The notes below the pieces were generated by a model. The model was not told the DNA's origin. It searched no databases and saw only the letters and a list, made by a program, of their open reading frames with translations. DNA of 64,000 bases from Thermocoleostomius sinensis A174 (GTDB lineage Bacteria; Cyanobacteriota; Cyanobacteriia; Elainellales; Elainellaceae). The DNA lies in assembly GCF_026802175.1 (NCBI RefSeq), contig NZ_CP113797.1, positions 372,001 to 436,000 of the forward strand, given 5' to 3'. The translations under genes were made by a program, and so were the position numbers. This document shows positions 1-64,000 of the stretch, piece after piece. Each line of letters opens with the position of its first letter. Position 1 is the first letter of the stretch.

Positions 1-2
1 AA

Positions 3-107
3 TTAACTGGAGAATTTAAACTAGAACACGGTCAAGTTGAGAGAAGAGCCGTACAGAAACGCCAGGTGAACGACAACAATAGAGACAAAGAGCAAGATAA
101 AGAGTAG
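3..107 (+). CDS. Possible C-terminal end of a gene cut by the window edge
   Basis: An open frame enters from the left edge and stops at TAG (105-107). It would encode about 34 residues of a very hydrophilic, charged tail rich in Arg, Lys, Glu, Asp and Gln. No family is recognisable. The stretch is short enough to be open by chance; only the absence of a stop before 107 and a plausible polar C-terminus argue for a gene. Confidence 0.25.
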   Translation, partial: LTGEFKLEHGQVERRAVQKRQVNDNNRDKEQDKE

Positions 108-660
108 ATAAATACTATTCAGATGCAATGACTGCAAATCCTGATGAAATTGCTAATTAAGTTGATCCATTAACCAATTTGTAAGATAGATCTGCCTATG
201 CACTAAGTGACTCTATACAATCTGTCTTTAATACTCTCCATAGTCTCTCGAGGTTCAACAACACAGATTACCCTGCTGGAAAGACGGCGTGCTAGACCAG
301 CGATCTCAATGATTAAAATCGTCTCCCATAACGAAAAATAACATTGATCGGCAAACGATGAAAAGGTGAATGACAAAAGTTTCCCCACCTGTTACTGGTT
401 TTAGTTTGTTTGTACCATACTTTCTACGCTAGCGCTAGTGTCTAAGCAGGCAAAAGATAGCCCGTCTGTCTAGAGCTAAAGTAACCCCGCTTTGAAGCTA
501 AAGTTGTCATCACAACATGGGCGATTCTCCATAAAACTTGACAACCAGCCTGATGAATCACCCCTGATGCTTGCCTTGACGGAATTGAGTTGCTCGACGA
601 TAGTGTGGGGCCGCTGCTGTGGCTGCCCCCCGCACTTGCCTCACTTATCTCACTATCTTT
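108..660. other. Non-coding stretch left of opcA
   Basis: No convincing gene is seen. Short open frames on both strands here lack ribosome binding sites and family resemblance. A GC-rich imperfect hairpin (about 608-632, GGGGC arms with one mismatch) lies just past the opcA stop on the minus strand, but no T-run follows, so it is not called a terminator. Confidence 0.5.
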
Positions 661-2004
661 TTAACGACCTTGCATCAGCTTGAGGATTTTAGCCACCACA
701 TCCATGCTTTCCTCGTACAGCGGATCACGTCCCCATCGCTGAAGTTGCTGGCTTAGCAAAAACTCAGCTTTTTGATCGTTCGTCGCGGTTACTTGCTCGG
801 TGCGACAAGACTGAGCGCTGCCCCCTGCTTCCATACGCATACAGCCCGTCGTTTCTGAGCAAAGAATTGTGCAACAATTGGCATTTAAATTAGTGGAATC
901 CAATCGTAACCCAATCAAATCCCCAATAATTTCACCTGCGTCCGCGGTAGGAATAGCTGCTAGTTCCGCTTGAATGGTGATACCGTTTGAGCCTTTGAAC
1001 TGAATGTGCTTGAGGTCATAGTCTCCGCCTTCTTCCTGGTAAGACACGGGTTCCCAATCCAAGCGGCTGGCAAACCATCCCAAAAACATCAGGGCTTGGG
1101 CTGCATTGCCCTTCTCATAGTCGATGCTAATGCGATCGACATCCCCCAAGGCGCTACGACGTTCCGGTGGATCAAACGCTGACGCTGTCAGTTCCTGCCA
1201 AGCCGAGAGCCGGTGCCAGTTCAAGTCGGCAACCGACGTTTCTGCTTCGATCAGTTCTTGAATTTTGAGGAATTCTGATTCTGGGTCGCTGAAATACGAC
1301 GAATCCAAAATAATGCAGTTACAGCTTTCCTTCAGCTTCTTGAACAAATCTTGTTCAGGGTTTGGAGTAGCTTTCCACCATACAAATTTAGGCAAACCCG
1401 GAATCAGTAACGCCGCAACCGTACTGCCAACACGGTTGAGGGCGGCTTTTGTACCGCGTAAGGTGATGTATTCACAGCAGATTAAGCTGCCCCCAGAGGT
1501 GGTCTTTTGAATGGGACAATAGGCCGAAACTTGAGCCGTCACGCCCTCATCGTCATGACCAAGGGTAGGAGAGAGGGTAATAATCCGACAGGGATTTTGT
1601 ACCGAGATGGCCTCGCTGAGCGTGTAGCCGCGTTGATCGGAATTTGCAAACGTCAGTTTTTCAGGCGGCAATTTTGCCACTTCTTCGCGCAACCGAGCCA
1701 ATGTTTCAGTATCAACACGCCCTGTCATCCGCAATCCATAGGCTTTCTGAGCTTTCAGCACGGCATCTTTGGTATCACCACCGTGAAAGCCATCGATCGG
1801 CCCATCATAGAAGCCCAGAATGGCCAAAAGTTGTTGAAATTCTTCTGGTTCATACACCACCATACTAAAGGTCGAGGCGCGGATGGCGGCAGGAGCTCCT
1901 TTCTCGACATTCTGGCTATGCCAAATTTGGCTCAGTTCCGCTTCGATCTCACTCGGCGAAATATCTTTGGGTTTTTGTAAGGTAACAAGAGGTGTGGTAG
2001 TCAT
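661..2004 (-). CDS. opcA: OpcA, glucose-6-phosphate dehydrogenase assembly/activator protein
   Basis: OpcA is the allosteric effector that oligomerises and activates cyanobacterial glucose-6-phosphate dehydrogenase, the entry enzyme of the oxidative pentose phosphate pathway used for dark metabolism. The product is about 447 residues. A peptidoglycan-binding-like helical segment near residues 55-95 (ILGFYDGPIDG, then KDAVLKAQKAYGLRMTG) precedes the OpcA body, which has several cysteines (SLICCEY, NCCTILCSE) that could serve redox control. I start at the ATG ending at 2004 (MTTTPLVTLQ); the frame stays open upstream, but those residues look like translated spacer. It lies 102 bp downstream of zwf on the same strand, the usual cyanobacterial arrangement, and is probably co-transcribed with it. 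Confidence 0.93.
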   Translation of the reverse strand: MTTTPLVTLQKPKDISPSEIEAELSQIWHSQNVEKGAPAAIRASTFSMVVYEPEEFQQLLAILGFYDGPIDGFHGGDTKDAVLKAQKAYGLRMTGRVDTETLARLREEVAKLPPEKLTFANSDQRGYTLSEAISVQNPCRIITLSPTLGHDDEGVTAQVSAYCPIQKTTSGGSLICCEYITLRGTKAALNRVGSTVAALLIPGLPKFVWWKATPNPEQDLFKKLKESCNCIILDSSYFSDPESEFLKIQELIEAETSVADLNWHRLSAWQELTASAFDPPERRSALGDVDRISIDYEKGNAAQALMFLGWFASRLDWEPVSYQEEGGDYDLKHIQFKGSNGITIQAELAAIPTADAGEIIGDLIGLRLDSTNLNANCCTILCSETTGCMRMEAGGSAQSCRTEQVTATNDQKAEFLLSQQLQRWGRDPLYEESMDVVAKILKLMQGR

Positions 2005-2106
2005 GGGTGAATGCGTCAGTAGGGGAGATAAAAGATAAAGACTAAAGGCTGAAGGATAAAAGACCAAGGTGATTAATTCTTGTCTCCCTTATCCTTCTAT
2101 CCTTAC

Positions 2107-3636
2107 TTAAAGTCTGCGCCAACGTCGGCCGTCACGGTTGAGCAGCAGTTCTGCTTCGATCGGTCCCCAAGTACCAGCTTCATATAGAGGAATGGTTTCT
2201 GGGGCAGCGGGAGCATCCCACACGCTCAGCAGTGGAGTAAGAATGCGCCAAGATGCTTCGACTTCGTCGCCTCGAGTAAATAGGGTTTGGTCGCCCAACA
2301 TACAGTCCACCAATAGCCGTGCATAGGCATCGGTGTTGGCTTGCCCAAAGGCAGTATCATAGCGGAAGTCCATTTCCACCGATCGGGTTCTTAACGATGT
2401 ACCAGGAGTTTTTACTTCAAAGCGCATAGAAATCCCTTCATCGGGTTGAATTCGCATCGCCAGTACATTCGGATTCGCTTGTTTAGAAGCAGACTGGAAC
2501 ATTAAAAAGGGCACATCTTTAAATTGAATGGCGATCTCACTCACCTTTTTGGGCATCCGCTTGCCAGTGCGCAAATAGAAGGGCACGTCTTTCCAGCGCC
2601 AGTTGTCAATATTGAGCTTAATGGCGGCATAGGTTGGCGTGGTAGAAGTAGGGCTGGCTCCCTCTTCGTCGCGATAACCTGGAACCATCTTATTGTCTCG
2701 CCAACCGCTGGTATACTGTCCACGCACGGCCGATCGTTCTAGGCGCTCAACATCAGCAATATGCGTTGCCTGTAGCACCTTTACCTTTTCATTGCGAATG
2801 CTGTCAGCATCCAAAGAGTTAGGCGGTTCCATGGCTGTTAAGCAGAACAACTGCATCAGATGGTTTTGCACCATATCGCGTAGCGCCCCGGAGGTTTCAT
2901 AGTAACCTGCTCGCCCTTCTAGACCAACAGATTCCGCCACCGTAATTTGCACATGATCTACAAACTGCCGGTTCCACAGGGGTTCAAAAATGGCGTTGGC
3001 AAAGCGAAACACCATCAAGTTTTGCACCGTCTCTTTACCGAGGTAGTGGTCAATCCGATACACTTGGCGTTCGTTGCAAACTTGCTGCACGATCCGATTT
3101 AAAGCTTGAGCCGAGGTCAAGTCTTTGCCAAAGGGTTTTTCAATCACCAACCGCTGCTTTTCCGGTTCTTTCAGCATTTCGGCGGCTCCTAGTTGCAAAA
3201 TCGCGCCCGAGAAGAAGCGGGGAGCCACAGCTAGATAAAATACTCGATTGCCACGGGTGCCACGTAGCTCATCTAGTTCCGATAGCCGTTGATTGAGCTT
3301 ATGATAACTATCGGCATTGTCCATATCGGCGGGACAGTAAAAGATGCCTCTGGCGAAGTCTTGCCAAATTTCTTCTTTCCCCAAGCCACCGCCGAACTGT
3401 TCAACGCCTTCCCTTAAATGCTCGCGAAAGAAATCATCGCTCCACTCGCGACGAGCCACGCCAACGATCGTCAACTCCGGCGGCAAGCGGCGTTCCAGTT
3501 TCATCTGGTAAAGAGCAGGGACAAGTTTCCGTTGGGTCAAATCGCCTGATGCCCCAAAAATCACCAAAATTTGCGGTTCTGGGACTCGATCTTGCTGTAG
3601 ACCAACGCGAAGGGGATTTTCAATAAGGCTAATCAT
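2107..3636 (-). CDS. zwf: Glucose-6-phosphate 1-dehydrogenase
   Basis: Oxidises glucose-6-phosphate to 6-phosphogluconolactone with NADP+, feeding the oxidative pentose phosphate pathway in the cytosol. The 509-residue protein is normal length. The N-terminal Rossmann motif GASGDL is at 28-33, EKPFG at 166-170, and the active-site signature RIDHYLGKE at 194-202. The gene follows fbp and precedes opcA on the minus strand. In many cyanobacteria these genes form an fbp-(tal)-zwf-opcA cluster; here no transaldolase gene lies between fbp and zwf. No clear ribosome binding site is visible before the ATG. Confidence 0.97.
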
Positions 3637-3657
3637 GATAATGGAGGTGAATTGAAG

Positions 3658-3699
3658 GTTGGGGGTTAAGAGTCAGGGAGTGGAGGTTAGGAATCGGGG
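3658..3699. repeat. Degenerate heptamer tandem repeat (STRR-like)
   Basis: Six consecutive 7-base units can be read (GTTGGGG, GTTAAGA, GTCAGGG, AGTGGAG, GTTAGGA, ATCGGGG), consensus near RTYRGGR. Similar heptamers recur at several other places in this window. It sits in the spacer between zwf and fbp. Confidence 0.6.
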
Positions 3700-3885
3700 A
3701 GCAAAAGTAGGACCAAAAGAGTCAGTTCCATCGTTCATCCTTATGCCCCTCATCTTTTATCCTTTACCGTTTCTAGAAGAACTGGCTGTATTGCGTGGTA
3801 CGAACTGAATTCGCGCACCAGCATAGGCAATCAAGCTTAACAATGAATAAAGACAAGATTAAGCCTCGATCGCCTGCGTCAGTGT

Positions 3886-4953
3886 TCAGGATGAGGATGC
3901 CAGCAATTCTTGTTTTTGCCGATCGCCTTCCTGAATAAAGGACTCGACGAGAGCCACGTCTTCACGGCTGCCAATAATCAGCGGGGTGCGCGCGTGCAGC
4001 TTATCGGGGATAACATCCAAAATTTCCTGGGAACCAGTGCTGGCTCGTCCTCCAGCTTGTTCAACCAGAAAGGCTAACGGAGCCGATTCATACAGCAACC
4101 GCAGTTTGCCTTCTGGTTTTTTGACGGTTCCAGGGTAAAGAAACACACCGCCTTGAAACAGAATGCGATGAATGTCGCCTACCAGTGCTCCACTATAGCG
4201 AGCGGTATAGCCTTCATGTCGATGAACATAGCGAATGTAATCGCGGATGGAATCTTCCCACTGCCAGAAGTTTCCCTCGTTGACGCTATAAACCGGGCCA
4301 TGGTCGGGAATACGGATATTTTCTGCGGAAAGAATGAATTCTCCTAGGCTGGGATCGAGGGTAAAGGCATGAACACCGCGCCCGATCGAATACACCAACA
4401 AGGTGCTGGGGCCATAGAGAATATAGCCTGCTGCAATTTGGTTCCGTCCTGCTTGCAAAAGGTCTTTAGCCGAGTGATCAAGGTCTTCGCCTTCTTGGCG
4501 GCGAATTGAGAAAATTGAGCCAACGTTGAGGTTGATGTCTACATTGGAGGAACCGTCGATCGGATCGTAGAGTAGAGTGTAGCGACCGATCGGGCAATTT
4601 TCGGGAATGTAATAGGGGTTCTCCATCTCCTCGGATGCCAACCGGCACACCAGCCCGCTTTGCTGAAAAGCAGAGATAAATACCTGGTTGGCAAAAATGT
4701 CCATCTTTTTAACAGATTCGCCTTGCACATTGGTGCGCCCCGTAAATCCCAAGGCATCTTCGACTAATCCTGCCCGCGTCAACCGACGGGCAATCAGTTT
4801 GCCAGCCAAGGCAATACGATTCATCAAGGCGCTTAAATCTTGCGCTTCAGGAGAAAAACTTTGCAATTGTTGCAGCACATGCCGAGCCAGGGTTGTGCTG
4901 TCGCGATCGAGTGCATATTGATAGTCAAGGGCTAACGGTTCGATATCGGTCAT
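3886..4953 (-). CDS. fbp: Class I fructose-1,6-bisphosphatase
   Basis: Hydrolyses fructose-1,6-bisphosphate to fructose-6-phosphate in gluconeogenesis and possibly the Calvin cycle. The 355-residue product has the metal-binding signature DPIDGSSN at 130-137, the upstream SEEME metal site at 108-112, and the C-terminal substrate segment [12 protein letters not shown]. It is the single-activity class I enzyme, not the bifunctional GlpX-type FBPase/SBPase. A good Shine-Dalgarno (GGAGAGGAA) precedes the ATG at 4953. It is the first gene of the minus-strand fbp-zwf-opcA series; the 249-bp gap to zwf could hold a second promoter. Confidence 0.96.
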
Positions 4954-5387
4954 ACGGGTTCCTCTCCGTTAGTTAAGTAATGAGCAGCCGCAAATCCGGA
5001 GATTTTAGTTGCAGGTAGTAGGCAGTGCTGACCCTATTGGAATAGGTGTTCAGGTAACGCTGCGGCCCTTATATGGACGGTTTGATCAGGGCTTTCAATC
5101 TAAAATCATTACGGATTCAAGCTACCTCTACCTCCTATGATAGGAAGACCTTTTCAGAAGCGGGCTGAGCTTTAGGTCAATTACAGAAATCATCCTGGAA
5201 TCTATAGGGTTGAACTAGGTTGAACTCGCCTGAACCAGCAATTTGCTACGAAACGACACAAAACTTGACCGTTCCTCTCCTGAATTTAAAGAACCTATGC
5301 TAGGGCGATCGTCCATCCCCTCTGCGACAGATACTGAAAAACACAGATGTTTTAGTTGTTTGAGTCTTAGAAAATTTGGGAGGTTGT
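4954..5387. other. Divergent promoter region between fbp and pfkA
   Basis: These 430 bp separate the divergent fbp and pfkA starts and must hold both promoters. No conserved RNA or gene is recognised. Short inverted stretches such as CCTATTggAATAGG (around 5033-5046) are present but have no assigned role. Confidence 0.4.
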
Positions 5388-6467
5388 ATGGGCGGGCAAA
5401 AACGCATTGGCATTCTGACCAGTGGTGGAGATTGCGCCGGATTGAATGCGGTCATTCGAGCCGTGGTTCATCGAGCAGTCTCGGCCTATGACTGGGAGGT
5501 GGTCGGAATTTGTAGGGCCACGCAAGGGCTAATGCGACGCCCGTTGGATGTTGTGATGCTAGATATTCCCCAGGTTGATTCACTGCTGATGGTGGGTGGA
5601 ACGGTACTAGGCACGACCAACAAAGGTGATCCGTTTGCGTTTAGTATGCCCGATGGCACGCTGATCGATCGATCGGCTGAAATTACGACGGGCTATCACC
5701 TGCTGGGGTTGGATGCAATCATTGGCATTGGTGGGGATGGCAGCTTGGCGATTTTGCGACGCCTGGCCCAGCAAGGTGGGTGGAATTTAGTTGGCATTCC
5801 CAAAACCATCGACAATGATTTGGGCTGTACAGAACGATCGATCGGGTTTGATACGGCTGTGAATATTGCTACCGAAGCTCTCGATCGATTGCACTTCACG
5901 GCCGCTAGCCACTCGCGAGTGATGATTTTAGAAGTCATGGGTCGTGATGCTGGCCATATTGCCATCAGCGCTGGCATTGCAGGTGGGGCTGATGTGATTC
6001 TGATTCCGGAAATTCCCTACAGCATCGACAAAATTTGCGAGAAGATTCGACAACGGCAGGCACGGGGGCAAAACTTCTGCGTGGTCGTAGTAGCAGAATC
6101 AGTCAAAACCGAAACAGGTGAACCTGTGACAAAGTTGGAGTGTTTAGGACAGACCCGCTATGGCGGTATTGGTCAATATCTTGCCGATCGCATCTCGGCA
6201 GGCAGTGGGGCTGAAACCCGTGTCACGGTCTTGGGGCATGTGCAACGCGGGGGAGTACCGTCTCCGCTCGATCGCTTGGTGGCTGCCGCCTTTGGTGTCG
6301 CCGCTGTAGACCTCATTGCTGAGGGAAAGTTTGACCATCTTGTTACCTGGCAAAACCGACAAGTTGTCAGTGTCCCCATTGCTGAAGCAATTGCAGAGTA
6401 TGGCACTGTCGATCCGAACGGAACGCTGGTAAAAACGGCCCGGGGATTAGGAATTTGTTTAGGATGA
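5388..6467 (+). CDS. pfkA: 6-phosphofructokinase
   Basis: Phosphorylates fructose-6-phosphate to fructose-1,6-bisphosphate, the opposite direction to the neighbouring fbp. The 359-residue protein starts at the ATG at 5388, with GGGAGG a few bases upstream. The N-terminal phosphate loop is TSGGDCAGLNA. The donor site reads GGDGS, with glycine where pyrophosphate-dependent enzymes have aspartate, and the catalytic loop reads PKTIDND with the lysine typical of the mixed group III clade. That combination points to ATP as donor. It is transcribed alone and ends in a hairpin terminator before the tRNA gene. Confidence 0.94.
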   Translation: MGGQKRIGILTSGGDCAGLNAVIRAVVHRAVSAYDWEVVGICRATQGLMRRPLDVVMLDIPQVDSLLMVGGTVLGTTNKGDPFAFSMPDGTLIDRSAEITTGYHLLGLDAIIGIGGDGSLAILRRLAQQGGWNLVGIPKTIDNDLGCTERSIGFDTAVNIATEALDRLHFTAASHSRVMILEVMGRDAGHIAISAGIAGGADVILIPEIPYSIDKICEKIRQRQARGQNFCVVVVAESVKTETGEPVTKLECLGQTRYGGIGQYLADRISAGSGAETRVTVLGHVQRGGVPSPLDRLVAAAFGVAAVDLIAEGKFDHLVTWQNRQVVSVPIAEAIAEYGTVDPNGTLVKTARGLGICLG

Positions 6468-6480
6468 CAAACATTAGACC

Positions 6481-6516
6481 AGAAGCCAGTCGTATTCTAA
6501 ATCCTGGCTTCTTGTT
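6481..6516 (+). terminator. Rho-independent terminator after pfkA
   Basis: A perfect 9-bp inverted repeat, AGAAGCCAG (6481-6489) and CTGGCTTCT (6504-6512), with a 14-base loop is followed by TGTTTG. It begins 13 bp after the pfkA stop. Confidence 0.75.
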
Positions 6517-6577
6517 TGAATGGTCGTCTTAATTCAGTGTTCTACTCACGGTTTGCCATATCATCCGAACACGACAA

Positions 6578-6649
6578 AGCCGGTGATGAGATTTGAACTC
6601 ACGGCCGCTCGATTACGAATCGAGTGCTCTACCACTGAGCTACACCGGC
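6578..6649 (-). tRNA. tRNA-Thr(CGT)
   Basis: On the minus strand the sequence folds as a full cloverleaf. The acceptor arms GCCGGTG and CACCGGC pair over 7 bp. The D-arm contains GCTC...GAGC, the anticodon stem is CTCGA/TCGAG with loop TTCGTAA, and the T-arm carries GTTCAAATC. The anticodon is CGT, reading ACG (threonine). Position 73 is T and no CCA is encoded in the DNA. Confidence 0.96.
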
Positions 6650-6747
6650 AATAGCGTGATCCATTGTAGCAAATACAAGCTGCTTCTGTTTAGAGGTTCG
6701 ACTAAGTTTTGGGTAGCATGAATGAAAAAAATGACAAAATGAAGCCA

Positions 6748-7473
6748 CTACGGAGCTAGACGCGCTTTTTTCAGCCGCGTTGCTTCATACCATTCGGCAA
6801 TGGCAGGAACCCATGCCTTGAAGTGGGGCCAGATCAGTTCGCACAGTTCTTGGGCTTCTAGCTGAGCATCAGCTTTCCAGCGCAAATCTAGCAAATGCAT
6901 GAGCGATCGAACATTGGCAGACATGACCCAGTGTTGCCGTACATCAAAGGGAAGGATGCCACGAGCATGTTCTTCAGAAAAACCTTGCTGAATGCGATCG
7001 TAATAGCGATGGCACGCTGCCAAACACCACTCGATGTCTTGATGTCTCAGTTCTTTCGTGTACTCATAATGTTTGCCTTGGCGATCGGTGTATTGGCCTT
7101 CAGGACGCAAGTAGAACACTTCCTCTACATCGCGAGTGCCGCTGATGACATCAAGAATGCGCTTGCCGGTGTAGCGGAAACTTTGAACATCGAAGCTGAC
7201 GCCAACGCGATGTGTTCGCATCTGTTGCATGGTCGAGTGAGGGAAATAGCCACAGTTTAACGTGATTTGTGGATGTTCTAACGGTCCATAGTGGCCGCGA
7301 TTGCCAGCTAGCAAATTCTTGACAATAATCTCTCCGCACCGCGCTTCAGGAGGAAATCGATCGCGATCGTGCCAAACAAAGCTCTCTGCATAATCCTGAT
7401 GCATTGCGGCATAGATTACCTGCTGTGGATCAGATGTTTGTGAAATTACTTCAACCGTAAAGAAACGATCCAT
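6748..7473 (-). CDS. thyX: Flavin-dependent thymidylate synthase
   Basis: Makes dTMP from dUMP using FAD, NADPH and methylene-tetrahydrofolate, replacing ThyA. About 241 residues from the ATG at 7473 (MDRFFTVEVI). The ThyX signature region is present as RTHRVGVSFDVQSFRY, one residue longer between the HR and the serine than the textbook RHR-x7-S motif. The rest of the fold is intact, including the C-terminal RWKADAQLEAQEL segment. The frame extends six codons upstream, but those lack a better start signal. It is transcribed alone, downstream of the tRNA-Thr gene on the same strand. Confidence 0.93.
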   Translation of the reverse strand: MDRFFTVEVISQTSDPQQVIYAAMHQDYAESFVWHDRDRFPPEARCGEIIVKNLLAGNRGHYGPLEHPQITLNCGYFPHSTMQQMRTHRVGVSFDVQSFRYTGKRILDVISGTRDVEEVFYLRPEGQYTDRQGKHYEYTKELRHQDIEWCLAACHRYYDRIQQGFSEEHARGILPFDVRQHWVMSANVRSLMHLLDLRWKADAQLEAQELCELIWPHFKAWVPAIAEWYEATRLKKARLAP

Positions 7474-7603
7474 ACACCATACGCCAAACACAATTAGGTT
7501 TTACAGGATAGCGCTATTTAGGAAAAGTGGATGATGGCGGTGTGAGATCTTGCTATAGAAATTTTGTTAGGTATGGGTCAAATCAAAGAGGGGGATTCGC
7601 TAG

Positions 7604-7646
7604 TTGGTAATTGGTAATTGGAAACTGGTAATCGGCCAGTCGGTAA
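7604..7646. repeat. Heptamer tandem repeat, TTGGTAA type
   Basis: Consecutive 7-base units TTGGTAA, TTGGTAA, TTGGAAA, CTGGTAA, TCGGCCA and GTCGGTAA can be read. This is a short tandemly repeated repetitive sequence of the kind common in cyanobacterial spacers. It lies between thyX and the next minus-strand gene. Confidence 0.75.
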
Positions 7647-7753
7647 TGTTGATTCTGTCAACTCACTCCCGATGACCGATTCTCCTGTATCTAAAGGCTC
7701 TTGCCTAAATGAGAGAACACAAAGGCACTCACATCACCACAGAGCGATCGCAA

Positions 7754-8269
7754 CTAAGCTAAAACGAAATCTACTTCATTCGTGCCCTGAGTTTTGCCTT
7801 GTCCAGAAGTCATCTTCTTGCCATTCACTTCTACAGCAAAGGGAGTGCCGCCAAGGTTTAGATTATAGTCAGTTTCTTGTCCGGTATATCCGACACTAGC
7901 AATCATTTTGCGTTCTTTGCCGTCGGGTGTGTAGATGAATGCCAGCATTTGATTTTTGTTTTTTTGCGTGTCGCGGGCCCAGACAACCATATATTGCCGT
8001 CCCTGATAATCAAAAACTTTCGGCGCACGTGAGGGAACATACCGACCTGGTGCTCCAAAGCTAGCATCTAGAAACTTTTGCAGAGAGTCGTCTTTGACGA
8101 CGGCATAGCTAACTTCCTGTGCAGAAGTAGCTTCTTGGTCCCCAGCGCTTTCGGCGGGAGCCTCTTCTTTTCCACGATTTTTGAAGTAATCAACTGCCAT
8201 TTTGGTGCCGATCGCGCCAACAGTGGCAATTCCTGCACCTGCCAATATATTCCGAAGACGATTATTCAT
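7754..8269 (-). CDS. Membrane-anchored hypothetical protein
   Basis: 171 residues, family not recognised. Residues about 8-24 (ILAGAGIATVGAIGTKMAV) form a hydrophobic segment that could be an anchor or uncleaved signal. A charged, Glu/Ala-rich linker to about residue 52 follows, then a beta-rich domain with YMVVWARD and IASVGYTGQE. A GGAG motif 11 bases before the ATG supports the start. Probably exported or periplasmic-facing. Transcribed alone, divergent from the peptidase at 8447. Confidence 0.75.
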   Translation of the reverse strand: MNNRLRNILAGAGIATVGAIGTKMAVDYFKNRGKEEAPAESAGDQEATSAQEVSYAVVKDDSLQKFLDASFGAPGRYVPSRAPKVFDYQGRQYMVVWARDTQKNKNQMLAFIYTPDGKERKMIASVGYTGQETDYNLNLGGTPFAVEVNGKKMTSGQGKTQGTNEVDFVLA

Positions 8270-8446
8270 GGGCTTTCTGCTCCAAGTTAGTAAGTATCAC
8301 GATTTGCAACGCTAAGTTCGGTACTGTATCAGACTCTAGAAGACTCTGTACTAGGTTAATTCGCTTCTAATTAACATTTAAGGTTTGTCGTTCTGCTTGA
8401 GAAAGAACACTAAGATTGATCGTAATCTTCCAGAACTTACTGCTTT

Positions 8447-9508
8447 GTGGACTTGACAGTGAACTTGACATTTGAGTCGCTTGTGCAAACGATTACGGAA
8501 TTAGTGCTATGCCATTCACCTAGCGGTGTTGAAACTGAAGTCGATCGCTATTTGTTGCAACGGTTTGCAGCCCTTCAGGTGGAAGCATGGCTTGATGAGG
8601 CTGGCAATTTAATTGCGAAGTTACCAGGACGTCAGTCTGACCGAGCAATTGCCATCACTGCCCACAAAGACGAGATCGGAGCTTTGGTGAAGCGCATTGA
8701 TGATGCGGGTCGGGTGGAAGTGCGAAAACTAGGCGGGGCCTACCCATGGGTCTATGGCGAAGGTGTGGTGGATTTGCTGGGCGATCGGGAAACCATCAGC
8801 GGTATTCTCAGCTTTGGTTCGCGGCATGTGTCTCATGAGTCGCCCCAAAAAGCTCAGCAAGAGACCAAACCTGTGCGATGGGAAACGGCCTGGATTGAAA
8901 CTAAATGCTCTCTATCAGAGTTGGAAGCAGCAGGTATTCGTCCCGGTACCCGCATGGTCGTGGGCAAACATCGCAAACACCCCTTTCGGCTCAAAGATTA
9001 CATTGCCAGTTACACGCTCGATAACAAAGCCTCGATCGCCATTTTGTTAGCCTTAGCTGAGCAAATACAACAACCTGCTGTAAATGTGTTTCTTGTCGCT
9101 TCCTCCAAAGAGGAAGTAGGAGCCATTGGAGCGCTTTATTTTACACAACGACAAAAATTAGATGCCTTGATTGCTTTGGAAATCTGCCCATTGTCTAAAG
9201 AATACCCGATTGACGATAGCATAGACCCAGTATTGCTCTCTCAAGATGGATATGGGCTATATGACGAAGGACTGAATCAAGAGTTATACCAAGCGGCACA
9301 ACAGGTAGGCATTCCGCTTCAGTTTGCAGCAATCAGCGGGTTTGGCAGCGATGCCTCGATCGCCATGAAGTTTGGGCACGTGGCACGAGCAGCTTGTCTG
9401 GGCTTTCCCACTCAAAATACCCACGGCTATGAAATTGCGCATTTGGGGGCAATTAAGCGGTGCGTTGAGGTGTTACAGGTATATTGCTGTGAAAGGAATG
9501 CTGAATAA
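8447..9508 (+). CDS. M42 family metallopeptidase (glutamyl aminopeptidase/FrvX-like)
   Basis: A cytosolic di-metal aminopeptidase of the M42/PepA-TET family, 353 residues. Metal ligands and catalytic residues expected for the family are visible: H73 in TAHKDEIG, the aspartate in TLDNKAS, the glutamate pair in SSKEEVGA, an acidic residue in ALEICPLS, and a C-terminal histidine in NTHGYEIAHLG. The frame opens with GTG at 8447; a second GTG twelve bases later is possible. It converges with uvsE, the two stops being about 30 bp apart. The exact peptide substrate cannot be read from the sequence. Confidence 0.87.
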   Translation: MDLTVNLTFESLVQTITELVLCHSPSGVETEVDRYLLQRFAALQVEAWLDEAGNLIAKLPGRQSDRAIAITAHKDEIGALVKRIDDAGRVEVRKLGGAYPWVYGEGVVDLLGDRETISGILSFGSRHVSHESPQKAQQETKPVRWETAWIETKCSLSELEAAGIRPGTRMVVGKHRKHPFRLKDYIASYTLDNKASIAILLALAEQIQQPAVNVFLVASSKEEVGAIGALYFTQRQKLDALIALEICPLSKEYPIDDSIDPVLLSQDGYGLYDEGLNQELYQAAQQVGIPLQFAAISGFGSDASIAMKFGHVARAACLGFPTQNTHGYEIAHLGAIKRCVEVLQVYCCERNAE

Positions 9509-9539
9509 TGTCATGGGAACGATCGTCTCACTAACCATG

Positions 9540-10478
9540 CTATGCCGCAAGATTTGCCGGATTTGACAGCCACTCTTTCCGTAATTTGGCGATCGCTAAT
9601 TCCTTTTGTTTCGCTTCCACTTCAATCCACGATACTTGCCAATAGGAACTGGGCATCAGCGTGATAAAGTCACTATGACGAGGGTCTAAAAACGACTCAT
9701 TACCGTTAGAAATATGAACAAGTTGCCAATCGGGAACAGTCCAGGTTGAACGGGCGGCTGTTACCATTTCAGCTACAGTAGGATCTTCATAGGTTTCAAG
9801 CTGTTCGTGAATGACATGATGATGCGCATCAAACACCATCGGGATTTCTGCGGCATGGCAAATCTCTAAAATCTGGCGGGCGCTGTAAGCGTGCTCATCA
9901 TTCTCCAACGTTAGGCGCGATCGAATGTTATCTGGTAAATTGCGAATGACGCTCACCAACCGGTCAACTCGATCGCCTTTGCCACCATGAATATTCATCA
10001 GTGCCCAAGATGATTGCGGTAAACCCAACAAATCGAACGATCGGGCATGGGCGGCGAGAATTTTGATACTGTTCTCGATAACTTCGGGGCGATCGGAATT
10101 TAACACCACAAATTGATCAGGATGCAAAACTAACCGAATCGCTTGGTCGTGCGCCAACTGACCCACTTGTTGCATAGTATCGGCAAATTCCGACAATACA
10201 GCGGCTCCTAGCGCATCGTCGGCAAAGGGAAACAAGGCAGAACTCAGACGATACAATTGAATACCTTCGCTGGCGCAAAAGTTGATAGCAAGCCTTAGTC
10301 GATCCAGATTATCGCGGTAGAGATTGCGTAGTAGCTGCTCTTGCTCAGCAAGGGAAAATTGCAAGAGACGTTTTCGGGTGACGGTGCGGAATCGAACAGC
10401 CTTAGACGCTGTAATACAAACCAATCCTAGCTTGGGTGGTTTAATGATCTGTGATCGATCGATAGCGACGTTCATCAT
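9540..10478 (-). CDS. uvsE: UV damage endonuclease UvsE/UvdE
   Basis: A TIM-barrel endonuclease that nicks DNA 5' to UV photoproducts, giving an excision route independent of UvrABC. 312 residues, usual length. Recognisable segments include the N-terminal KLGLVCITAS, LRLAINFCASEG, HPDQFVVLNS, NIHGGKGDR, RLTLENDEH, and the metal-site segment VFDAHHHVIH. Two adjacent ATGs open the frame; either could start. It is on the minus strand, 60 bp downstream of the DoxX-like gene. Confidence 0.93.
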   Translation of the reverse strand: MMNVAIDRSQIIKPPKLGLVCITASKAVRFRTVTRKRLLQFSLAEQEQLLRNLYRDNLDRLRLAINFCASEGIQLYRLSSALFPFADDALGAAVLSEFADTMQQVGQLAHDQAIRLVLHPDQFVVLNSDRPEVIENSIKILAAHARSFDLLGLPQSSWALMNIHGGKGDRVDRLVSVIRNLPDNIRSRLTLENDEHAYSARQILEICHAAEIPMVFDAHHHVIHEQLETYEDPTVAEMVTAARSTWTVPDWQLVHISNGNESFLDPRHSDFITLMPSSYWQVSWIEVEAKQKELAIAKLRKEWLSNPANLAA

Positions 10479-10538
10479 CTCTCAATAGTTCTTCTAACTA
10501 GCTTGAGTTAATCCTCGATGAGGTAACAAGGTTGAAGA

Positions 10539-10997
10539 TTAGCGATTCAGCTGAGTTTCCAGTTCAGCCGCTACTGTAGACGCACCCGGTTGATCTTCGG
10601 GTTTACGGGTGTACCACCAAGCCCAGGCAATCAATACCGCTTGAAATGGGAGTCGAAACCAATAAAGCAAAGGATGATGAGGAATTCCAGCAATCGGAAT
10701 ACTGTGAATCGCCTGATAGAGATTAGCAGGAAACACAGCAATAAACAGCGATACTAACCCCCAAGCAGCAAGGACACTGACAAAGGGAATTAACAATCCA
10801 ATTCCTCCTAGAATTTCAAACACCCCGCTAATGTAAACCATTGCATAGGGAAATTGGAACACTGGCGGAACAATTCTGGCGTATTGATCCGGATGAGTGA
10901 AGTGAGTAATGCCTACGATTGTAATGGCAACTGCAAGAATTCCTCGTAGCAGTTCTTTACGACGAAATTGATTAAAGTATGGCTTATCTGGTGTCAT
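10539..10997 (-). CDS. DoxX family membrane protein
   Basis: 152 residues with four hydrophobic helices (about 14-30, 47-70, 73-92, 112-130). The layout and the GGIGLLIPFVSVLAAWGL segment match DoxX/DoxD-like membrane proteins, whose biochemical role is generally unclear. It lies upstream of uvsE on the same strand and may share a transcript, but there is no functional link I can show. Confidence 0.75.
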   Translation of the reverse strand: MTPDKPYFNQFRRKELLRGILAVAITIVGITHFTHPDQYARIVPPVFQFPYAMVYISGVFEILGGIGLLIPFVSVLAAWGLVSLFIAVFPANLYQAIHSIPIAGIPHHPLLYWFRLPFQAVLIAWAWWYTRKPEDQPGASTVAAELETQLNR

Positions 10998-11511
10998 AGG
11001 TTGGAGAATAATTTTGCAACTATATTTTTAATTGCGATCGATGGTTCAAGGTAATGTGAAATTTGATGAATGACGGTGAACGCTAATGAAATGATTAACA
11101 ACTAATGAATTAGCGAAAAGCAGTTTTTCATTAAAACAGTTAAAGATACCGTAACGAACTGCCAAACAAAATCCTTCTACCGGAGGCAAGAATTTCTGGC
11201 ATTACTGAGTGGATATTTGGGTTTGTCATCCTCCAAACGGGTTAATTTTTAAGTTTGTGATGCTTTGTAATAGTATTCACAGTTTGGTTATCAAATCATT
11301 AACAAGTTCGAGTTTTACCCTGCCAAATTACTACTCTGAAAGATACAAGTCTGTCCTTTTACACAAACGTTCCTCCATCGCGGCGTTTACCTTCAAGTGG
11401 CTATTTTTACCCTTCAGACTTCGATCATCATTGCCGATCGGGGTTGACAAGATTCTAGCCACTGATGTTGATGCCAAGATTATGGTTCTCTCATTTTTTA
11501 GATTGAATCAC
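10998..11511. other. Promoter region of the fructose PTS operon
   Basis: About 510 bp between the DoxX-like gene and fruB. The fruB frame remains open upstream to 11209, but the extra ~100 residues look like translated spacer: basic and hydrophobic, with no family match. The first half contains AT-rich direct and inverted repeats, listed separately. No ribosome binding site is obvious before fruB. Confidence 0.45.
11081..11115. promoter_or_regulatory. AT-rich repeats, candidate operator upstream of fruB
   Basis: A direct repeat CTAATGAA occurs at 11083-11090 and 11102-11109, 19 bp start to start. It is nested in an inverted repeat CGCTAAT (11081-11087) / ATTAGCG (11109-11115). A second compact palindrome, CTAATGAATTAG, covers 11102-11113. 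Such a cluster is what a dimeric repressor or activator site looks like, but no regulator gene lies beside it and the identity of any binding protein is unknown. Confidence 0.3.
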
Positions 11512-13986
11512 ATGCTCAATTTAGACAAAAACAGTATCAAGCTGGGCGCAACGGCGAAAGATAAATCAGATGCTATTCAACAGGTAGGGCGGTTGCTCGT
11601 GGATACCGGACATATGAAGCCTGAGTATATCAACAGCATGATGGCACGTGAACAGGTAGCGAATACCTATCTTGGGAACGGGATTGCAATTCCGCATGGC
11701 TTGCCGATCGATCGCAAGTTCATTGTAGAAACAGGTATTTCGGTGCTGCAATTGCCAGCGGGAGTGGAATGGAATCCAGGCGAACGGGTGCATTTGGTGG
11801 TCGGCATTGCTGCAAAATCGGATGAGCATATCGAGATTTTGTCGAATCTGACTCATGTGCTAGGTGACGAAGCGGCTGTTCAGCAGCTTGCTCGCACAAC
11901 TGATCCACTTGACATTATCACGACACTCACAAACCCCACTGCGCGCGTGAATGACGACATGCCCGTAGAACCCGATTTTGCCAAGGCGATCGATGTAACA
12001 ATTTCCGGCAAAGCCGGACTTCATGCCCGTCCAGCTACAACGCTGGTGAATTTGGCCAAGGAATTTCAGTCGGAGGTGCGAATCCGCTATGGCAACCAAA
12101 CCGCGAATGCCAAGAGTTTGGTCTCACTGCTGAAGTTGGGCGTGGAGGGCGGTCAAACGATTCGGTTGATGGCACAGGGGGTAGATGCAGATCGGGCCCT
12201 GCAAACGCTGAAAGCGGCGATCGAGGCAGGCTTGGAAGAGGAAGAGGACGCTCCAGCGGCCGTGACATTGGGGCGGGCGTTATCGTTTGAAACTAAACCG
12301 ATTGTTGGCATTGCGGCCTCGCCCGGGGTGGCGATCGGCCCAGTGTATCAACTGCGACGTGGCAAGCTGGTGTTTGAAGCCACAGCACCTGATCCGGCAA
12401 CTGAAGAGCGGCGGTTGCGGCAGGCGATCGAATCCGCTAAGGCTCAGTTGCAAAACCTGTATGAGGAGGTCAAAGCTAAGGCTGGAGCCGGAAAAGCTGC
12501 GATTTTTGAAGCCCATCAAGAATTTTTGAATGATCCAGATTTGCAGCAGGCGGCGATCGATCAGATTCATCAAGCGCTTCATCACGCTCAAGCCCATTCC
12601 AGTGCACCGTGGGCTTGGCAGCAAGCCTATGAGCAACGGGCTAGTGCATTGGAAAAACTACCCGATCCGCTGCTGGCAGGGCGGGCTACCGATTTGCGGG
12701 ATGTAGGGCGACGGGTATTGCGTTTGTTGGCAACGCGCGTGGAAGATGAACCCCAGTTGCCCAACAATCCTGTGATTTTAATTGCCGAAGATTTGACGCC
12801 TTCTGACACCGCTGGCTTAAATCCGGCTCTAACGTTGGGGTTTTGCACCGCTTATGGTGGCCCAACCTCTCACTCAGCCATCATTGCCCGATCGCTTGAT
12901 ATTCCAGCCATTGTGGGGGCGGGTCCGGCGGTGCTGAATGTGCCCGATGGTACGGATTGCATTTTGGATGGAGAGAGCGGCAATCTCTATCCGCATCCCA
13001 GCGAAGCCGACCTCGCGACGGCCAAAACGGCTCAGGCAGATTTACAAGCCGTGCGGCAAGCAGAAAAGCTGGCCTGCTATCAACCCGCGATTTTAACAGA
13101 TGGACATCGAGTGGAAGTGGTGGCCAATATTGGGGCAGCCGCCGAAGCGGAACAAGCGGTGAATGCTGGAGCTGAAGGCGTGGGTCTGCTGCGGACAGAA
13201 TTTCTGTTCCTCAATCGATCGGAGCCACCGACAGAGGCGGAACAACTGGTGGCTTACATCCACATGACGCGCTCGTTGAATGGATTGCCGCTGATTATTC
13301 GCACCCTCGACATCGGCGGCGACAAAGCCGTACCCTACCTCAATTTGCCCGCTGAAGAAAACCCATTTTTAGGAGTGCGTGGGATTCGGCTGTGTTTGCA
13401 ACGACAGGATTTGTTTAGAACTCAACTGCGAGCCATTTTTCAGGCTGCGCAAACCGGACCAGTCAAAATTATGTTTCCGATGATTGCCACGCTGGAAGAG
13501 TTGATCGCGGCTCGACAGATTGCTGAGGAGGTGCGGGCTGACGTAGGGACCGATCGCGTGGACTACGGCATGATGATCGAAGTGCCGTCGGCGGTGCTGA
13601 TGGCGGACGAGTTTGCCAAAGAAGTCGATTTCTTTTCGATCGGCACCAATGATTTGACGCAATACGTATTGGCAATGGATCGCGGCCATCCAGTGTTGGC
13701 AAAACAAGCCGATGGACTGCATCCGGCGGTGCTGCGCTTAATCGATCAAACGGTGCAAGCGGCCAAGGCTCACGGCAAATGGGTCGGTGTCTGTGGCGGC
13801 GTTGCCGGCGAACCGCTGGGGGCAACCATTCTAACCGGATTGGGCGTGACGGAACTCAGCGTTAGCATTCCCAGCATAGCAGCGGTGAAGGCCAAATTGC
13901 GATCGATCGCTTTTTCGGAAGCAAACGCATTGGCCCAACGAGCGCTGCGCTGCCGCACAGCCCAAGACGTTCGAGCACTACGATGA
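11512..13986 (+). CDS. fruB: Fructose PTS multiphosphoryl protein, EIIA-HPr-EI fusion
   Basis: Carries phosphate from phosphoenolpyruvate to the fructose permease, combining three PTS proteins in one chain of about 824 residues. EIIA covers about 1-145, with the phospho-histidine H62 in AIPHG. HPr covers about 158-240, with H171 in GLHARPA and the regulatory-serine equivalent S202 in AKSLVSLLKLG. Enzyme I covers about 262-824, with H454 in GGPTSHSAIIAR and the PEP-site segment GLLRTEFLF. All three catalytic histidines are present. I start at ATG 11512 (MLNLDKNS); ATG 11482 is an alternative, and neither has a clear Shine-Dalgarno. The stop overlaps the fruK start by 4 bp (ATGA), so the genes are translationally coupled. 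Confidence 0.93.
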   Translation: MLNLDKNSIKLGATAKDKSDAIQQVGRLLVDTGHMKPEYINSMMAREQVANTYLGNGIAIPHGLPIDRKFIVETGISVLQLPAGVEWNPGERVHLVVGIAAKSDEHIEILSNLTHVLGDEAAVQQLARTTDPLDIITTLTNPTARVNDDMPVEPDFAKAIDVTISGKAGLHARPATTLVNLAKEFQSEVRIRYGNQTANAKSLVSLLKLGVEGGQTIRLMAQGVDADRALQTLKAAIEAGLEEEEDAPAAVTLGRALSFETKPIVGIAASPGVAIGPVYQLRRGKLVFEATAPDPATEERRLRQAIESAKAQLQNLYEEVKAKAGAGKAAIFEAHQEFLNDPDLQQAAIDQIHQALHHAQAHSSAPWAWQQAYEQRASALEKLPDPLLAGRATDLRDVGRRVLRLLATRVEDEPQLPNNPVILIAEDLTPSDTAGLNPALTLGFCTAYGGPTSHSAIIARSLDIPAIVGAGPAVLNVPDGTDCILDGESGNLYPHPSEADLATAKTAQADLQAVRQAEKLACYQPAILTDGHRVEVVANIGAAAEAEQAVNAGAEGVGLLRTEFLFLNRSEPPTEAEQLVAYIHMTRSLNGLPLIIRTLDIGGDKAVPYLNLPAEENPFLGVRGIRLCLQRQDLFRTQLRAIFQAAQTGPVKIMFPMIATLEELIAARQIAEEVRADVGTDRVDYGMMIEVPSAVLMADEFAKEVDFFSIGTNDLTQYVLAMDRGHPVLAKQADGLHPAVLRLIDQTVQAAKAHGKWVGVCGGVAGEPLGATILTGLGVTELSVSIPSIAAVKAKLRSIAFSEANALAQRALRCRTAQDVRALR

Positions 13987-14960
13987 ATACCATGTTTTCT
14001 GATTCAAGCACGCCTCGTATTGCAACTCTGACACTCAATCCAGCCATCGACCAAACGGTTGCCATTCCTAACTTTCGAGCGGGCACTGTCAATCGGGTGG
14101 GGTGGGAGCAGTCTGATCCAGGTGGCAAAGGAGTGAATGTGGCGTCGTTTTTAGCGGCTTTTGGCTTTTCTGTCACGGTGTCCGGCTTTTTGGGACACGA
14201 AAATGCTGAACTATTTCAAACTTTCTTTGCACACCAAGGTCTGTGCGATCGGTTTTTGCTGATTCCCGGTAAAACTCGCGTTAATGTCAAAATCATCGAC
14301 GACGCCCAAGAGCAAGTAACAGACATCAACTTTCCAGGGCCGTCACCCACTCCAGAGGAGATCACAGCGCTCCATCAACGCGTGGATGAACTCGCGATCG
14401 ATCACGACTGGTTCATCGTGTCGGGCAGTTTGCCAGCCAGCGTATCGCCCAACTTGTATCGCGATCTGACGCAACGCCTGAAGTCCCAAGGCAAAACTGT
14501 GATTTTGGATGCCAGTGGCGACAGTTTCCGGCAAGCGCTGACGGCCATTCCCTTTGCCATCAAGCCCAATATTGACGAACTGCAAGAATATCTTGGTGTG
14601 TCGCTACGCAGCGAAATCGAGGTGTTGCAAGCTGCACGGGGACTGGTCGCTGAAGGAATTGAGTGTGTGGTCGTATCGATGGGGGCTGGTGGTGCGATCT
14701 TTGTGGAAGCCGACTCGGCCGTGTGGGCCCGTCCTCCTCAGGTCAATGTCATCAGCACGGTGGGGGCAGGCGATGCCATGGTGGCAGGTTTAGTCGCAGG
14801 CAAACTGCGGGGCTTCGCTCTTGCAGACTGTGCCCGTTTGGCCACGGCCTTTTCGATCGCCACCCTCAGCCAAGTAGGGCCACGCTTACCGCTGCCCGAT
14901 CGCGTCGAAGCCCTCATGGAGCAAGTTCAAATTGAGGATCTGCATTCGGCTCGCTTTTAG
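13983..14960 (+). CDS. fruK: 1-phosphofructokinase
   Basis: Phosphorylates fructose-1-phosphate, the product of PTS uptake, to fructose-1,6-bisphosphate. A PfkB/ribokinase-family protein of 325 residues. The substrate motif DPGGKGVNVAS is near residues 45-55, and the catalytic, anion-hole motif TVGAGDAMVAG is near residue 260. The ATG overlaps the fruB stop. No other sugar kinase gene is in the operon. Confidence 0.94.
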   Translation: MNTMFSDSSTPRIATLTLNPAIDQTVAIPNFRAGTVNRVGWEQSDPGGKGVNVASFLAAFGFSVTVSGFLGHENAELFQTFFAHQGLCDRFLLIPGKTRVNVKIIDDAQEQVTDINFPGPSPTPEEITALHQRVDELAIDHDWFIVSGSLPASVSPNLYRDLTQRLKSQGKTVILDASGDSFRQALTAIPFAIKPNIDELQEYLGVSLRSEIEVLQAARGLVAEGIECVVVSMGAGGAIFVEADSAVWARPPQVNVISTVGAGDAMVAGLVAGKLRGFALADCARLATAFSIATLSQVGPRLPLPDRVEALMEQVQIEDLHSARF

Positions 14961-15080
14961 GGTTTGTCTGAAAGCCTTTGTGTCAGGTGGGGAATGCCTG
15001 CGTGACCTGGAACTTCAACTTTTTCATCAAGCACTCTTTTGGATTTTACACGCTTAACGAATCATAACCAAGGAAAACCA

Positions 15081-16928
15081 ATGACTATACACAACATAGT
15101 GGCTGTCACTGCTTGCCCCACTGGGGTTGCCCACACCATTATGGCGGCCGAAGCCCTAAAGAAAACGGCGCAAGTGATGGGGCATGAACTCCGGGTAGAG
15201 ACCCAAGGCTCGGAAGGGGTGAAGAATGCTCTATCCGACGCCGAGATTGCCGCGGCCGATTTGGTGATTGTTGCTGCCGACATTCACGTCGATCTCGATC
15301 GCTTCCAAGGCAAACCCATTCATGCAGTTTCTACTAGTCGTGCCATTCGTGATACTCGCTCAGTCATCGAAGAGGCAATCGCTCGCAGTCGATCGGTGGC
15401 ACCAGTCGATCGATCGGCTCCATCCAAGCCGATAATGGCCGCTTCAACCCCCAGCCCTACTCCCACCACTTCCACGGTCGCGCCTGACCTATCTGCCACT
15501 GGCTCACGTTACCTCGTCGGCATTACCTCCTGTCCAACGGGCATTGCCCATACCTTTATGGCAGCAGAAGCTTTGCGCAAAGGTGCGGCTGAATTAGGAC
15601 ACGACATTAAAGTCGAAACGCAAGGATCGGTGGGAGCCAAAAACCAACTCACTCCCGAGGACATCGATCGGGCCGATGCGGTGGTAATTGCGGCCGATAC
15701 CCATGTGGACACCGCTCGTTTTGTGGGTAAGCGACTCTACCAAACCTCCACCAAACACGCGCTCAAAGATGGGGCTGGTGTCATTCAAGCCGCCCTCGCC
15801 ACCCCCGCTCCGACTGCCACCGCTGGCGATCGCCCTGATTATTTACAGTCCGTGCAGCAAGCTAAAGCCGAGCAATCTGCTAAGCGATCGGGACCCTACA
15901 AGCACCTGCTGACCGGCGTGTCCTACATGCTGCCTGTGATTGTAGCGGGTGGTTTGATTATTGCCCTTTCGTTTGTCTTTGGACTCGACCCAGCCGAAGG
16001 AACCTTTGGCGATGCCCTGAAGCAAATTGGCGGCGATGCAGCTTTTAGCTTAATTGTGCCGGTGCTGTCTGGTTTTATCGCCTTTTCCATTGCCGATCGT
16101 CCTGGTCTGGCACCCGGTTTAATTGGCGGCGTGTTGGCGGCTAATTTGGGCATGGGCTTCTTAGGCGGCATTCTCTCTGGTTTTCTGGCTGGTTACATTG
16201 CCCTGTTCGTGCGCGAGAAGATCAACCTGCCTGCCAATTTTGAAGGCTTGAAACCTGTGCTGGTAATTCCGCTACTTTCAACGCTGGCTGTAGGCTTGCT
16301 GTTGGTCTACGTGTTTGGTGTGCCCGTTAAAGCCATTCTGGATGGATTAACCGCCTTTTTGCAAAACATGGGGCAAACCAACGCTGTCATTCTGGGGTTA
16401 ATTTTGGGCGGCATGATGGCTGTAGACATGGGCGGCCCAGTTAACAAAGCTGCGTATACCTTTGCGGTGGGGCTATTGGCCACCAATATTTTTGAACCGA
16501 TGGCCGCCGTGATGGCTGCTGGCATGACGCCGCCCTTGGGTCTGGCCTTGGCCACCTTGATGGCTAAGCGCAAATTCACCGAAGAAGAACGACAAGCGGG
16601 GAAAGTGGCTTCGGTACTGGGCATTTCCTTCATTACCGAAGGAGCCATTCCCTTTGCCGTTAAAGATCCTCTGCGTGTCATTCCATCTTGTATTGCTGGT
16701 TCTGCGGTAGCGGGCGGCTTGTCAATGTTGTTTGGTTGCACCTTGCGCGCCCCGCACGGTGGCGTGTTTGTTCTAGCCATTCCCAACGCCGTGGGACAGG
16801 GCGGGCTTTATATTGTGGCGATCGCCCTCGGCAGCTTAGTAACGGCGATCGTTGTCACTCAACTAAAGCGCTGGCAGCCCAGCGTCCAGTCCACTCCAGA
16901 ACCAACGAGAGCTTCCTCGGCTCATTAG
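15081..16928 (+). CDS. fruA: Fructose PTS permease EIIB-EIIB-EIIC
   Basis: The membrane component that imports fructose and phosphorylates it at C1. The start is ATG 15081, preceded by AAGGA 7 bases upstream, giving 615 residues. Two EIIB domains stand in tandem: C12 in [10 protein letters not shown] and C151 in [11 protein letters not shown] Pro/Ser/Thr-rich linker (about 104-140) separates them. The EIIC domain (about 283-605) has eight or more membrane segments, the GAIPF motif in [13 protein letters not shown], and the APHGG segment. Both EIIB cysteines are intact. The 120-bp gap after fruK is larger than the fruB-fruK overlap but shows no terminator. Confidence 0.93.
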
Positions 16929-16930
16929 AA

Positions 16931-16971
16931 ATTGGGGTTAGGGGTTGGAGAAGATAGGGAAGATAGGGAGG
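16931..16971. repeat. Short G-rich tandem repeats after fruA
   Basis: The spacer starts with ATTGGGG-TTAGGGG units and then repeats GAAGATAGG. A complementary C-rich stretch (about 16980-17012) follows. This is the same general class of degenerate short repeats seen elsewhere in the window. No terminator with a T-run was found. Confidence 0.45.
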
Positions 16972-17148
16972 ATCACTCATCCACTCCCTCTTCGTCCTTC
17001 CTTTCCCTCCTCCCTGATACCAAGCCGTATAATAAAAGACGGGCGATCGAGCGACAGAAACAGACTTGCCTCCCTTGCCGTTCTTTTACGCTCTATCTTA
17101 GGTAGGGCTTTCTTCAGGCGGAACCTTTGGGTTTGATTTGCTGCAACT

Positions 17149-18546
17149 ATGACAGATTCTTTGACTAACTCTTTGACTGACTCTTCGCGCCGTTATCACA
17201 TCACCACGTTTGGCTGCCAAATGAACAAGGCAGATTCCGAACGCATGGCAGGAATTTTGGAGAATATGGGGTTTCAATGGTCTGAAGATCCGGATCACGC
17301 CGATTTAATTCTCTACAACACCTGCACCATTCGCGATAACGCCGAGCAGAAAGTGTATTCCTATTTGGGCAAACAGGTGAAGCGTAAGCACGAAAAGCCT
17401 GATTTGACGCTAGTTGTCGCTGGTTGTGTGGCTCAACAAGAAGGAGAAGCCCTATTGCGGCGTGTGCCCGAACTAGATTTGGTCATGGGTCCACAACATG
17501 CTAACCGCTTACAAGATTTGCTGGAGCAGGTGTTTGATGGCAATCAGGTGGTGGCAACGGAACCTGTGCATATTTTTGAAGACATTACCAAACCGCGTCG
17601 CGATAGTACGGTTACAGCTTGGGTCAATGTTATCTATGGCTGCAACGAGCGCTGCACCTATTGCGTTGTACCTAACGTGCGGGGGCAAGAACAATCGCGC
17701 ACTCCGGAAGCGATTCGCTCGGAAATGGAAGCGTTAGGACAGCAGGGCTACCGAGAAATTACACTACTGGGACAAAATATCGATGCGTATGGGCGCGATT
17801 TACCCGGTACTACCGTTGATGGTCGTCACAAACATACCTTGACTGACCTACTCTATTATGTGCACGATGTACCCGGCATCGATCGAATTCGCTTTGCCAC
17901 TAGCCACCCCCGCTATTTCACCGAACGGCTAATTCGCGCCTGTGCTGAACTGCCGAAAGTCTGTGAACATTTCCACATTCCGTTTCAGTCTGGTGACAAC
18001 GAGGTGCTCAAGGCAATGGCCCGGGGCTATACGCACGAAAAATATCGCCGCATTATTGACACGATTCGTCACTACATGCCCGATGCATCTATTAGTGCCG
18101 ATGCCATCGTGGCGTTTCCGGGCGAAACCGAAGCTCAGTTTCAAAATACCCTGAAGCTAGTCGAAGACATTGGGTTTGACCAATTGAACACGGCTGCCTA
18201 TTCCCCCCGCCCCGGTACCCCCGCCGCCCAGTGGGACAATCAGCTTTCGGAAACCGTGAAAAGCGATCGGCTCCAGCGGCTAAATCATCTCGTGGCGCTC
18301 AAAGCTGCCGAACGATCGCAGCGCTATTTAGGACGAATTGAAGACGTCTTAGTCGAAGACCAAAACCCCAAAGATTCCACCCAAGTCATGGGTCGCACGC
18401 GAGGCAATCGCTTGGTGTTCTTTGCAGGCAACATTCAAGAGTTGCAAGGCAAAACCGTTCCCGTTGAAATCACGACCGTGCGAGCATTCAGCTTAACGGG
18501 TAATCGCGTCGCTACACCCGTTGCCACATCTCCAGTCTGTGCGTAA
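17149..18546 (+). CDS. miaB: tRNA-2-methylthio-N6-isopentenyladenosine synthase MiaB
   Basis: A radical-SAM methylthiotransferase that adds the 2-methylthio group to i6A37 of tRNAs. 465 residues. The N-terminal UPF0004 domain carries the three cysteines C23 (FGCQMN), C59 (NTCTIR) and C93 (AGCVAQ) for the auxiliary cluster. The radical-SAM motif is C165-x3-C169-x2-C172 ([10 protein letters not shown]). A C-terminal TRAM domain begins near residue 385 (EDVLVEDQN). The start matches the conserved region with no competing Met. It is downstream of the fru operon by 220 bp and probably has its own promoter. Confidence 0.95.
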
Positions 18547-18622
18547 TACTAGTTGGCAATCGGTGCGCATCTCTTGCGGCGGTTGATAACCACCCTTCGC
18601 CAAACTATTTCACCAGGCTATC

Positions 18623-18925
18623 GTGATCATTGTACTGTTCATTGTTGTCCTTGGTCTTACCCCATCACTGTTCTCTTTGTGGATCATGCGGCAGGCAGAC
18701 GCCAGAGCACAGGAACGTCTAAGGCTGGCGATGCAATCGGTGGCAACTCGGGGTTTGCCGAGCCTACGCCTTCCACCGGATCATCATTACATCGAGGGAG
18801 TGGGGTATGTTATTGGAGACTTTACCTGTCGATTTAACGCTCGATCGACTTACCTACGTTGTGCTGTCAACCCCTTTGGCCCGTGCCAAGACTGCTCACA
18901 CTATCAACCAAGACAGGAACGGTAG
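18623..18925 (+). CDS. Small membrane-anchored protein, DUF6464-like
   Basis: 100 residues starting at GTG 18623. Residues 1-21 form one hydrophobic helix. The C-terminal half has a cysteine-rich block (GDFTCRFNARSTYLRCAVNP, then GPCQDCSHY) matching my memory of a cyanobacterial family labelled DUF6464. The four cysteines and a histidine could bind metal. Function unknown. It follows miaB by 76 bp on the same strand. Confidence 0.65.
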   Translation: MIIVLFIVVLGLTPSLFSLWIMRQADARAQERLRLAMQSVATRGLPSLRLPPDHHYIEGVGYVIGDFTCRFNARSTYLRCAVNPFGPCQDCSHYQPRQER

Positions 18926-18973
18926 AGGAGTAGAGGGGTAGATGAGCGAATGGGTTGAATCAGTGGATAACCC

Positions 18974-19009
18974 CAATCCCTATTCCCGACTCCCTGCTCC
19001 CTATTTCCC
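18974..19009. repeat. Heptamer tandem repeat, NNNTCCC type
   Basis: Five consecutive units ending in CCC are readable: CAATCCC, TATTCCC, GACTCCC, TGCTCCC, TATTTCCC. A purine-rich partner region (AGAGGAGTAGAGGGGTAGA, about 18923-18942) lies just upstream. The array abuts the start of the ion-channel gene. Confidence 0.75.
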
Positions 19010-19035
19010 GATCAGGGTATTGCTAAAACGGTGTG

Positions 19036-20106
19036 ATGCAGAAACGAGTGAACCAAAACAGTCGCTTAAACCTGATAGCCGCTTCGATCGCCCTCCTTTC
19101 GCTACTAGTCGGTCTCATTCTTTCACTTCTGTGGAGTGAAGGAGCCTTGACATCCAGTGAAGGCGCTTGGGATGTTTTGGAGAATGCCCTGATTACTCTA
19201 ATGGGCGAGTATCCAGACAAACCCAAAACGATCGCAGGACAAGTGCTGCAACTGTTGCTATTAATTTTTGGCACCTTTGCCTTTGGGGCGATCGTTGGCA
19301 AAATATCTTCGGTCTTTGTGACTCGTGCCCTGCGACAGGAGAAAGCCGTGAAGCAATTTAACGATCACATCATTATTTGTAATTGGAATGAAAAAGCACC
19401 CACCATTGTGCGCCAGTTGTTAGAGGCAAACCAAGAACACCCACGGGACATTGTGGTAATTTCAGCGTCAGTGATCGACGATCGTAACGAATTTGACGAT
19501 CGCAGCGATGTTCACTTTATTCAAGCTGACCCAACTCACCATGCCACTTTAGAAAACCTCCAAGCTTGTCAAGCCAAAGCAGTGATTCTGCTAGCCGATG
19601 AAGCCTCCGAAGGCCCTGATGAGAAAAACGCCTTGATTGCTTTGGCTATTAAGCATCTGGAGCAAATTCCTGGACAAAAGAAGGATATCCATGTAGTGGG
19701 GGAACTCGTGAAACTGGGTCGCCGTCGCCACCTACGGGAGGCTGGCGTAGACGAGGTGATTTCAGCCCGCGACTATAGTTCGGGAATCATTGCCCAAAGC
19801 GCCGTGTTCAAAAATATGTCGGTGGTTTATCAGCAATTGTTGACGTATTCGGATGAGACGAACGAGTTTTATTTTATTGAGCCAGGCAAGTATCCAACAT
19901 CCCTTCACGGCAAAACCTTTGCTGAACTGACGCAGTGGATAAGCCAGTACAGCGCGGCCCATGCTGATAATCCTTTACTGCTAGTGGGTATCAAATCCGG
20001 ACAGGGAGAAATATGGTTAAACCCCAAACAGGAGCATTTCGATCGGTTAGAAGACACCGATTCATTAATTGTGATGGCGTTCCGCCACGTAGAACGGATT
20101 GTTTAG
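19036..20106 (+). CDS. Ion channel with RCK/TrkA-N domain and divergent pore
   Basis: 356 residues with the two-helix-plus-RCK plan of bacterial potassium channels. TM1 is about 12-33, a pore-helix-like stretch AWDVLENALITLMG at 44-57, and TM2 about 66-95. A cytosolic Rossmann-like RCK_N domain (from HIIICNWNEKAP) and an RCK_C-like tail ending near FAELTQWIS and DTDSLIVMAF follow. Where a potassium channel has TVGYGD this protein has LMGEYPDKP, so ion selectivity cannot be assumed. The RCK dinucleotide loop also departs from GxGxxG. ATG 19036 directly follows an in-frame GTG. It is likely a membrane-bound ligand-gated channel or regulator. Confidence 0.8.
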   Translation: MQKRVNQNSRLNLIAASIALLSLLVGLILSLLWSEGALTSSEGAWDVLENALITLMGEYPDKPKTIAGQVLQLLLLIFGTFAFGAIVGKISSVFVTRALRQEKAVKQFNDHIIICNWNEKAPTIVRQLLEANQEHPRDIVVISASVIDDRNEFDDRSDVHFIQADPTHHATLENLQACQAKAVILLADEASEGPDEKNALIALAIKHLEQIPGQKKDIHVVGELVKLGRRRHLREAGVDEVISARDYSSGIIAQSAVFKNMSVVYQQLLTYSDETNEFYFIEPGKYPTSLHGKTFAELTQWISQYSAAHADNPLLLVGIKSGQGEIWLNPKQEHFDRLEDTDSLIVMAFRHVERIV

Positions 20107-20199
20107 ACAAGACCCAAGATTGACGCATGAAATTTTCGCTTGATGCCGCTTTTGTTTGTGATCGACTGCCGATCGTAGGACTTCAGAGATTCTCTGACG

Positions 20200-21099
20200 T
20201 TATTCGCTGGGAGCAACCACTTGCAGGCGACGAGCAACCGTTGTGATGCCATCATCTCGAATTAAGATGGCTGAAACCCAACGAGTTTCTGGTGTAGCAG
20301 GGGCAGTCCCAATTTTGAACAATCCCCCTGAGCTAAGCAGTTCTAGCGTAATGTCGGTTGGATCAAGATAAGCGCTTGGCTGTACAGCTTCTTCAGCCGC
20401 AGCCCCCAACAACAACCGATCGCCCAAGGGTTCTAGCACAATTACATCAAACTCATACTTCTGTCCGGTGCCCACTTGCTCTGGCAGAATCACCTCCACT
20501 GTTGGCGGATTTTGTCCCTGTGTCACTTGGCTTTGCTCAGCCAAAATTTCCTGGCTGGCAATCTTCAAGTCTTCAAAGCGTTGCTGTGAGGTAATTGTTG
20601 CAGACAGATTGAGCGCATTCCCATTTCGCCGTTCAGTTCCTGTGATCGTGGTGGTAGTGGTTGCAACAATGGCATTCCCATCTCGTTCCCAATCGTTGAC
20701 TTGTGTGGCATAAGTAAGGTTGGCATAGCGTTCCCAAAAGTTTTCCAGCGCTTGTTGCAAACCGTCATAGGTTAAGCCATCCGAATTAGAAAAAGTAGGA
20801 CTGTAAAAGCTCATCACTGTTTCTAAATCCTGCTGACTGGCGGCCGCATCAATGCTGGCAATGGTTTCCAGAAGCTCAGCCGGAGCATCGCTAGCAACTG
20901 GGACAGGTTCGACATCTACTGGAGACGCTGGCTCAGGGTTGACATTCGCTGGGGTAGGAGTTTCGGTCTGTGCATGCACCCCACTAGCCCAACTAAGCAT
21001 GAATCCTAATAGCAAGAACGATACTAGCTTTAATAGGCGATCGCGCTTGCGTCGTTGTACCGAACGATTGAAGAGGAGAGGAAGGAGACAATTGGGCAT
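20200..21099 (-). CDS. Secreted NTF2-like (SnoaL-type) domain protein
   Basis: 299 residues. A basic N-terminus and a hydrophobic helix (about 23-42) end in a signal-peptidase-like site VHA before QTE, so it should be exported. A Pro/Ala-rich linker follows. An NTF2-like fold (about 75-190) is suggested by ASIDAAASQQDLETVMSFYS and NFWERYANLTYATQV, then a beta-rich C-terminal domain. No catalytic residues can be assigned. It converges with the channel gene and is divergent from murG. Confidence 0.75.
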   Translation of the reverse strand: MPNCLLPLLFNRSVQRRKRDRLLKLVSFLLLGFMLSWASGVHAQTETPTPANVNPEPASPVDVEPVPVASDAPAELLETIASIDAAASQQDLETVMSFYSPTFSNSDGLTYDGLQQALENFWERYANLTYATQVNDWERDGNAIVATTTTTITGTERRNGNALNLSATITSQQRFEDLKIASQEILAEQSQVTQGQNPPTVEVILPEQVGTGQKYEFDVIVLEPLGDRLLLGAAAEEAVQPSAYLDPTDITLELLSSGGLFKIGTAPATPETRWVSAILIRDDGITTVARRLQVVAPSE

Positions 21100-21311
21100 A
21101 GCCAGCAGCCTTGATCAGGGTCTCAGGAGATTATAGGCTAACTCAAGCCACTGCATTGGTTGTTTTTAGGTTTGTTTTTGCTAACTTCTGGAGATAATCA
21201 GCACCCATCAGCCGATCCAAACGGTAAATTTAGCGGTAAGATGCGGCAAAAGCGCAACGCAGCATCTCATTGAGGCACAACCCGATCGCCTCGCAACGGA
21301 GACTTAATTCT

Positions 21312-22388
21312 GTGTCTAATTTATCTTCAGTTCCCAAGCTTTTAATTGCAGCCAGTGGCACGGGTGGGCATTTGTTTCCGGCTATTGCCACCGCCGAGCA
21401 ATTGCCAGAATACCAGATTGAATGGTTAGGAGTTCCCGATCGACTAGAGACGCAACTGGTTCCCGATCGTTATCCGCTCCACACCATTCCTGTAGAAGGT
21501 TTCCAAAAGCGGTTAGGGGTTTCCACGTTGGTGATTTCTGGGCGATTGCTGGCTGCAATTTGGCAAGTGCGAGACCTGTTGCAACGAGGGCGGTTTCAAG
21601 CAGTGTTAACCACAGGTGGCTATATTGCGGCTCCTGCTATTGCAGCAGCCCGACTGATGGGGTTGCCCGTTGTTTTGCATGAATCTAACGCTTTACCAGG
21701 GAAAGTGACCCGATCGTTGAGTGCCTGGTGCAGTGTGGTGGCAATTGGCTTTGCGGAGGCAGCACCGTATTTACCCCGTGCCAAAACAGTTCATGTGGGA
21801 ACACCAGTTCGATCGCAGTTTCGAGCAGCCCTATCGATGATCACCGACCTACCAATTCCAGACAACGCACCCTTAATTGTGGTGGTGGGCGGCAGCCAAG
21901 GGGCAGTGGCAGTGAATCAGTTGGTCCGGCGATCGGCGCTGGCTTGGTTGGATGCTGGTGCATGGCTTGTTCACCTAACGGGCGATAACGATCCGGATGT
22001 CAAGGACTTCAGTCATCCGCAATATCTAGCGCTGCCGTTTTACAACAACATGGCCGGACTACTGCAACGGGCAACCTTAGTCATCAGCCGAGCCGGGTCT
22101 GGCACGCTAACCGAACTAGCTGCTACCCATACCCCTGCGATTTTGATTCCCTATCCCTATGCCGCTGACAACCATCAAACTTACAATGCCAAGGTGTTTG
22201 CTGATGCCGGAGCCGCTCTACTGTTTCAACAAGCTGAACTGACACCAGAAATCTTGCAAAGTCAGGTTTCACATCTGCTACATTCACCGCACACATTGCA
22301 GCAAATGGCCAATCGTATGGCACAACTAGCGATCGTAGATAGCGCTGAACGGTTGGCAGATCTAATTCGACAACTGGTGAATTCTTGA
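21312..22388 (+). CDS. murG: UDP-GlcNAc:undecaprenyl-pyrophosphoryl-MurNAc-pentapeptide transferase MurG
   Basis: Adds GlcNAc to lipid I to make lipid II on the inner face of the plasma membrane during peptidoglycan synthesis. About 358 residues from GTG 21312, which has GGAG upstream. An in-frame TTG at 21270 is a weaker alternative. Features are the N-terminal GTGGHLFPA loop, HESNALPGKVTR, the second glycine loop VVGGSQGA, and the UDP-GlcNAc site SRAGSGTLTELAA followed by PYPYAADNHQ. It is transcribed alone. Confidence 0.95.
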   Translation: MSNLSSVPKLLIAASGTGGHLFPAIATAEQLPEYQIEWLGVPDRLETQLVPDRYPLHTIPVEGFQKRLGVSTLVISGRLLAAIWQVRDLLQRGRFQAVLTTGGYIAAPAIAAARLMGLPVVLHESNALPGKVTRSLSAWCSVVAIGFAEAAPYLPRAKTVHVGTPVRSQFRAALSMITDLPIPDNAPLIVVVGGSQGAVAVNQLVRRSALAWLDAGAWLVHLTGDNDPDVKDFSHPQYLALPFYNNMAGLLQRATLVISRAGSGTLTELAATHTPAILIPYPYAADNHQTYNAKVFADAGAALLFQQAELTPEILQSQVSHLLHSPHTLQQMANRMAQLAIVDSAERLADLIRQLVNS

Positions 22389-22855
22389 GGGTAATTCAAG
22401 TATCAGCCAGAATCGACTTGTTAGTAGGTTGGTTAGTTAAGATGCATCGAACTCCTAGTTTGTTAAAAAACGTTCGATCGCAGCTTACATTGACTCACAC
22501 AGTGTAAAGAATAGTGGCGGTCTCTCAGCAGAAACGAGCAGAAATTTTATGATTGAGGTGTGGGTTGAATACTTCAATCAAGTTCAATTCAAACATAATC
22601 TGAACAGATGTTCTCATCGCTTTCAGATAGTGCCGTTAACAATTAACCACCATTCAACCGATAGAGTTTCGTATCAATAGAGTGTTAATTGCTAACAGAA
22701 ATTCAGCCCTTTGAAGCGCCTCTTCAGCACTCATTTGTTTGCTTTCAATCTACTTTCAATGCTTGATCGAATTCACAGCTTGACTGGATTGATAGCAAAT
22801 CGGTGAGAAGTGGCTACGGATTAACTCATCAGCGTACACAACTGGAGTCAATGCT
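22389..22855. other. Spacer between murG and the 46-residue protein
   Basis: No gene or conserved RNA is recognised in these 467 bp. The sequence is AT-rich and carries no repeats worth naming. Confidence 0.4.
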
Positions 22856-22996
22856 ATGACTATTGTTCAAGCGATGCAAGGGACAATTCAATTTTTAGCT
22901 GAAGCTGTGACTCGGCTTTTTAGCCCCAGTGACGATCAGTATCCTGCTGTTGGAGTTCAACCGTTTGATGGTGATGCGTATTCGCAATGGCGTTAG
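22856..22996 (+). CDS. Small 46-residue protein with an FSPSDDxYPAVGVQPF motif
   Basis: A short frame with a good Shine-Dalgarno (GGAG, 8 bases before ATG) encodes 46 residues. An amphipathic helix (about 3-23: IVQAMQGTIQFLAEAVTRLF) is followed by SPSDDQYPAVGVQPFDGD and a short polar tail. Very similar small proteins with an FSPSDD..YPATGVQPF core are, to my recollection, widespread in cyanobacteria with no assigned role. The clear ribosome site and biased composition support a real gene. Confidence 0.75.
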   Translation: MTIVQAMQGTIQFLAEAVTRLFSPSDDQYPAVGVQPFDGDAYSQWR

Positions 22997-23069
22997 TGCG
23001 TAGGGAGGGTTGAAACAACTCATGTAATCATGTGAGGGGCGATCGATCTGGGACATATTCCGTTTGTCG

Positions 23070-23156
23070 CTCTCACCCTGAATTCTGCTCTCGTGGGGCG
23101 AAGGACTTTGATCCGGTCGCCCTTCCTATTTGGGAAAGGGGTTGGGGCATGAGGGT
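23070..23156. repeat. Interspersed repeat resembling cyanobacterial CCCTCACCC/GGGTGAGGG elements
   Basis: The stretch CTCACCCTGAATTC...GACTTTGATCCGG...TATTTGGGAAAGGGGTTGGGG...GAGGGTT matches the plan of a palindromic spacer repeat common in filamentous cyanobacterial genomes, where C-rich and G-rich arms flank a GACTTTGATCCGG-like centre. Arms pair only partly here, so this looks like a decayed copy. A 69-codon open frame crossing it is considered spurious. Confidence 0.45.
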
Positions 23157-23334
23157 TAGACTTGCAAACGTAACGTCCTCTGATCGATCGTTCCTTGTAA
23201 TTGGACTTTGCCTAGTCATATACTTCTGCCATAAGTGGTAGAACCATCTGCCGCAAATCTGCCCACAGTGCCATGGGAATTTTCAACTTCAAGCTGGAAA
23301 ATATGGTCAATATGGACTTTTATGCAGAGGATTT

Positions 23335-23529
23335 ATGGCGCTAAAGCTCAACGTTCCAACGATCGATAGTCCCGAATCAGCTAAAGCCTTAAAAGAAACA
23401 ATATTGACCTCCGAACCTGACGCCAAAGTAGATGTAAATTTAGACACCAAAACAGTCACGGTTGAATCGCAGGCATCTGAAGAAACATTTAGACAACTTA
23501 TTGTTGCAGCGGGACATCAGCTTGCTTAA
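23335..23529 (+). CDS. Atx1-like heavy-metal-associated (HMA) fold protein lacking the CxxC
   Basis: 64 residues with the beta-alpha-beta-beta-alpha-beta pattern of the cyanobacterial copper chaperone Atx1: LNVPTI opening, VDVNLDTKTVTV hairpin, and a closing AAGHQL. Where Atx1 has a metal-binding C-x-x-C after VPTI, this protein has D-S-P-E-S, with serines at both cysteine positions. It has no cysteine at all. AGAGG lies a few bases before the ATG. Copper or other soft-metal binding by the usual site is therefore unlikely. The closing histidine that Atx1 uses near the metal (AGH) is kept. Confidence 0.75.
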   Translation: MALKLNVPTIDSPESAKALKETILTSEPDAKVDVNLDTKTVTVESQASEETFRQLIVAAGHQLA

Positions 23530-23586
23530 TCAGTCGCTTGTTTGGTTCACACTTGTAAATTATTAAGACTGAATCCAATTAACACT

Positions 23587-23640
23587 AAAACATCGATCGC
23601 TTCATTCAGGCGTGCGTAGCGATCGATGTTTTGATTTTGA
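23587..23640 (+). terminator. Terminator hairpin built on GATCGAT palindromes
   Basis: A perfect 15-bp inverted repeat (23587-23601 and 23618-23632) with a 16-base loop begins 58 bp after the Atx1-like stop and runs into TTTTGATTTT. The mirrored A-run at its left end lets it serve the converging minus-strand SLOG gene as well. Confidence 0.75.
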
Positions 23641-23684
23641 TAGTGGCACTTAATTAATCAGCCCGATCATCAATGCATTTAAAA

Positions 23685-24494
23685 CTACAGCACTGCCGTA
23701 CTAGTCATGACTTCACTAGCCTTATCTGCGGGAGTATCGATTGCAAAAAAGTCTTTGAATGCATGACTTAGCTGCTGAGTGGATTGGGTGGCGTCACAAA
23801 CAGTAAGGCCGTTTATTTCGGCTCCCATATGAATCAATGCTGATAGCGGCGGAAAGGCAAGTTCCGGGCGTTGCATGGCAACAGCAATTTGGTCGGCTAG
23901 TCGCCCTGTACCTGCCATTACCATCACCGGACGCCCTTCGGCGATGCTAGACTGCACATCCACAGAGGCGATCGTGCCACCATTAATTAGCAGTGTCAAA
24001 GACTTTTCGCCGTTAGACAGCAAACTAGCGATCGTAGCAATCCAGCGAGATTCATCTCCCCAGCGCTGTCCAGGGATCAAGATAAAGTGAGTGTGGTGCG
24101 GCTCTAGACCGTGTTTTCCCGGAGTATTGGCATTGGGTAAGTGCACTTTTCCAACGGGAACCACCCCAACAAGAGGGAACGAGGCATTAATCGCTGCTCG
24201 GGCCTGACCCATTAACCGCATGACGCCGGCATCGGTGCCACCATCCACAACGGTAATACCAAGTTCTTCAACGACAGGAGCTAAAAATTCTACGAATAGA
24301 GAGTGCAGGCAATGGCTATCTTCCGGATCAAGCTGACATGCACCCCCAATTAATACCAATACCGGACGCGACTTGCTCAAACCTACAGCCTCCAACGCAG
24401 ACGGTAACGCTTGCCAAATTGGCACTTCAATTGCCTTTGCAGTCTGTCCACTGCTAAAGGTCAACAGAAGACTAGACAGATTGGAGGAGAGCAT
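23685..24494 (-). CDS. SLOG-fold protein of the TRPM/LSDAT type
   Basis: 269 residues. The segments VLVLIGGACQL (about 45-55), TVVDGGTDAGVMRLMG (about 80-95), GVVPVGKVHLP and the later TLLINGGTIA, PVMVMAGTGRLAD match the nucleotide-binding SLOG domain found at the N-terminus of TRPM channels and in stand-alone prokaryotic proteins (Pfam LSDAT_prok). SLOG domains bind nucleotides or their ribosyl derivatives; the ligand here is unknown. No membrane or effector domain is attached. The gene is alone on the minus strand and converges with the Atx1-like gene. Confidence 0.7.
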   Translation of the reverse strand: MLSSNLSSLLLTFSSGQTAKAIEVPIWQALPSALEAVGLSKSRPVLVLIGGACQLDPEDSHCLHSLFVEFLAPVVEELGITVVDGGTDAGVMRLMGQARAAINASFPLVGVVPVGKVHLPNANTPGKHGLEPHHTHFILIPGQRWGDESRWIATIASLLSNGEKSLTLLINGGTIASVDVQSSIAEGRPVMVMAGTGRLADQIAVAMQRPELAFPPLSALIHMGAEINGLTVCDATQSTQQLSHAFKDFFAIDTPADKASEVMTSTAVL

Positions 24495-24709
24495 TAAGGA
24501 ATGTAATAATTCAAACGTCTGAGATTTCTAAATATTAGCCTGCTTTCGGGAACGCCGCCGCATTTGCAATCGATGAATTTTAGTGAATTTCCAGTGAATT
24601 AGCCAAACAATATCGATGGACTTGTGATTAATTAGAAATCAGCCTGCCCATCCTCAAGGCAAGCAGGTAAGCTAGGTTTAGTTTGATCCTGCCGATTTAT
24701 CCTAAGTTT

Positions 24710-25360
24710 ATGATTACGATCGCCCTACCTAAAGGTGGACTGTTGAGTGACAGCATCCGGCTATTAAAGTCGGTTGGTCTAGACTTCAGTGCATTTCTAG
24801 ATTCGTCAAATCGGCAGCTTGAAATTTGGGATGCAAACCATACTGCTAAGGCGCTCCTAGTCCGAAACTACGATGTTCCAGTGTATGTAGAATATGGTCA
24901 GGCTCAGTTAGGGATTGTAGGGTATGACATTTTGCGGGAAAAGCGGCCCCAAGTCGCCCACCTACTGGATCTTCAGTTTGGACACTGTCGCCTATCCGTA
25001 GCCGTCCGCGCTGCCAGTTCCTATCAATCTGCCTTGGAACTACCAGCCCATTGCCGGGTAGCTACCAAATTTGTGCAGTGCGCCAATGAGTATTTCAACC
25101 GCTTGGATCTTCCAGTAGACATTGTGCCACTTTATGGCTCGGTTGAACTTGGACCAATCACGGGCATGTCAGAAGCGATCGTCGATTTAGTAGCTACAGG
25201 TAGAACCCTCACCGAGAATAATCTGGTGGAACTTGATAAACTGTTTGACAGCACGGCACGATTGATTGCTCATCCGCTGAGCTATCGGTTAAACCGTGAT
25301 CATCTACAAGCGTGGATTAATCGCATCGAAGCGGCTCTACCAACTGCTATTGTCTCCTAG
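24710..25360 (+). CDS. hisG: ATP phosphoribosyltransferase catalytic subunit, short form
   Basis: Catalyses the first step of histidine biosynthesis, joining ATP and PRPP. About 216 residues from ATG 24710 ([10 protein letters not shown]), the short form that needs HisZ as regulatory partner. Key segments are [11 protein letters not shown], the conserved [19 protein letters not shown] and the PRPP-binding run [18 protein letters not shown]. The frame opens 9 codons earlier, but the conserved N-terminus begins at MITIALPKG. hisZ is not in this window. Confidence 0.95.
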
Positions 25361-25472
25361 CACTCACCGGCATTTGCCTAGTCAAATACGGATCTAAACG
25401 GATCTGAGTTAGACGCAAAATCGCTGTTCTACTTCATAAAAGTCAGGAATTGATCACAAAACTTAAGAAAAT

Positions 25473-25501
25473 TTTAAGCTTTCTAGTTTTTTGCGTATAA
25501 T
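25473..25501 (+). promoter_or_regulatory. Possible sigma-70 promoter upstream of the receiver gene
   Basis: A perfect -10 TATAAT lies at 25496-25501, with TTTAAG 17 bp upstream as a poor -35. It is 165 bp before the stand-alone receiver gene at 25666. The weak -35 suggests that activation by another factor may be needed. Confidence 0.4.
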
Positions 25502-25665
25502 GTACTCGTTGCCTAACGGTATGTCAGCTTGAGTACTCTTTCCTTCGCGCCTCTGTGTGAACAAGGAGTTTCAATCTGAGTCAGAGTAGTGAGCTAGCCT
25601 CCGCTTCTAGCGCCAGTTAGCCGCTGAAAGAGAGTCTTGTTCAAACTCCCATCATTCTGGTACTC

Positions 25666-26118
25666 ATGGCTCTATCTACGGCGGACAGTATGAATCCAAT
25701 TTTCTCCCTTGGGGTTAATCAACAACCTCAGACGATTAAGCAGCCACTAGTTCTGGCAGTTGATGATGACGATGATAATCTTCTGCTTTTAAGTTACGCG
25801 CTCGAAACATTTGGTTGCAAGTTTATCAGCCGATCGGATAGTCAAACTGCCCTAGATGTCGCAAGAACCTATCAACCCGATCTGATTTTGCTGGATATTC
25901 TGATGCCCCACGTTGATGGGATGGAGGTGGTACAGCACCTTAAGCAGGATCTCTCAACGTGCAACATTCCTGTAATTGCCGTTACCGCCTTGGCACGAGC
26001 CGAAGATCGGCAAACCATTTTGCAGGCAGGGTTCACCGACTACTTAAGTAAACCCTATATGTTGGAAGACTTAGAGGCTTTGATTCAACGCCACACTGGA
26101 GTATGTCCAACTAGCTAG
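25666..26118 (+). CDS. Stand-alone response regulator receiver protein
   Basis: 150 residues comprising one CheY-like receiver (about 27-145) with an unstructured N-terminal lead. The acidic pocket is AVDDDDDN at 31-38, the phospho-acceptor is D77 in LILLDILMP, the switch threonine is in VTALAR, and the lysine is in YLSKPY. There is no output domain, so it must act by protein contact, as in a phosphorelay. It converges with the DUF2294 gene (13 bp between stops), at the head of a signalling cluster. Confidence 0.9.
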   Translation: MALSTADSMNPIFSLGVNQQPQTIKQPLVLAVDDDDDNLLLLSYALETFGCKFISRSDSQTALDVARTYQPDLILLDILMPHVDGMEVVQHLKQDLSTCNIPVIAVTALARAEDRQTILQAGFTDYLSKPYMLEDLEALIQRHTGVCPTS

Positions 26119-26131
26119 GTATCGGATTCGG

Positions 26132-26539
26132 CTAAAGGGGGGCCCGAGTCTTAAGGCGCTGGGTTGCTGACGAAGCTCGGACAGTGGGTTCCATTTTCAG
26201 GACGGCAATAATGCCAGTTCGGCCCGTTTCTAGGGTGGCATCACTCAGCAGATCAATCACCTCTACATTCAGAACTTCTTCAATTAACTGCTTTAGTCGG
26301 GGTTGAATAGCATCGTCTAGTTCTGAACGTACTTCTTCAGCTAGCGTTGTCTGTCCTTCTTTCGCCAGGATTTGCTCAGGTTGAGTAATTGAATCTTCTA
26401 TGACAATAACTGCTTTGCTGCCACATAATGAGCAAGTTATTTTGCCTGTGCGATGCCCTAACTCATCCCTGTAAAGTGCTTGAATACGTTGTGAAAGTGT
26501 TCGCTCTAGCTGACCATTCGTAGGAATCGAAGTATTCAT
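26132..26539 (-). CDS. DUF2294 domain protein
   Basis: 135 residues from the ATG ending at 26539, with GGAG upstream. It matches the DUF2294 pattern: QRIQALYRDELGHRTGKI, a CxxC pair (C36, C39), ILAKEGQTTLAEEVRSELDD, and VLNVEVIDLLSDATLETGRT. No activity is established for the family as far as I know. The CxxC could bind metal or be redox active. Its neighbours are all signalling proteins. Confidence 0.75.
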   Translation of the reverse strand: MNTSIPTNGQLERTLSQRIQALYRDELGHRTGKITCSLCGSKAVIVIEDSITQPEQILAKEGQTTLAEEVRSELDDAIQPRLKQLIEEVLNVEVIDLLSDATLETGRTGIIAVLKMEPTVRASSATQRLKTRAPL

Positions 26540-26596
26540 AATGACATCTCCATACAAAATAGACCGCTGCCGACAAGCTAGAGAATGCAATCTCAA

Positions 26597-27183
26597 ATCA
26601 TGGTTCGAGGAATTGCTCTAAGTTGACGAGCACGGCATATAGCTAAGCCTTTGGGGACTGTAAAATACTGTGTCAAGCGTAGCGATCGGCTCAATGGCTT
26701 CACAAACATCTATCGGTGGATTTTGAGATATCAGGGGCACTCGCCAAGTCTGTCTTAAGAGAGACACCAGAGTTGGACTGGTTTTGCTGCTGTGATTGGC
26801 TACCTTCATTGGTCAGACAGTCGTCTGCTCAACGGAGCTTAAAAGTCAGAAAATCTTAACTAATCCCTAATTACTTGTTCTGATCACGTTTCAGATAAGT
26901 GGCTTCCATTCCCTCGACCTGTCCCTGTTAGTAAGAGGAACTATAAGGGGGCCCCCATCAAGAGATGTCACCCGGTTTGAAACACCATCTACGTGTTCTA
27001 GTGCTTGGCGCTGGCTTGAAGTTGCACCTGTAACTGACTTCTAACTGGCTTCTAACTAATGACTGACGGCAACGCCTTAGTAGAGCAGTAAGATAGTAAA
27101 TATTTATAGGTACAATTTCTGCGTTGGTTATTCAGGCTGCTCAAACAGCATGGAAAGGCGTGAGCATTAAAGCGAGCGAGTGC
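26597..27183. other. Regulatory spacer upstream of the hybrid kinase
   Basis: About 590 bp without a supported gene. It contains a perfect 10-bp palindrome of five G and five C (26947-26956) and an 11-bp tandem repeat (27031-27057, listed separately). A TACAAT box at 27111-27116 could be a -10, without a recognisable -35. Confidence 0.4.
27031..27057. repeat. 11-bp direct repeat, 2.5 copies
   Basis: TAACTGACTTC (27031-27041), TAACTGGCTTC (27042-27052) and TAACT (27053-27057) repeat with an 11-bp period. One helical turn per copy is the spacing used by OmpR/PhoB-type response regulators. It lies about 130 bp upstream of the receiver-kinase gene. Confidence 0.6.
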
Positions 27184-28443
27184 ATGGAAGAAACCCTCAA
27201 GGTTCTAGTAGTGGACGACGACGAAGTCGATCGGATGGCTGTTCATCGTGCTCTGACAAAGGCAAATGTACAGGTTCAACTCTCAGAGGCTAGAAGCTTT
27301 TCCGAAGCACTAACGCTATTAGAAGATGAGGTGTTTGATTGCGCGTTTTTAGACTATCAACTACCAGAACTGGATGGATTGATACTGGTGCAAGAGGTAC
27401 GAAAACAGGGAATTCGAGTGCCGTTGGTGGTGTTGACCGGGCAAGGCGATGAGCAAATTGCCGTAGAGTTGATGAAAGCTGGAGCGACGGACTATCTAGC
27501 TAAATCTAGAGTCACCCCAGAGCGACTCGAACAAGTTTTGCGGAGCGCTATTCGGGTTTATCGAGCCGAGGTACAAGTGGCGATCGCTAACCAGCAGCTT
27601 CGAGAAACCAACGAGTTACTGTTGCGCAAGAATCAAGAATTAGAAGCACAACGCCAGCAAATCCAACTTCAAAACCTCAAATTATTAGAAGCTTCCCGCT
27701 TGAAGTCGCAGTTTCTGGCAACGATGTCTCATGAATTGCGCACTCCACTCAATGCCATTATTGGGTTTTCGCAATTACTCCTGCGACGCAGTAAAGGGGT
27801 ATTGTCGGCTCAACAAGTCGATATGATCGAGCGTATTCTCAACAACGGCAAGCACTTATTAGAGTTACTTAACGACATTCTTGACCTCTCTAAAATTGAA
27901 TCAGGACGACTGGAAGTCAAACCAGAAACATTCAATTTAGGACAAGTCGTTGGCGCTACAGTAGAAGAACTGCGATCGCTCGCTGACGAGAAGCACCTTT
28001 CCATCGAACTCAGCATTAACCTAGACGACCCACAAGTCTATAGTGATCCCCATCGCCTGCGACAGGTATTAGTCAATCTCCTGTCCAATGCTATCAAGTT
28101 TACCGATCGCGGAGAAATTACCATTGACGTCAGGACAAAGGCACCCGGTTGGGTTGTGATCACGGTGCGTGATACGGGTATTGGTATTGCACCAGAAAAA
28201 GTGAGACAAATTTTTGAACCGTTTCGGCAACTTGATCAAACTACTACCCGTCGCTATGCAGGAACAGGACTGGGATTAGCCATTACTGACTCACTCGTGC
28301 GGATGATGCATGGAAACATCACCGTTGAGAGCAAGTTGGGCGAAGGATCTGTGTTTCGAGTAGAATTGCCACAACAGTTGCCGCCCACCGATCGAGCAAC
28401 TACTGCTAAAGCATTTAGCCTTAGTCGGTCTGATGTGTTATAG
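27184..28443 (+). CDS. Receiver-histidine kinase hybrid protein
   Basis: 419 residues from ATG 27184 (MEETLKVLVV); the frame opens 20 codons earlier with a non-ATG codon. The order is an N-terminal receiver (about 7-122; acidic DDDE, phospho-acceptor D57, lysine K107), a coiled coil (about 130-172), HisKA with H183 in ATMSHELRTPLN, and a HATPase_c domain with the N box NLLSNAIKFT, G1 DTGIGIAPEK and G2 GTGLGLAIT. No membrane segment is present, so it is a cytosolic kinase whose activity is probably set by phosphorylation of its own receiver by another kinase. Confidence 0.92.
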   Translation: MEETLKVLVVDDDEVDRMAVHRALTKANVQVQLSEARSFSEALTLLEDEVFDCAFLDYQLPELDGLILVQEVRKQGIRVPLVVLTGQGDEQIAVELMKAGATDYLAKSRVTPERLEQVLRSAIRVYRAEVQVAIANQQLRETNELLLRKNQELEAQRQQIQLQNLKLLEASRLKSQFLATMSHELRTPLNAIIGFSQLLLRRSKGVLSAQQVDMIERILNNGKHLLELLNDILDLSKIESGRLEVKPETFNLGQVVGATVEELRSLADEKHLSIELSINLDDPQVYSDPHRLRQVLVNLLSNAIKFTDRGEITIDVRTKAPGWVVITVRDTGIGIAPEKVRQIFEPFRQLDQTTTRRYAGTGLGLAITDSLVRMMHGNITVESKLGEGSVFRVELPQQLPPTDRATTAKAFSLSRSDVL

Positions 28444-28711
28444 CAAAGCTAATGCCACTCGGTACTGACTAATCTTCCTTAAGAGAGAGATAGGGCAAAC
28501 CCAACAAATCGTAACATAGAAATATCAAATCTCTTTATACCTTGCTTCATCCCTGCTTGTTTATAGGGATGAATGGCTATGATGCTCTCCGCCCGGTAAA
28601 AGTTCTCAACTGGTAGGTTAACGTGCGGCAATACCGAGGCGCATTCCTCTGGTTAGCGAAAGCTACACATGGGTATGAAAGCCGTTGTTTTACAAACAAA
28701 TATAGACAGAT

Positions 28712-29875
28712 ATGCTTTCTGCTTCCCAACCTAGAACGAGTCGAATTCTCGCTGTTGATGATGTACCAGATAACCTCTATCTGATCGAAGCGATTCTAGA
28801 AGATGAAGGATATGAGGTGATTTTGGCAGAAGATGGGCCCTCTGCATTATCTCACTTGCATCGATCGCCGTTTGATTTGGTATTACTGGATATCATGATG
28901 CCTGGTATGGATGGCTATGAAGTAACTCGCCGTATCCGCCAAAATCAGACCCTTCCCTTTATTCCTATTTTGTTAATTACGGCTCATGAACAATCCAGCG
29001 TAGTAGAAGGGCTAGATGGAGGAGCCGATGATTTTATTCGCAAGCCATTTGACACAGAAGAGTTGTTAGCTCGGGTTCGATCGCTGCTGCGCTTGAAGCA
29101 TAGCATTGACGAACGAGAAGCCATGAGTCGGCAACGCGAGGATTTTGTCTCTCGCCTGACTCACGATCTTAGAACGCCACTGGTGGCGGCCGATCGGATG
29201 CTCAACCTGTTTATGCAAGAAACGTTTTGCCCAATTTCATCAGATATGAAAGAGGCGATCGGCGCGATGATTCGCAGTAATCAAAACCTCTTACAAATGG
29301 TAAATACCCTGCTGGAAGTTTATCGCCACGAAGCAGGACAAAAAAAATTGACGTTTGCCCCCTGCAATTTACGTGAAATCATTGAGGAGATCATTGAAGA
29401 ACTTCAGCCGCTTGCCGCAGAAAAGGGAGTCGCTTTAACGGCTGATTTTTCCAAATGGGATGCTCAGTCTGGAATTCAGTCCGGCGACACTACGATTGAT
29501 ACGATTGAAGTGATGGGCGATCGACTAGAACTCCGACGGGTTGTCGTCAATTTGTTGGGGAATGCGATTAAGTTTACCGAACAAGGTCACATTACTATTC
29601 GAGTGTTTGAAGCCCCATCGTCTGCTGAATCTGCTTCTCCATCGCCCAACCGTTGGATCACGATCGAGGTGGAAGATACTGGCTCAGGCATCTCACCGGA
29701 TGATCAAGCTATTATCTTCGAGCGGTTCCGCAAAGGGAATCATAAACGCGCCGACAGTGGATTGGGGCTTTACCTGTCTCGTTGCATTGTGGAAGCCCAT
29801 GGTGGCACGATCGGTGCGGTCTCAGAGTTAGGCAAAGGCAGCACATTTACTGTGAAGTTGCCGCTGCACGATTAA
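28712..29875 (+). CDS. Receiver-histidine kinase hybrid protein
   Basis: 387 residues. The receiver (about 10-130) has DD at 16-17, D60 in LVLLDIMMP and K111 in IRKPF. HisKA carries H151 in SRLTHDLRTPLVAA, and HATPase_c carries NLLGNAIKFT, EDTGSGISPDD and DSGLGLYLSR. It is soluble, like the preceding kinase, but their kinase cores differ, so this is not a recent tandem duplication. Its receiver is closely similar to the stand-alone receiver at 59516-59917. The 270-bp gap before it probably contains its own promoter. Confidence 0.92.
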   Translation: MLSASQPRTSRILAVDDVPDNLYLIEAILEDEGYEVILAEDGPSALSHLHRSPFDLVLLDIMMPGMDGYEVTRRIRQNQTLPFIPILLITAHEQSSVVEGLDGGADDFIRKPFDTEELLARVRSLLRLKHSIDEREAMSRQREDFVSRLTHDLRTPLVAADRMLNLFMQETFCPISSDMKEAIGAMIRSNQNLLQMVNTLLEVYRHEAGQKKLTFAPCNLREIIEEIIEELQPLAAEKGVALTADFSKWDAQSGIQSGDTTIDTIEVMGDRLELRRVVVNLLGNAIKFTEQGHITIRVFEAPSSAESASPSPNRWITIEVEDTGSGISPDDQAIIFERFRKGNHKRADSGLGLYLSRCIVEAHGGTIGAVSELGKGSTFTVKLPLHD

Positions 29876-29955
29876 GAACCTTTGGATGAGAATCTTTTGA
29901 CTAGTAGCTTTTGGGCAGACTGACTATAATGCACCAGCCTTAGCTAGTGGAGCGC

Positions 29956-32229
29956 CTACTTCCCTAGCCGAGAATTCACCAAATTCGCATGAGATTTAGA
30001 GAACTGTGCCAGTTTTTCAGAGACGGTGGGGTTATATAACCGCAAGTAGTTCCAGTAATTCTCAAACACCGCTTCTACATACCCCTTGGTCTCGGGAAAA
30101 GGAATTTCTTCCACAAATTTGTCCGGATCGTTGAAGCCAAATCGATTAATCCAATCGGCGACACTGCCTGGTCCTGCGTTATAACTGGCGACAGCAAATA
30201 ATGAGTTGTTGTTATATTCTCGATGGGTAAAGTCTAAATACCACGTACCCAAATTGATATTGTCCTGCGGATCTTCTAGGTTGTACTGTTTTAGATTAAT
30301 TTGATTAGCCACCCACTCTGCGGTTTCTGGCATCACCTGCATCAGCCCAGTAGCGCCAACGACCGATCGAATTTTCGGTTCAAATCGAGATTCCTGGCGA
30401 ATCAGCGCCGTTACCAACATAGGATTTAACTGGCGTTGCTGCGACCATTGTTCGATCGACTGCAAATAGGGAAAGGGGTACAGCGCTTGCCAATAGTCAA
30501 GGTGGTGCTTCAGGGCAGCCACTTCTTGTTTCTCGTCGGGTTGCTCCCGAAAACTCAGGTTCGAGAGCATGAAAATTCCATCTAGATTATCATTGACCCC
30601 TAAACGAATCAAGCCGTCGGTGAATTGCTGAGCAACGGTAGGCTGAACCCGGTCTGTGTGCTCAACTTGCCACAGACTCCACGCATCGCGGGTTTGACCG
30701 AGTAAGTACAATTCTCTAAGGGCAGCTGATCCAGCAAGGGGTTCCGGACGAGTAGCAGGGCGCTCTACTTCTGGTGTTTTTTGGCGCACGGTGCTAAAGT
30801 CGCCCACATCCCAACCGAGTAAGACAGCCGATCGCCACGCATAGTAGGAACCTGGATAGTTGGCCAAGACATATTCATAGGACTGCCGCGCTTCGTCTGT
30901 TCTGCCGAGTTGTGCTGCCCATTTGCCTACCCAAAAAGCCGCTTCGGGGGCATGGACACTATCTGGATTTTCCTGAGCGAGTTGCCGGGCCCATTCCCAG
31001 GCTGCCTGGATATCTCCTTTCTTAAAATTCGCTTCTGCTTGTTGCCAGCGCAAGTCAGCCGCAAATTCTGAGCCACTGTGCTCTTTGAGAACTTGTTGTT
31101 GAATCTGGAGGGCTGTTTGCGGACTGTTTGCGGCTTGGAGAATGTTAGCTTTTGCCATCAAGGCTTCAGCGGTTCGATCGGGAAAGGTATTAATCACTTG
31201 ATCGAGATAGGCAATGGCTTTGTCTGGTTTCTCTTCCAATTCGGCGAGTTTCAGCAGCGCTAAGCCTGTTTCTTTTTCCGAGGGAAACGCCTGCACTAAG
31301 GCTTGATATCGGGTTGTGGCAACGGTTCCACGGGCATCGAGTTGGGCCCCTCTAGCGGCGCGATAGAGGTTAATGGCAGAGGGAGGCGCTTTGGCATAGG
31401 CTTCGGCAGCACTGCCATATCGCTGAATTTCCCAGTAGGCAAACCCAATCGCTTCCCAATCGTCAGGGGTAAGTTGTCCTCCGTAATCAGTTCGAAGCCG
31501 ATCGAGCACCGAGCCAATATCTGGCAGATAAACCCCGTGACGGGCGAGGAGCCGCATCAGATCTAGTTGTTTAGGATTCTGCTGCAATCGATTCACTGCA
31601 ATTTCAACCGAGCGCGGATGAGACGGATGATCCGCAATCATCCGATCCCAATAAGCAGAATTGGTTTTACCTAAATGAAATAATGCTTCAGCCGCTTTAG
31701 GATGATTCGGATACTGCTTTACCAAGGCTTGCCAAGTCGCCTGTGCTTTAGCCGCGTCCCCAGTGGCGGCTTGTGCTTGGGCCCGCTTTGCCAGAATATG
31801 CGGAGCTAACACGTCATACTCGTGCTCTAATCCATCCAACCACGGTAATGCTTGTCCCCCTCGATCTTGCTCAATTAAGTCAACAGCCCGTAAGTAGCGA
31901 GCACGGGCCCGATCGAGCGATGAAGTTCCCTGATTGGCTAGTTCTTCCAGTTGAATGGCGCGATCGGTCGGTGAAACAGATGCTAATGCCAGGGTGGAGG
32001 TGGAAGGACGAGAATCCTCCAGGTCTGCCCCTGAGTTGATTAACTGAGCGCCAAACCATTGGTCTAGAAATGGTAGTTTGGCCGGGCCAACTAAGAAAAC
32101 AGCCGAGGTGATTCCTCCTAGGGCCAAGCCTCCTAATCCGGCCCCCCACAAAAACCACCGTTTTTTGGAAACAGTTTGTGGGTTTGAGGACGATAGTGGC
32201 TTTGGTTGAGTTTGTTCCTGCTCCAGCAT
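29956..32229 (-). CDS. Soluble lytic transglycosylase (SLT) with TPR-type superhelix
   Basis: 757 residues. An N-terminal membrane anchor (about 30-50) is followed by a long alpha-helical, TPR-rich region (about 90-570) that forms the ring-like superhelix of Slt70-type enzymes. The C-terminal catalytic SLT domain has the catalytic glutamate E613 in LIRQESRFEP, GATGLMQVMPETA and SYNAGPGSV. It cleaves the MurNAc-GlcNAc bond with 1,6-anhydro product formation, acting in the periplasm on peptidoglycan. It is divergent from pepA. Confidence 0.92.
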   Translation of the reverse strand: MLEQEQTQPKPLSSSNPQTVSKKRWFLWGAGLGGLALGGITSAVFLVGPAKLPFLDQWFGAQLINSGADLEDSRPSTSTLALASVSPTDRAIQLEELANQGTSSLDRARARYLRAVDLIEQDRGGQALPWLDGLEHEYDVLAPHILAKRAQAQAATGDAAKAQATWQALVKQYPNHPKAAEALFHLGKTNSAYWDRMIADHPSHPRSVEIAVNRLQQNPKQLDLMRLLARHGVYLPDIGSVLDRLRTDYGGQLTPDDWEAIGFAYWEIQRYGSAAEAYAKAPPSAINLYRAARGAQLDARGTVATTRYQALVQAFPSEKETGLALLKLAELEEKPDKAIAYLDQVINTFPDRTAEALMAKANILQAANSPQTALQIQQQVLKEHSGSEFAADLRWQQAEANFKKGDIQAAWEWARQLAQENPDSVHAPEAAFWVGKWAAQLGRTDEARQSYEYVLANYPGSYYAWRSAVLLGWDVGDFSTVRQKTPEVERPATRPEPLAGSAALRELYLLGQTRDAWSLWQVEHTDRVQPTVAQQFTDGLIRLGVNDNLDGIFMLSNLSFREQPDEKQEVAALKHHLDYWQALYPFPYLQSIEQWSQQRQLNPMLVTALIRQESRFEPKIRSVVGATGLMQVMPETAEWVANQINLKQYNLEDPQDNINLGTWYLDFTHREYNNNSLFAVASYNAGPGSVADWINRFGFNDPDKFVEEIPFPETKGYVEAVFENYWNYLRLYNPTVSEKLAQFSKSHANLVNSRLGK

Positions 32230-32480
32230 TCGTTTGTCAAGCTCACTCAGGTTGGATCGTTAGGATATTTACGTCTTTAAGACTTTAGTAAATCTAGCAA
32301 AGGTTTTAAGTTTTGTTGGTCACTTTGAATGAAGGATTCATGATTAGTTGACCACACTAAATTTTGACCACGCTAAATTTACAATCAATTTCACCAATCG
32401 AATTCTCGCGGGTGACTATCACAACAATGAAAAATTTGAGCAATACTTAAAGACATAATGATTTCAACCTGTGTTACTTT

Positions 32481-33953
32481 ATGGAGCTTCGTGGGATAGA
32501 TACCTCCCCCCTTCAGTGGTCTGGGGATTGTCTGGTGGTCGGTTTGTTTGAAGAGGCGATTGAATTATCGGGAGCGCTAGCAGAATTAGATCAATTTGTC
32601 TCGGGTACGCTGTCAGAACTGATTGCAGAATTTGAATTTAAAGGCAAAGAGGGCAGCAGTGCTGTGACGCGGGTTGGGTCTAATCATCCCATTCGTAAAA
32701 TTGCTGTAGTGGGGTTGGGCAAGTCTGCTGCTCCGAAACTCGAAAGTTGGCGTCGGGCTGCTGCTGCTGCCGCCCGGTTGGGGAAGAAGGAAAAGTGCAA
32801 AACGCTGGGAATTAGCTTGCCGATTTGGAATGAAGATGCGGGAGTAACGACCCAAGCGATCGTGGAAGGAGTGGAACTTGCCCTGTATCAAGATACTCGC
32901 TTTAAGTCGGATACTGAGGAAAAGGGGCTGAAGCTGGAGCGCATTGATCTACTGGGATTGAGTGAACAGGATGCTGCTATTACGCGGGCGCGGCAAGTTT
33001 GCCTAGGAGTGAGTTTGGCGCGGGAATTGGTCGCGGCTCCGGCTAATATTGTCACTCCGATCACGATGGCCGAAACCGCAGAAGCGATTGCGCGGGAATA
33101 CGGTTTAGATATTAAGATTCTGGAGCGCGAAGACTGCGAAAAGCTGGGTATGGGTGCATTTTTGGGCGTGGCTCAAGCGTCGGATTTGCCGCCCAAGTTC
33201 ATTCATCTGATTTATCGTCCAGAAGGAGTGCCGCGTAAGAAAGTGGCGATCGTCGGCAAGGGTCTCACATTTGATAGCGGTGGGCTGAATATCAAAGGGG
33301 CCGGCAGCGGCATCGAGATGATGAAGACGGATATGGGTGGTGCAGCCGCCACGTTAGGAGCAGCGAAAGCGATTGCCCAAATTAAGCCAGATGTGGAGGT
33401 ACATTTCATCAGTGCCGTTACGGAAAATATGATCAGTGGTCATGCCATGCATCCTGGTGATATTCTCACTGCTTCCAATGGCAAAACGATTGAGGTTAAC
33501 AACACCGATGCTGAGGGGCGTTTAACCTTGGCAGATGCACTGGTCTACACCGACAAGCTAGGAGTCGATGCGATCGTTGATCTGGCTACCTTAACCGGAG
33601 CTTGTGTGATCGCACTGGGGGATGATATTGCCGGATTTTGGACGGAGGATGATACGCTGGCTAGTCAACTGACTCAGGCGTCGGAGCGATCGGGTGAAAA
33701 GTTGTGGCAGATGCCGTTCGAAGAGAAATATTTCGATGGTTTGAAGTCGGTTGTGGCCGACATGAAGAACACAGGGCCCCGCCCTGGTGGAGCCATTACC
33801 GCTGCTCTGTTTTTAAAGCAATTTGTGAAAGACACACCTTGGGCCCATATTGACATTGCCGGTCCCGTATGGACAGACAAAGAGAACGGCTACAACAACC
33901 CTGGAGCCACAGGGTTTCCGGTGCGAATGTTGGTCGATTGGGTCTTAAGCTAG
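32481..33953 (+). CDS. pepA: Leucyl aminopeptidase (M17)
   Basis: Cytosolic di-metal aminopeptidase, 490 residues. The catalytic domain shows the metal and active-site segments [14 protein letters not shown] and the M17 signature NTDAEGRL, plus [10 protein letters not shown]. The N-terminal macro-like domain (1-160) is present and of normal length. Transcription ends at the strong hairpin at 33974, shared with clpC. Confidence 0.95.
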
Positions 33954-33973
33954 CAAATCTCACCAAAACAAAG

Positions 33974-33998
33974 AAGGGTGGGCAATGCCCACCCTTTT
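33974..33998. terminator. Bidirectional terminator between pepA and clpC
   Basis: A nearly perfect palindrome with 11-base arms (AAGGGTGGGCA and its complement) around a single base has TTTT on the right and AAA on the left. It serves pepA rightwards; leftwards transcription from clpC meets the same hairpin. Confidence 0.88.
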
Positions 33999-34049
33999 AC
34001 ATCAGTGCCAATTTGGATCAGTGTAACTGTCGGTAAATACCGGACTGAA

Positions 34050-36527
34050 TTAAAACTGATCCGCCGTTTGTGGAATCAATTCCCGCTTTTGCTCAGAGCG
34101 AATTTGCACCTTGCCATCGTCATCCACATCAACGATCGCCACATCACCGTTCTTCACCCGACCTGAGAGAATTTCTTCTGCCAGCGAGTCTTCCAACAAC
34201 CGCATAATGGCTCGACGTAGCGGGCGTGCCCCATAGGTTGGGTTGTAGCCCTCTTCCACCAATCGATCCTTGAACCGTTCGGTGACTTCCAGGGTGATGC
34301 CTTGCTCCTCTAGGCGAGCAAAGATTTCCCGCAACAGGATATCGGAAATTCGCTTAATTTCGTCTTTGACCAACTGACGGAAGACAATGATCTCGTCCAC
34401 CCGGTTAAGGAACTCTGGACGGAAGTATTGCTTCAGTTCCTCATTCACCAGCGATCGAATTCGATTGTACTGCGCATCAGCTGCATTTTCAGTGGCAAAC
34501 TCGAAGCCCAGACCGCCGCCGCCTTTCTCAATCACCTTAGAACCAATGTTCGAGGTCATGATCAGCAGCGTATTCTTGAAGTCTACGGTGCGCCCCTTGG
34601 CATCGGTCAAGCGACCATCCTCCAGGATTTGCAGCAGCATATTAAAGACATCGGGGTGAGCTTTCTCAATCTCGTCGAACAAGACCACCGTATAAGGACG
34701 ACGACGCACCGCTTCGGTTAACTGACCGCCTTCGTTATAGCCGACATAGCCCGGAGGAGAACCAATCAACTTGGAAACCGTATGGCGCTCCATAAATTCC
34801 GACATATCCAGGCGAATCATGGCTTCTTCTGAGCCGAAGAAGTAGGCAGCCAGAGACTTGGCCAATTCGGTTTTACCAACCCCCGTTGGTCCGGAGAAGA
34901 TGAAGCTAGCGATCGGTCGGTTCGGGTTCTTCAATCCAACCCGGGCACGACGGATAGCGCGAGAAATTGCCTTAACAGCTTCTTCTTGGCCCACCATGCG
35001 CTGATGCAGCGTGTCTTCCATGTGCAACAGTTTCTCCGATTCAGATTCGGTGAGCTTGTTAACTGGAATGCCTGTCCAAGAGGCCACAATTTGAGCAATG
35101 TCTTCCTCAGAAACCACAGGCTGATCATCAGTATCTGATGTTTCCGATTTGCGATTCTTAGTAATCGCTTGAATTTCCGCTTTGATTTCCATTTCTCGAT
35201 CGCGTAGCTCTCCGGCTCGATCGAAGTCCTGATTGCGAACCGCATCATCCTTGTCCTTGCGAACCTGACGCAGTTCCTTATCCAACTCCTTAGCAGCAGG
35301 CGGCAATTGAGAGTTAATCAAGCGCACCCGCGATCCAGCCTCATCGATCAGGTCAATGGCCTTATCTGGCAAATAGCGATCGGAAATATAGCGATCCGAC
35401 AGCTTAGCTGCCGCTTCTAGGGCTTCATCCGAAATCTTCAGGCGGTGGTGCTGCTCATATCGGTCGCGCAGGCCATGTAGAATTTCGATCGTTTCGGTTA
35501 CTGTGGGTTCGCCCACCATCACTGGCTGGAAGCGGCGTTCTAGGGCTGCATCGCGCTCGATGTGCTTGCGGTACTCATCCAATGTGGTTGCCCCAATACA
35601 CTGCAACTCACCCCGCGCTAAGGCTGGCTTAAGAATGTTGGCCGCATCGATCGCCCCTTCAGCGGCTCCAGCCCCAATCAGGGTATGCACCTCATCGATC
35701 ACCAAAATCACGTTTCCAGCTTGCCGGATTTCATCCATGATTTTCTTGAGTCGTTCTTCAAACTCGCCGCGATATTTGGTTCCGGCAACCAACAGACCAA
35801 TATCCAGCGTAACGACTCGTTTGTCTTCCAAAATATCGGGCACATCACCGTTCGAGATGCGCTGAGCCAAGCCCTCGGCGATCGCGGTTTTACCCACACC
35901 GGGTTCACCAATCAGGACAGGGTTATTCTTAGTACGACGACCAAGGATTTGAATGACTCGTTCGATTTCTTTTTGGCGACCAACGACAGGATCGAGCTTT
36001 CCTTCAGCCGCCATCTGAGTCAGATTAGAGCCGAATTCATCCAGCGTTGGGGTTTTGGTGCGGCCTTGGCTGCCGCCCGTTGACACCTCGGCTGTCTCTC
36101 CTAGCATCCGAATGACTTGAGTCCGAACTTTGGAAAGATCTACACCCAAATTTTCCAAAACTCGGGCAGCAACCCCTTCACCTTCACGGATGAGACCTAA
36201 TAGCAGGTGCTCTGTACCGATATAGTTGTGACCAAGCTGACGAGCTTCTTCTAGAGAAAGCTCTAGAACTCGCTTGGCGCGAGGAGTAAAGGGAATTTCA
36301 ACCGCTACAAAACCAGACCCTCGACCAATGATTTTTTCAACCTCAATCCGAGCATCTTTAAGATTGACGCCCATGGATTTGAGAACTTTAGCGGCGACAC
36401 CGGTCCCTTCCCCAATCAGACCCAAGAGGATCTGCTCCGTGCCTACGAAATTATGTCCCAGGCGACGAGCTTCTTCCTGGGCTAGCATGATCACCTTTAT
36501 GGCTTTTTCTGTGAAGCGTTCAAACAT
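34050..36527 (-). CDS. clpC: ATP-dependent Clp protease ATP-binding subunit ClpC
   Basis: HSP100 unfoldase that feeds substrates to the Clp protease and is essential in many cyanobacteria. 825 residues. Two N-terminal Clp_N repeats (about 1-145, each with [10 protein letters not shown] or [10 protein letters not shown]) are followed by AAA1 with Walker A GEPGVGKT (near 210), a UVR segment (about 425-460), and AAA2 with GPTGVGKT (near 550) and sensor region [16 protein letters not shown] precedes the ATG at 36527. It is monocistronic by its flanks: the shared terminator downstream and a 330-bp gap upstream. Confidence 0.97.
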
Positions 36528-36856
36528 GGCGTTCCTTTATCACCTGGTGCGTGCCGGTACGCTGATTTTAGCATAGGAGAATCCTCAAGCTGTTATGGAC
36601 GAACAGCAAGTCAAAGGTAGGGATCACCGAAGCTCTTCGCGCGATTTTCCCTAAATTGATTGAGCCGCGTGCGAGGAGAAAACCTGGTGGGAACAGGATT
36701 TGGCGTGCATTGATGCTTGCTCAGATGAGACCGGCTCAATAGACGCCAGACCGACACCGGCGAAGGGTGTTTCCGAGGAGGTAGAAAAATTGCTCCCGAA
36801 GGGAGATTTTCATAAAAAGACGGTTACAAGTCAAGAGATAGGTCAAAAAACCATGC
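36528..36856. other. clpC promoter region and rimI terminator
   Basis: About 330 bp between clpC and rimI, both on the minus strand. Apart from the rimI terminator (36784-36810) no structure is recognised. An 83-codon plus-strand frame here overlaps rimI and is judged spurious. Confidence 0.4.
36784..36810 (-). terminator. Terminator of rimI with a UUCG tetraloop
   Basis: Read on the minus strand, CTCCC-TTC-GGGAG (36793-36805) folds as a hairpin closed by the very stable C(UUCG)G loop and is followed by CAATTTTT. It starts about 50 bp after the rimI stop. Confidence 0.8.
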
Positions 36857-37453
36857 TTAGGAGTTTGTCATATGGCGATCGCGCCCAACCTGCCAATTGC
36901 ATTGCTGCAAGCGATCGATTGCTACTCGTCGCCATTGCTGTAGGGTTTTAGAAAAGTCTGGATGCTGCAACCCACCCCGCCACAAAATCAGGGCATCTTC
37001 CCCATTGTCTTGATAATAACGCTTGCGCCGTCCTGCTGTCTCAAAGCCAAATTGTTGATAGAGGGCGATGGCCGCTTGATTAGATACTCGCACCTCCAGC
37101 GTTGCCCATCTTAATTCTCGTCGCCACGCCGAAGACAGTAGTTCAGTTAAAAGCAACTGTCCTAGCCCTTGTCGCCGATAATCTGGATGGATCAACAGCA
37201 GCGTAATATGAGCTTCATCCGCGATCGCCCAGAGACAGCCAAGTCCAAGCAGGAAGTTGGGAATTAGCGCTCCCTCATCTATTTCCTGTTCCCTATTTCC
37301 CATTCCTTGAAGAATCAACAAATCGCTGTTGGGGCTTTCCAATTCTCGACGATAACCGTCCAACGTCCATAAACCACCCAAGCAACGGCGATCGAGTTCA
37401 ACCGCAGCAGACAACCGCTCAGCCGTCAGGGGTTCAATTTCAAGCCTATTCAC
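36857..37453 (-). CDS. rimI: Ribosomal protein S18-alanine N-acetyltransferase RimI
   Basis: GNAT acetyltransferase, 198 residues. The acetyl-CoA loop is HPDYRRQGLGQLLL, followed by LEVRVSNQAAIALYQQFGF, the RimI-type NxxAxxLY segment, and RRKRYYQDNGEDALIL. Residues about 50-63 (QGMGNREQEIDEGA) interrupt the beta-strand junction before LLGLGCLWA. They are encoded by a heptamer repeat tract (37266-37307), so this looks like an in-frame repeat insertion. The C-terminal extension after residue 160 is unremarkable and polar. Confidence 0.85.
   Translation of the reverse strand: MNRLEIEPLTAERLSAAVELDRRCLGGLWTLDGYRRELESPNSDLLILQGMGNREQEIDEGALIPNFLLGLGCLWAIADEAHITLLLIHPDYRRQGLGQLLLTELLSSAWRRELRWATLEVRVSNQAAIALYQQFGFETAGRRKRYYQDNGEDALILWRGGLQHPDFSKTLQQWRRVAIDRLQQCNWQVGRDRHMTNS
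37266..37307. repeat. Heptamer repeat tract inside rimI
   Basis: On the plus strand, 7-base units ending in TCC/CCC repeat six times, for example TATTTCC, TGTTCCC, TATTTCC and CATTCCT (37280-37307), with more degenerate units to the left. Its length of 42 bases is a multiple of both 7 and 3, which keeps the rimI reading frame. Confidence 0.65.
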
Positions 37454-37667
37454 ACCGTTCGCTCACACACTCAATGCACTCATCGAAGCTACACCATCGA
37501 TGGACTCGATCGATTCATTCGAAAACGTTCAACCTGAGTACAGCCCTCAATTGTACACTGGTTAAATGAATCGTTTATTGAACAAACCTCTGAAGCAGTT
37601 TACGCTTACAGGCTAAGGAACGCTGAATTTTTCAGGATAGTTTGACTTTCAAGGATATAGTGTACGA

Positions 37668-39071
37668 ATGATAGTAACCTCTGCGACAGAGGCGGTCACT
37701 TCTGGCCGCCAATATTTGCCGACATCTTCACTAGGCTCCGCTGGCTCACCGAATCAATCTCTCCTGCCACTCACGGCGACGGTTAATAAGAACGATCATC
37801 TGGAGGTAGGAGGATGTGACGTGCCCAGTTTGGTACGCCGATTTGGCTCACCTCTCTATATCCTAGACGAGGAAACCCTGCGTAGGGCCTGCCGACAGTA
37901 TCATCAAGCTTTTCAGCGCTACTATCCGGGTGAGTCGCTGGTGATTTATGCCTCCAAAGCGTGGAACTGTTTGGCAGTGTGTGCGATCGTTGCCAGCGAA
38001 GGACTGGGAATTGACGTGGTTTCAGGGGGAGAACTCTACACTGCTTTGCGCGCAGGAATGAATCCTGAAGTCATCTATTTTCATGGCAACAACAAATCGA
38101 TAGACGAGCTACAGTTTGCGGTGGAAGTCGGTTGCACGATCGTCGTAGACAATTGGCTAGAGCTAGAAACGTTGGCAAGGATGCAGGATGCTCTTCAACC
38201 CCCAACCCGGATTCTGCTGCGCCTTACCCCTGGCATTGAATGCCACACGCATGACTATATTCGCACTGGACACCTAGACAGCAAGTTTGGCTTTGATCCC
38301 GATCAGCTTGAAGATGTATTTGCTTTTGTCAGCCAGCAACCTGCTCTAGAGTGTGTAGGACTTCATGCCCACATTGGCTCGCAAATTTTTGAACTGCAAC
38401 CCCATCAAGACTTAACAATGGTGATGATGCAGTGGATGAGCAAGGCGGCCACGTATAATCTACCCGTGCGCGAATTAGATATTGGTGGTGGTTTGGGCAT
38501 TCGCTATACCGAGCAGGATGATCCACCCAGTATTGACGAGTGGGTCCGGGTGATTTGTGAAGGGGTGGTGGCTGCTTGCGAAACCCTTCAGATGCCATTA
38601 CCAAAACTGATTGCTGAGCCGGGACGATCGCTGATTGGCTCTGCTTGTGTCACTGCATACACCGTTGGCAGTCAAAAAGTAATCCCAAATCTGCGAACCT
38701 ACGTTACTGTAGATGGCGGCATGTCTGATAATCCTCGCCCTATTACCTATCAGTCAATCTACCGAGCGGTTATTGCCAATCGCATGTCGGCAGAAATGAC
38801 AGAAATGGTGGCAGTAGCCGGAAAACACTGTGAGTCAGGTGATATTGTCATCAAAGAAGCGCGGCTGCCTCAAACAAAATCGGGTGACACGTTGGTTGTT
38901 ATGGGCACTGGTGCCTATAACTACAGCATGGCGTCCAACTATAATCGCTTGCCTCGTCCGGCAGCCGTTCTAGTGAATGCGGGTGAAGCCGACGTGATCC
39001 TGAAGCGGGAAAGTTATCAAGACTTAATTCAACATGACTGCCTACCAGAAAAACTTGTAGAGAAAGGATGA
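37668..39071 (+). CDS. lysA: Diaminopimelate decarboxylase
   Basis: PLP enzyme making lysine from meso-diaminopimelate, 467 residues. The PLP lysine is K97 in YASKAWN. Other signatures are HIGSQIFEL, ELDIGGGLGIRY, AEPGRSL, and the C-terminal CESGDI whose cysteine completes the partner active site in the dimer. About 45 residues precede the conserved start of the fold; they look disordered, and the true start could be internal. It is followed by cdaA and uppS on the same strand, an order I recall from other cyanobacteria. Confidence 0.95.
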   Translation: MIVTSATEAVTSGRQYLPTSSLGSAGSPNQSLLPLTATVNKNDHLEVGGCDVPSLVRRFGSPLYILDEETLRRACRQYHQAFQRYYPGESLVIYASKAWNCLAVCAIVASEGLGIDVVSGGELYTALRAGMNPEVIYFHGNNKSIDELQFAVEVGCTIVVDNWLELETLARMQDALQPPTRILLRLTPGIECHTHDYIRTGHLDSKFGFDPDQLEDVFAFVSQQPALECVGLHAHIGSQIFELQPHQDLTMVMMQWMSKAATYNLPVRELDIGGGLGIRYTEQDDPPSIDEWVRVICEGVVAACETLQMPLPKLIAEPGRSLIGSACVTAYTVGSQKVIPNLRTYVTVDGGMSDNPRPITYQSIYRAVIANRMSAEMTEMVAVAGKHCESGDIVIKEARLPQTKSGDTLVVMGTGAYNYSMASNYNRLPRPAAVLVNAGEADVILKRESYQDLIQHDCLPEKLVEKG

Positions 39072-39332
39072 AGAATTAAGCCAGAGGGATGAAGAAGACA
39101 GCTTGCAGTGGAAGATAGATGATGAAGGGGTTCTAGGCTAGAAGAGTTTTGAGTATTGAGTGTTGAAGTTTGAACTATCTTTTTTGACCAGCAAGCTTCA
39201 CGATTAAAAATGCAAGACTTTATCGATCCTTTACCTCGAATTAGTTTGGTGTTCGATAACGCTCACATAAGTCATCGGACCTCCCGGTTAAGTTTTCATC
39301 CTTCTGATATCACTTAAGCCAGAGTCGAGCAG

Positions 39333-40256
39333 ATGGGATCTCTGTTGGAGCAATTGCTGAAAGATCTGGGTTGGACTTGGTCCTTGCCATTGCTCCGTGC
39401 GATCGATGTGGGGTTAGTCCTGCTACTCACCTACATGCTATTGGTCATTATCGGTGAGCGGCACACTCTCTGGATGGTCAGAGGGTTAATTATCCTGATG
39501 TTGTCCTCGGTCTTAAGTAGTATTTTAGGGCTAACGTTGCTGACCTTTGTTTTAGAGAAACTTGTGATTGGTTCGGCTGTGGCGATGGCCTTTATTCTTC
39601 AAGCCGAATTTCGCCGTTTGCTAGAACAACTGGGACGCGGAGAAGTGCTTCAACTTTTTCAACCTAGCCGCCGAGCAACGCCCAAACCCGATAGTGTGAT
39701 TGACGAGATTGTGGACGCAGTTAAAGAACTTTCTCAAAACCGAACGGGCGCATTATTAATCTTAGAAACCGATCGCCCGGTGGATGAGCGAGATTTTTCG
39801 GTTCCTGGCGTTCGGCTAAATGCCGAAGTTTCCAAAGAGCTACTGCAAACGATCTTTCAGACCTCTACCCTGCTTCACGACGGAGCCGTTTTTATCCGTG
39901 GCTCACGGGTGATATCAGCCGGAGTGATTTTGCCAATTTCCGATCGCACGGCTTCGCGACAGTTGGGAACGCGCCACCGAGCCGCGATGGGAATTACCGA
40001 GCGAGTCGAAAATTGCGTATGCGTAGTTGTATCTGAGGAAACCGGATCAATTTCGCTGGCAGAAGGGGGCAATCTAAATCGACCCCTAACAAGCAGTAAA
40101 CTGAGGGAACTATTGCGGGAACGTTTTTCCCCTTCGGTTGATCCAGAACGGGTGGCTCCTTTGCGCAGTCTTGGTCGCAAGTTGAGTGCCCGCATGATCT
40201 TGCTGTTTCCACGTCTTGTTCGTTCTAAATCATCGGCTTCTCGGGAGAAAAAATGA
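39333..40256 (+). CDS. cdaA: Diadenylate cyclase CdaA
   Basis: Makes the second messenger c-di-AMP from two ATP. 307 residues. Three N-terminal membrane helices (about 22-40, 47-66, 70-90) precede the DAC domain (about 115-275), with the DGA motif at 183-185 and RHR at 214-216, both essential and intact. The C-terminal ~35 residues are basic. The stop overlaps the uppS start by 4 bp (ATGA), so translation is coupled. Confidence 0.95.
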
Positions 40257-41008
40257 CTGTCAACCCAACCATCCAACGAGAGTTACCTGCTGACTTGGTC
40301 CGCGATCGCCTACCCCGGCATGTAGCGGTCATTATGGACGGTAATGGTCGCTGGGCCAAACGGCAGGGCTTACCTCGGATTATGGGGCATCGGCGCGGCG
40401 TGGATACGTTGAAAGATATGCTGCGCTGTTGCAAAGATTGGGGAATTTCAGCCCTAACTGCCTATGCCTTTTCTACGGAAAACTGGGGACGACCGTTAGA
40501 AGAAGTTGATTTTCTGATGACACTGTTTGAACGCGTCCTGCGTCAAGAACTGCGAGAAATGATGGCCGAGGAGGTACAGATTCACTTTGTGGGTAATTTA
40601 GATGCACTGCCCAAATCGCTGCGAGAAGAAATTCAGCGATCGATGGCAGAAACCCGCAACAATACGGGCATTCGGTTTACCGTAGCAACCAATTACGGCG
40701 GTCGCCAGGAAATTATTCAAGCTTGCCGAGAAATTGCCACCAAGGTGCAGCAAGGGCATTTGCAACCGGAACAAATTGATGAAGCTCTATTCGAGCGCCA
40801 TCTGTATACGGCTGGGCATGCCGACCCGGATTTGCTTATCCGCACCAGTGGCGAAATGCGCATCAGTAACTTTCTGCTGTGGCAAGTGGCCTATGCAGAA
40901 CTGTATGTCACTAATACCCTTTGGCCCGATTTCGATCGTAACGAGTTTCACCGAGCCTTGAGTGCCTATCAACAGCGCGATCGGCGGTTTGGCAAGGTTA
41001 AGGTCTGA
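40253..41008 (+). CDS. uppS: Isoprenyl transferase (undecaprenyl diphosphate synthase)
   Basis: Cis-prenyltransferase that builds the lipid carrier for peptidoglycan from FPP and isopentenyl diphosphate. 251 residues. The catalytic aspartate is D29 in [10 protein letters not shown]. Further signatures are [21 protein letters not shown], and the C-terminal [19 protein letters not shown] with PDF near the end. It overlaps cdaA and ends the lysA-cdaA-uppS set. The role fits with murG and the lytic transglycosylase elsewhere in the window. Confidence 0.96.
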
Positions 41009-41096
41009 GCAGGTTTTGGGTCATCCTATCGGCTCAACCCAATGAAAGGAATGACCGCATCGTAGCGGTTGAAATGAGGACATCTGTGCCAAGCAC

Positions 41097-41381
41097 CTAC
41101 TGCTGCGATCGAGCAGTGAATTGGCCGTGAATGCTGACGGCATATGGCACCAAGTAGGTTAAGCACGCAGAAATCCAACGCTCTTTGGTCATTTTCCCTT
41201 TAACCAATGCCATTCCATGATTGATGGTGAATAACAAAGACCCGATAACCAAGGACACCCGAACGGCAGTCTTTGCCAACTTCGGATCGCTCAGGCTTGC
41301 CAGATAGCCCCTCATCTGCTTCATTCCCTTGTCCCAACCGCATACATCTTGAAAGTTATACAGTCCAGAGGTAGATGTCAT
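41097..41381 (-). CDS. nrtS: NrtS-like small nitrate/nitrite transporter protein
   Basis: 94 residues. Two hydrophobic helices (about 41-58 and 70-84) carry the segment SLVIGSLLFTINHGMALVKGKM followed by WISACLTYLVPY and IHGQF. I recognise this as the small NrtS family, reported in cyanobacteria as a bispecific nitrate/nitrite transporter. The assignment rests on memory of the motif, not on a search. It sits 8 bp after an unknown small gene on the same strand, so the two are probably one operon. An internal Met (about residue 20) is an alternative start. Confidence 0.6.
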   Translation of the reverse strand: MTSTSGLYNFQDVCGWDKGMKQMRGYLASLSDPKLAKTAVRVSLVIGSLLFTINHGMALVKGKMTKERWISACLTYLVPYAVSIHGQFTARSQQ

Positions 41382-41389
41382 AAAACCTG

Positions 41390-41641
41390 CTACAGCCTCT
41401 CAAGGTCATGCTTAGCCACTCGGTCTCGTGCTTCAACTTGATCTGTAGCTTGGTTTGTCTCCTCAGGTTCTTGAGTATCTACCTCACCCTCTGCTTCTAA
41501 CCAAGGAGAATCGTAATGATTCCAAGGCAGAATTGGGTTATTCGGCAAGTTGCGAGTCAGAACTGTAATGTTCTTCATGTCGGGCTTAGGCAGCTTCACA
41601 CGCTCGGCAGAACTTGCAAAATATGCGCTTCTAGGACTCAT
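41390..41641 (-). CDS. Small acidic hypothetical protein upstream of the NrtS-like gene
   Basis: 83 residues, not recognised. The first 50 contain NITVLTRNLPNNPILPWNHY and a DSPWLEAEGE stretch; the rest is acidic and disordered-looking. No membrane segment or cysteine. The 8-bp spacing to the nrtS-like gene suggests a shared transcript and possibly a soluble partner, which is inference only. Confidence 0.5.
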   Translation of the reverse strand: MSPRSAYFASSAERVKLPKPDMKNITVLTRNLPNNPILPWNHYDSPWLEAEGEVDTQEPEETNQATDQVEARDRVAKHDLERL

Positions 41642-41717
41642 AGGTTAGACCTAATCGACAATTGGGACTGGTTCGAGGTTGGGTTTGAGATGTTTAAGAC
41701 TCAAGCTAGCCCCATGA

Positions 41718-42272
41718 CTAAAGTATACTCTTCTGTCCCAAAACCGCAAACAGCATCACTGAAAGGACATGGCTCAAGGTAATAATGACCAATCCCCAAA
41801 CGACGTAGGTGGCGATCGATAAGGCTTGCGTAATGTCGTCGAGGCGCTGTTTGTTGGCTTTATACACCTCGACAAAGTTAGTCAGCATCTGAAGGCGATA
41901 CTCATCCGGTGACATGGATAAATAGTGCTCCAACGATTCTGGGTCTTCTAAATTGGGTGTTACAAGAGGCTGGCGCGGCAAGACGGCATAGATCAATACG
42001 CTGAAGCTAAGAAAAAAGCCCACAATTTCTAAGACGCTGAATGGGCTAATGGTAAACAGCAGCCGCGAGATGGACAGTACCGTGAGCAGAGCCGTGTTGG
42101 TTACAAACAGAATATTTAATTGTGTTAACGACAGTTGTCGAAACTGCTGCTGTTGATCGAGCACGGATTTAGCATCTTGCAGAGCTAGGTTGACAGTGAC
42201 GATAAAATTATCCTGTTTTGGTTCAGGCGCAGTGGTGGCAGAGAGGTTAGGCTGGTCGGCGTGGGCAACCAT
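41718..42272 (-). CDS. Multi-pass membrane hypothetical protein
   Basis: 184 residues. A polar N-terminus with a helical segment (about 25-48) precedes two membrane helices (about 52-70 and 76-98), a soluble stretch of about 50 residues (PNLEDPESLEHYLSMSPDEY onwards), then one C-terminal membrane region (about 150-178). Family not recognised. It is on the minus strand, about 45 bp after the glycosyltransferase gene, possibly co-transcribed. Confidence 0.7.
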   Translation of the reverse strand: MVAHADQPNLSATTAPEPKQDNFIVTVNLALQDAKSVLDQQQQFRQLSLTQLNILFVTNTALLTVLSISRLLFTISPFSVLEIVGFFLSFSVLIYAVLPRQPLVTPNLEDPESLEHYLSMSPDEYRLQMLTNFVEVYKANKQRLDDITQALSIATYVVWGLVIITLSHVLSVMLFAVLGQKSIL

Positions 42273-42315
42273 TGATGCATGAGATTTAGAGTTTTACAGG
42301 AATTTTGAGGCTGAG

Positions 42316-43398
42316 CTAATCGGTGTGCAAGTAGTCAACGATCGCCTTGGCAATAACATCGTTTCCATCTGTTTTAAGTTTCTCAGACCGGCGCGGCGGC
42401 CGGGGAGGTTCCTGAAGAAATTGCCAATCCCCTTGGAAGAATTCTGTGGGCGACAGAATGCGGTGATGATGATAGTCCTGAATGCCCGCAATTAAAACGG
42501 GAGCTTCGGCAAAGTCATCGCGGGTGATGGAGACAATCGGCACACCCAACCGGCAGGCTTCGGCAAAGGTGCTATACCCCGGCTTAGACACGACCTGACT
42601 ACACAGAGGCATAAAATCTACGGGGCGAAAGTCAGGCTGATGAATTTTGAGCAGATTCGGTAGATCAGGTGCTTGGCGGTCAAACGTGATGAACTGCCAG
42701 TCAGGATAGCGTTGCAGATTGTGGTACGGGATCTGCTCAAGCCCTAATCCACCGAAGGTTAACAAGACGGTGCGCTCGATCGGCGTGGTGATGTGGAACT
42801 GAGTCCGGAGGTCTGCCTCAGCATAGTGAGGCGAGCCGCCGGTAAAGCCCACATCGGTCACTGTTGGGAAAGCACTCATCGGTTCATGCAACGGTAAGCG
42901 AAACAGGTGGCTACATTGGCTGAAGCGATCGGCAATCCAATCGGCCATCTCCACAAATTCGCCGCCCCAGGGTCGGTAGACAAAATCCCAGCCAAAATTG
43001 CTGACCATCCAACAGGGAATCCCGGCCGCTTGGGCAATGGCAGCGGCGATCGGCGGAATATCAGCCATCACCAGCCGGACACGATTTTGGCGGATAAAGT
43101 TCACTTCTGCGGCTATAGTACGTCCCTCTTGGGCCCGAATCTGCTTCAGTTTCTCTAAGGTGGCCACCTTATCCATCGTAATGCTGTCTCGCTGCACCAC
43201 CCCAATATCTAACGGTTGCGGTCGGTGGATAAAATCTTCGCGCAGGTAAGACTCTAGTAGCCAGCGCGGAGCCGTTGTTGTCAGAATCAACAGCACCTCT
43301 GGACACAGCCGTTTCACGGCTGCCAAAAGCGCAGCCGTGCGAGTAGCGTGACCGAATCCGTGGTTTGTGACAGCCGCATAGAGAATGGGTTGAGGCAT
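42316..43398 (-). CDS. Glycosyltransferase (MurG/UGT-like GT-B fold)
   Basis: 360 residues. The N-terminal loop NHGFGHATRTAAL resembles the glycine loop of GT-B enzymes such as MurG and GT1. The C-terminal half has VLLTFGGLGLEQIP and VVSKPGYSTFAEACRLGVPIVSI, the nucleotide-sugar binding region. Donor and acceptor are unknown. No membrane segment; probably cytosolic or peripheral. A heptamer repeat array lies directly upstream of its start. Confidence 0.8.
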   Translation of the reverse strand: MPQPILYAAVTNHGFGHATRTAALLAAVKRLCPEVLLILTTTAPRWLLESYLREDFIHRPQPLDIGVVQRDSITMDKVATLEKLKQIRAQEGRTIAAEVNFIRQNRVRLVMADIPPIAAAIAQAAGIPCWMVSNFGWDFVYRPWGGEFVEMADWIADRFSQCSHLFRLPLHEPMSAFPTVTDVGFTGGSPHYAEADLRTQFHITTPIERTVLLTFGGLGLEQIPYHNLQRYPDWQFITFDRQAPDLPNLLKIHQPDFRPVDFMPLCSQVVSKPGYSTFAEACRLGVPIVSITRDDFAEAPVLIAGIQDYHHHRILSPTEFFQGDWQFLQEPPRPPRRSEKLKTDGNDVIAKAIVDYLHTD

Positions 43399-43412
43399 GG
43401 TTTTGGGAAGTT

Positions 43413-43444
43413 GGGGGTCGGGAGTCGGGAGTCAGGGGTCGGGA
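43413..43444. repeat. Heptamer tandem repeat, GGGAGTC type
   Basis: GGGGGTC, GGGAGTC, GGGAGTC, AGGGGTC and a partial GGGA follow each other without gaps. This is the clearest STRR array in the window, located between the glycosyltransferase and the kinase gene. Confidence 0.85.
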
Positions 43445-43493
43445 TAGAAGTTGGCTCATCCACTGATTCGTTCTCTCATCCTTGCTCCGTTTC

Positions 43494-45284
43494 TCATCGG
43501 CGCTCCCAAATTCCTACATAAATTCGATCGCCTGCTTGTTCGATGACGCCTTGAAAATTGGAGGTTTCGATCGGATGAGAGGGGGCTTGACCTCGACGCA
43601 CCGCTTCTAATCCTTGTTCAATGTCGCGAGTGAGGCCTGCTTGCAACATGCCGTTGAGGGCAGTACGCATCACGTTGAAATCCATGTAGGGCACAAAGTA
43701 GGCTTCGGTTTGGCGCAGTCGATCGGTCTGCTGATCGTAGATATAGACCAAATCGACTTGATCGGGAAAGATGTAGATAGAAGTACGTAAGCCGCTGCCG
43801 TCCTCTCGCACTTCTGCGGGATCGCCCAATCGGTTTACTACAGTTTGTTCGCTGACCCCCGGTGGAAATCCGGGCACGCTGCGAATGGTGGCGCTGGTAG
43901 ACGAAGGACGGTTGGGTCTGGTAGGTGGCTCCACTCGTTCTGGTGCTGCGGGTTCCTCGGTGGGTACTTCCTCGGGTTCCTGGGTGCGATCGGCATTGTC
44001 AACATCAGGTGGCAAGGCAGATGCTTCCGGTTGGGCAGGAGTAGGGACGGTTGGTTCCTCGGAGGGAAGAATTTCTGGCTCGATCGAAATGGTTGGCGCG
44101 TCGGTCACGTCTACGGGGGCCGTAGCGTTAGGCGGAGTTGCCGTTTGGGTAGAGTGATAAAGTACGGTTCCCACAGCCGCAATCGCCATACTCGCCAAGG
44201 AAGCCAACCCCAGCAGAAGCCATCCGTTACCTCGCGAGCGTGGAGTTGGAGAAGCAACCATCGGCGCAGGTGTGGCGATCGTTCTAGGTGAAGCGTTTGG
44301 GAGAGGTGGGCTGACGGCTAAGGTGGCAGCGGTAGACGGCGCAGGTGCGCGTGTCGCTGGGGTTGCTTTGGTTGCTGGCGGCGTTCGACGCGGAGACTGA
44401 GGACTGATGGCAACGGTCGCAGCAGAGGACAAACCAGAACCAGTCACACTGTTGGTTGCTTGGGTCGATATGCTAGGCGACGGTAGCAGTGCCATCCATT
44501 CTCGAACGCTTGCAGGGCGCTGCTCTATTTCCATTGCCATACCGCGTAAGATCGCTTGGTTTAAGGCGGGACTAATGTGGGGATTGACCATCCGTGGTTC
44601 TGGCATGGTTTGCCGATCGCGCAGGATTGAAGCTACCGGAACCCGTGCGGTTACCAAGGCATACAGAGTCGCAGCCAAGGCATAAACATCGGTGGCGGGC
44701 GATCGTTTAGCCTTCAACATGTACTGCTCAACAGGGGCATACCCCACTGTTACTAAATTAGTGTGCGCCTCGGTTTTACCAGGTACAAATTTGCGGGCGA
44801 TGCCAAAGTCAATCAACACCACCTGATCGGTTTGGTCGCGCAGAATAATATTCTCTGGCTTGATATCTCGATGCAGTAAGCCCTTTTGGTGAACAAGATC
44901 CAGCGCCGAGCCAATTTGCCGGATGTAGTGAACGGCCAACGCTTCGGACAAAGGATGATCGGGAAAAACCACTTGCTCTAGCGATTGACCGGGAATGTAG
45001 TCCATTACCAGATAGGGAACTCCATCTTTCACAAAGAAATCGCGCATTCGCACAATATGAGGATGCTCACAGAGTTTTAGCCGCTTGGCTTCATCCCGAA
45101 ATTTCTCAACCAGTTCAGGGAACTGCGGATCGTTTTGAAAATCTGGGTTGAGTGTTTTAACGACGTAGGTTTCTTGCAAGAAGTGATGCGTGGCTTTAAA
45201 GGTGACGCCAAATCCACCCCGACCAAGCATTTCAGTTAAGGTGTACTGTCCGCCCTGCAATGACTTGCCAATCAGCGTGTCCAT
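43494..45284 (-). CDS. Membrane-anchored serine/threonine protein kinase
   Basis: 596 residues. The Hanks-type kinase domain (about 14-268) has the glycine loop GRGGFG, K43 in VVKTLN, HRDIKPEN with D140 and DFG at 159-161, all intact. A Pro/Ala/Ser/Thr-rich linker (about 270-350), one membrane helix (about 354-376), a second Pro-rich segment, and a C-terminal domain (about 465-596) beginning SVPGFPPGVSEQTVVNRLGDP follow. The kinase is cytosolic and the C-terminal domain extracytosolic, so the latter may sense a signal. The tail domain is not one I can name. Divergent from the next gene across 400 bp. Confidence 0.92.
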   Translation of the reverse strand: MDTLIGKSLQGGQYTLTEMLGRGGFGVTFKATHHFLQETYVVKTLNPDFQNDPQFPELVEKFRDEAKRLKLCEHPHIVRMRDFFVKDGVPYLVMDYIPGQSLEQVVFPDHPLSEALAVHYIRQIGSALDLVHQKGLLHRDIKPENIILRDQTDQVVLIDFGIARKFVPGKTEAHTNLVTVGYAPVEQYMLKAKRSPATDVYALAATLYALVTARVPVASILRDRQTMPEPRMVNPHISPALNQAILRGMAMEIEQRPASVREWMALLPSPSISTQATNSVTGSGLSSAATVAISPQSPRRTPPATKATPATRAPAPSTAATLAVSPPLPNASPRTIATPAPMVASPTPRSRGNGWLLLGLASLASMAIAAVGTVLYHSTQTATPPNATAPVDVTDAPTISIEPEILPSEEPTVPTPAQPEASALPPDVDNADRTQEPEEVPTEEPAAPERVEPPTRPNRPSSTSATIRSVPGFPPGVSEQTVVNRLGDPAEVREDGSGLRTSIYIFPDQVDLVYIYDQQTDRLRQTEAYFVPYMDFNVMRTALNGMLQAGLTRDIEQGLEAVRRGQAPSHPIETSNFQGVIEQAGDRIYVGIWERR

Positions 45285-45686
45285 GTTTCCCTCGATAGTA
45301 CCCTCGATGTAACGTTCGATGCCGACGAGTTCCGTTCACTCACTTTAGCTCAAGCCCTAGATTGGCAGGGGGCGGCAGTGGACAGATGTTTTTAAGGCCA
45401 ACGCTGCCCTCAATTTAGAGCAATCGAGTTTACGTTAAATTACGTTACAAAGATTATGTCGCTATAAGGCGGTTTCATCACCTTGAAGCGGTAGTTAGAG
45501 CGCTATTTCACGAAAGTTCTTCTATTTTCGTAGGTGTTTGTTTATACTGAACCCAAGGTGACAGTCAGCTCGCGTAACATTCCTTAGAGGACGCGATCGG
45601 CAATGAGCATTATCCGCTACATTGCTTAAACGACGAAACGGTTTATGTTGGATTACAACAGTTAAGTACTTCAGAATTGCCGTCCT
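45285..45686. other. Divergent promoter region
   Basis: About 400 bp between the kinase and the gene at 45687. It holds TTTACGTTAAATTACGTTAC (about 45431-45450), with a repeated TTACGTTA/TTACGTTAC core, which might be a regulator site. No gene or RNA is recognised. Confidence 0.4.
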
Positions 45687-46982
45687 ATGGCTGATTCCCC
45701 CTTGCCACCTGAATCTGAACCAGCTGAACTCCTTGCAATGAGGGCTTCGCGTACTGGTACAAATTCTCAGTCTTATGCCGTTGCTTGGTGGGGATTGTGG
45801 ATTGTACCAACCTTGATCTTCTCGGCAGGTGCTGGGCTTTGGGCTGTGAAAGATTTGTTAGAATTACCCAGCTTTCCCCAATGTCGATCGATTTCACAGG
45901 TTGATAGTACGGCGTCGGCGCGATTATATTGCGCTGAACAGTTTGCTAACCAACAAAAAGTGCCAGATCTACGGCGGGCAATTCTGTTAGCAAACAGCAT
46001 TGCCGAACAAGATCCGCTCTGGGTGGAAAGCCGTCGTGCGATCGAGCGTTGGTCGCGATCAATTTTGGAAACCGGCGAGGCAGAGTTTCAGGCAGGTCAA
46101 CTAGAAACCGCGCTGAAAACGGCCCAATCCATTCCAATGAGCGTGCATACCTATGCAATCGCCGAGGAACGGATGGAACGCTGGCGATCGGTGTGGGAGC
46201 GAGCCAAAGCAATTTATGATCAAGCCGAGGACGAAATTGATCAGCGCCAATGGTCAGCAGCAATGAACACCGCCAGGGGCTTGTTGACGATTGGCAATCG
46301 GCACTGGAGCACAACGAAATATCAAACCTTGTTGCGATCGCTACAGGCATCCAAAGAATCACAATCCTTTCAAGCAGCCGCTCAAGCTCGATCGTCTCAA
46401 CGCCAGAGTAGTGCTCGTAACTCTGAATCCTTTGAAGATTATTTTGCACGACGCGATCGAGAACGCAGCGCCGAAGATGCCGCCTACTTGGATGAGGCAT
46501 ATCAGCTTGCCGGTGCCGGAAGCCTGTCAGGACTGAGAAGCGCAATCGATGAAGCATCTCGCATTTTGTATGGCAGTTCTCAGTATGCGGAGGCGCAGCA
46601 AGCCATTGAAGGGTGGAGGAATCAAATTGAAATCATTGAAGATGCCCCCTATCTTGACCGTGCCAGAGCGCTAGCCAACCAAGGCGATTTGACCTCGCTA
46701 GAGGCGGCGATCGATGAGGTTAGAAATATTGGCTGGGGGCGGGCCCTGTATGATGAAGCCTATGCCGAAATGCAGCAGTGGCGGGAAACGGCACATCAGC
46801 TTCGGGTACAAGCCCAAGCAGAGCAACTCGAAACCCTAACGGCTCCTACGACTGAAACCAATTCGTCACAGCCAAATTTATTACAGCCAACTTCGCTTCA
46901 GCCTCATCCAGTCCCTGTTGTGCAAACAATAGAGACGGTTGGAACAACAGAAACCAGCCAACCAGGGAATCTGCTTAATTGA
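45687..46982 (+). CDS. Single-pass membrane protein with repeated helical segments
   Basis: 431 residues, family not recognised. One membrane helix (about 33-54) follows a short cytosolic N-terminus. The rest is alpha-helical and charged, with repeated units: LDEAYQLAGAGSLSGLRSAIDEA (about 271) and LDRARALANQGDLTSLEAAIDEV (about 323) are clearly two copies of one motif, and LRRAILLANSIAEQDPLW is a likely third. The Ser/Gln-rich C-terminal tail is disordered. It may act as an envelope scaffold, which is a guess from layout only. Confidence 0.75.
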   Translation: MADSPLPPESEPAELLAMRASRTGTNSQSYAVAWWGLWIVPTLIFSAGAGLWAVKDLLELPSFPQCRSISQVDSTASARLYCAEQFANQQKVPDLRRAILLANSIAEQDPLWVESRRAIERWSRSILETGEAEFQAGQLETALKTAQSIPMSVHTYAIAEERMERWRSVWERAKAIYDQAEDEIDQRQWSAAMNTARGLLTIGNRHWSTTKYQTLLRSLQASKESQSFQAAAQARSSQRQSSARNSESFEDYFARRDRERSAEDAAYLDEAYQLAGAGSLSGLRSAIDEASRILYGSSQYAEAQQAIEGWRNQIEIIEDAPYLDRARALANQGDLTSLEAAIDEVRNIGWGRALYDEAYAEMQQWRETAHQLRVQAQAEQLETLTAPTTETNSSQPNLLQPTSLQPHPVPVVQTIETVGTTETSQPGNLLN

Positions 46983-47101
46983 CCATCATTTGACCATCAT
47001 TTGATTCATCAATTTTTCAACCTGCAATACTACGTCAACCAATCAATCGTTCAATGTTGAATCAGTTCAATGTTAACTGTCCTCGATTTGAGGAGCGTTA
47101 C

Positions 47102-48820
47102 CTAGGGGATCACAGGCAATTGCAGCTGTGACGCTCGATCGCCATCGCTGTAGATTGTCACCGTGATGACCCTCGCATCCATTAAACGTCCCTGGCCCGA
47201 TCGATCGCCTGTTCCTGCATTGACAGCATAGGCGGGGAAACAAGCACCACTGAGACTGAGGCGGATCGCGCTGCCCTGAGGAATACAGATGCAGGTGGGT
47301 TGTAGCGTGAGAAGGTGAGGAGTGAGGGGTTGAGGGGCGGGCATCGGAGATTGGGAAGGGGATTGGGAAGCAGCGGCAGGCATCTCAACTTTGCCCACTG
47401 GTTGGTGAATGTACAGATAGCCTTGACTGAAGTTGAACACGCTACCATCAGGTTTTACTTCTGATAGAATCGCACAGACATCAAACGACGCTGTATCTGC
47501 TGTGCAGTATAGTTCGATCGTCGTCGCACCCGCCAAGTGCAAATCTGTTTCCAAAGGAGCGGAAGTGTAAGTCACCACATCACTGCGGCAATCTATGTTC
47601 GATCGATCGAATGACCCGGCTGGAAAAGCTGCATGACCACCGAGAGCCGGAACTGGACGCCACGGATCATGGACGAAGGTGTCAGGGGTTGAAGGCTGCG
47701 GGTGAGGGGGTGGGGATTGAGTTAATGTGCCAGCGCGATCATCTAAGGAAGCGAGTCCAGTGGTTTGCAAAAAATAGAATGTTTCAGGATGGTCCGGTGG
47801 GAAGCGATCGAACTGCCGCCACTGGTTAGTGCCCATTTCGAATAAGCAAACCGGGGCTTCGTTCAGCAGGCCTGTATCTATCCCTTTAAGGACCTGATCG
47901 AACCAGCGCAGTTGCAGCCGATCGATTGGGCTATTGGCCTCCGGGCCATAGTCGATCGCGCCTACTCTGCGTCCCCAAGGCAAATGCGCCCACGGACCTA
48001 CAACGAGATGCTGTGGGAACTGACTCCGGGATGCCATATGGTTGTATAGCTTTAACGTACCGCGCAGATAGGTATCAAACCAGCCACCAATGTGTAGCAT
48101 TGGCAGATCGGTGTTGTGAAGAAGCAAGCTAGGAGAAAGGTGACGCCAATACGGATCGGAGGCATCTGCGCGATCGAGCCAAGTGTGATAGTGCGAATCG
48201 GGAGCCAATCGTCGCAAAATTCCCGATCGAGCACAAACCGGATCTGACAGCGATGGATTGCGCGACGCCGCATACAAAGTGTGATACGTTTCAACGTTGT
48301 TTTGTCGGCGGGCTGTTTCTGCGGCAAGTTGAATCGCCCAACTGAGGTTCATCTGATAGCAAAACGCTCCTCCTTCATAGGCCCAGTCTTGATAAAGGTC
48401 ATAGGCCGTCATAGCAGGACAGATCGTTTTTAGGGCAGGGGGTTGCGCTGCGGCTGCATAAAGTTGCGTCATGCCCTGATAGGAGAACCCATACATGCCA
48501 ACTTGCCCGTTGCTTTGCGGCAAATTAGCAGCCCAGGCAATTGTATCTTCGCCATCTTCTCTTTCATGGGCAAACAAATCGAATATTCCTTCTGATGTGC
48601 CTCGTCCTCGGACATCTTGAATCACCACAATATATCCATGGGCTGCATACCAGCTTGGGTGAGCATACACCACCGTCGAGGCAATCGATCGTCCATAGGG
48701 TTGCCGCATCAGCAGTACCGGAAACTCAGCATCACTGTCGGGATAATAAACATCGGCATCAAGACGCACTCGATCGCGGGTATACAGGCAGCTTGTTTGT
48801 TTGGAGCGGACAGAAAACAT
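47102..48820 (-). CDS. CocE/NonD family hydrolase
   Basis: 572 residues, an alpha/beta hydrolase of the X-Pro dipeptidyl-peptidase/cocaine-esterase family. The nucleophile is S113 in YGFSYQGM; the N-terminal strand run has DVYYPDSDAEFPVLLMRQPYG and IQDVRGRGTSEG. The C-terminal jelly-roll domain (about 370-572) shows ATTIELYCTADTASFDVCAIL. Two low-complexity Pro/Ser/Gln insertions are encoded by heptamer repeats (47308-47370 and 47681-47722) in the jelly-roll part. The natural substrate cannot be read from sequence. The frame is open throughout, so the gene is intact. Confidence 0.87.
   Translation of the reverse strand: MFSVRSKQTSCLYTRDRVRLDADVYYPDSDAEFPVLLMRQPYGRSIASTVVYAHPSWYAAHGYIVVIQDVRGRGTSEGIFDLFAHEREDGEDTIAWAANLPQSNGQVGMYGFSYQGMTQLYAAAAQPPALKTICPAMTAYDLYQDWAYEGGAFCYQMNLSWAIQLAAETARRQNNVETYHTLYAASRNPSLSDPVCARSGILRRLAPDSHYHTWLDRADASDPYWRHLSPSLLLHNTDLPMLHIGGWFDTYLRGTLKLYNHMASRSQFPQHLVVGPWAHLPWGRRVGAIDYGPEANSPIDRLQLRWFDQVLKGIDTGLLNEAPVCLFEMGTNQWRQFDRFPPDHPETFYFLQTTGLASLDDRAGTLTQSPPPHPQPSTPDTFVHDPWRPVPALGGHAAFPAGSFDRSNIDCRSDVVTYTSAPLETDLHLAGATTIELYCTADTASFDVCAILSEVKPDGSVFNFSQGYLYIHQPVGKVEMPAAASQSPSQSPMPAPQPLTPHLLTLQPTCICIPQGSAIRLSLSGACFPAYAVNAGTGDRSGQGRLMDARVITVTIYSDGDRASQLQLPVIP
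47308..47370. repeat. Heptamer repeat tract inside the CocE/NonD hydrolase gene (first)
   Basis: Units such as GTGAGGA, GTGAGGG, GTTGAGG, GGCGGGC, ATCGGAG and ATTGGGA (47315-47356) follow each other, about nine heptads in 63 bases. It encodes a Pro/Ser/Gln/Leu-rich segment near residues 484-504. Confidence 0.65.
47681..47722. repeat. Heptamer repeat tract inside the CocE/NonD hydrolase gene (second)
   Basis: Six units GTCAGGG, GTTGAAG, GCTGCGG, GTGAGGG, GGTGGGG and ATTGAGT occupy exactly 42 bases. It encodes the QSPPPHPQPSTPD linker near residues 367-380. Confidence 0.65.
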
Positions 48821-48878
48821 AGGAGGTGAAGCTATCTATAGCGGGTGATTTGTCTAAATTCTCCTCCATCGCGTTGCC

Positions 48879-49103
48879 TTAGTGAGAGCGACAGAACCAA
48901 CCCAACACATTGATATCTCCCCGCATAGCTTCTAATTCCTGTTGGTGCTGTTCTGCCATCTGGTAATACCACTGACAGTATGCTTCCAGAGCTTCTCGTT
49001 GTTCTACCTCGCGGTGAAAATCATGAGTCGCTTGATACACCTGAAAAATTTCCTCAACGTCTGGTTGGGGAATCGGAATAATCTGTTGTAAAAAATCAGC
49101 CAT
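48879..49103 (-). CDS. Small conserved-looking hypothetical protein
   Basis: 74 residues from the ATG ending at 49103 (MADFLQQIIPIPQP). Helical, acidic, with a Gln/Glu-rich middle (YCQWYYQMAEQHQQELEAMRG) and a C-terminal DINVLGWFCR motif. The frame stays open upstream by 55 codons, but that part looks like translated spacer. The composition and sharp N-terminus support a real gene. Function unknown. It follows the YdcF-like gene on the same strand. Confidence 0.6.
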   Translation of the reverse strand: MADFLQQIIPIPQPDVEEIFQVYQATHDFHREVEQREALEAYCQWYYQMAEQHQQELEAMRGDINVLGWFCRSH

Positions 49104-49230
49104 TGCTGTCAATAAAGGGGCGGGTCTAAAATAACCCGTTCTTAAGAACGGTTTTCGCCGTCTGCTGTTATCGTGATCATAGCAATCGTAGCTCCTGCGA
49201 TCGCACCCTCTTTTGCTATCTTCAAATAAA

Positions 49231-50025
49231 TCACAGCCAACCGCGTAAACGATAAACACCGATACCAATATACTCTTTCAGCGCTCGTGTAAAATGATAC
49301 AAATTTCCAGCCTCTGGAAGCAAGTTTAACAGCTTGCCTTCGAGGGTCTTGAGCGAATCCTGCAATTCACTCTCCCCTACCAAGAAGTCAGTAGGAGCGG
49401 GAATCGCATCGATGCCCTGCTTTTGAAAAATAGCAAGCGATCGGGGCATATGCATAGCAGAGGTTACGAGCAGCACCCGGTTGAAGTTGCGTTGCTGCAA
49501 GATCTGTTTAACATTCACTGCATTTTCGTAAGTATTCAGTGACGTTGGATCTTGCAAAATGGCTGAACTGGGAACTCCCAAAGCTTGGGCAATCGCCGCC
49601 ATGTCGGCCGACTCGGAGGCGCTGTTGTGTCCCTCCCAATCAATTCGACCACCGCTAAGGATCAAAAATGGAGCCTTTCCCTGCTGATACAATCGGGCAC
49701 CGTGGACAATTCGATCGCTCTCTTCCATTAAGTCAATCCAAGGGCGTGGTTCCTTTTGGGGGCGGGTGGCTCCACCTAGCACAACAATGGCATCAACCGT
49801 CGGCAGATCTGCCGTGGGTATATGCTGAGATTCTAACGAGTACAACAGTCGTCCTGCGACTTGTCCGTTACTGGGAATCAAGATCACGAGCAGCGCCAAC
49901 AGAATGAATATCGCTGAGAGGCGGGGGCGCTTCCAAAGTGTAAATAGTGCTCCAATTAGCAACAAACACGCTAAGCCAATTGGATAAACGAATAGGGGAA
50001 GAAGTTTTGAGAGAAAAAGAAACAT
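49231..50025 (-). CDS. YdcF family (DUF218) membrane protein
   Basis: 264 residues from the ATG at 50025 (MFLFLSKLL). Two N-terminal membrane helices (about 4-28 and 34-52) precede the DUF218 domain with VDAIVVLGGATR, RIVHGARLYQQGKAPFLILSGG, SLNTYENAVNVKQIL and VLLVTSAMHMPRSLAIFQKQG. Proteins of this type (ElyC/SanA/YdcF) are linked to envelope integrity and vancomycin resistance in other bacteria. An in-frame TTG at 50061 is a less likely start. Confidence 0.88.
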   Translation of the reverse strand: MFLFLSKLLPLFVYPIGLACLLLIGALFTLWKRPRLSAIFILLALLVILIPSNGQVAGRLLYSLESQHIPTADLPTVDAIVVLGGATRPQKEPRPWIDLMEESDRIVHGARLYQQGKAPFLILSGGRIDWEGHNSASESADMAAIAQALGVPSSAILQDPTSLNTYENAVNVKQILQQRNFNRVLLVTSAMHMPRSLAIFQKQGIDAIPAPTDFLVGESELQDSLKTLEGKLLNLLPEAGNLYHFTRALKEYIGIGVYRLRGWL

Positions 50026-50211
50026 TGTGAGAGGAGGAAATGGAAAATTAGAAATTGACAAGCCTAAGAAGTAAACACTATTTTTAGTAATTAATTAAAC
50101 TTGACAACCATAAGACCAAAGCTTAGAAGACTATGAAAAATCTTGTAGACTAAGAATCTGTAGGTTAACGTTAATTTTTTATAGAACCAACCAAGGAACA
50201 AACCAGAAACA

Positions 50212-50616
50212 ATGCCTTCCATTTCAGAGAAACATTCCAACTCACTATTGCTATGTTTATTTAACCTCTTGGCAGACTTTGATGGTCAAATTTCTCCAGC
50301 AGCCATTCCAATTTTAGCCGAGCTAAGAACTCGTTCCGATGCATTGCCTCCTCTCTATGCCGATGTGTTGGGTTTACCCTTCAGTGCAACCTGTGCTGAG
50401 TTGGTCGATCGCATTGAATCGCTAACGCAAGAACAGATTGCGATCGCGAGTTATGCCTTTCAAATTTTCCGTTCCTATGAGCAACTGTTGAAGGTCAAGA
50501 GCGGAACAATGGCATCCGAACAAAAAGCAGCGTATGAATCGCAGCTAGAACGGGTACGGTTGGTGATTGTCCGTACCCGCGCTGCTTTGGTTGAAGCCCT
50601 GCACCAAAATTCGTGA
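50212..50616 (+). CDS. Hypothetical helical protein
   Basis: 134 residues, not recognised. Alpha-helical throughout with a conserved-looking LLADFDGQISPAAIPILAEL start and LTQEQIAIASYAFQIFRSYEQLL. No membrane segment, signal or cysteine pair. Converges with the carbonic anhydrase gene. Confidence 0.65.
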   Translation: MPSISEKHSNSLLLCLFNLLADFDGQISPAAIPILAELRTRSDALPPLYADVLGLPFSATCAELVDRIESLTQEQIAIASYAFQIFRSYEQLLKVKSGTMASEQKAAYESQLERVRLVIVRTRAALVEALHQNS

Positions 50617-50658
50617 TCACCATTCATGCTTCGATCGCCCTTATATCCAGATAAAGCA

Positions 50659-51387
50659 TCACTTGGTATTCATTCCACCTAACAGTGCTTGTAACCATAG
50701 CCATCGTCCCCGGCTATCTTTTTCTAGCAATGGATCGGGAACGGGAAATGAGCGCTGTTCTAAAGGAATAAACAACCCAACGCTGGCATTATAGGCAAAC
50801 ACCACCCCCGATGCCAGTTCATAAACCCATGCATGGAGATTTAGTGTACCAGCGTGAAGTTTCGATCGAATAACGGGATAGGTCTTTAAATTCTCTACTT
50901 GGGTTAACACATTTTGCTTAACGGCAATCTTTAAAAGTTCTTCAGGTGCATACTCTTGATCGCTGTAATTATCTACAATTAACCGCCGAGTCGCTTCAGC
51001 ATGGTGCTTGAGCCAGTCATAGACCAACGGCATCTCTTCGGCTAGGTTGCCAATTTGCAACAGCCCTTTCATTGCGCCGCAATGAGAGTGACCACAAATA
51101 ATAATGTCTTTAATACCCAAAGCTTGAACCGCATATTCAATCGCCGCCCCCTCGGCGTTGTTCGTTGAATTATAAGTTGGAATAATATTTCCTACATTAC
51201 GCACTACAAATAAGTCTCCCGGTTGAGCTTGGGTGATCAAAAACGGATCAATGCGAGAGTCAGAACAAGTAATGAACAAAACTTCTGGAGATTGTCCATG
51301 GGAAAGCTGTTGAAATAGTTCGCGGTACGTTTTGAAGTGGTGGTTATGAAATTCATTGAGTCCATTGATAATTCCTGCCATTGACAT
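50659..51387 (-). CDS. Beta-class carbonic anhydrase
   Basis: Interconverts CO2 and bicarbonate. 242 residues from the ATG ending at 51387, which has AGAGGA upstream. Zinc ligands C41 (ITCSDSR), H100 and C103 (CGHSHCG) are visible, with the D43-R45 dyad in CSDSRID. It lacks the long C-terminal extension of carboxysomal CcaA, so whether it is carboxysomal, cytosolic or membrane-associated is uncertain. Not near carboxysome genes in this window. Confidence 0.92.
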   Translation of the reverse strand: MSMAGIINGLNEFHNHHFKTYRELFQQLSHGQSPEVLFITCSDSRIDPFLITQAQPGDLFVVRNVGNIIPTYNSTNNAEGAAIEYAVQALGIKDIIICGHSHCGAMKGLLQIGNLAEEMPLVYDWLKHHAEATRRLIVDNYSDQEYAPEELLKIAVKQNVLTQVENLKTYPVIRSKLHAGTLNLHAWVYELASGVVFAYNASVGLFIPLEQRSFPVPDPLLEKDSRGRWLWLQALLGGMNTK

Positions 51388-51715
51388 ATTTTCAGTCCTC
51401 TCTGCATCTGAAATAGGGATTGGAGCCACAACGGAAACAATCGTGAACGATCGTGACTTGAAGCGATAGCGGGTTTAAGTGGCAGTCTGCACCCTTGAGT
51501 AATCTTGAGCGAATCAACAAACCAAACCGTCTAGCAACAGCTTAGTGTAGCCAATTTCAACCAACCTGTAAGGACTCAAATCACTCTGGTCCTTTAATTT
51601 AAAGCCTAGACTCAAATTCAATTCATTGGCAGCAGGTAGATGGTATTGAAGGTCACGTGCCTCGCCGTTGGCTGTCTCTTGGTACAGTTAGAAAGTTTGA
51701 TGCAGGGCAGCAAGG

Positions 51716-52168
51716 ATGATCACGATTCAAGTAGAACCACAGGCAACCAAGGATGACGCGGTGACAGTGATGGAGATTGTTCGATCGTTTAATCAGCAAT
51801 TTTTTGCACCGACTCAGTGGCGATCGGTGACAGTGCTGGCTAGAGACGAAACAGGTGCGATCGTCGGGGGCGCATTGGGTGACATTGGCTGTGGTTGGCT
51901 TTACCTTAGCGTATTAGGGGTTCGCGAAGATTGGCGGCGGCAGGGAATAGGTACAGCGTTACTGCAAGCAGTCGAACAAGAAGCACAAACCCAAGGCAGC
52001 ATTGGAGTATATCTGGAAACGATCGAGTTTCAAGCACCCGAATTCTATCAACGCAATGGCTATAGCATCTATGCCGTGCAGGAAAATTATCCTGCTGGGT
52101 TTAAGCGATACTACTTGCAAAAGCTGTTTACACCGTTGTCACGAACATTGCACCCAATCAGCACCTGA
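51716..52168 (+). CDS. GNAT family N-acetyltransferase
   Basis: 150 residues with the acetyl-CoA binding motif VREDWRRQGIGTALL (about 69-83) and the C-terminal EFYQRNGYSIYAV segment. Substrate unknown. A second GNAT gene follows by about 100 bp on the same strand, but the two are not close paralogs. Confidence 0.85.
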   Translation: MITIQVEPQATKDDAVTVMEIVRSFNQQFFAPTQWRSVTVLARDETGAIVGGALGDIGCGWLYLSVLGVREDWRRQGIGTALLQAVEQEAQTQGSIGVYLETIEFQAPEFYQRNGYSIYAVQENYPAGFKRYYLQKLFTPLSRTLHPIST

Positions 52169-52270
52169 GCCAGCCAAGAATCCTCGGACAAAAACTGTGT
52201 GATTCGGTACAGGTTGAGATTCGCATCCTGCTTATGGTGGGAAGAAAGTAACGAATTTAACGACACGATA

Positions 52271-52858
52271 ATGAATCACCTTGTATCAACAAATCGATCG
52301 ATGCCATCCATTCCCGATTTAACCACCGCTGCCCCTCTAAAAAATGGTGCAATTAACGTAATTGTTCGTCCAGCCACTCATGACGACCTTTCCGCCATTC
52401 TAGAAATCTATAATGAAGCTGTGCTGAATACAACGGCGTCTTACGAGTATCGCCCCAGCACCTTGGAATCGCGAGCCGCCTGGTTTGATGCCCATTTACA
52501 GAATCGATTGCCTGTGTTCGTGGCTCAACTGGAGAATGGTCAGATTGTAGGATGGAGTGCCTTAAATTCCTTTCGTTCGGCTGAAGGCTATCACTGTACG
52601 GCCGAAAACTCGATCTATGTGGCAGCCGATAAACGAGGGCAAGGAATCGGGAAACTGTTGTTAGCTCCGTTGATTACAGCAGGCCAACAGTTGGGCTTGC
52701 ATAGCCTAATTGCGGGCATTGATGCCGCCAATGTTGCCAGCATTCGCCTCCATGCCGCGTTTGGGTTTGAGCAAGTTGGATACTTGAAGCAGGTGGCCCG
52801 TAAGTTCGATCGTTGGCTGGATTTGGTGTTGATGCAGCGGTTACTCTCGCAAGATTGA
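52271..52858 (+). CDS. GNAT acetyltransferase of the phosphinothricin/methionine-sulfoximine type
   Basis: 195 residues from ATG 52271; ATG 52301 is an alternative. The Pat/MddA-like pattern is clear: VRPATHDDLSAILEIYNEAVLNTTASYEY, VAADKRGQGIGKLLL, IAGIDAANVASIRLHAAFGFEQVG and RKFDRWLDLVLMQ. Family members acetylate phosphinothricin, methionine sulfoximine or related amino-acid derivatives; which one applies here is unknown. Confidence 0.88.
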   Translation: MNHLVSTNRSMPSIPDLTTAAPLKNGAINVIVRPATHDDLSAILEIYNEAVLNTTASYEYRPSTLESRAAWFDAHLQNRLPVFVAQLENGQIVGWSALNSFRSAEGYHCTAENSIYVAADKRGQGIGKLLLAPLITAGQQLGLHSLIAGIDAANVASIRLHAAFGFEQVGYLKQVARKFDRWLDLVLMQRLLSQD

Positions 52859-52977
52859 TGGTTAAAGGAGGGGATCTCTATCTTTGTGGAGGTGACAACT
52901 TGAAAGTCGGCAGGCTTCAACAGTATAAATAAAGCGCTTCCACTAAAGTGCTGGTTCAATTTGACCACGCATCCCCT

Positions 52978-53898
52978 ATGCTGTCTCGAAAGGCATTGCC
53001 TCGAACAACCCAACAGCATCCGCGATCGACCCTCAACGAAACAGCGACAGGGTATCTGTTCATTGCTCCAACGTTGCTAGTGCTGGGGATCTTTACCGTG
53101 CTGCCAATTTTTCTAGCCATTTTTCTGTCGCTGCATCGAGTGCAGTTACTCGGTGAGATTAACTACGAATTTGTTGGACTGCGCAACTTTGCTCGATTAG
53201 CTGAAGATGGGCGGGTGTGGATTGCTTTGAAAAATACAGCCGAATATGTGGCGATCGTGGTTCCTACCCAAACCATTTTGGCACTGCTGTTAGCTGTCAC
53301 GTTAAATGCAGGTATTAAGGGGCAGCGCTGGTGGCGAATTATCTATTTCTTGCCGACCGTCACGTCTTCGGCTGTGTTGACGCTAATTTTCATGTGGATC
53401 TATAACACGAATGGATTGCTGAATTATGGGCTGAACTGGATTGGGTTGCCGACCTATAACTGGTTGGGTGATCCAGCCGTGGCTTTGAAGGGCATCATGC
53501 TGATGAATATTTGGTCAACAGCCCCGTTTTATATGGTGATTTATTTAGCGGCGCTGCAAGATTTGCCTCTGTCTCTCTATGAAGCGGCGGCCATTGATGG
53601 AGCTAACGCTTGGCAACGGTTTTTCTCAATCACATTACCGCTGCTGAAACCCGTCACGTTTTTTGTCGTCGCAATGGGAATTATTGGCACGTTTCAACTT
53701 TTCGATCAGGCTTATATTTTCTCGAATGGATCGGGCGGCCCCAACAACGCCACACTGACAGTCGTGCTATTGATTTATCAATATGTGTTCCGCGATTTGC
53801 AGATGGGATATGCGGCGGCGATCGCCTTTCTGTTAGCGATGGTAATTATTGTGCTCACGTTGATTCAACGCCAAATGTTCGGCAAAGAGGAACGGTAA
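52978..53898 (+). CDS. Sugar ABC transporter permease (MalF/UgpA type)
   Basis: 306 residues with six membrane helices and the ATPase-contacting EAA loop EAAAIDGANAWQRFFSITLP. It pairs with the second permease 80 bp downstream. No substrate-binding protein or ATPase gene accompanies the pair in this window, so the carbohydrate is unknown. The start is chosen at ATG 52978; an in-frame GTG at 52948 is possible. In cyanobacteria such permeases often share an ATPase encoded elsewhere. Confidence 0.88.
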   Translation: MLSRKALPRTTQQHPRSTLNETATGYLFIAPTLLVLGIFTVLPIFLAIFLSLHRVQLLGEINYEFVGLRNFARLAEDGRVWIALKNTAEYVAIVVPTQTILALLLAVTLNAGIKGQRWWRIIYFLPTVTSSAVLTLIFMWIYNTNGLLNYGLNWIGLPTYNWLGDPAVALKGIMLMNIWSTAPFYMVIYLAALQDLPLSLYEAAAIDGANAWQRFFSITLPLLKPVTFFVVAMGIIGTFQLFDQAYIFSNGSGGPNNATLTVVLLIYQYVFRDLQMGYAAAIAFLLAMVIIVLTLIQRQMFGKEER

Positions 53899-53978
53899 AA
53901 CCGATAAAAAAGAAGAATGCCGTAGGAGTAGACTGGCGTGTTTGCTCCAAAAGGATGAAAGTTGAAGGGTAAAGGAAT

Positions 53979-54827
53979 ATGCGTCAGCGCCTCGACATGG
54001 AAAAACGATCGGTTTGGCTACAAGGGCTGCTTTATACGGTGCTAGTACTGTATGCAGTGATTACGCTGATTCCGTTTTTGTGGGCGCTGTCGGCCTCGTT
54101 TAAGCCGCTGGCAGAGATCATCAGCGGTAGCATGAATTTGATTCCGCGCCAGTTTACCTTCGAGAACTATCGCCAAATTTTTACACAAGAGCCGCTATTT
54201 CTGCGTTGGTTATTCAACAGCGTTGTAATTGCGCTGAGTGTAACGCTGCTGAATTTAATCTTTAACTCGATGGCGGGGTATGCATTGGCGCGGTTGCGGT
54301 TTCGCGGCAGACAGTTCTGGTTTTTCCTGATTTTGGCGGTTCTGGCAGTACCGTCGCAAGTCACGCTAATTCCTACCTTTTTAATTCTCAAATCCTTGGG
54401 TTGGCTCAATTCTTATCAAGGCATGATTGTGCCCGCGATGATCAACGCTACGTTTATTTTCATGATGCGGCAATTTTTCCTGAACTTTCCCCGCGAGTTG
54501 GAAGAAGCCGCTGCTCTAGACGGTCTCGATCGCTTCAAAACCTTTTTGTATATTGTTTTGCCCTTAGCCAAACCCGCCTTGGCGGCTCAAGCAATTTTTG
54601 TGTTTATGGGAAGCTGGAATAATTTTCTACTACCTGTGGTAATTTTATTTGATCCAGAAATGTTTACGTTACCTTTGGGGTTAAATACATTCAAAGGTCA
54701 ATACATTAGTTACTGGAATTACATCATGGCAGCATCAATGGTGTTCACGTTACCAGTACTACTACTATACGCATTCTTTAACCGCTATTTTATCCAAGGC
54801 GTAACCTTTACAGGCGGCAAAGGATGA
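53979..54827 (+). CDS. Sugar ABC transporter permease (MalG/UgpE type)
   Basis: 282 residues, six membrane helices, EAA loop EAAALDGLDRFKTFLYIVLP near residue 175 and the typical C-terminal FNRYFIQGVTFTGGKG. It forms the heterodimeric channel with the preceding gene. It ends convergently with the TAXI gene, 30 bp from that stop. Confidence 0.9.
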   Translation: MRQRLDMEKRSVWLQGLLYTVLVLYAVITLIPFLWALSASFKPLAEIISGSMNLIPRQFTFENYRQIFTQEPLFLRWLFNSVVIALSVTLLNLIFNSMAGYALARLRFRGRQFWFFLILAVLAVPSQVTLIPTFLILKSLGWLNSYQGMIVPAMINATFIFMMRQFFLNFPRELEEAAALDGLDRFKTFLYIVLPLAKPALAAQAIFVFMGSWNNFLLPVVILFDPEMFTLPLGLNTFKGQYISYWNYIMAASMVFTLPVLLLYAFFNRYFIQGVTFTGGKG

Positions 54828-54856
54828 GAAACGAGAATAGTTAAGAGGGAGAAGAA

Positions 54857-56173
54857 TTAGTTAGACGACAAATCTGGAGACACGGGTGGTTGCGATCGAG
54901 CATTCATTAAGAGCATTTCGCGATGGCGCAGGGTGGTAATAGCCGTTTCCCAGGGGAAAGTAAATGATTGAAAGGATTCTGGTGAAATCCGATCTTTGTC
55001 TAAATCCACGACCACTTGCCGCAAGATTTCAAACAACTGATACCGAATAGTTTCTAATTCGGTTAAATCATTCGCTGTTTGAATTTGCTCCATAAGCGCC
55101 ACAATTTCTAAGTTGTAGCGATCGGCTCGATTCTTTTGTCTGCCATCTAACCACAGTCGTAATTGCCATAATCCAGAAGCAGCTAAGACCCCTACTGAAA
55201 ACAGTAGACCGATCGGTTCGGCATACTCTACCCAAAAGACCGGGCGATCTTGCTCGTAATAAGCCTTGGCTCCTGGATGTAGCGGCAAGCCCAAATTTTC
55301 TCCAGCCTCTGGCAAACGAATGGTGGCTGTGCGGGGATGTAATACCACTAATTCATTGCGAAACTCGAACAGCGTTTGCGTAATTGCGCGAGTGAGTTTT
55401 GGGTCTAGCTCGGCATGACTGATTAGCACTGCCCGCACGCTGACAACTGGCAAATCCTCGGCTGGAATGGGAACGGCTCCATCATAGGTGCCTTTAGGAA
55501 TTTGCGTAGCTTCCAAATAGGGCAACGACAGCCGCAGTGCTTCGACCTGATCGATCGGCACAAGCTGCGATTGACTGGTGCGCAATAATTCTGCCAAGGC
55601 TGGATTACCCAAAGCCATCACCCGCGAGAGGGCATCTACTTCACCTTGACGCAGGGCTGCGTATGCCGCATCGGGCGACATTGGCAGGGCGGTAAAATCG
55701 GCAGCAGTAAGGTAGTAGTGTTGGCTGAGGGCCCAAAACAGTTTGTAAGAACCGCTCCCTTCGGGCATTAGGGCGACTCGTTTACCGCGCAAATCGCCAA
55801 AGGATCGAATATTAGCGTCCGATCGGGCAATTAAATGAAACACTTCTGGAAACAGAAAAGCCAACGCTCTAGCAGAAGGTTGGGGCGGCGTATCACTTTG
55901 AATGATAGCCAGTTGGGCTTGTCCCTGTTGCAATAACTCGATATTTTGCTGAGAGCCTTCTGTTTCTAACACATTAATGGCAATGTCGGGGTGGTGTTGT
56001 GCTACAACGGTTGCCAGCGCTTGCCCGAACGCATAGTACTCACCTTGTGCTCCTCCGGTTGCAATCACAAGTCGGTACACTTGATGTTGCTCGCGCCACC
56101 ATTGCACAGCTAGTCCGGTTGCTGCCACAATGCTAAGCAATACAACTGGAAACACAAAGCGAGCGCGTACCAT
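54857..56173 (-). CDS. TAXI family protein anchored by two membrane segments
   Basis: 438 residues. A membrane helix (about 7-24) leads into a periplasmic-type TAXI solute-binding domain (about 33-315): LVIATGGAQGEYYAFGQALA, LAIIQSD, GKRVALMPEGSGSYKLF. A second membrane helix (about 322-341) follows, then a cytosolic helical tail (about 345-438). TAXI proteins usually serve TRAP transporters as secreted binding proteins; here it is membrane-fixed at both ends and no TRAP permease gene is near. A receptor or orphan role is possible. Confidence 0.8.
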   Translation of the reverse strand: MVRARFVFPVVLLSIVAATGLAVQWWREQHQVYRLVIATGGAQGEYYAFGQALATVVAQHHPDIAINVLETEGSQQNIELLQQGQAQLAIIQSDTPPQPSARALAFLFPEVFHLIARSDANIRSFGDLRGKRVALMPEGSGSYKLFWALSQHYYLTAADFTALPMSPDAAYAALRQGEVDALSRVMALGNPALAELLRTSQSQLVPIDQVEALRLSLPYLEATQIPKGTYDGAVPIPAEDLPVVSVRAVLISHAELDPKLTRAITQTLFEFRNELVVLHPRTATIRLPEAGENLGLPLHPGAKAYYEQDRPVFWVEYAEPIGLLFSVGVLAASGLWQLRLWLDGRQKNRADRYNLEIVALMEQIQTANDLTELETIRYQLFEILRQVVVDLDKDRISPESFQSFTFPWETAITTLRHREMLLMNARSQPPVSPDLSSN

Positions 56174-56436
56174 AATGTGTTCGTTCCCCAGAGATGTTAG
56201 AGAAGCGGTCAGAGAGGAGAATTTCAGAGAGAAAGGTATCAGAGAATATGCTCAGAATCTCTCATGTAGTTAAGTCGTTAAGTCAAGGAACCCTCTAGTC
56301 ATTTTACGCGCCATAGCAAGGGCAATCTAGACCACATCTAGACTGCCCGAACCAGAGACCAGATAGATGACGCGGCTACGATTGGCTGCCATTTGTTGCA
56401 ATCGCAATCGGCTTGCATATGTATTAGCTGGTTTGG

Positions 56437-57540
56437 CTAGAGCCAGTGCTGCTGAATCGTCACTCCTCGACTTTGCATCGCCTGCTCGAACAAATGAGTT
56501 GGCAAGGCTTCTTCAACAGCCCAAACGCCGGGTTTTTGCACCTGCCCAGACAATACCAGTTCTGCCAAGCTACCGGTTCCACATCCTGCTGCGACAGCCG
56601 TACTATCGTGCACCAAGATAGATTGATAGCGGGCAGATTGTCCGTCTTTTTCACCGCTTACCTCGGCTTGCATGGCCACTCCAATACCACTGAAACGATC
56701 GGTAATAGCTGTCATCGAATGTCCCACCCTTGACAAGGCTTCCACAAACCCAGGATGGCGAACTAAGGGAGCAGGAAACCAGTTAGCCACTAATGCCGTC
56801 AAGTGATTATAAAAATCTGGTGCAGAGCCAAACTTGACAATCACGTTTTGAGCAGAAAAAGCTTCGGTAAGGGTAAAGGCTTCTGGCATATCGAACCAGT
56901 ACACTCCGGTGCGACCGAAGGGAGGCGGAAAGTCAATCAGTTCTCGACCAGTGTAGGGTTTTACTTGTTTCCACTGATCATCCAACCACACCTCAAATGG
57001 ATGCTGAAGCCCTAAAAACGTTGTGCGCATCACTGTCACCCCAGCTCCACCTGAACCCGCAACCACATAGCTGAGGTGAATGGTTTCCACCGAGTCAAGT
57101 TGCTCCACGGCTTGCCGCACCATGCTGTTGGAAATACCTGGAAAAACTCCAGAATTAACGATCGCCGTTACATTGGCGGCTTGGGCTGCTTCTCGCAACT
57201 TCAACACCGTGCGAGTAAACGAGCGATCGTCACTGACATCAATGTAGTTCACCCCTTGGTCAATACAACACCGTAACACCTGATCGTCGCGGTAGCGAAA
57301 GGGCCCAGCACAGTGAATCACCAGATTGGCGTTGGCAACAGCTTGGTTTAGGCTTGCCTGATCGCTCAAATTTAACGCTAAAAACTCGACTTGGTCTCCC
57401 AATTGTTCTTGCCAAGGGGTTTTTGCCGAGGCAGCGCGTCCTGTAATCGTGATGTTTGCCGATGTGTGAGCCAGCAGATCGGCAGCAACACTCCTACCAA
57501 TTCGGCCTCGCCCTCCCAAAATCAAAACGCGATCGATCAT
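56437..57540 (-). CDS. Saccharopine dehydrogenase-like NAD(P)-binding protein
   Basis: 367 residues. The Rossmann loop LILGGRGRIGRSVAADL is at 7-23, followed by ANLVIHCAGPFRYRDDQVLRCCIDQGVNYIDVSDD, characteristic of the saccharopine dehydrogenase-like/trans-acting enoyl reductase superfamily. The substrate is unknown. It lies 58 bp from crtO on the same strand, downstream of it, so a link to carotenoid or lipid metabolism is conceivable but unproven. Confidence 0.82.
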   Translation of the reverse strand: MIDRVLILGGRGRIGRSVAADLLAHTSANITITGRAASAKTPWQEQLGDQVEFLALNLSDQASLNQAVANANLVIHCAGPFRYRDDQVLRCCIDQGVNYIDVSDDRSFTRTVLKLREAAQAANVTAIVNSGVFPGISNSMVRQAVEQLDSVETIHLSYVVAGSGGAGVTVMRTTFLGLQHPFEVWLDDQWKQVKPYTGRELIDFPPPFGRTGVYWFDMPEAFTLTEAFSAQNVIVKFGSAPDFYNHLTALVANWFPAPLVRHPGFVEALSRVGHSMTAITDRFSGIGVAMQAEVSGEKDGQSARYQSILVHDSTAVAAGCGTGSLAELVLSGQVQKPGVWAVEEALPTHLFEQAMQSRGVTIQQHWL

Positions 57541-57598
57541 GATGTTTCATTTCCCACCACAGGGCCGTTTCTACACAAGAATACTAGCTACTCCACAA

Positions 57599-59299
57599 CT
57601 AAGATTTGCCCAACTTAAGCGCCGATTCCAATGTAGATTTGAGGGAATCGCCTGCATCCTTCAGGGTTTGTGCCAGCGGTTGCTGCGATCGTAAAAATAC
57701 TCGGGCACAGTTCCGTCCTGGCATTCCTGAAATAGAGCCGCCTGGATGAGTACCGGCCCCAGTGAGATAGAGTCCTTCGATCGGCGTTTCATAGTTGGCT
57801 AGTTCAGGCAACGGCCGGAAAAAGAGCATCTGCTCTAGGCTCATGTCGATGTGGTAGTAGTTACCATTGTAGGCTCCAAGCCGTTCACCAAGCTCGGCTG
57901 GGCTTTCAACTCGTCGAGCAATGATAGAGTTTTTCACATTAGGGGCATACTCTGCCAACTTATCAATGAGGCGATCGGCTACTTTATTTTTCAATTCATC
58001 TGTCCAACCTGTGCCGTTCTGCCCGGTTCCCTCTAGCCCATCAATTCGATAGGGTGCAAAGAACTCAATCCATAGTGTGTGTTTACCTTCAGGAGCCATT
58101 GACGGATCTAACATTGTGGGAACCACCACGTACATCGATGGATCAGCATCGGGAATTCGACCGACCGATGGGTCGTGATGAGACATTTCCACCTGCTTCA
58201 CTGAATCTGCAATTAAGACAGACCCGATCAAATACTCATCTTGATGATTATATCGTTCAAATCGTGGTGCTTCCGACAATGCACAATCCACTTTCAAAAT
58301 GGTTTCGTTGTTGTTGATGATGCGGCGATCGAGCCGTTCGCGTAATGCCGGATCAGCACTGTCTGCATCAGCAGGCTCTACCATTTGCAAAAATAACCGG
58401 CGTGCATCAATGTTGGAGATAACACCACGCTTGGCCCGGTATTCAGTGCCACCTTTGACGCGCACACCCACCGCTTTGCCATTGTCAATCAGCACTTTCT
58501 CGACCGCCTGATCGCAAAGCACCGTTCCACCTAAACGCGCGACGAGTTTCAGCAAGGCTTGGGTCAGTGCCCCGGTTCCACCGCGCGGGCGCGCCATACC
58601 AGGATTGTGACGCATGGCCATCATAATTGCCCCGATCGCCAAATTCTTCTGGCTTGGCGGCTCACCTAGCTCTGACGCCAAACGAGCCAAGGGAGCTTTC
58701 AAGAATTCGGAGTCAAACTGCTCATTTAAGGTGTCTTCGGCACTGCTGAACATCGTGCGAATCAAGTCCAGCGTTTTGTTAGATAGTCCTACCACAGAGA
58801 ACAAATCTCTGACTTTGGGCAGGTCGTAGTTGCCAATAATATCAACGATGGATTTAGGCGGCGCATTGAAAATGGGAATAATTCCCCGCAACAATCGTTG
58901 CCAAAAATCAGCAAATTCTGCGTATTTCTCAGCGTCGCGTTGATTGAATTGAGCAATCGATGCACAGGTTTTTTCAATGGATTGATGCGCTAAAAAATAC
59001 TCACCGTTAGGATTGGGGCAGAACACAACCGGATCGCAATAGAGATATTCCAGCCCATATTTCTCTAACTCCAGTTCTTCCACCACTGGACCTAAATGAA
59101 TGAACTCATGATCGATCGCGCAAAGGTTAAATTTGAACCCAGGTGCTTCGTCAGGCAGGCTTTCTTCAGTCGTAGCTCCGCCTCCAGGAACCGATCGTTT
59201 CTCCAGTAATACAACGCTGTACCCAGCTTTTAACAGATATGCAGCACAAACTAGTCCATTGTGACCAGCCCCAATAATTACCACATCGTATGTTTGCAT
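57599..59299 (-). CDS. crtO: Beta-carotene ketolase CrtO
   Basis: Adds the keto group of echinenone to beta-carotene. 566 residues, related to phytoene desaturases. The FAD-binding motif is VVIIGAGHNGLVCAAYLL at 6-23; CAIDHEFIHLGPV, PRGGTGALTQALLKLV, GVISNIDARRLFLQMVEP and YLTGAGTHPGGSISGMPGRNCARVFL match the CrtO of Synechocystis as I recall it, over the whole length. About 25 extra residues form a helical C-terminal tail. CrtW-type ketolases are unrelated. The saccharopine-dehydrogenase-like gene follows it on the same strand. Confidence 0.85.
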   Translation of the reverse strand: MQTYDVVIIGAGHNGLVCAAYLLKAGYSVVLLEKRSVPGGGATTEESLPDEAPGFKFNLCAIDHEFIHLGPVVEELELEKYGLEYLYCDPVVFCPNPNGEYFLAHQSIEKTCASIAQFNQRDAEKYAEFADFWQRLLRGIIPIFNAPPKSIVDIIGNYDLPKVRDLFSVVGLSNKTLDLIRTMFSSAEDTLNEQFDSEFLKAPLARLASELGEPPSQKNLAIGAIMMAMRHNPGMARPRGGTGALTQALLKLVARLGGTVLCDQAVEKVLIDNGKAVGVRVKGGTEYRAKRGVISNIDARRLFLQMVEPADADSADPALRERLDRRIINNNETILKVDCALSEAPRFERYNHQDEYLIGSVLIADSVKQVEMSHHDPSVGRIPDADPSMYVVVPTMLDPSMAPEGKHTLWIEFFAPYRIDGLEGTGQNGTGWTDELKNKVADRLIDKLAEYAPNVKNSIIARRVESPAELGERLGAYNGNYYHIDMSLEQMLFFRPLPELANYETPIEGLYLTGAGTHPGGSISGMPGRNCARVFLRSQQPLAQTLKDAGDSLKSTLESALKLGKS

Positions 59300-59515
59300 T
59301 GCAACTATTACCTAGATATAGAAAAAGCCTATCTAGAAGGTAGGAAATCAGCATGCTCTAAACCTCTCTCGAAAGGGAGGAATCTGAGGATAGTTAAACA
59401 TTTGTTAAGTGTGTTGGGGTTAAGCACAACACAGCATGGTGAGGGCTTAGCTGATCCGGCTTGTTGCTAGATCAAAACATGAGATCAAGACATGACCTAA
59501 GATTGAAATCCTGCA

Positions 59516-59917
59516 TTAACCAACGGTGTGCTTAAGCCTCAGCAACGATCGTACCCGTGCCGACAATTCTTCAACATCGACAGGTTTACGAATGAAATCA
59601 TTTGCACCTGCGTCAAGTCCTTCTACTGCACTAGAGTTACGATACGCAGTGATTAGCAGAATGGGAATAAAGGGAAGATTAGAATTCTGGCGGATGCGAC
59701 GGGTGACTTCATAGCCATCAATACCGGGCATCATTACATCGAGCAAAATTAAGTCGGGTGGAGATTGTTCAATCTGAGCCAAAGCCGTTTCGCCATTTTC
59801 GGCAAAGCTAACTTCGTATCCGTCGTCTTCTAGGATGGCTTGAATTAAAAACAAATTGTCTGGTGTATCATCAACAGCCAGAATCCGAGCAGGCTCGGAA
59901 ACATTCTGAAGCGGCAT
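59516..59917 (-). CDS. Stand-alone response regulator receiver protein
   Basis: 133 residues from the ATG ending at 59917, with AAAGG upstream. It is one receiver domain: DD at 16-17, phospho-acceptor D60 in LILLDVMMP, and K111 in IRKPV. It aligns without gaps over residues 11-130 with the receiver of the hybrid kinase at 28712-29875 (about 70% identical by hand count) and stops where that protein continues into its kinase. No output domain is present. It lies between psaE and crtO on the minus strand. Confidence 0.92.
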   Translation of the reverse strand: MPLQNVSEPARILAVDDTPDNLFLIQAILEDDGYEVSFAENGETALAQIEQSPPDLILLDVMMPGIDGYEVTRRIRQNSNLPFIPILLITAYRNSSAVEGLDAGANDFIRKPVDVEELSARVRSLLRLKHTVG

Positions 59918-60024
59918 AGAAGTATACCTTTCGTTCAAACAATATTGAGGGCGAAGTCGGTATACAAGCTACTTCACAAGCTAAAGCGGCCTGCTCAACA
60001 ACCTCGCCCTATGGAGTGCTGACG

Positions 60025-60414
60025 TTAGCGCGATTCTGTGCCCTGGTTTGGATCACCTTCAATCCGAGGATTGTCAGTACCCGGAGCATCAGCAGCGGCT
60101 CCAGGTCTTACTTCCTCACCAGCACCTTGTCCCGTTCGGCGAGTTGCAGCATCGATCGGGGTTTGCTTACCACCGGAGGCAGCATCGCCTTTTGTTGTAG
60201 AAGTGACCTTCTTAGCTTCCTTAACGGAAATTTCTTCTAGTTCGGTTTGGGCAAAATTATTCGTGTTAACTCCTGCATAGTTCACTTTATTAAAACGCAC
60301 GATGACCGGATAGCGAATACCACTTTGGTCAACAGAAGCAACTGTTCCTACATCTTGATACCAGTAGGATTCTTTACGAAGAATCCGTACCTGTGAACCA
60401 CGTTGAATCGCCAT
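60025..60414 (-). CDS. psaE: Photosystem I subunit IV (PsaE) with a long C-terminal tail
   Basis: PsaE is the stromal SH3-like subunit of photosystem I that helps dock ferredoxin and supports cyclic electron flow. The core (1-66) is clear: [41 protein letters not shown] and [15 protein letters not shown]. Normal PsaE is about 65-75 residues; this one has 129, with a polar, Gly/Ala/Asp/Pro-rich tail after residue 69 that looks disordered. A strong Shine-Dalgarno AAGGAG precedes the ATG. It is transcribed alone or with the receiver gene 107 bp downstream. Confidence 0.93.
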
Positions 60415-60609
60415 GTTATCTCCTTAACACAAGGTTACAAAGATGGCACCCTTCTAGTCACCTAACTAGGGGATACCACGAATATTTTGTCCAAAGGATC
60501 TTCCAACAGGACGAACTACTTTGTCAAAACATTCGTTTGTATCACCACAGTATCTCTTAATGAAAGGCGCTCTGCGTCGGTTTTACATTTTGTTTCACAT
60601 TGTTCTATT

Positions 60610-61347
60610 TCACGAAGGAGCTTGTTTTACAAACGTCCACTCTAGAACCTTGATTGGCGCTTGTTGCAAGGCCGTCACTAATTCATCGGTGCTGTTGTAC
60701 TTCAGTTCAGAGAGGTAAGCGGCTTCCACATTGACAGTAAACCGATCGTCTTGGAAGGGCCAAGGTTCTACCGTAAGACAACCATCTTCCAGTTCCCGCA
60801 AATCATAGCGCTGTCCATCGATGCCGCTCGTAATTTCGATCGATCGCCCCGCATCAGGAATTTTGCGTTGGGACAGAATCAGCGACAGTCGATCGCACCA
60901 TCGCATAAACTGATAGGCGCGCTCGGCTTCTTCAGGATCAATATCAAGTTCTTTGGGCCAGCGTTTCTGGAGTTTAAGTTGTTCGTCGAGAAATTTGTCC
61001 CATTCAGCAGACGTGCCGCGTTTGGACTCATTTAAGAATGAGACATGCTTAGATGTCAGAAACGTCACCCATCGTCCTCGATACCGGGCACTGTCAATGA
61101 GCGCTTGCAGGCGATCGATCGATGATTCTGGATCAAGGGTGAAATCCAGGGGAGCGCCCGCAGGCGTCAGCTGATGACCTTGCCACTCTTTCTCTAAATC
61201 ATCGTGGTGAGAAATGGCTGCCACAGTTTCATAGAGCCGGAGAGGGGCATCACTTCTACGCCATTGTCCGGCAATTTGGGCCGCCAACAGTGCATGGGCC
61301 CGGTGATAAATAACTTCCCAACCATTCTCCAACAAGTTAACAATCAT
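60610..61347 (-). CDS. DUF3891 family protein
   Basis: 245 residues. Opens with IVNLLENGWEVIYHRAHALLAAQIAGQW and has AAISHHDDLEKEW, a histidine/aspartate cluster like that of HD-type hydrolases; FLTSKHVSFL and RAYQFMRWCDRLSLIL follow. This matches DUF3891. A phosphohydrolase-like metal site is plausible from H-H-D-D but not shown. Upstream of psaE on the same strand by about 195 bp. Confidence 0.8.
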   Translation of the reverse strand: MIVNLLENGWEVIYHRAHALLAAQIAGQWRRSDAPLRLYETVAAISHHDDLEKEWQGHQLTPAGAPLDFTLDPESSIDRLQALIDSARYRGRWVTFLTSKHVSFLNESKRGTSAEWDKFLDEQLKLQKRWPKELDIDPEEAERAYQFMRWCDRLSLILSQRKIPDAGRSIEITSGIDGQRYDLRELEDGCLTVEPWPFQDDRFTVNVEAAYLSELKYNSTDELVTALQQAPIKVLEWTFVKQAPS

Positions 61348-61495
61348 ACGGAGTACGACATTAAGTAATAGAAATTAACAGAAATTGCCCATTGCAACTA
61401 TAGTGACTCTAGCTGCCGGGTGGTTCTGTCTGAGGAGAGAGGCAGGGAAGATTAGAACTGTGAGTGTACAAAACTAGTTATCGAGTCAAAACAGG

Positions 61496-62077
61496 TCAAC
61501 CATAGTAGGGCGGTTCGTTTCCAGCTTTCCATTTAATGTTGCAACCGATGCTAGGCTTTTGCTCGCTGCTGATAGGTTGATGATTAAGGACGGCTTCGAT
61601 CGCAGCGCGTAGGTCTCGTCCGGTGACAGGTTGGTCATTGCCGGGGCGACTGTCGTCTAACTGTCCCCGATAGACCAGTTTGCGATCGGCGTCAAACAAG
61701 AAGAAATCGGGGGTGCAAGCAGCGGTGTAAGCTTTGGCCGTTTCTTGGCTTTCGTCATAGCACAGCGGAAAAGTAAACCCCAATTCTTTAGCCATGGTCT
61801 TTAACCCCTCTGGGCCATCATCCGGGTAATTGACAGCGTCATTGGCGCTGATAGCTACAATTCCGAGGCTGCGATCGGCATAATCTTGACCAAGTTTGGC
61901 TAGTTCATGCTGCACATGCTTGACGAATGGACAGTGCCGACAAATGAACATCGCCAAAAACGCTTGCTTTCCAGCAAACGTTGCTAACGAAATGGGGGTT
62001 CCTGAAACCACATCCGGCAGTTGAAAATCAGGGGCTTGGGTTCCCAATTCCAACATGGTTGAGGCAGTTCTCGCCAT
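61496..62077 (-). CDS. Thioredoxin-fold/peroxiredoxin-like protein
   Basis: 193 residues. AhpC/TSA-type opening GTQAPDFQLPD, then the redox motif C46-R-H-C49 in FICRHCPFVKH, the cis-proline region CTPDFFLFD, and LVYRGQLDDSRPGND. Likely a cytosolic thiol oxidoreductase of the thioredoxin-like family often annotated near peroxiredoxins. A further cysteine (IGCNIKW) lies near the C-terminus. AAGGAG precedes the ATG. It follows the gene at 62107 by 29 bp, probably one operon. Confidence 0.87.
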   Translation of the reverse strand: MARTASTMLELGTQAPDFQLPDVVSGTPISLATFAGKQAFLAMFICRHCPFVKHVQHELAKLGQDYADRSLGIVAISANDAVNYPDDGPEGLKTMAKELGFTFPLCYDESQETAKAYTAACTPDFFLFDADRKLVYRGQLDDSRPGNDQPVTGRDLRAAIEAVLNHQPISSEQKPSIGCNIKWKAGNEPPYYG

Positions 62078-62106
62078 ATGCAGCTACTCCTTCGTTTCCA
62101 GACTTG

Positions 62107-62532
62107 TCACTGGTAATTGTAATAGAGTCGTTCTTCTAGCCAAACCTGGACTTCTTCTTCAGATTCTAGATAGGTAGCCTGTCCGGTCAGTGGATCATAG
62201 GCATACCACCAAACACGCCCCCCTTGATCAGTGATTTGATGAACTTCAGGCTCACTCGAAGACAAGGACCTCCAACTAGAGAGTAGTTGGTTGACACATT
62301 CGTCTAGCAATTGCCAGACCTGGGGATGGGATGGGCCAAGCTCAAGCTGCCAGCAGTTGTTTAAATGCTCAATTTGTTGAACCCGGTAGAGCAGAGGCTG
62401 ATCTCGGTTGATTAAAGTGTGCCAGAAGTATTTAATCTGGTCTATTAGATTGGCTGAAGGAATTGGAACTGAATCTGGGATTAGCTCTAATTGTTTGTAG
62501 CGCTGCCACTGCATGTCTACAGAAGATTTCAT
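62107..62532 (-). CDS. Hypothetical protein with a WW-like C-terminal segment
   Basis: 141 residues from the ATG ending at 62532, with GGAG upstream. Helical first half (LIDQIKYFWHTLINRDQPLLYRV), then a short beta segment GGRVWWYAYDPLTGQATYLES resembling the strand pattern of WW or papain-inhibitor-like repeats, and a tail of aromatic residues. Family not named. It precedes the thioredoxin-like gene on the same strand. Confidence 0.7.
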   Translation of the reverse strand: MKSSVDMQWQRYKQLELIPDSVPIPSANLIDQIKYFWHTLINRDQPLLYRVQQIEHLNNCWQLELGPSHPQVWQLLDECVNQLLSSWRSLSSSEPEVHQITDQGGRVWWYAYDPLTGQATYLESEEEVQVWLEERLYYNYQ

Positions 62533-62945
62533 AAGAATGCTCCGTTGTAGGGTTGAAAAAACGAGGCGCGTTCCTTCGGGGTAGCTCCCTACTTCCGTCC
62601 CCTCCGCCATAGATGCAGTTGAGCTTCAGTCACTTGACCTAGCGGGGGATGAACGAATTAAATAAATCGATATCTGTATTACATGATACAAAATGCTTGG
62701 ACACTTGGGGGCAATGTCATCAAATGTACATATCATTTCTAAACATCATTTCTGACGTAAGCAGACTGTTTGCAGCACTGATGCGCGCCATTCACAACGC
62801 TGATACAAAGAAGATGTCTATACGTGTAACTAATTGTAAAGTCATAAGGTCTTGATTTATAGATAAACAAATCTGTTTTAGTGTCTGTCGCTACATTTTT
62901 TAATTCGCTTCATTGGTATTTCTAGTGACAGTTCAATGAATTGCT
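62533..62945. other. Spacer upstream of the guanidine riboswitch
   Basis: About 410 bp holding the divergent promoters of the minus-strand hypothetical gene and the riboswitch transcript. A 68-codon plus-strand frame (62649-62855) lacks a ribosome site and is not called. No other structure seen. Confidence 0.4.
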
Positions 62946-63118
62946 TCTAGGGTTCCGTTTCAACTGGTTAAGGATCTTGTTGCGATCTTTCGTTGCTGTT
63001 AACTTTGGTAACTGCTAAGTTGAAGGTCTGGTCCGAGAGAAGCAAGCTAGCTTAGAAAGCCACACTGCTTTATTCAAGGTTTGCTAGCCACACGGCGGGA
63101 AAAAAACCCGGGAGGAAC
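62946..63118 (+). promoter_or_regulatory. Guanidine-I (ykkC) riboswitch aptamer
   Basis: The conserved ykkC elements appear in order: CTAGGGTTCCG (62947-62957), CTGGTCCGAGAG (63028-63039), and ACACGGCGGGA followed by an A-run and CCCGGGAGG (63090-63115). The CGGG (63096-63099) and CCCG (63107-63110) arms form the small 3' hairpin of the aptamer. The class senses free guanidine and controls guanidine-handling genes. It lies in the leader of a ureohydrolase gene, which fits guanidine hydrolase. Motif matching was by eye; a covariance-model scan was not possible. Confidence 0.92.
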
Positions 63119-63169
63119 TTCAGTTCACGATCGAATGGATCTGGCTGACGGTTTCTTTCGGGTTTTTTT
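63107..63169 (+). terminator. Intrinsic terminator forming the riboswitch expression platform
   Basis: Bases 63107-63118 (CCCGGGAGGAAC) pair with 63151-63162 over 12 bp including three G-U pairs. Inner helices TCAG/CTGA and GATC/GATC lie in the loop, and seven T follow (63163-63169). The A-run at 63100-63106 can extend the stem. The 5' arm is the conserved 3' strand of the aptamer, so aptamer and terminator exclude each other: guanidine should prevent termination. Confidence 0.88.
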
Positions 63170-63247
63170 CATTCGTTTGTTGCAACTCGCTCTTGTTCAC
63201 AAGCTGGTACACTCATGTGCAACGTTTCAATCTTAGAGGGGGTTTAA

Positions 63248-64000
63248 ATGTCTGCTAACCCTGACGATACGCCAACCTTTCAAAGCCCTGAAGTCAATGG
63301 ACAGGTGCCGACTGAGGCACAGCGGGCCTTAGATCTGGAAACCCGATTGCCTTTGACGGGATGGCAACAAGAGGTGTCTGAAGGACTGGAATACGGACTA
63401 GAGGCGGCTGATAGTATCCGCGATCGCACAATTCCCACCTTCTCTCGTGGGGAATTGCCCCATTATGCCGGCATCAACACTTTTCTTAAGGCACCGTACT
63501 TGGTCGATGTCCGTGAGGTGGGCAAATATGATGTAGCGATCGTGGGGGTTCCCCATGATTCAGGCACTACCTATCGTCCGGGAACGCGCTTTGGACCCCA
63601 GGGGATTCGGCGAATTTCGGCCTTGTATACGCCGTACAATTTTGAATTGGGTGTGGATTTGCGGGAGCAGATTACACTGTGTGATGTGGGCGATATTTTC
63701 ACCATTCCGGGCAACAACGAAAAGTCGTTTGATCAAATCTCGAAGGGAATTGCGCACATTTTCAGTTCCGGAGCCTTTCCCATCATTTTGGGTGGGGATC
63801 ATTCAATCGGTTTTCCCACCGTGCGCGGCGTTTGTCGGCATTTGGGGGATAAGAAAGTAGGAATTATTCACTTCGATCGTCATGTAGATACTCAAGAAAC
63901 AGACTTAGACGAACGAATGCACACTTGTCCTTGGTTTCATGCTACCAACATGGCCAATGCACCCGCTAAAAACTTAGTGCAGTTGGGGATTGGGGGCTGG
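63248..64000 (+). CDS. gdmH: Guanidine hydrolase (ureohydrolase family), 3'-truncated
   Basis: The 251 codons present encode a ureohydrolase-fold enzyme: VGVPHDSGTTYRPGTRFGPQGIR, the metal histidine in LGGDHSIGFP, and the metal-binding DRHVD in HFDRHVDTQETD, cut by the window end. Family members include agmatinase, guanidinobutyrase and the nickel-dependent guanidine hydrolase GdmH of cyanobacteria. The guanidine riboswitch in the leader and the DRHVD (rather than DAHTD) variant with the following RMHTCPWFHATN favour GdmH, which splits guanidine to ammonia and urea. A GAGGGGG ribosome site precedes ATG 63248. Downstream hypA/hypB-type nickel genes would be expected just outside. Confidence 0.85.
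   Translation, partial: MSANPDDTPTFQSPEVNGQVPTEAQRALDLETRLPLTGWQQEVSEGLEYGLEAADSIRDRTIPTFSRGELPHYAGINTFLKAPYLVDVREVGKYDVAIVGVPHDSGTTYRPGTRFGPQGIRRISALYTPYNFELGVDLREQITLCDVGDIFTIPGNNEKSFDQISKGIAHIFSSGAFPIILGGDHSIGFPTVRGVCRHLGDKKVGIIHFDRHVDTQETDLDERMHTCPWFHATNMANAPAKNLVQLGIGGW

Follow-up and report, generated by a model that had tools for sequence, protein, structure and literature searches.

The guanidine operon of Synechocystis PCC 6803, sll1077-sll1082, contains gdmH, ghaA, ghaB and an ABC importer and, in the available portions of the reports describing it, combines a guanidine-I riboswitch with a guanidinase whose sequence is closely related to the enzyme considered here (PMC8390497, PMC10094980, PMC12186494). 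According to the same partial sources, riboswitches of this class usually act as transcriptional on switches (PMC12186494), and both the switch and the re-assignment of the sll1077 gene are already in print for Synechocystis (PMC8390497, PMC12186494). In comammox Nitrospira a guanidine-I riboswitch likewise stands ahead of a guanidinase and a non-ABC permease, as described in the accessible part of the report (PMC11410670).

The window analysed here is a stretch of 64,000 nucleotides of the Thermocoleostomius sinensis A174 genome (C1:372001-436000), at whose end a locus of this kind begins. As in the Synechocystis operon, a pair of genes for nickel delivery is present in unchanged order, but where that operon, as far as it is described in the material available, has three ABC importer genes, the fourth gene here encodes a sodium:solute symporter. 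The comammox Nitrospira arrangement differs in that the first gene encodes a permease of the APC superfamily and there are no nickel chaperones (PMC11410670, available part). Our account of the locus is that a guanidine on switch working by antitermination controls a gdmH/hypA/hypB/symporter guanidine-assimilation cluster, and that NtcA probably drives initiation; we give this account as a whole a probability of about 90%. The first-pass annotation of this DNA had seen its value in the readable switch mechanism and in the re-assignment of the enzyme from agmatinase to guanidine hydrolase. Both are borne out by the computations, but both had been published for Synechocystis sll1077, so that in this respect the window is one more cyanobacterial case, a clean guanidine-I/gdmH leader in agreement with the published correction of the misannotation. 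What the comparison adds are a nitrogen-control box, the symporter and the exchange of a loop base, none of which that annotation contained, and with them directly testable claims on control, importer and loop base. The features are as follows.

62881-62894 (+), NtcA-like box GTGTCTGTCGCTAC, one base off GTAN8TAC, 68 nt before the AGGG of aptamer block 1
62917-62922 (+), -10-like TATTTC, 22 nt after the box, with spacing and neighbouring letters as in the relative L057 (TATCCC)
62936-63116 (+), guanidine-I riboswitch aptamer, RF00442 at 74.3 bits, E 2.4e-11, model positions 1-107
63099-63170 (+), intrinsic terminator, its 5′ arm shared with the aptamer 3′ end, 21-bp helix, fold z -5.8
63106 (+), loop base A (G in 88 of 89 aptamers compared), paired with U63163 in the terminator
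63236-63242 (+), Shine-Dalgarno-like GAGGGGG, read from the sequence, 66 nt past the terminator
63248-64000 (+), continuing to genome C1:436453, gdmH, predicted guanidine hydrolase of 401 aa, of which residues 1-251 fall in the window; 7esr/7oi1 E 2.5e-150, PF00491, Thr108 and Trp316
genome C1:436516-436893, hypA, TIGR00100 over cut-off
genome C1:436934-437653, hypB, TIGR00073 over cut-off
genome C1:437945-439441, fourth gene, sodium:solute symporter of 498 aa, PF00474

An Rfam scan with the guanidine-I model RF00442 returned a full-length match at 62936-63116 (+), whose 74.3 bits exceed the curated cut-off of 63 and which is the single match in the 5,809,202-base genome. The guanidine-I riboswitch that had been proposed at the end of the window was thereby recovered, although the model match begins 10 nt earlier than the start given before (62936 instead of 62946). 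All three ykkC blocks that had been claimed could be read in the sequence, namely CTAGGGTTCCG at 62947-62957, TCTGGTCCGAGAG at 63027-63039 and CACGG...CCCGGGAG at 63091-63114, and the only departure within them is an A in place of G before the CCC. The assignment of the leader as a guanidine-I aptamer is supported by this match and these blocks, and binding of guanidine is predicted.

As the first-pass annotation had stated for the last ykkC block, the aptamer ends in sequence that doubles as the 5′ arm of an intrinsic terminator. With the A and U tracts included, 63099-63119 and 63150-63170 form a helix of 21 bp without interruption; the stem of 12 bp described earlier is the core of this longer helix, and the seven T reported after it are the U7 at 63163-63169. 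The segment 63098-63166 folds at -33.7 kcal/mol, compared with -17.0 ± 2.9 kcal/mol for 1000 dinucleotide shuffles, none of which reached so low a value. P3 of the aptamer is formed by GGG 63097-63099 with CCC 63107-63109 and the terminator uses the same CCC, and hence P3 and the terminator are mutually exclusive in this leader, in agreement with the exclusion postulated before. For transcripts ending at 63165 and at 63175, pairing in the computed ensemble stood at 1.0 for the terminator and at 0.0 for P3, and forcing P3 in the full leader cost 14.4 kcal/mol (-70.4 vs -84.8). P3 was weak in the ligand-free folds of most of seven shorter transcripts as well (0.003 to 0.67, dominant at no length). 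Since this is so, and since the energies were computed without ligand and tertiary contacts, the folding shows the conflict between P3 and terminator and not a ligand response, which we infer from knowledge of the class together with the overlap computed here. RNA polymerase would complete the aptamer first and then, judging from the coordinates, transcribe about 50 nt more to the finished terminator. Without guanidine, the nascent RNA would fold the terminator at 63099-63170 and transcription would stop ahead of gdmH; with guanidine, CCC 63107-63109 would be held in P3, the 5′ arm of the terminator would be unavailable and the operon would be transcribed.

The same platform recurs among relatives. 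The sample comprised 89 distinct motif-found aptamers with their tails from the fetched loci, the window included and the Synechocystis aptamer absent, and in each the best helix between the aptamer 3′ block and the downstream sequence was set against 40 shuffles of the downstream part. The helix exceeded all 40 shuffles in 75 of the 89 leaders (median 14 bp, median z 5.4). Several of the 14 leaders that failed to beat every shuffle have, by eye, a stem interrupted by a bulge or an unpaired position; the leader of L026, inspected among these 14, showed no evident terminator stem. A terminator-like stem is seen in the leader of L033. L026 and L072 are one contig, of Elainella saxicola E1, on which the aptamer lies 42 nt ahead of the gdmH start codon and is perhaps a translational switch. 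A guanidine-I leader stands ahead of gdmH in 68 of 81 gdmH loci by motif, and Rfam adds L102 among the other 13. Neither motif nor Rfam gave a guanidine-I match over cut-off within the stretch examined, short in some cases, in the other 12 loci (L059, L061, L070, L073, L079, L090, L093, L094, L098, L101, L106 and L133), of which L059 and L061 carry partial motifs.

Searching the gdmH product against solved structures gave 59 matches, the best two being 7esr/7oi1 (E 2.5e-150) and 9fek (E 9e-120); the available part of PMC11410670 identifies 7oi1 as the Synechocystis guanidinase and 9fek as the Nitrospira guanidinase, and gives Thr97 and Trp305 as the residues that set guanidine specificity in the Synechocystis enzyme. 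Their equivalents, Thr108 and Trp316, are kept in the window protein, in a register taken from the structure-match alignment with two extra residues assumed in the crystallised chain. The motif DRHVD occupies residues 210-214, the arginase family PF00491 matches, and the nearest named relatives by sequence are those of filamentous and unclassified cyanobacteria. That the enzyme is an agmatinase, as family annotation would have it, is extremely improbable: the NCBIfam agmatinase equivalog does pass, narrowly, at 175.8 vs 174.3 bits, but the agmatinase 1wog is matched at E 8.9e-18 against the values for the two guanidinases, the specificity-setting Thr and Trp are both present, and extract with Sll1077, in the portion of the report available, degraded guanidine and not agmatine (PMC8390497). 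The earlier call of a guanidine hydrolase thus agrees with the structural matches, and the prediction that the gene encodes one is supported, its product being closely related to Sll1077/GdmH, a guanidinase of solved structure. By homology, GdmH with nickel would hydrolyse guanidine to urea and ammonium.

The changed base of the aptamer raises the matter of its ligand. Just 5′ of the CCC, 88 of 89 aptamers carry G and the window alone carries A. Loop base and terminator partner are G-C in 65 of them, G-U in 20, G unpaired in 3 and A-U in the window; in L056, whose enzyme is the most similar (92%), and in L007 the pair is G-U. The simplest history is probably G-C to G-U to A-U, in which the terminator pairing was kept and a conserved aptamer base was lost, and the missing G may lower the affinity of the window aptamer. 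It is a single-base natural experiment, with the terminator competing with a conserved aptamer base. One could read the same change as the mark of a ykkC variant with another ligand, ppGpp, PRPP or similar, or of a decayed aptamer, and a single change can indeed switch the ligand in this fold, as G96A does in the PRPP aptamer (PMC6031431, available portion). We consider this very unlikely, however: the RF00442 score is well above the guanidine-I cut-off, the downstream gene is a predicted guanidinase, the changed base sits in the loop before the CCC, by our placement away from the equivalents of the marker positions A46 and G89 in the accessible part of PMC6031431, and the terminator carries a compensating change, which suggests a maintained rather than a decaying switch. 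Control of translation instead of transcription termination is a highly improbable reading of the window leader. At least one relative, the Elainella contig described above (L026/L072), lends itself to it with its 42 nt from aptamer to start codon and no evident terminator, but the window has a strong U7 terminator overlapping the aptamer, and its Shine-Dalgarno sequence lies 66 nt beyond that terminator, outside both folds. Guanidine-dependent antitermination ahead of gdmH is the reading carried forward here.

Beyond position 64000, hypA and hypB follow next after gdmH, where the first-pass annotation had expected them, with TIGR00100 and TIGR00073 both above their cut-offs. HypA and HypB would deliver nickel to GdmH. 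The cluster copy of hypB is the only one over the cut-off in the genome; a second match falls below it (78.4 vs 121.2 bits) and is perhaps ureG. The genome encodes one urease alpha subunit, and its urease could use the urea that GdmH would release. The symporter gene would be cotranscribed with the gdmH cluster, a reading against which the gap of 291 nt between hypB and the symporter counts.

The symporter matches PF00474 at E 1.3e-34 and stays below the cut-off of TIGR00813 (125.2 vs 184). Its closest solved relatives are structures of the high-affinity choline transporter SLC5A7, 9rws (E 5.8e-24) and 8j74 (E 2.1e-19), which are organic-cation carriers and distant; an AlphaFold2 model built with 10 orthologs reached a pLDDT of 35.5. 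Near gdmH in 81 loci (80 named loci and the window), some of which end early at contig ends, an ABC importer of the L056 type was found in 55, a symporter in 5, both in none and neither in 21. Close symporter orthologs (E <= 1e-150) occur in 7 of 386 cyanobacterial genomes, and all 7 encode gdmH. Four of the seven belong to gdmH-hypA-hypB clusters that have a guanidine-I riboswitch at their head (the window, L151, L152 and L153), and the one in L155 is directly behind a guanidine-I riboswitch of its own (86.3 bits). For the symporters of L150 and L154, the 14-15 kb read gave no guanidine-I match; of the two genomes concerned, G249 is without any guanidine-I riboswitch and G193 has one on the contig of gdmH. 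Outside the 386-genome sample, further arrangements were seen in L057, which has the symporter in the cluster; in L060, where the symporter (riboswitch at 4816-4932, -) and gdmH (riboswitch at 5226-5385, +) diverge, each behind a guanidine-I riboswitch, with some 290 nt between the two switches; in L010, with a riboswitch ahead of the symporter and gdmH on a different contig; and in L070 and L094, where a symporter is near gdmH and there is no guanidine-I match. On this genomic evidence the symporter is likely a guanidinium importer and seems to replace the ABC importer of other gdmH loci; it would bring guanidinium into the cell where Synechocystis uses an ABC importer. A literature search of partial coverage found no report tying gdmH to such a symporter. 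It may represent a guanidinium importer of a new kind.

The consensus site of NtcA, the cyanobacterial nitrogen regulator, is GTAN8TAC, and in NtcA-activated promoters the -10 element lies 22 nt after the box. Of 88 distinct aptamers, 61 had GTAN8TAC in the 300 nt preceding them, compared with 3.34 expected from shuffles, the window being counted by a distal box; for 57 of the 88 the box was proximal, at a distance of 50-180 nt. As controls, spacer lengths of 4-7 and 9-13 gave hits for 2 to 12 of the 88 aptamers, and the palindrome in six permuted forms for 0 to 7 of them. After removal of near-duplicates a box remained upstream of 56 of 80. TAN3T exactly 22 nt after the box was found in 14 of the 57 (1.4 expected), the highest among the offsets counted. 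Sorted by first gene, a proximal box preceded gdmH in 54 of 77 cases, a symporter in 2 of 2, an ABC binding protein in 1 of 3 and other or unidentified genes in 0 of 6 (Fisher's p for gdmH vs other = 0.001, a statistic that ignores relatedness). Four of these six other genes begin like what are presumably urea-carboxylase-associated proteins; their aptamers, in L015, L023, L027 and L031, have a proximal NtcA-type box in 0 of 4 cases, and perhaps follow another promoter logic for another guanidine pathway.

In the window itself the proximal box is a near-match. Strict boxes are found in the relatives L056 and L057, 71 and 70 nt ahead of the AGGG of block 1, and the TATTTC of the window departs from strict TAN3T. 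Among shuffles, 17.6% contain a near-box followed by TA at 21-23 nt, and such a site is weak alone; because the near-match is so common in shuffles, the NtcA claim for the window rests on homology, with a spacer like that of L057. The strict NtcA-type box at 62676-62689 is 273 nt upstream of the aptamer and closer to the divergent gene. Judged from the proximal elements, transcription would begin at about 62929, leaving 7 nt up to the aptamer. NtcA thus probably drives initiation at this operon, a conclusion well supported in the relatives and weakly in the window, and nitrogen shortage would raise initiation through it. The enrichment of the box suggests a gate that needs both nitrogen shortage and guanidine. 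Excess ammonium represses the Synechocystis guanidine operon, and the available part of that report ties the repression to Slr1821 (PMC10094980). No link between gdmH and NtcA was seen in the available portions of PMC12930504, PMC10094980, PMC12282138 and PMC8400943, and it may be described elsewhere.

These observations can be joined in a wider reading: in many cyanobacteria NtcA would control initiation and the guanidine-I riboswitch would gate elongation; a distinct symporter clade would be dedicated to guanidinium import and take the place of the ABC importer, its gene standing either last in the cluster or alone behind its own riboswitch; and the G-to-A change in the window loop, probably by way of G-U and with terminator pairing kept, would be a compromise struck in nature between sensing and switching. 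We regard this as an even bet, less likely than the account of the locus given at the outset; our estimate was lowered slightly because the ammonium repression is tied to another regulator in the published material available and because two of the seven symporter genes are unlinked. If it is true, guanidine use is under the joint control of nitrogen status and guanidine itself.

A glutamine riboswitch (RF01739, 51.1 bits) lies at 62565-62657 (-) and reads away from the guanidine switch; the 141-aa ORF behind it, at 62107-62532 (-), has no Pfam or NCBIfam match. A lasting partnership between the guanidine cluster and this divergent glutamine riboswitch found no support, the ORF having turned up in 0 of the 80 other gdmH loci, of which several extend only a short way upstream. 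The genome has four glutamine riboswitches in all, and in L153 one (57.1 bits) is located at 8563-8638 (-), just past the symporter of the guanidine cluster.
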